The position numbers were made by a program, and so were the translations under genes. Below the pieces are notes generated by a model. That model was not told where the DNA came from and did no database searches. It saw only the letters and a list, made by a program, of their open reading frames with translations. A stretch of 13,975 nt of DNA, taken from NCBI GenBank assembly GCA_013695905.1, contig JACCZQ010000126.1, positions 1 through 13,975 on the forward strand, given 5' to 3'. This DNA is from Chthoniobacterales bacterium (GTDB lineage: Bacteria; Verrucomicrobiota; Verrucomicrobiia; Chthoniobacterales; UBA10450). Positions 1 through 13,975 of this stretch are shown one piece after another. Each line of letters starts with the position of its first letter. The stretch's first letter is position 1.

Positions 1-77
1 GTCCATGGACCGCCGCTACAGAAGAAGCCCCATCACGGGCGTGCCGCGTGCAAGCGCCGTAACTACGCCTAACTAAG

Positions 78-473
78 CTAAGAAAACCGCCTTGCGATCA
101 CGTGGCCGAGCCAGACTGCTGCCAGACCGAGGAACAGGGTGGCACCGGAATATGCCGCGGCCGCACCGACACGCCCAGCCTGCAGCAGGAGCATCGTTTG
201 CAGACTGAAGAATGAGAACGTGGTGAGCCCTCCACAAAATCCTGCGAGCAGAAACTGCCGGGTCGCGGCGCTGACAAACAAACGCGCGGTCGGTGCCGTG
301 CACGTGGCGAGAAAGCCGATCAGAAACGACCCCGCGATGTTCACCGTCAGCACCCCGAAAGGAAAATGGTCGCCGAGGATTCTTAGCATCGCGACGCCAA
401 TCACCACGCGCGCCACGCCGCCGAGACCGCTCCCCACCGCGACTGCGAACGCGACTCTCACCTCCGGCGGCAA
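78..473 (-). CDS. crcB: CrcB/Fluc fluoride channel, subunit with intact Phe box
   Basis: This is a small four-helix membrane protein (131 aa) of the CrcB/Fluc family, which exports fluoride through dual-topology dimers in the inner membrane. Visible family marks are the N-terminal glycine-rich segment with Arg22 (GSGLGGVAR), the pore Asn45 in TVNIAGSF, and GFCGGLTTFSFF, where Phe86 and Phe89 match the two Phe-box positions that line the fluoride path. Length is normal for the family. It is the last gene of a crcB-DUF190-crcB operon and begins just after the DUF190 stop. The start taken is TTG at 471-473. No in-frame ATG fits and no good ribosome site is visible, so translation may depend on coupling to DUF190. 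The family call is secure; the exact start is not. Confidence 0.9.
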   Translation of the reverse strand: MPPEVRVAFAVAVGSGLGGVARVVIGVAMLRILGDHFPFGVLTVNIAGSFLIGFLATCTAPTARLFVSAATRQFLLAGFCGGLTTFSFFSLQTMLLLQAGRVGAAAAYSGATLFLGLAAVWLGHVIARRFS

Positions 474-477
474 GTCA

Positions 478-831
478 TCACTGAACCGGCTTATCCGAGC
501 TCGCCCGGTAACGGATGATCTCCACCGTCTCGAGCGTGATCAAGCCATCCTGCACCACCGCGGCCAGTTCCGGCAGAAACGCGCGGATCTTCTCTTCGGT
601 ATCGACGATCTCAATGATCAGCGGCAGATCTTCCGATAACCGGAGAATCTTCGCCGTATGCAAGTGGCTCCGCGCGCCAAAACCCATCGGGCCGCGGAGC
701 ACCGTCGCGCCCGCCAGGCCGTGCTCGCGCGCCTTGAGCACGATCGCCTGGTAAAGCGGTTGCCGATCGGCGCGATCGTTTTCGCCAATGAAGATCCGCA
801 GCAGTTTGCCTGGTCCGTTTTCTTTCATCAT
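478..831 (-). CDS. DUF190 family protein in the fluoride operon
   Basis: This soluble protein of about 117 aa belongs to the DUF190 family, whose members often sit beside crcB and have a PII-like ferredoxin fold. Visible marks are KLLRIFIGENDR near the N-terminus, the segment YQAIVLKAREHGLAGATVLRG typical of the family (tyrosine through the glycine-rich turn), GFGARSHLHTAKILRLSEDLP, and a C-terminal VETVEII-like strand (LETVEIIRY). I chose the ATG at 829-831 because AAAGGGG lies just upstream; ATGs at 843 and 828 are possible. It lies between two crcB genes with gaps of a few bases, so it is co-transcribed with them. A regulatory or accessory role in fluoride export is inferred from context. 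The molecular function is not known to me. Confidence 0.88.
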   Translation of the reverse strand: MMKENGPGKLLRIFIGENDRADRQPLYQAIVLKAREHGLAGATVLRGPMGFGARSHLHTAKILRLSEDLPLIIEIVDTEEKIRAFLPELAAVVQDGLITLETVEIIRYRASSDKPVQ

Positions 832-847
832 TGCCCCTTTCATCAAA

Positions 848-1237
848 CTACCGTGCCCAGCCGCTGCCGAGAGCAGCTCCGGCTGCCACCGCGCCGAGAC
901 AAAGCAGCCACGAGCCGCCGAGGTGCAGCGCCGCGCTCCGCCATTCGCCGTCCTGGAGCAGCGCGAACGTATTGAGCGTAAACGAGGAAACCGTGGTGTA
1001 ACCGCCGAGCACACCGAACATTAAAAAATCCCGCAGCAACGACGGCTGCGCCAGCGGTCCCGCTGACCACGGGGCGGTCCAGACGATTCCCATTACCAAC
1101 GCGCCGGTCACATTCACCACCATTGTGCCGGTGGGGAACCGCTCCCCGAAACGCCGGGCGACAAACCCGGAGACTGCATGGCGCGTGAGCCCGCCGATCG
1201 CACTGCCGACGAAGGTCAGGAGCAGCAGCGTGCCCAT
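848..1237 (-). CDS. crcB: CrcB/Fluc fluoride channel, subunit with altered Phe box
   Basis: This is the second CrcB/Fluc subunit, 129 aa from the chosen start. It has the glycine-rich N-terminus with Arg19 (GSAIGGLTRH), Asn42 in MVVNVTGA, and GVLGGYTTVSSF. Where CrcB proteins normally read TTFSxF, this one has Val83 in place of the first Phe-box phenylalanine and keeps Phe86. The downstream paralogue has both, so the pair is probably a heterodimer with unequal pores (inference). I chose the ATG at 1235-1237 because GGAGA lies about 9 bases upstream; the ATGs at 1255 and 1252 have no ribosome site. It is the first gene of the operon and lies directly downstream of a fluoride riboswitch on the same strand. 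Confidence 0.9.
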   Translation of the reverse strand: MGTLLLLTFVGSAIGGLTRHAVSGFVARRFGERFPTGTMVVNVTGALVMGIVWTAPWSAGPLAQPSLLRDFLMFGVLGGYTTVSSFTLNTFALLQDGEWRSAALHLGGSWLLCLGAVAAGAALGSGWAR

Positions 1238-1285
1238 CGGGAATGTCTCCATCATTGCGATCGTTTCATGAATCCTGCCGAGAAA

Positions 1286-1355
1286 CAGGAATCATCAGCC
1301 GCGGCCGAGGCCGGGCGGTTCCCCGAGCGAGCTCGGGCGGCAGAAATCCATTGCC
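1286..1355 (-). promoter_or_regulatory. Fluoride riboswitch (crcB RNA motif)
   Basis: Read on the minus strand, the 5' leader of the crcB operon contains the conserved blocks of the crcB RNA motif in the right order: GGCAATGGATTTCTGCC (1339-1355, with a GGCA/TGCC stem), an inserted hairpin CCCGAGC/GCTCGGG, AACCGCC, then GGCTGATGATTCCTG (1286-1300). The family consensus, as I remember it, has GGcGAUGGaGUUCGCC, AACCGCC and GGCUGAUGACUCCUAC. The pairing between the GGA of the first block and the TCC of the last is short, with a T-T mismatch. The motif ends about 50 bases before the crcB start, so translational control is plausible. The fit of motif and downstream gene makes this confident. Confidence 0.85.
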
Positions 1356-1767
1356 GTCTGCCGGAGGTGATAGCGGCTTCCCCACGGCGCGTCAAGCCCG
1401 CCCGGCGCAGAGCTGCACCACGAAAGAACCATCCGTCGGCGCCATAGATTTCGAATCTAAGGCAACGAAAAATTCCACCTCACCCATCAGAAATCGCGGT
1501 GCAGCTCTGCTCGCGATCGCCGCCAGTCTCGTCCTCTGTTTCAGTTCCGCAGTTTTCGCCGGTGAAGATGTGCCGGTGGCGAAACTGCCGGAGCCGGTCA
1601 CGAAAGCGATCATGGAACGGTTCCCCAAAGCCGAGCTGATCAAGGCCGAGAAGGAGACCGACGACGGCAAGGTGAAATACGAGGTGAAGATCCGCACCGA
1701 AGGAAAAGAGAAGGAAGTCGATGTCTCGGCCGAGGGAGTGATCCTCAAGGTCGATGACGAAGATTGA
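1351..1767 (+). CDS. Exported PepSY-like small protein (start uncertain)
   Basis: The supported part runs from about 1490 to the stop: a signal peptide (RNRGAALLAIAASLVLCFSSAVFA, cleavage likely before GED) followed by about 64 residues of PepSY-like character (LPEPVTKAIMERFPKAELIKAE, then KYEVKI and KEVDVSAEGVIL). PepSY-like domains of this kind occur in small periplasmic proteins and may bind or inhibit other proteins; the ligand here is unknown. The start is a problem. No ATG, GTG or TTG lies close to the signal peptide. In-frame choices are TTG at 1351 (given here), ATG at 1243, or a non-standard codon such as ATC at 1485-1487. The longer forms read antisense through the fluoride riboswitch, which makes them unlikely. 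It is a lone gene, convergent with the VOC gene. Confidence 0.7.
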   Translation: MPSAGGDSGFPTARQARPAQSCTTKEPSVGAIDFESKATKNSTSPIRNRGAALLAIAASLVLCFSSAVFAGEDVPVAKLPEPVTKAIMERFPKAELIKAEKETDDGKVKYEVKIRTEGKEKEVDVSAEGVILKVDDED

Positions 1768-1777
1768 GCTCAGACTT

Positions 1778-1797
1778 GGCGACGACGGCGCGTCGCC
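1778..1797. terminator. Hairpin between convergent genes
   Basis: A perfect 7-bp stem, GGCGACG / CGTCGCC with a 6-base loop, sits in the 39-base gap between the stops of the plus-strand PepSY-like gene and the minus-strand VOC gene. There is no T-run on either side, so it is a weak candidate for a bidirectional terminator and is called mainly on position. Confidence 0.4.
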
Positions 1798-1806
1798 CTC
1801 CACCAA

Positions 1807-2181
1807 TTACTCCTCGTCGCCGACAACGAGGTGAATGATACCTGACGGATCGGAAATCCAGAAGCCGTCGAAATCTTCCCGGAGCTGCTCCACTTCATCC
1901 CGGCGGGGAACGCCGTTGATCTTCAGGTACGACGCGGCGGCTTCGGTGTCGTTCGTTTCCAGCTCCAGCCAGATGTCGGGATGGCTGAGGTTCGGCACCC
2001 GATCGAGCCAGAGCCGGTTCGGTCCGAATTGAAAAATGCAGCCGTCCGCCTCTTCCTCGATGAGCGGCAGCCCGAGCGTGTCGCGGTAAAACGCCACCAT
2101 CTGCTCGTAAGTGTGCGACGGGCATTTGATGGCGATGTTCGCGCCGCCGGAAAATTGCGGACCATTGACGTTGGCAACCAT
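1807..2181 (-). CDS. VOC/glyoxalase-fold protein
   Basis: This 124-aa protein has the single-domain vicinal oxygen chelate fold. It shows the pattern of a first half with an N-terminal strand (GGANIAIKC), a helix (YEQMVAFYRDTLGLPLIEE) and the strand CIFQFGPNRLWLDRV. A second half follows with WLELETND, a second helix, and FWISDPSGIIHLVVGDEE ending the domain. VOC proteins include glyoxalases, dioxygenases and resistance proteins; nothing here fixes the substrate. The start chosen is ATG at 2179-2181, immediately before the fold begins; an upstream ATG at 2253 would add a non-conserved tail across an intergenic segment. It lies 81 bases downstream of fumC on the same strand and may be the last gene of that transcript. 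Confidence 0.8.
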   Translation of the reverse strand: MVANVNGPQFSGGANIAIKCPSHTYEQMVAFYRDTLGLPLIEEEADGCIFQFGPNRLWLDRVPNLSHPDIWLELETNDTEAAASYLKINGVPRRDEVEQLREDFDGFWISDPSGIIHLVVGDEE

Positions 2182-2262
2182 AACGGGATTTTCGAATTTC
2201 GATTGTCGAATGGCGATTGCTGCTCGCGCCAGAAACAGGCGAGTCCCTGGCAATCCGCGAGA

Positions 2263-3681
2263 CTAGCCGCCGGCGGAACCTTTGCCGCCCGGCTCCGTCA
2301 TGGCCACCGGGTCGAGGGCAGCGTTGAGTTCCGCTTCCGGCAGCACCTTTTTCTCGCGGCAAATTTCGCGCACGGTGCGGCCCGTCGTTGCGCTCTCCTT
2401 CGCGATTTCCGCGGCGCGATCGTAGCCGATCTTCGGCGCCAGGCTGGTCACCATCGCCATGGAGAGCTCCACCAGCTCGCGGCAACGCTCTTCGTTCGCC
2501 ACAATTCCGCGCACGCACTTCTCGGCCAGAATCTCGGAGACGTTGCCGAGCAGCCGAATGCTTTCGAGGAGGTTGTGCGCCATCACCGGCATCATCACGT
2601 TCAGCTCAAAATTGCCGTTCGCGCCTGCCCAGGTGATGCAGGCGTCGTTCCCGATCACCTGCGAACAGACCATCATGGTCGATTCGCAGATCACCGGGTT
2701 CACTTTGCCTGGCATGATCGAGCTGCCGGGTTGTGTCGCGGGTAATTGAATCTCGCCGATGCCGCAGCGCGGACCGCTCCCGAGCCAGCGGATGTCGTTT
2801 GCGATTTTGAACAAACTGACGGCGATCGTCTTCAGATGTCCGCTCGCTTCCACCACCGCGTCCTTCGCGCCCTGAGCTTCGAAGTGATTCGTTGCTTCGC
2901 GGAAATCGAGGTCGGTGCGCTGCTTCAGATGGCGCATCACTTTCCCGGGGAAATCCTGGTGCCGGTTCAATCCCGTGCCCACCGCCGTCCCCCCGAGCGG
3001 CAGCTCCAGCAGCACATCGATCGCCTTCTGCGCCCGCTCCCGGGCGTAGGCGATCTGCTGCGCGTAGCCGCTGAATCCCTGCCCGAGCCGCACCGGCGTC
3101 GCATCCATCAGGTGGGTGCGACCAATCTTGATAATGTCCCAGAATTCCTTCGCCTTCGCTTCCAGCTCCCCCTGCAGCTTCTCCAGCTCCGGCAGCAAAC
3201 AACCCTGGAGCTGCTCCGCACCGGCGACGTGAATGGCCGATGGGATCACGTCGTTGCTGGACTGGCCCATGTTCACGTGGTCGTTCGGGTGCACCGGCTC
3301 GCGCGCGCCGATCGGGTTGCCGGCGAGCTGGCAGCAGCGGTTCGAAATCACCTCGTTCGCGTTCGTGTTCGTGCTGGTGCCGGAGCCGGTCTGGAAAATA
3401 TCGAGCGGAAAATGCTCGTCGAGCTTCCCCTCCACCACTTCCTCGGCGGCCTGCACGATCAACGCGGTGCGGTTCGCCTCGAGCAATCCGAGGTCGTGGT
3501 TCGCCTGCGCGGCTCCCCATTTAATCAGGCCGAGCGCGCGAATGAACGGCCGCGAAAAGCGATAACCGCTGACGGGAAAATTCAGCACCGCCCGCTGGGT
3601 CGACGCGCCGTAGAGCGCCGACTCCGGGACGAGCATCTCGCCCATCGAGTCCTTTTCCGTGCGGAACGCGCCGGACGTCAT
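2263..3681 (-). CDS. fumC: Fumarate hydratase, class II
   Basis: This is a class II fumarase (472 aa, normal length), interconverting fumarate and L-malate in the citric acid cycle as a cytoplasmic homotetramer without an iron-sulfur cluster. Family motifs appear in order: SGTSTNTNANE (100-110), HPNDHVNMGQSSND (131-144), GRTHLMDATP with the catalytic His190, and the signature GSSIMPGKVNP (319-329) with the catalytic serine and Lys326. GRTH rather than the GRTQ of aspartase favours fumarase, as does SGPRCGIGE. The ATG overlaps the stop of the upstream methyltransferase gene by four bases (ATGA), so the two are translationally coupled. A VOC gene follows on the same strand. No anomaly is visible in the coding frame. 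Confidence 0.95.
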   Translation of the reverse strand: MTSGAFRTEKDSMGEMLVPESALYGASTQRAVLNFPVSGYRFSRPFIRALGLIKWGAAQANHDLGLLEANRTALIVQAAEEVVEGKLDEHFPLDIFQTGSGTSTNTNANEVISNRCCQLAGNPIGAREPVHPNDHVNMGQSSNDVIPSAIHVAGAEQLQGCLLPELEKLQGELEAKAKEFWDIIKIGRTHLMDATPVRLGQGFSGYAQQIAYARERAQKAIDVLLELPLGGTAVGTGLNRHQDFPGKVMRHLKQRTDLDFREATNHFEAQGAKDAVVEASGHLKTIAVSLFKIANDIRWLGSGPRCGIGEIQLPATQPGSSIMPGKVNPVICESTMMVCSQVIGNDACITWAGANGNFELNVMMPVMAHNLLESIRLLGNVSEILAEKCVRGIVANEERCRELVELSMAMVTSLAPKIGYDRAAEIAKESATTGRTVREICREKKVLPEAELNAALDPVAMTEPGGKGSAGG

Positions 3682-4298
3682 TGAGTCGCGGAGGCGTGAG
3701 CGGGCTGCGGCATGGCAGCGGGATGGCTGGCGCCGTTCCGCGTGTGGGCTTTATCGAACACCGTGATGAACATCGGCGGGATATTTTGCAGGAAATACTC
3801 GGACTCCGCGTGCTGGAAGAGCGTGGCGTGCTGCCGTAGCTCGTTCGTCACCTGATAGATGATGAAACTGCCGCCGGGCCGGAGCGCGTCGTAGGTTTTC
3901 TGGAGCAGGATGCGTTTCTTATCTTTCTCGAGAATGCTGAACGGGATGCCAGAGAGAATGTAATCGCACCCCGAAATGCCGAGACGCGCGAGCTCGTCCG
4001 GCAGCTGGGCGGCGTCGGCATGGAAAACATGGACGCGCGAATCATCGGCAAACTGCCGCTGCAGATCGCGCGTGAGATCCGGATCCAGCTCGAACAGGAG
4101 CAGCGTGGAGCCTGACCCCAGGCGGCGCGCGATGGCGCGGGTGTGCACCCCTTCGCCCGGGCCGTACTCGGCAATCACCCGCGGCTCCGAGAAATCCATC
4201 TTGCTGCCGACCCTCTCCACCATCGCCTTGGAACTGGGGCAAATGGAGGCGACCTGAAATGGCCGCTGCAGAAATCGCTTAAAGAACAGAACGCTCAT
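3678..4298 (-). CDS. PmtA-like SAM-dependent methyltransferase (putative phospholipid N-methyltransferase)
   Basis: This class I S-adenosylmethionine methyltransferase (206 aa) has a short N-terminal segment FFKRFLQRPFQVASICPSSK, which resembles the start of bacterial PmtA-type phospholipid N-methyltransferases (PE to PC). It is followed by motif I VIAEYGPGEG (41-50), an acidic end of strand two (LLLFELDPD), HADAAQLPD, and SGIPFSILEKDKK in place of the usual catalytic-loop motif. The C-terminus (after about residue 185) is low-complexity and alanine-rich. The start at 4296-4298 is favoured because the conserved segment begins there; an upstream in-frame start at 4367 would add unrelated residues. 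It overlaps fumC by four bases. Substrate is inferred from family resemblance only; a related small-molecule methyltransferase is possible. Confidence 0.75.
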   Translation of the reverse strand: MSVLFFKRFLQRPFQVASICPSSKAMVERVGSKMDFSEPRVIAEYGPGEGVHTRAIARRLGSGSTLLLFELDPDLTRDLQRQFADDSRVHVFHADAAQLPDELARLGISGCDYILSGIPFSILEKDKKRILLQKTYDALRPGGSFIIYQVTNELRQHATLFQHAESEYFLQNIPPMFITVFDKAHTRNGASHPAAMPQPAHASATQ

Positions 4299-4391
4299 GA
4301 GGGTAAAAATAGTCGGCTGCTGCTGGCCTGTTGTCCAGCTGCGATGTCGCAGCGGCGCCACAGACAAATACTACCTTAAATCGCGCAACAC

Positions 4392-4412
4392 CCGCTCGTT
4401 GAGCGGTTTTTT
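4392..4412 (+). terminator. Intrinsic terminator with no gene upstream
   Basis: Stem CCGCTC / GAGCGG with loop GTT is followed at once by TTTTTTGTTT on the plus strand, a textbook intrinsic terminator. There is no plus-strand gene before it back to the PepSY-like gene at 1767, and the genes between run the other way. It may therefore end a small RNA or stop transcription antisense to the methyltransferase gene before the promoter at 4447. Confidence 0.7.
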
Positions 4413-4446
4413 GTTTCTCGGGAGCGCACGGAAGATATAGAAAGTG

Positions 4447-4472
4447 TTGACACCTCTTATAAAAGTTATAAA
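4447..4472 (+). promoter_or_regulatory. Candidate promoter with tandem TTATAAA elements
   Basis: TTGACA (4447-4452) matches a sigma-70 -35 box exactly. The -10 candidate TATAAA (4467-4472) follows after only 14 bases, shorter than the usual 17. The spacer holds a second copy, giving TTATAAA-AG-TTATAAA. The AT-rich block stands out from its GC-rich surroundings and lies just upstream of the HTH-receiver gene. Either copy could be part of a promoter or an operator. Confidence 0.45.
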
Positions 4473-4504
4473 CCTCCAGCGAGCAGAAAGGCTTGCTCGA
4501 TCCT

Positions 4505-5080
4505 ATGCCAGCTGCTGAATCTCTCCCCATGCACAACCTCCTTACGGTCAAGGAAACGGCGAAGTATCTCCGGATTCCTCTGCCGACCGTCTATTATCTG
4601 GTGCAGCGCGGGCAGCTGCCGGCGATCCAGATCGGCGGCCGTTGGCGCATCAAAAAATCATCGCTCGACAAGGATATCCTCAAAGAAGACAAGTCCGGCC
4701 AGCCGACCGTGCTCGTCGTCGATGACGACGAAAGCCTGCAGAGTCTCTTCAAACTTTTCCTCAAGAAGATCGGATTCAGCCGCGTTGTCGTCGGCACGGT
4801 GAAAGAAGCCCTCGTCGCGCTCAACAAGCAGAAATTCGACCTGCTCTTCCTGGATTTGAAATTGCCGGATGGACCAGCGGACGATGTTTACGATGCAGCG
4901 AAACAGATCGATCCCGAGCTGCCGATTGTGATCATCACCGGCTATCCCGATAGCGAAATGCTCGACCGGATTCTCGAGAAAGGCCCGGTCACCGTGCTGA
5001 AGAAGCCGCTCCAGATCGAGCAACTCCAGCAGACCGTCCGCATCCTCGGCCACAAAGACGCGGCCAGACTCGCGGCGTAG
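4505..5080 (+). CDS. Orphan regulator: N-terminal excisionase-type HTH, C-terminal receiver domain
   Basis: This 191-aa regulator has an AlpA/excisionase-type winged HTH at residues 12-57 (LLTVKETAKYLRIPLPTVYY, then GGRWRIKKSSLD) followed by a complete receiver domain at about 67-185. The receiver has the acidic pocket Asp73-Asp75 (VVDDDE), the phospho-acceptor Asp117 (LLFLDLKLPDG), the switch Thr145 (IITGYP) and Lys167 before Pro (VLKKP), so it should be phosphorylatable. The order is the reverse of ordinary response regulators, whose DNA-binding domain is C-terminal. No histidine kinase is in the window. The ATG at 4505 is preferred; TTG at 4493 sits almost on the AAAGG, and ATG at 4529 lies immediately before the HTH. 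It is convergent with the anti-sigma-like gene, 12 bases away. Confidence 0.88.
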   Translation: MPAAESLPMHNLLTVKETAKYLRIPLPTVYYLVQRGQLPAIQIGGRWRIKKSSLDKDILKEDKSGQPTVLVVDDDESLQSLFKLFLKKIGFSRVVVGTVKEALVALNKQKFDLLFLDLKLPDGPADDVYDAAKQIDPELPIVIITGYPDSEMLDRILEKGPVTVLKKPLQIEQLQQTVRILGHKDAARLAA

Positions 5081-5092
5081 GATTTCCGCCCT

Positions 5093-6178
5093 TCAGCGGC
5101 TTACTGCGCCCCGAGCCGCAGCATCCACCGGGACCGCTGCTTCGCCTGGGATCCTGGCGGTGCCGATCACACGAGCGGCAGAATCCTCCTCGTCGGCACG
5201 CGCACCACTCCGCTGGCTCAACTCCGCTGGTGCCGCAGCCGCTGGTGCGATGTAGTTGCCCTCGAACACGACTTCTTTCTTCAGGCTGGAGTTGTAACCC
5301 GTCGCCCGAAAGGTGAACTCGCTCTGCGCCCCGTCCTTCGCACGCTGAAGCGCTGCTGAACGAGGTCGCCGCGACGCCGGCGCCTCCGCAGTGAGGGATT
5401 GTTCCTTTCGCGCCATCGACGATTCCGCCGGGTCTGCGCCGGAGCGCGCGACCAGCTGCACCGTCCCCGTGTAGGTCGAACCGTCGGCATCAATCACCCG
5501 AATCGTGTTCCCCTCCTGCTCGATCTGGAATGTGTTTAGCACCTCCACCGCCGCCGCACTGGCGCGCGCGTTCCCGCGCGACGCCACGCCTGCTGGCGTT
5601 TGGGTAAACTGCTGACGCACGTTCGCGAACTCGCCCGTCTTCGGCTTCGCCTCCGCCACCACGCCTGCCCCCGCGATCTCGCTCGTCGTTTCCGGTTGTG
5701 CCGGCAGCGGAGCTGCGGCCGGCGCCGCGGGCTGCATCGTGGCGGTCGTCCGAGCGCTCTCCTCCTGCGCCTGGTTTGCCTTCGCGCTCTCCTGCGCCTC
5801 CGCCAGGCGATCTGCCATCGCTGTGTCTGCCCTTCCTGCAGCCGCAGGCGCCGTCGCCGAGTCCACAACAGCCGCGGGAGGTTCATTGATCGCATATCGC
5901 GCCGCATCCCCGACCTCGCCCGCGCGCCACCACAGCAACGGAAACCCGATCACCAGCGCTGCGACCGCCGCCCCGGTCACCAGCCGCGGCCAATACGCCG
6001 CCAGCCAGCTTGTGCGCACCGGCGCCTCCTCCACCCGCGAGGCGCGCGAGATCTCCTCATGCAGCCGTGCCCGCATCGGATTCGGCATCTTCGCCTCGCC
6101 GTCGCCGAACTGCGCCCGCCGCGCTTGCGCGGAGGCTTGCAGCAGCTCCTCGATCGATTTGTTAGGCTCGGGCGACAT
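5093..6178 (-). CDS. Membrane-anchored anti-sigma-factor-like protein
   Basis: This 361-aa protein lies 11 bases downstream of the ECF sigma gene. Residues 1-60 are cytoplasmic and charged, and 62-84 form one transmembrane helix (WPRLVTGAAVAALVIGFPLLWW). Residues 90-210 are an alanine/proline/glutamine-rich periplasmic linker. Two structured blocks follow: FQIEQEGNTIRVIDADGSTY (about 227-246), and FTFRATGYNSSLKKEVVFEG about 70 residues further on. The topology and position fit an anti-sigma factor that holds the sigma factor at the membrane and senses an envelope signal. There is no zinc-binding HxxxCxxC motif, and the short N-terminus is not recognisable as a known anti-sigma domain, so the function rests on context. 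The ATG at 6176-6178 has AGAG just upstream and starts the MSPEPNKSIEELL helix. Confidence 0.65.
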   Translation of the reverse strand: MSPEPNKSIEELLQASAQARRAQFGDGEAKMPNPMRARLHEEISRASRVEEAPVRTSWLAAYWPRLVTGAAVAALVIGFPLLWWRAGEVGDAARYAINEPPAAVVDSATAPAAAGRADTAMADRLAEAQESAKANQAQEESARTTATMQPAAPAAAPLPAQPETTSEIAGAGVVAEAKPKTGEFANVRQQFTQTPAGVASRGNARASAAAVEVLNTFQIEQEGNTIRVIDADGSTYTGTVQLVARSGADPAESSMARKEQSLTAEAPASRRPRSAALQRAKDGAQSEFTFRATGYNSSLKKEVVFEGNYIAPAAAAPAELSQRSGARADEEDSAARVIGTARIPGEAAVPVDAAARGAVSR

Positions 6179-6189
6179 GATCTCTTTGG

Positions 6190-6828
6190 TTAGACGGCAA
6201 ACGAATCGCGCACCGGGAAACTCTTTTTCGCGATCGCGCCGAGCTGGTCGAGACACTTGCTCAGGCGCGAGCTCACTGTCTTCGCATTCAGCTGCAACTC
6301 GGAGGCGATCTCCGCGTAGCTAAGGTCGCCATAATATCGCAGCTCGATGATTTCGCGGCAGGCATCACCGAGTTGATCCAGCACCGCGCGGAGCATCTGA
6401 AAACTTTCCGCAGTCTGCAGGAGCGCATCCGGTCCCGGCCGCGGCGACGGCGGATCGATGAGCAGCTCGTCACCATCCCGCGTCCCATTCAGCGACACGT
6501 GCGGCGCATTCCCGCCGCGCTTAGCTGCCACTGCTTTCGACCGAAAATCCATGGCCTTATTTGAGGCAATCCGGAGCAGCCAGGTTTGAAATGAGCTCTT
6601 CCCCTGAAACGACGAGAGATTCCGCACCAGCGACACAAACGTCTCCTGGCAGATTTCCTCCGTGTCCTCGTGGCTGAACTGCGCCGACAGCTGAAACACA
6701 AACCGCGACACAACCCCGTAATACTTGTCGAACAGCTCATCCCACGCCGCGTGAACGCCGCCGCTGCAGCGCGCGACAAGTGCCTCCTCCGTCTCCATCG
6801 GCTGCTGCAACTCCGCACTCGTGCTCAC
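6190..6828 (-). CDS. ECF-family RNA polymerase sigma factor
   Basis: This 212-aa protein of the extracytoplasmic function sigma-70 family directs RNA polymerase to a small set of promoters. Region 2 covers about 23-98 (WDELFDKYYGVVSRFVFQ, EDTEEICQETF at 54-64, FQTWLLRIASNKAMDFRS). A proline-rich linker covers about 105-140, and region 4 about 142-200 has REIIELRYYGDLSYAEIA and LNAKTVSSRLSKCLDQL as the helix-turn-helix. The start is GTG at 6826-6828, with AAGGAG two bases upstream, closer than usual; ATG at 6798 is the alternative. It is followed 11 bases later by the anti-sigma-like gene and is divergent from the VIT-VWA gene. That layout suggests it controls itself and that neighbour, though I could not pick out a shared promoter motif. 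Confidence 0.93.
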   Translation of the reverse strand: MSTSAELQQPMETEEALVARCSGGVHAAWDELFDKYYGVVSRFVFQLSAQFSHEDTEEICQETFVSLVRNLSSFQGKSSFQTWLLRIASNKAMDFRSKAVAAKRGGNAPHVSLNGTRDGDELLIDPPSPRPGPDALLQTAESFQMLRAVLDQLGDACREIIELRYYGDLSYAEIASELQLNAKTVSSRLSKCLDQLGAIAKKSFPVRDSFAV

Positions 6829-6848
6829 GTCTCCTTCATCATTTCACA

Positions 6849-6880
6849 CCCGTAGCACCAGCGCACCACAGAACTACGGG
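6849..6880. repeat. 7-bp inverted repeat upstream of the sigma gene
   Basis: CCCGTAG (6849-6855) and CTACGGG (6874-6880) are perfect inverted arms around an 18-base spacer, about 20 bases upstream of the sigma-factor GTG. It could be an operator or a leader hairpin; nothing else supports either. Confidence 0.4.
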
Positions 6881-6906
6881 CGGCGGCAACACGAAGCACC
6901 CGAACC

Positions 6907-7021
6907 CTGTCATGTCGAGCGAAGTCGAGACATCTCTAATCACTTCCGGGGTGCCTGGCGTACGCCACGCTACAAAAGCGAAGAAGATTAAGAGATTCCT
7001 CCACTTCGGTCGGAATGACAG
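6907..7021. repeat. Palindromic 115-bp repeat element (MITE/REP-like)
   Basis: The outer 31 bases form imperfect inverted arms: CTGTCATGTCGAGCGAAGTC at the left against the complement of the right end ACTTCGGTCGGAATGACAG, matching at 25 of 31 positions and perfect over the terminal 7 bases. The centre carries a perfect 12-base palindrome TGGCGTACGCCA (about 6955-6966). Elements of this wording (TCATTTCGAGCGAAGTCGAG... and reverse) are familiar to me as dispersed repeats in several environmental phyla. It fills most of the gap between the divergent sigma and VIT-VWA genes, so any promoters there must lie in or beside it. Confidence 0.75.
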
Positions 7022-7086
7022 CTGCGTCCGCGTACGAGTCGCAAAAAATCCGGGAGCATTTCCATCACACTGCCGACTAACTCCCC

Positions 7087-9324
7087 ATGAACGCAAAACT
7101 GCTCCTCGCCCTTCTCGGCTTCTTGTTGGCCCTCCTGTCGCAGGCGCACGGCCACGGCTTCATCATCATCGAGCGGCCGATCATCATCCCGCCACCGCAC
7201 GTCCCGCCGCGCCTCCTCCCCATCGAAATCCAAAGCGTCCGCGCCGACGTCAAAATCGACGGCCAGATCGCCACCACCACCATCGAGCAGGAGTTCTACA
7301 ACCCGAACCACCAGCAACTCGAAGGCACCTTCATGTTCCCGGTGCCGAAAGGCGCGCACATCGACAAATTCAGCATGGAAGTCGATGGCAAGATGACCGA
7401 CGCCGAGCTGCTCCCGGCCGACAAAGCCCGCCAGATCTACGAAGACATTGTCCGGAGCCGCCGCGATCCCGCGCTCCTCGAGTACGCCGGTCGCGATCTC
7501 TTCCGGCTCCGCATTTTCCCGCTCGAACCGCGCAGCCGCAAACCGATCAAGCTCACCTACACGCAGCTCCTCACCTCCGACGCCGGCGCGATGACCTACC
7601 TCTACCCGTTAGGCGCGGCGAAGGCCGAGGGGCAGCCGATCAAAAACTTCAGCCTCAAGCTCGATCTAAAGACGGAGCAGCCACTCGCCGCCGTCTATTC
7701 CCCGTCGCACAAAGTGGAGGTGCGACGCGACGGCGCCCATCGCGCGATCATCGGCTACGAAGCGCGCGATGAAAAACCCGACACCGATTTCCAGATCATC
7801 TACAGCTCGGAAGCGCACGCTGTCGGCCTCAGCGTCATCAGCCACAAAGCCGACGGCGACGACGGTTACTTCCTGCTCCTGGCCGCGCCCACGATCACCA
7901 ACGACAACGCCAAACCCGCGCCGAAAGATGTCGTCTTCGTCCTCGACACCTCCGGCTCCATGGCTGGCGCGAAACTCGAGCAGGCGAAGAAAGCGCTCAC
8001 CTTCTGCGTCGAGAATCTGAACGCCGAAGACCGCTTCGAGCTGGTGCGGTTCTCCACTGAAGCCGAGCCGCTCTTCGAGAAGCTTGTCGAAGCCGATGAG
8101 GCAAACCGCAAACGCGCCACCTCCTTCATCGCCGACCTGAAACCGATCGGCGGCACCGCCATCTCCGCCGCGCTCGATCGCGCCTTGAAGATGCAACCGC
8201 CGAAAACCGATCGCCCGTTCGTCGTCATCTTCCTCACCGACGGCCTCCCAACGGTCGGCACCCGCGTCCCGTCCGAGATCATCGCCGAAGTGAAGAAGAG
8301 CAGCACCGGCGCACGCATCTTCTCCTTCGGCATCGGGTCCGACGTAAACACCCAGCTGCTCGACCAGATCGCGGAGAGCACCCGCTCCTTCAGCCAATAC
8401 GTCCTCGCGAACGAAGACATCGAGCTGAAAGTTTCCAGCTTCTTCACCCGCATCAAGGAGCCGATGCTCACGAACCTGCGGCTGGAGTTCAGCGGCGGCG
8501 TCCGCACCTCGGGCATGTATCCCGCCGAGCTGCCCGACCTCTTCAAAGGCGACCAACTCGTCCTCACCGGCCGCTACACCGGGGCCGGTGAAGTGGAGGC
8601 GAAGCTCACCGGCAACGCCGCCGGCCGCGAGCAGAGCTTCACCTACAAGGTGCGCTTCGAAGAACGCCACACGTCTCAGGATTTCGTCCCGCGGCTCTGG
8701 GCCACGCGGCGTGTCGGTTTCCTGCTCGATGAAATCCGCACCCGCGGCGAGACGAAGGAATTGCGCGATGAAGCCACTGAACTCGCGCGCCGTTACGGCA
8801 TCGTCACCCCTTACACCGCCTACCTCGTCGTCGAAGACGAAGAGCGCCGCCACGTGCCGATGGCGCATCGTTCGTTGCAAAGCATGACCAGCGACAGCCG
8901 TGCGCGTGACGTGGCGGCGAGCGCCTGGAGCAGCTTCAAGTCGAAACACGAAGGCGAAGACGGCGTGGCCAACGCTCGCAGCCAGAACGCCTTCAAACGC
9001 GCCGACCTCCCCGCTCCGGCCGCGGCCGCTTCCGAGTCACTCCGCGGCGCCGGCATTGCCGCTCCCATGGCGCCAGCCGAGGCCGAGCGCCTCGCGAGCT
9101 ACACCCAGCAGGCGCGCTTCGTGAACGGCCGCGCCTTCTACCAGAACGGCAACCAATGGATCGACGCCACCGCTCAGCGCGCTACCAGGCGCCAGCAGGT
9201 GCAGTTCAACTCCGACGAATACTTCGCGCTGTTGAAAGACCATCCCGAAGCCGCCCCGTGGCTCGCGCTCGGCCAGCACGTCCTCATCGCGCTGAACGAT
9301 ACCGCCTACGAAATCATCCCGTGA
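7087..9324 (+). CDS. Exported VIT domain / von Willebrand A domain protein
   Basis: This 745-aa protein has a signal peptide (MNAKLLLALLGFLLALLSQA), a VIT domain at about 40-170 (IATTTIEQEFYNPN, LEGTFMFPVPKGAHIDKFSM, KARQIYEDIV, GRDLFRLRIFPLEP) and a VWA domain at about 281-450. The VWA domain has a complete metal-ion-dependent adhesion site: DTSGS (287-291), Thr in PIGGTAIS near 356 and Asp in FLTDGLP near 385. A following segment with LATRRVGFLL-like sequence (ATRRVGFLLDEIRTRGE) and YGIVTPYTAYLVVEDEE is standard in VIT-VWA proteins. The C-terminus has an Ala/Pro-rich linker, then FVNGRAFYQNGNQWIDATAQ. No LPXTG/PEP anchor is visible, so it is likely periplasmic or secreted. Such proteins bind other proteins at the cell surface; the partner is unknown. 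It is divergent from the sigma gene and has no clear ribosome site. Confidence 0.9.
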   Translation: MNAKLLLALLGFLLALLSQAHGHGFIIIERPIIIPPPHVPPRLLPIEIQSVRADVKIDGQIATTTIEQEFYNPNHQQLEGTFMFPVPKGAHIDKFSMEVDGKMTDAELLPADKARQIYEDIVRSRRDPALLEYAGRDLFRLRIFPLEPRSRKPIKLTYTQLLTSDAGAMTYLYPLGAAKAEGQPIKNFSLKLDLKTEQPLAAVYSPSHKVEVRRDGAHRAIIGYEARDEKPDTDFQIIYSSEAHAVGLSVISHKADGDDGYFLLLAAPTITNDNAKPAPKDVVFVLDTSGSMAGAKLEQAKKALTFCVENLNAEDRFELVRFSTEAEPLFEKLVEADEANRKRATSFIADLKPIGGTAISAALDRALKMQPPKTDRPFVVIFLTDGLPTVGTRVPSEIIAEVKKSSTGARIFSFGIGSDVNTQLLDQIAESTRSFSQYVLANEDIELKVSSFFTRIKEPMLTNLRLEFSGGVRTSGMYPAELPDLFKGDQLVLTGRYTGAGEVEAKLTGNAAGREQSFTYKVRFEERHTSQDFVPRLWATRRVGFLLDEIRTRGETKELRDEATELARRYGIVTPYTAYLVVEDEERRHVPMAHRSLQSMTSDSRARDVAASAWSSFKSKHEGEDGVANARSQNAFKRADLPAPAAAASESLRGAGIAAPMAPAEAERLASYTQQARFVNGRAFYQNGNQWIDATAQRATRRQQVQFNSDEYFALLKDHPEAAPWLALGQHVLIALNDTAYEIIP

Positions 9325-9336
9325 ACGTCGCCTTCG

Positions 9337-9473
9337 CCCTCGCCCCTACCCTCTCCCACCGGGAGAGGGAGTCTCACCCTCGTGCGCGCACAGCAGGAGC
9401 TCACGCGCTCAGACACGACTCTCCCACGCGAGAGACAGCCCTTCTCCCCTGGGGAGAAGGTTGGGATGAGGGG
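9337..9473. repeat. Hairpin-ended inverted repeat between the two VWA genes
   Basis: Both ends carry the same 21-base arm in opposite orientation (CCCTCGCCCCTACCCTCTCCC at the left and its near-complement at the right, 17 of 21). At the left each arm leads into a hairpin, CCCTCTCCC ACC GGGAGAGGG (9349-9369, 9-bp perfect stem), and at the right into CCTTCTCC CCTGG GGAGAAGG (9440-9460). The wording resembles the widely scattered CCCTCTCCC...GGGAGAGGG repeats of many genomes. It fills nearly all of the 190-base intergenic gap and could attenuate transcription into the second VWA gene. Confidence 0.75.
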
Positions 9474-9514
9474 AAAACAGAACCACGCATAACCACCCCA
9501 TTCAGAAACAAACC

Positions 9515-10648
9515 ATGAAAACGACCATCGCACTCCTCCTCACTCTCATCACCGGCTCCGCGCATTTACTGTTCGCAGAGACGCGAACCGCGCCCGAACC
9601 ACCAAAGAAACCGCGCATCGAGGTGGTGTTCGTCCTCGACACCACCGGCTCCATGAGCGGCCTCATCGAAGGCGCCAAGCAGAAGATCTGGTCGATCGCG
9701 AACGAAATGATCAGCGCCAAACCCACGCCCGACCTGAAGCTCGGCCTCATCGGCTACCGTGACAAAGGCGACGAATACGTCGTGAAATCATTCCCGATGA
9801 GCGACGACATCGACGCCCTCTACGGAGAACTGCAGAAGTTCCAGGCCGGCGGCGGCGGCGACATGCCCGAGGCGGTGAACGAAGCGCTCGACGAAGCGAT
9901 TCACAAAATGGCCTGGAGCAAAGATCGCGACGTCTTGAAGATCATCTTCCTCGTCGGCGACGCACCGCCGCACATGGATTACGAAAACGCGCCGCAATAC
10001 CCGGAGCTTTGCAAGGTTGCCGCGAAGAACGACATCATCATCAACACCGTGCAATGCGGCAGCATCGCCGAAACCACACCGGTCTGGCAGGAGATCGCGA
10101 AGTTCTCCGAAGGCAGCTACGTCGCCATCGCGCAATCGGGCAACATGGCAGTCGTCGAAACGCCGATGGATGCCGAGCTGGCAGAGCTGAACAAGCAGAT
10201 TGGCACCACCCTCATTCCCTACGGCAATCGCGAAGAACGCACCGCGGTCGGCGCCAAACAGATGGCCGCCGAGATGGCTGCACCCGCGGCTGCGGCTGAT
10301 CGATTGAGCTTCAATGCCAAAACGCGCAAAAGCGTGCAAGGCGCTGGTGAACTACTCGACGCGCTCGCGAATAACAGCGTGCAGCTGGCGGAACTCGACA
10401 AAACGAAGCTGCCGGAAGAGCTGCAGAAGCTGGAGCAGAAAGAGCTCGAGACCCGGATCACAAAAGCGCGCGAAGAACGCGTCGCGCTGCAGAAGAAGAT
10501 CGAGGCGTTAAGCGCGGAGCGTGAAGAGTTCCTCAAAGCCGAAACAAGACGCCTCGCCGCGGCTGGCAAAGGCGACAGCTTCGACAACAACGTCGCCGAA
10601 TTGATCCGCCGCCAGGCGGAGAAGAAAGGCATCAGCTACGGCCGGTAA
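9515..10648 (+). CDS. Exported von Willebrand A domain protein with C-terminal coiled coil
   Basis: This 377-aa protein has a signal peptide (MKTTIALLLTLITGSAHLLFA) and a VWA domain at about 35-225. It contains VVFVLDTTGSMSGLIEGAKQ with the metal-site Asp42, then FQAGGGGDMPEAVNEALDEA and IIFLVGDAPPH supplying later metal-site residues. The C-terminal third, about 285-345, is charged and heptad-like (EELQKLEQKELETRITKA, REERVALQKKIEAL) and predicts a coiled coil, suggesting assembly with itself or a partner. It lies downstream of the VIT-VWA gene on the same strand, separated only by a repeat, and probably works with it. No ribosome site is visible before the ATG. Function beyond protein binding cannot be assigned. 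Confidence 0.88.
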   Translation: MKTTIALLLTLITGSAHLLFAETRTAPEPPKKPRIEVVFVLDTTGSMSGLIEGAKQKIWSIANEMISAKPTPDLKLGLIGYRDKGDEYVVKSFPMSDDIDALYGELQKFQAGGGGDMPEAVNEALDEAIHKMAWSKDRDVLKIIFLVGDAPPHMDYENAPQYPELCKVAAKNDIIINTVQCGSIAETTPVWQEIAKFSEGSYVAIAQSGNMAVVETPMDAELAELNKQIGTTLIPYGNREERTAVGAKQMAAEMAAPAAAADRLSFNAKTRKSVQGAGELLDALANNSVQLAELDKTKLPEELQKLEQKELETRITKAREERVALQKKIEALSAEREEFLKAETRRLAAAGKGDSFDNNVAELIRRQAEKKGISYGR

Positions 10649-10664
10649 GATTCGCTGCAGCGCC

Positions 10665-10760
10665 CTGTAGCTGCGGCGCTATGCGCCGCACGGGTATGTG
10701 ATCCCGCTGGCACGAGCAGCCAAGCACATACCCGTGTCGCCCACAGGGCGACAGCTACAG
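10665..10760. repeat. 96-nt four-way-junction (cruciform-capable) inverted repeat
   Basis: Perfect outer arms CTGTAGCTG (10665-10673) / CAGCTACAG (10752-10760) enclose, on each side, a lateral hairpin: CGGCGC TAT GCGCCG (10674-10688) and TCGCCC ACA GGGCGA (10737-10751). Inside these a perfect 12-bp stem, CACGGGTATGTG (10689-10700) / CACATACCCGTG (10725-10736), is capped by a 24-base loop with its own GCTG/CAGC pairing. The two lateral hairpins differ in sequence but both pair perfectly. It lies between the convergent VWA and sulfite-oxidase-like genes. A partial copy of the right end, GCGACAGCTAC, repeats at 10762-10772. Confidence 0.9.
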
Positions 10761-10768
10761 AGCGACAG

Positions 10769-11827
10769 CTACCGCACCTGCACCTCGATTGGCAGCCAAT
10801 GATTGATCATATACGTGCCGTATTCCGGCACACGCTGCGCAGGTTGTGTTCTCCCCGCCGCATCTGTCGCGCGCGCCAGCAAAGTCACCGCACCCGGTTC
10901 CGCAGGCGTCTCCCATTCGAACTCCCAGAACCGCCAGGCATTCCTCACCGGCTCGCCGAGCAGCTGCGCTTCCGCCCAGCTGTCGCCGCCATCCACACTC
11001 ACCTCCACGCGCGCGACCTCATCCTCCGCAGCCCAAGCCGCACCATGCACGCGGTAAGCCGCACCTGCGGGTACCACCTCACCTGCTTCCGGCCGCGCAA
11101 TCTGCGCCTTCACCCGCATCTCGGTAAGCGGCACCAGCGTGGGCATTCCATCCCGATCTTCCCAATACGTGTAATCGATCGACTGATAGTAGCCGTGGAA
11201 CGGCTCCTCCGTCACCACGAGCCGCTGGAGCCATTTCACCGACGCCATCCCGAACCAACCCGGCACCACCGCGCGCAACGGAAATCCATGCTCCGGCGCG
11301 AGCGGCGCGCCATTCATCGCGTAGGCGAGCAGCACATCCTGCCTGGCTTTGGCAATCGGGAGGCTGCGGGCGTAATTGATCTCGTTCGGCGGCCGCGGCG
11401 GTTCCTTGATCATGCCATGATCCAGGCCTTCCAGAATCACTTCACACGCGGAGCCGTTCGCCCCCGCCCGCTCCAGCACGTCGCGCAGAAGCACACCAGC
11501 CCACTCCGCATTCCCCACCGCGCCGATATCCCACGCGACACCTTTCACCTTCGGCTGCAGATGCGAGCGCCCGTTCCCGGCACACTCCAACGTGGCTTGG
11601 ATCGTCTGCCGCGGCATCGCCTCAAGCTCCTCGAGCGACAGCTCCAGCGGTTCCGCCACTCCCTCGATGCGCAAGCGCCACACCACCGGATTGATCTCCG
11701 GCACCGGAAAATGGCAGCGGACATAAAACTTCTCGTTAGGCGTAACGAACTCCCGCAGGCTGGAGAACGGCATCTCCAGGTTGAGCGGCTCTTCCCCGCG
11801 GCTGATGAGTTCCGGCAAGGGGTTCAT
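10769..11827 (-). CDS. Sulfite-oxidase-like molybdopterin oxidoreductase
   Basis: This 352-aa protein of the sulfite oxidase family has the molybdenum-cofactor domain at about 20-235. Cys82 in TLECAGNGRS is the molybdenum ligand, and HGFPLR (180-185) and PGWFGMASVKWLQRL (189-203) line the substrate and cofactor pocket. A C-terminal Mo-co dimerisation domain follows, with VEVSVDGGDSW and WEFEWETPAEPG. There is no heme b5 domain and no Sec or Tat signal peptide, unlike most bacterial sulfite dehydrogenases, so it appears cytoplasmic unless exported with a partner. The ATG at 11825-11827 overlaps the rhodanese stop by four bases. The partner genes make sulfite to sulfate oxidation likely, but other small oxyanion or sulfoxide substrates are possible. 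Confidence 0.87.
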   Translation of the reverse strand: MNPLPELISRGEEPLNLEMPFSSLREFVTPNEKFYVRCHFPVPEINPVVWRLRIEGVAEPLELSLEELEAMPRQTIQATLECAGNGRSHLQPKVKGVAWDIGAVGNAEWAGVLLRDVLERAGANGSACEVILEGLDHGMIKEPPRPPNEINYARSLPIAKARQDVLLAYAMNGAPLAPEHGFPLRAVVPGWFGMASVKWLQRLVVTEEPFHGYYQSIDYTYWEDRDGMPTLVPLTEMRVKAQIARPEAGEVVPAGAAYRVHGAAWAAEDEVARVEVSVDGGDSWAEAQLLGEPVRNAWRFWEFEWETPAEPGAVTLLARATDAAGRTQPAQRVPEYGTYMINHWLPIEVQVR

Positions 11828-12330
11828 TGAATTGTCGCGCGCAACTTCTTCTTCAAGAGCAAACCCCACGTGCGATCGTAGGGGTGCACCTTCTCCACCT
11901 TCACCTCAGCCCGGAAGACCGGGCGGCCTTCGTTTGCCCACTGGAAGATGGAGCCTTCGAGATTCAGCACGTTTTTGTAGCCGGCGTCACGCAGCTTCTG
12001 CGCAAACCCGCCGGAACGATAACCGACCGAGCAATAGGTGACGATCGGTTGCTCCTTCGGCAGCGCGATAACCGCCGCCTCTGCATTCGGCGCCACATGC
12101 AGGGCGTTCCGCAAATGGCTCACCTCAAACTCCGCCCGCTCCCGCACATCGAGCAGCACCGGCGCGGGGCGCGTGCGGTCATTCAACCACGCCGCCAGCT
12201 CGTGCGTGCTGATCCGCGGCACGTCCGGAAACTCGCTGCGGATCTTCGCGTTGACCAGCTTCCAGCCGATCGCCTGCGCGGAGGTGGCGAGCGCAACGAG
12301 CAACACCAGAAGGAGGAAAAGGAGCTTCAC
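11824..12330 (-). CDS. Exported or membrane-anchored rhodanese domain protein
   Basis: This 168-aa protein has an N-terminal hydrophobic signal (MKLLFLLLVLLVALATSAQA) and a single rhodanese domain at about 38-140. The domain begins RISTHELAAWLND, contains VLLDVRERAEFEVSHLRNA and has the active-site loop CSVGYRSG with the persulfide-forming Cys100. Rhodaneses transfer sulfane sulfur, for example from thiosulfate or polysulfide to a thiophilic acceptor. The C-terminus is basic (LLLKKKLRA). The start is GTG at 12328-12330, overlapping the stop of the FAD-oxidoreductase gene by four bases, and the gene in turn overlaps the sulfite-oxidase-like gene by four. This tight packing implies a shared pathway. 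The active site should be in the periplasm while both neighbours lack export signals. Confidence 0.88.
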   Translation of the reverse strand: MKLLFLLLVLLVALATSAQAIGWKLVNAKIRSEFPDVPRISTHELAAWLNDRTRPAPVLLDVRERAEFEVSHLRNALHVAPNAEAAVIALPKEQPIVTYCSVGYRSGGFAQKLRDAGYKNVLNLEGSIFQWANEGRPVFRAEVKVEKVHPYDRTWGLLLKKKLRATIQ

Positions 12331-13427
12331 GTCACCTGGAATCTACCGACGAAACGGCGATCGAGCCAATCCTTCAACCAGAACGCCCACCGGCCGCGCG
12401 CCGCGAAGCCGCCGCGGGTCAGCAGACCGGTCCCGTCACCGAGATTCAAGATCAACAGGTAACGCTTCTGCGGTTTGAAAACCTGGAGCGATTCACCGCG
12501 CAGGAAGGCGAGGAGATTGCCATGCAACACCGGCGCCTGCCGCACCGCATAGACGCCGATGCGCGGCAGGCATCGCTCGCGAAAACAGACGCAATCGCCC
12601 GCGCCGAAAATCTCCGGATGCGCGGTGCATTGCAGGTGCTCGTTCACACGCAGCGAGCCATCGTCAGCACAGGGCAACCCCGACTCCCGCAGCAAAGCTG
12701 GCGCGCGGACGCCGATCGCCACCAGCAGATGATCGAAAGGTAAACACCGCCCGTCCTCCAGCTGCAGCTCGTGAGGCCGCGCCGTTTTCGCGCGCGCGCC
12801 GCAGAGCAGCTTCACGCCGAGCGAGGTAAGATAACGAGACACAAGTTCCGCTGCTTTCGGCGTGGCTTCTTCGACCAGCCGCTCGCCGGCATGGAGCACG
12901 GTGATATCCGGAGGCTCGTGCGCCGCAAGCAGATGCCAGAGGTTCGCCGCCACTTCCGCACCAGCGGCACCACCACCGGCTACGATGATCCGCCGCAGTC
13001 GGGCAGCTCCGCCGGCCGCCATCGCCTCACGGAAATCGAAGAGATTCTTGATCGGCTTAACCGGCAGGCCGAACTCCGCCGCACCCTCGATGCGTTCCAT
13101 CGGCACTTCGCTGCCGACATTGAGCGAGAGCGCGTCATACCCCACTGTGGCTCCGCTGCGCAGGTGGAGCTGGCGCGCTGCAGGGTCGATGCGCACCACT
13201 TCATCGCGGAGGAACGTCCCGCCGTTGCGCGTGATCAGCGCCTCCACATCGACCGTGTCATCGGCCGGCTCGTAGGTGCGCGAGACCATTCCCGGCCCCA
13301 TCCCGGAGTACCAGAACTGCCCCGGTGCGATCAGCGTGACGTGAACGCCAGCGGCGGCAAACTCGCGCGCGCGGCTCAGCGGATAGAGATGTGCGTGCCC
13401 GGCACCCACGAGGACAAGTCGCTTCAT
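12327..13427 (-). CDS. FAD-dependent NAD(P)H/quinone-type oxidoreductase (TIGR03169-like)
   Basis: This 366-aa flavoprotein has the two-dinucleotide-fold architecture. An FAD-binding MKRLVLVGAGHAHLYPLSRA opens the protein, a second Rossmann fold (RRIIVAGGGAAGAEVAANL) starts near 145, and GAGDCVCF near 290 contacts FAD. YSGMGPGMVSRTYEP and the C-terminal WAFWLKDWLDRRFVGRF match the family I recall as TIGR03169, often linked to selenide,water dikinase, and related to type II NADH dehydrogenases. Cysteines are all in the second half and do not show the arrangement of sulfide:quinone reductase, so that call is not made. The start is ATG at 13425-13427, where the Rossmann strand begins. It is the first gene of the three-gene operon and is divergent from tRNA-Val. 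Electron acceptor unknown. Confidence 0.85.
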   Translation of the reverse strand: MKRLVLVGAGHAHLYPLSRAREFAAAGVHVTLIAPGQFWYSGMGPGMVSRTYEPADDTVDVEALITRNGGTFLRDEVVRIDPAARQLHLRSGATVGYDALSLNVGSEVPMERIEGAAEFGLPVKPIKNLFDFREAMAAGGAARLRRIIVAGGGAAGAEVAANLWHLLAAHEPPDITVLHAGERLVEEATPKAAELVSRYLTSLGVKLLCGARAKTARPHELQLEDGRCLPFDHLLVAIGVRAPALLRESGLPCADDGSLRVNEHLQCTAHPEIFGAGDCVCFRERCLPRIGVYAVRQAPVLHGNLLAFLRGESLQVFKPQKRYLLILNLGDGTGLLTRGGFAARGRWAFWLKDWLDRRFVGRFQVT

Positions 13428-13499
13428 TTCGGCGGGATGAAGTTCATCAGCATCGCCTTGACTGATCGCCCAATGCCCGTCACTTATCACAGATTCTTC

Positions 13500-13574
13500 G
13501 CGCGGTTAGCTCAGTGGTAGAGCACCTCCCTGACACGGAGGGGGTCACAGGTTCGAAACCTGTATCGCGCACCA
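13500..13574 (+). tRNA. tRNA-Val (GAC)
   Basis: A complete cloverleaf can be drawn. The acceptor GCGCGGT pairs with ATCGCGC (one G-T wobble). The D arm is GCTC/GAGC, and the anticodon stem CCTCC/GGAGG carries loop CTGACAC, giving anticodon GAC. The T arm is ACAGG TTCGAAA CCTGT, followed by discriminator A and encoded CCA at 13572-13574. The 3' part of the gene is the left copy of a 35-nt direct repeat. Confidence 0.96.
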
Positions 13575-13594
13575 TCTCCGCGGACGCGATGTTC
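13560..13594 (+). repeat. Direct repeat, left copy (tRNA-Val 3' end), att-like
   Basis: This 35-base segment starts inside the T stem of tRNA-Val, includes the acceptor strand and CCA, crosses a 14-base spacer and ends six bases into the GIY-YIG reading frame (ATGTTC). It matches 13801-13835 at 34 of 35 positions, the only change being T13565 to C13806. A 3' tRNA end duplicated downstream is the usual form of an integration site. Confidence 0.85.
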
Positions 13595-13858
13595 TACACG
13601 TATGTGTTGCGATGCGGGGACGGTGCTTTGTACGTCGGCTCGACGACTGATCTGAAGCGCCGGCTGGCGGAACACAAAAAGGGAGCAGTGCCCGCAACTG
13701 CGCACCGCCTGCCGGTGTGCCCTGCAGGATTACGAGGCGTGCCGCTCAGAAACGGGCGCACGAGCACGCGAGAAGCAGTTGAAGACGGGCTTTGGTCGCG
13801 CTGTACCGCGCACCATCTCCGCGGACGCGATGTTCCGCGGGCTTGCACGATTTGCTAG
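13589..13858 (+). pseudogene. Frameshifted GIY-YIG endonuclease (COG2827-like)
   Basis: ATG at 13589 opens a typical small GIY-YIG nuclease: MFYTYVLRCGDGALYVGSTT (TYV and YVG standing for GIY and YIG), DLKRRLAEHKKG with the catalytic arginine, and VPATAHRLPV. After that the family sequence moves to the next frame: DYEACRSE, then ARAREKQLKTGFGRA with the conserved Glu of EKQLK. One extra C in GTGCCCTGCAG (about 13718-13728) explains the shift; without it the protein reads LPVCLQDYEACRSE. As it stands the first frame ends at 13858 as a scrambled 89-aa product. The family resemblance also stops at the direct repeat at 13801, so the true C-terminus is lost. It begins 15 bases after tRNA-Val. Confidence 0.8.
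13801..13835 (+). repeat. Direct repeat, right copy, att-like
   Basis: This is the second copy of the tRNA-Val 3'-end repeat, 241 bases downstream of the first. It starts exactly where the GIY-YIG family sequence ends, includes CGCGCACCATC from the tRNA end, and again ends in ATGTTC before the two loci diverge. No tRNA remnant lies before it. Confidence 0.85.
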
Positions 13859-13975
13859 TGCAGACCCGCCTGCTCTCGCAGCCACTTCTCAGCCTGAGCC
13901 CAATGCTCGGTGGCGCGACCCTCCGGCCGGCCGTCCTCTTCCCAGAGATGCTCCGCCAGCCGCGCAATGTCGGCT
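13855..13975 (-). CDS. DUF2934 protein, C-terminal part (runs off the window)
   Basis: The minus strand from the window edge reads 39 residues in one open frame ending at TAG (13855-13857). It contains IARLAEHLWEEDGRPEGRAT, then HWAQAEKWLRE, the characteristic pattern of the short DUF2934 domain (helix, LWExxGRPEGR, xxHWxxAE). The family is small and of unknown function. The 5' end lies outside the window, so start and full length are unknown. Its stop codon converges on the GIY-YIG remnant. Confidence 0.78.
   Translation of the reverse strand, partial: ADIARLAEHLWEEDGRPEGRATEHWAQAEKWLREQAGLH

Follow-up and report, generated by a model that had tools for sequence, protein, structure and literature searches.

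A gene for a small GIY-YIG nuclease lies behind a tRNA-Val gene in an assembly of a Chthoniobacterales bacterium (GCA_013695905.1, contig JACCZQ010000126.1), and a further copy of the end of that same tRNA lies behind the nuclease gene. The question raised by this locus is how a tRNA end came to stand on both sides of a lone nuclease gene, and whether the arrangement is a mobile unit, a local duplication or something else. The window considered here is the whole stretch of DNA that was analysed, 13,975 nucleotides in length, and the locus stands close to its end.

The tRNA-Val locus of the window

The features of the locus are listed in Table 1. An earlier note on this DNA had reported a 35-nt repeat around the nuclease gene, and this is borne out, since the two copies agree at 34 of 35 positions at a spacing of 241, as compared with a best 35-mer match of 22 in 200 single-base shuffles of positions 12800–13975. 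The tRNA on the left is likewise intact, as that note had held, and the ATGTTC inside the repeat forms the first two codons of the GIY-YIG ORF. The gene had also been taken as whole, which it is not: a frame change breaks it, so that residues 1–43 lie in one frame and the C-terminal part, which runs into the right repeat, lies in another. The match of the first part to the profile PF01541 covers profile positions 1–40 only, and this copy lacks the normal gene end as well as the hairpin described below. The ORFs closest to both parts are found behind tRNA-Val in two other genera (L099 and L045), the second part agreeing with L099 at 17 of 20 residues, and the two parts are less similar to one tRNA-Met-linked ORF and one tRNA-Pro-linked ORF.

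Table 1. Features of the tRNA-Val locus, with positions in the window
Feature	Position	Strand	Basis
tRNA-Val(GAC), intact; the tRNA of the element-bearing locus	13500..13574	+	ARAGORN; Rfam tRNA
Linker of 14 bp between tRNA and GIY-YIG start	13575..13588	+	sequence
GIY-YIG nuclease, N-terminal part; 31/43 to L099, 27/43 to L045	13589..13717	+	
GIY-YIG nuclease, C-terminal part, in a different reading frame; 20/24 identical to L045	13731..13802	+	
35-nt repeat, left copy: 15 nt of tRNA 3' end, 14 nt of linker, ATGTTC	13560..13594	+	
35-nt repeat, right copy; tRNA 3' end to 13815, matching the tRNA place in element-free L041	13801..13835	+	
DUF2934 gene, C-terminal end, cut by the contig end; right flank common to element-free L041	13855..13975	-	

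The contig ends at 13975, 140 bases past the right repeat, and the flank up to this point can be set beside that of an element-free tRNA-Val locus in the same assembly (L041), which is either a second locus or a strain variant, its left flank being too short to decide. The tRNA-Val of L041 is identical to that of the window (77/77), and its DUF2934 gene shows 86.7% identity to the window's over 113 bp. A common marker in this gene lies 77 bp from the tRNA end in L041, while in the window it lies 81 bp from the right repeat and 322 bp from the intact tRNA; therefore, the right repeat occupies the place that the tRNA holds in the element-free locus. The right repeat is odd in that it continues through the linker into ATGTTC and has no hairpin, and a comparable extra piece, made up of tRNA end, linker and ORF start, is present at a tRNA-Pro locus (L117). 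The alternative reading offered by the earlier note, a duplication between tandem tRNA/GIY-YIG units, is also right in part: tandem arrays of such units do exist, and the right repeat may be a collapsed tandem pair. Copying that started at a break in the right copy and was then aborted would fit the odd repeat equally well. What the window contains is a decayed copy from a large family of elements that appears not to have been described before.

Anatomy of the element in related genomes

The comparison of related loci establishes an architecture, its presence or absence at corresponding sites, a series of stages of decay, and families tied to tRNA isotype. Matches to an alignment of four sequences were obtained at E <= 1e-6 in 37 of the 41 genomes of the window's family, and 30 loci from this search were taken together with 60 further stretches. 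The whole set of 317 HMM hits falls on 247 distinct stretches and, once fragments are merged, on 231 genes, two loci (L008 and L025) being left out as duplicates of L011 and L045. A start no more than 60 bp after a same-strand tRNA was found for 87 of these 231 distinct genes, and in 67 of the 87 the last 25 nt of the tRNA are repeated downstream at 19 of 25 positions or better, proportions that do not equal genome-wide rates, as loci were taken in score order and not at random. The repeat is complete (25/25) in 35 of the 67 and stands at 24/25 in 17, its median offset is 294, and the distance from tRNA to HMM start in the genes with a repeat is 4–54 bp. Among 48 control tRNAs without a GIY-YIG gene only three have such a repeat, and two of these (L156 and L191) are derivatives of the element that have no ORF. 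The earlier note's notion of a nuclease-only unit tied to tRNA genes is supported. The 20 tRNA-linked genes below the 19/25 level include that of the window, because its repeat comprises only 15 nt of tRNA. At distances of 61–250 bp behind a tRNA there are 40 GIY-YIG genes, 11 of them with a repeat, and 104 genes lie farther away or have no tRNA, again with 11 repeats, including those of second copies of tandems. Of the 33 genomes of the window's family that contribute a GIY-YIG locus to the set, 26 have one or more tRNA-linked copies with a repeat. At one locus with no GIY-YIG hit (L049, G021:C177), a tRNA-Val 3' end is repeated 69 bp downstream at 24/25, and this is perhaps a strongly deleted element.

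The element interrupts a tRNA gene within its anticodon arm and brings with it a replacement tRNA of the same kind. Fuller copies consist, in this order, of a tRNA 5' half whose anticodon arm gives way to a hairpin, a spacer, a complete tRNA, a linker, a GIY-YIG ORF of ~80 aa, a hairpin, and a tRNA 3' half. The right copy comprises the local tRNA from the D arm or the anticodon arm to the 3' end, with the hairpin replacing the anticodon arm, and the left end, often found upstream of the complete tRNA, comprises the 5' half, the same kind of hairpin and the spacer; thus, a split tRNA encloses the complete tRNA and the ORF, with a hairpin on either side at its anticodon arm. The earlier note had proposed the tRNA 3' end as the point of insertion. 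This has to give way to the anticodon arm, since in left copies the upstream flank continues into the 5' half of the tRNA, and the fuller copies bounded by these hairpins carry the tRNA whole.

A hairpin of at least 7 bp lies within 50 nt before the repeat in 54 of the 67 loci (in one of them, L315, it is the native anticodon arm), as compared with 19 of 1340 shuffles and 2 of 67 intact tRNAs. A copy of the tRNA 5' half was found upstream in 25 of the 66 loci with enough upstream sequence, with the hairpin present in the inspected cases. Hairpins are similar within an isotype, those of tRNA-Met and tRNA-Lys being CCCCGAAAGCTTTCGGGG and variants, that of tRNA-Pro in the window's family GTCGCCGCGGCGAC, and those of fMet and some Asn loci of ATCC..GGAT types. 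The Met/Lys hairpins conserve a stem of seven pairs around a variable loop, and the innermost pair changes on both sides (CCCCGAA/TTCGGGG, CCCCGAC/GTCGGGG, CCCCGAT/ATCGGGG). It was a search for the pattern GAGCAG-hairpin-TTGG with one mismatch, found in 19 of the 41 family genomes and in none with the reversed control, that revealed the left end of the element. In the window's own genome PF01541 gives 10 matches, one of which, in a frame of 550 aa, looks like UvrC, while four of the other nine lie behind a tRNA or tmRNA found by ARAGORN (tRNA-Val, the window; tRNA-Lys, L003; tRNA-Met, L009; tmRNA, L005), and a further one, L010, lies behind what by eye is a loose tmRNA 3' end. Beyond what is present in the window, L003 and L009 have extra partial tRNA copies in which a hairpin replaces the anticodon arm. 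The units of tandem arrays are 93–100% identical in five of six arrays and 64% identical in L108. The hairpin-bearing tRNA 5' half is itself multiplied in tandem upstream of the tRNA, with three copies in L009 (1–353) and two in L003.

The ORFs of the element belong to the GIY-YIG nuclease superfamily, all 20 aligned ORFs matching PF01541 at E <= 1e-3 and the first lying above the curated cut-off. Invariant in the alignment are Y5, Y15, G17, R25, H29 and E62, which we take to be the catalytic residues. The predicted structure has a mean pLDDT of 92, and its closest solved relatives by fold, with which the sequence search agrees, are UPF0213 (BH0048, EF2693; 1zg2), the sole match at E <= 0.001, followed by Slx1 (6seh) and then the UvrC nuclease domain. 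Slx1 is described with the structure 6seh as acting together with Slx4 on branched DNA, and kinship with a nuclease of this kind makes the hairpins of the element a candidate substrate. The element nuclease is a stand-alone ORF adjoining the tRNA, with tRNA genes or the hairpins as its putative targets. In eight of nine ORF pairs pN is 0.10–0.18 as against a pS of 0.58–0.96, the ninth having 0.50 as against 0.78; dN/dS could be computed for three pairs and is 0.05–0.11, with synonymous sites near saturation.

Filled and empty sites, isotype families and hosts

Empty sites, which the earlier note had proposed to look for in related genomes, are present. Among the eight genomes of genus g6, the tRNA-Met site is filled in G023 and G043 and element-free in G011, G049, G054 and G056, while G058 has the left half only and G057 gave no hit. 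The gene adjoining tRNA-Met lies upstream in G023, G056, G011, G054 and G058, and downstream and inverted in G043 and G049, so that each arrangement includes a filled and an element-free member. At the tRNA-Pro site of the same genus, the ORF is whole in G049 and G054, partial in G056 and G058, and affected by an internal deletion in G057; G023 and G043 are empty, and G011 has no repeat. The G011 locus (L159) contains, as judged by eye, a short stretch resembling the end of the ORF, and was counted neither as filled nor as clean. The flank beside the left half in G023 is 85.5% identical over 385 nt to that of the element-free tRNA-Met of G056, and the sequence beyond the right half in G043 is 79.9% identical over 294 nt to that of the element-free G049. 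Flanks at tRNA-Pro are weaker, with 69–75% identity downstream and 61–64% upstream, the latter being taken to be little above chance for such an alignment, and the upstream flank of G043 and G049 shows 62.8%. Corresponding tRNA-Met and tRNA-Pro sites of g6 are polymorphic for presence and absence between species only, and no recent insertion between near-identical strains was seen among the filled/empty comparisons, all of which are between species.

As judged from the aligned sequences, groups in the nuclease tree correspond to tRNA isotype rather than to the genus of the host. The tree comprises 72 unbroken ORFs no more than 60 bp from a tRNA, aligned over 80 columns, with 7 of 69 inner branches starred. 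Isotype changes number 17 on it, as against a shuffled mean of 45.0 (none of 200 shuffles was as low), while genus changes number 45 over 53 labelled rows, no fewer than the shuffled 43.4. Within the window's family the corresponding values are 6 for isotype (shuffled 19.0) and 25 for genus (shuffled 22.5). No clustering by genus was found within isotypes, in what are small sets: Met, 5 changes as against 4.7 (7 rows); Lys, 5 as against 5.0 (6 rows); Pro, 8 as against 7.4 (11 rows). Poor resolution of the tree may account for part of the missing genus signal.

When the phylum sample was searched with the alignment of 20 sequences at E <= 1e-10, at least 119 of 288 genomes and at least 82 of 152 genera gave matches, tRNA-linked or not. 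Loci from this sample extend the repeats to tRNA-Arg, Thr, Ser, Ala, Tyr, Cys and Gly, so that about a dozen tRNA isotypes show the same architecture. When named genomes were scanned with the Met/Lys family, 62 loci were obtained, mostly labelled Verrucomicrobiota; one of the others (L288), labelled as an alphaproteobacterial MAG, has no right repeat. Six loci that we take to be patescibacterial (L314, L315, L317, L319, L321 and L323), together with L320, have GIY-YIG genes that adjoin tRNAs and, as seen by eye, hairpin-bearing partial tRNAs. At the actinobacterial, Chloroflexi and Zixibacteria matches and at a second alphaproteobacterial MAG (L327–L336 and L338–L340), no tRNA linkage was found. 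These hosts are mostly MAGs, and misbinning is possible. In L314, L315, L319, L320 and L323 the hairpin appears by eye to lie in the D loop of the partial tRNAs, and the GIY-YIG gene lies mostly 5' of the complete tRNA.

Proposed mode of spread and competing explanations

The best explanation of the locus, and one that we consider likely, is that it is the decayed copy of a small selfish element that inserts in the anticodon arm of tRNA genes and spreads by means of its nuclease. In such an element, a promoter-like sequence upstream of the left half would probably serve the carried tRNA and the nuclease together, the nuclease would most likely break DNA at tRNA genes or at hairpins, and recombination via the tRNA halves would either place a copy of the element in an unoccupied tRNA gene of matching isotype or multiply it in tandem. 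The host would survive because the tRNA travels with the element, and decay would follow by frame changes and internal deletions, as in the window. Element-borne tRNAs can be the only copy. Of 12 genomes searched with tRNA-Met, 11 gave exactly one full-length elongator tRNA-Met and G017 gave none, and in six draft genomes (G014, G016, G018, G019, G023 and G043) this sole tRNA is the element-borne one, although further copies may be missing from such drafts. Synthetic home-and-rescue drives break an essential gene and bring a working replacement, and endonuclease ORFs of mitochondria carry the 3' part of the gene that they invade. The element shares the logic of both, in that an essential gene is broken and a replacement brought; unlike them, it carries a whole gene, a tRNA, which is not recoded. 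A bolder version of our explanation, to which we would give somewhat less than an even chance, holds that the element is a natural home-and-rescue element of ~0.4 kb that splits a single-copy essential tRNA gene and supplies its only working copy, with families tied to isotype in at least two phyla and hairpins that mark its ends and are possibly the substrate of the nuclease; an element that supplied the only working copy would be hard to lose. Recoding as the source of immunity of the carried tRNA was looked for and not found, as tRNAs of filled and empty loci show no systematic difference: at tRNA-Met, Val, Lys and Pro-TGG the two cannot be told apart by any position, and for all of these but Lys some sequences are shared by filled and empty loci. 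Separating positions are present for Gly-GCC and Pro-GGG, with one empty locus each. This speaks against a simple scheme, and the element must be spared by context, structure or regulation. Also counting against the explanation are the 20 of 87 tRNA-linked genes with no repeat at the 19/25 level, a second GIY-YIG subfamily (below) that has no tRNA repeat, the poor resolution of the tree, the weakness of some flanks and the differing position of the gene adjoining tRNA-Met.

Other processes could also be held responsible for tRNA pieces around a nuclease gene. Tandem arrays are common, both repeat copies match the local tRNA variant, with the D arm included in several Pro loci, and left halves are multiplied in L009 and L003, all of which would suit a local tandem duplication of the tRNA by hairpin-prone slippage, the GIY-YIG ORF being a long-standing neighbour, passed on vertically, that merely borrows the tRNA promoter and has disappeared from some lineages. 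We regard this as unlikely, given that one architecture recurs at so many isotypes with ORF families tracking isotype instead of genus, that the hairpins of each isotype are alike across genera, that the flanks of G023 and G056 fit insertion in the anticodon arm, and that similar loci occur in Patescibacteria. Very unlikely, in our judgment, is a role in RNA metabolism or defence, in which the targets of the nuclease would be either its cognate tRNA or invading DNA, and the partial tRNA with its hairpin would act as a decoy or inhibitor RNA. In length the hairpin comes close to an anticodon arm, but it contains no anticodon, and its stem is conserved while the loop varies; three of five proteins gave weak matches in PADLOC; however, the best of these reached 3.2e-05 and two of the five had none, Slx1 and UvrC, which with UPF0213 are the nearest solved structures, are DNA nucleases, and most inspected left copies have no 3' half, so that a complete decoy tRNA is not encoded there.

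The att pattern usually includes a second copy of the tRNA 3' end farther downstream, which the repeat at these loci resembles, and the locus might accordingly be read as the remnant of an integrase-borne island or prophage at a tRNA 3' end. We find this hardly conceivable, as the repeats stand only 275–413 bp apart around the ORF in the 67 loci, leaving no room for an integrase, and as right copies mostly have a hairpin replacing the anticodon arm. In the window, too, no integrase lies between the repeat copies, as the earlier note had correctly stated. A group I intron was also rejected: Rfam at gathering score gave 25 matches in the window and 19 loci, all of them tRNA and none of an intron family, and a complete tRNA gene sits inside the element. 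Beside 20 GIY-YIG loci for which ARAGORN found no upstream tRNA, the Rfam search for other RNA genes gave one tRNA. As for possible vectors, viruses yielded three weak matches, from one query protein, and among 20 of 54 plasmid records listed the matches span 14–15% of the query, about the tRNA alone.

Neither the nuclease superfamily nor insertion at tRNA genes is new; what appears to be new is the architecture of the element, of which no prior description was found among the listed titles and abstract openings of the open-access literature. Group I introns with homing endonucleases occur in tRNA anticodon loops and owe their spread to the nuclease; the element likewise inserts in the anticodon region, but unlike these introns it keeps tRNA function by means of a second, complete tRNA gene inside. 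Where an integrative element or a prophage has entered a tRNA gene, a working tRNA stands at one end and a partial copy at the other, as at these loci; here, however, the whole unit measures about 0.3–0.4 kb, with no room for an integrase, and the partial copies are hairpin-armed. To our knowledge, proteins of the UPF0213 and Slx1 groups have not been described as mobile or tRNA-linked. A known system with a free-standing GIY-YIG nuclease adjoining tRNA genes is SegB of T-even phages, a homing endonuclease that, according to the cited passages of PMC13096335, cuts within tRNA genes with a preferred motif RAWTSGAAC and is required for the tandem amplification of a tRNA + segB unit by recombination. 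On our own reading this motif resembles the T arm of tRNAs. Those passages (PMC13096335) report no favoured isotype and describe neither hairpin-armed tRNA halves nor a carried replacement tRNA, and unlike the phage protein the ORF of the element, at ~80 aa, amounts to about the catalytic domain alone and resides in bacterial genomes. If the proposed mode of spread is correct, the element would be one of the smallest candidates for an autonomous mobile element, would explain many of the partial tRNAs and small GIY-YIG genes in these bacteria, and would be nature's counterpart to the engineered home-and-rescue drives. How a selfish nuclease can live inside a tRNA gene that is essential and apparently single-copy thereby becomes open to test.

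Other GIY-YIG genes were observed along with the element. A second subfamily lies 94–168 bp behind tRNA-Ala, Gly, Ile, Thr, Met or tmRNA and has no tRNA repeat (L005, L065, L067–L069, L071, L077, L092–L094, L110, L122, L126 and L127), and some of its loci have other repeats, GCCGCGCCGTAGCC-like, on both sides. At L010 (G000:C457), a loose tmRNA 3' end, recognized by eye, lies upstream of an L005-like GIY-YIG gene, and ARAGORN finds no tmRNA there. Another subfamily (FYIGFSTDLKRRL/FYIGFSTNLRARL), at L080 and L096, has a repeat containing GTAAAAGGCTTC on both sides, without a tRNA. Elsewhere in the window, positions 78–1255 contain two CrcB genes (PF02537) that flank a DUF190 gene.
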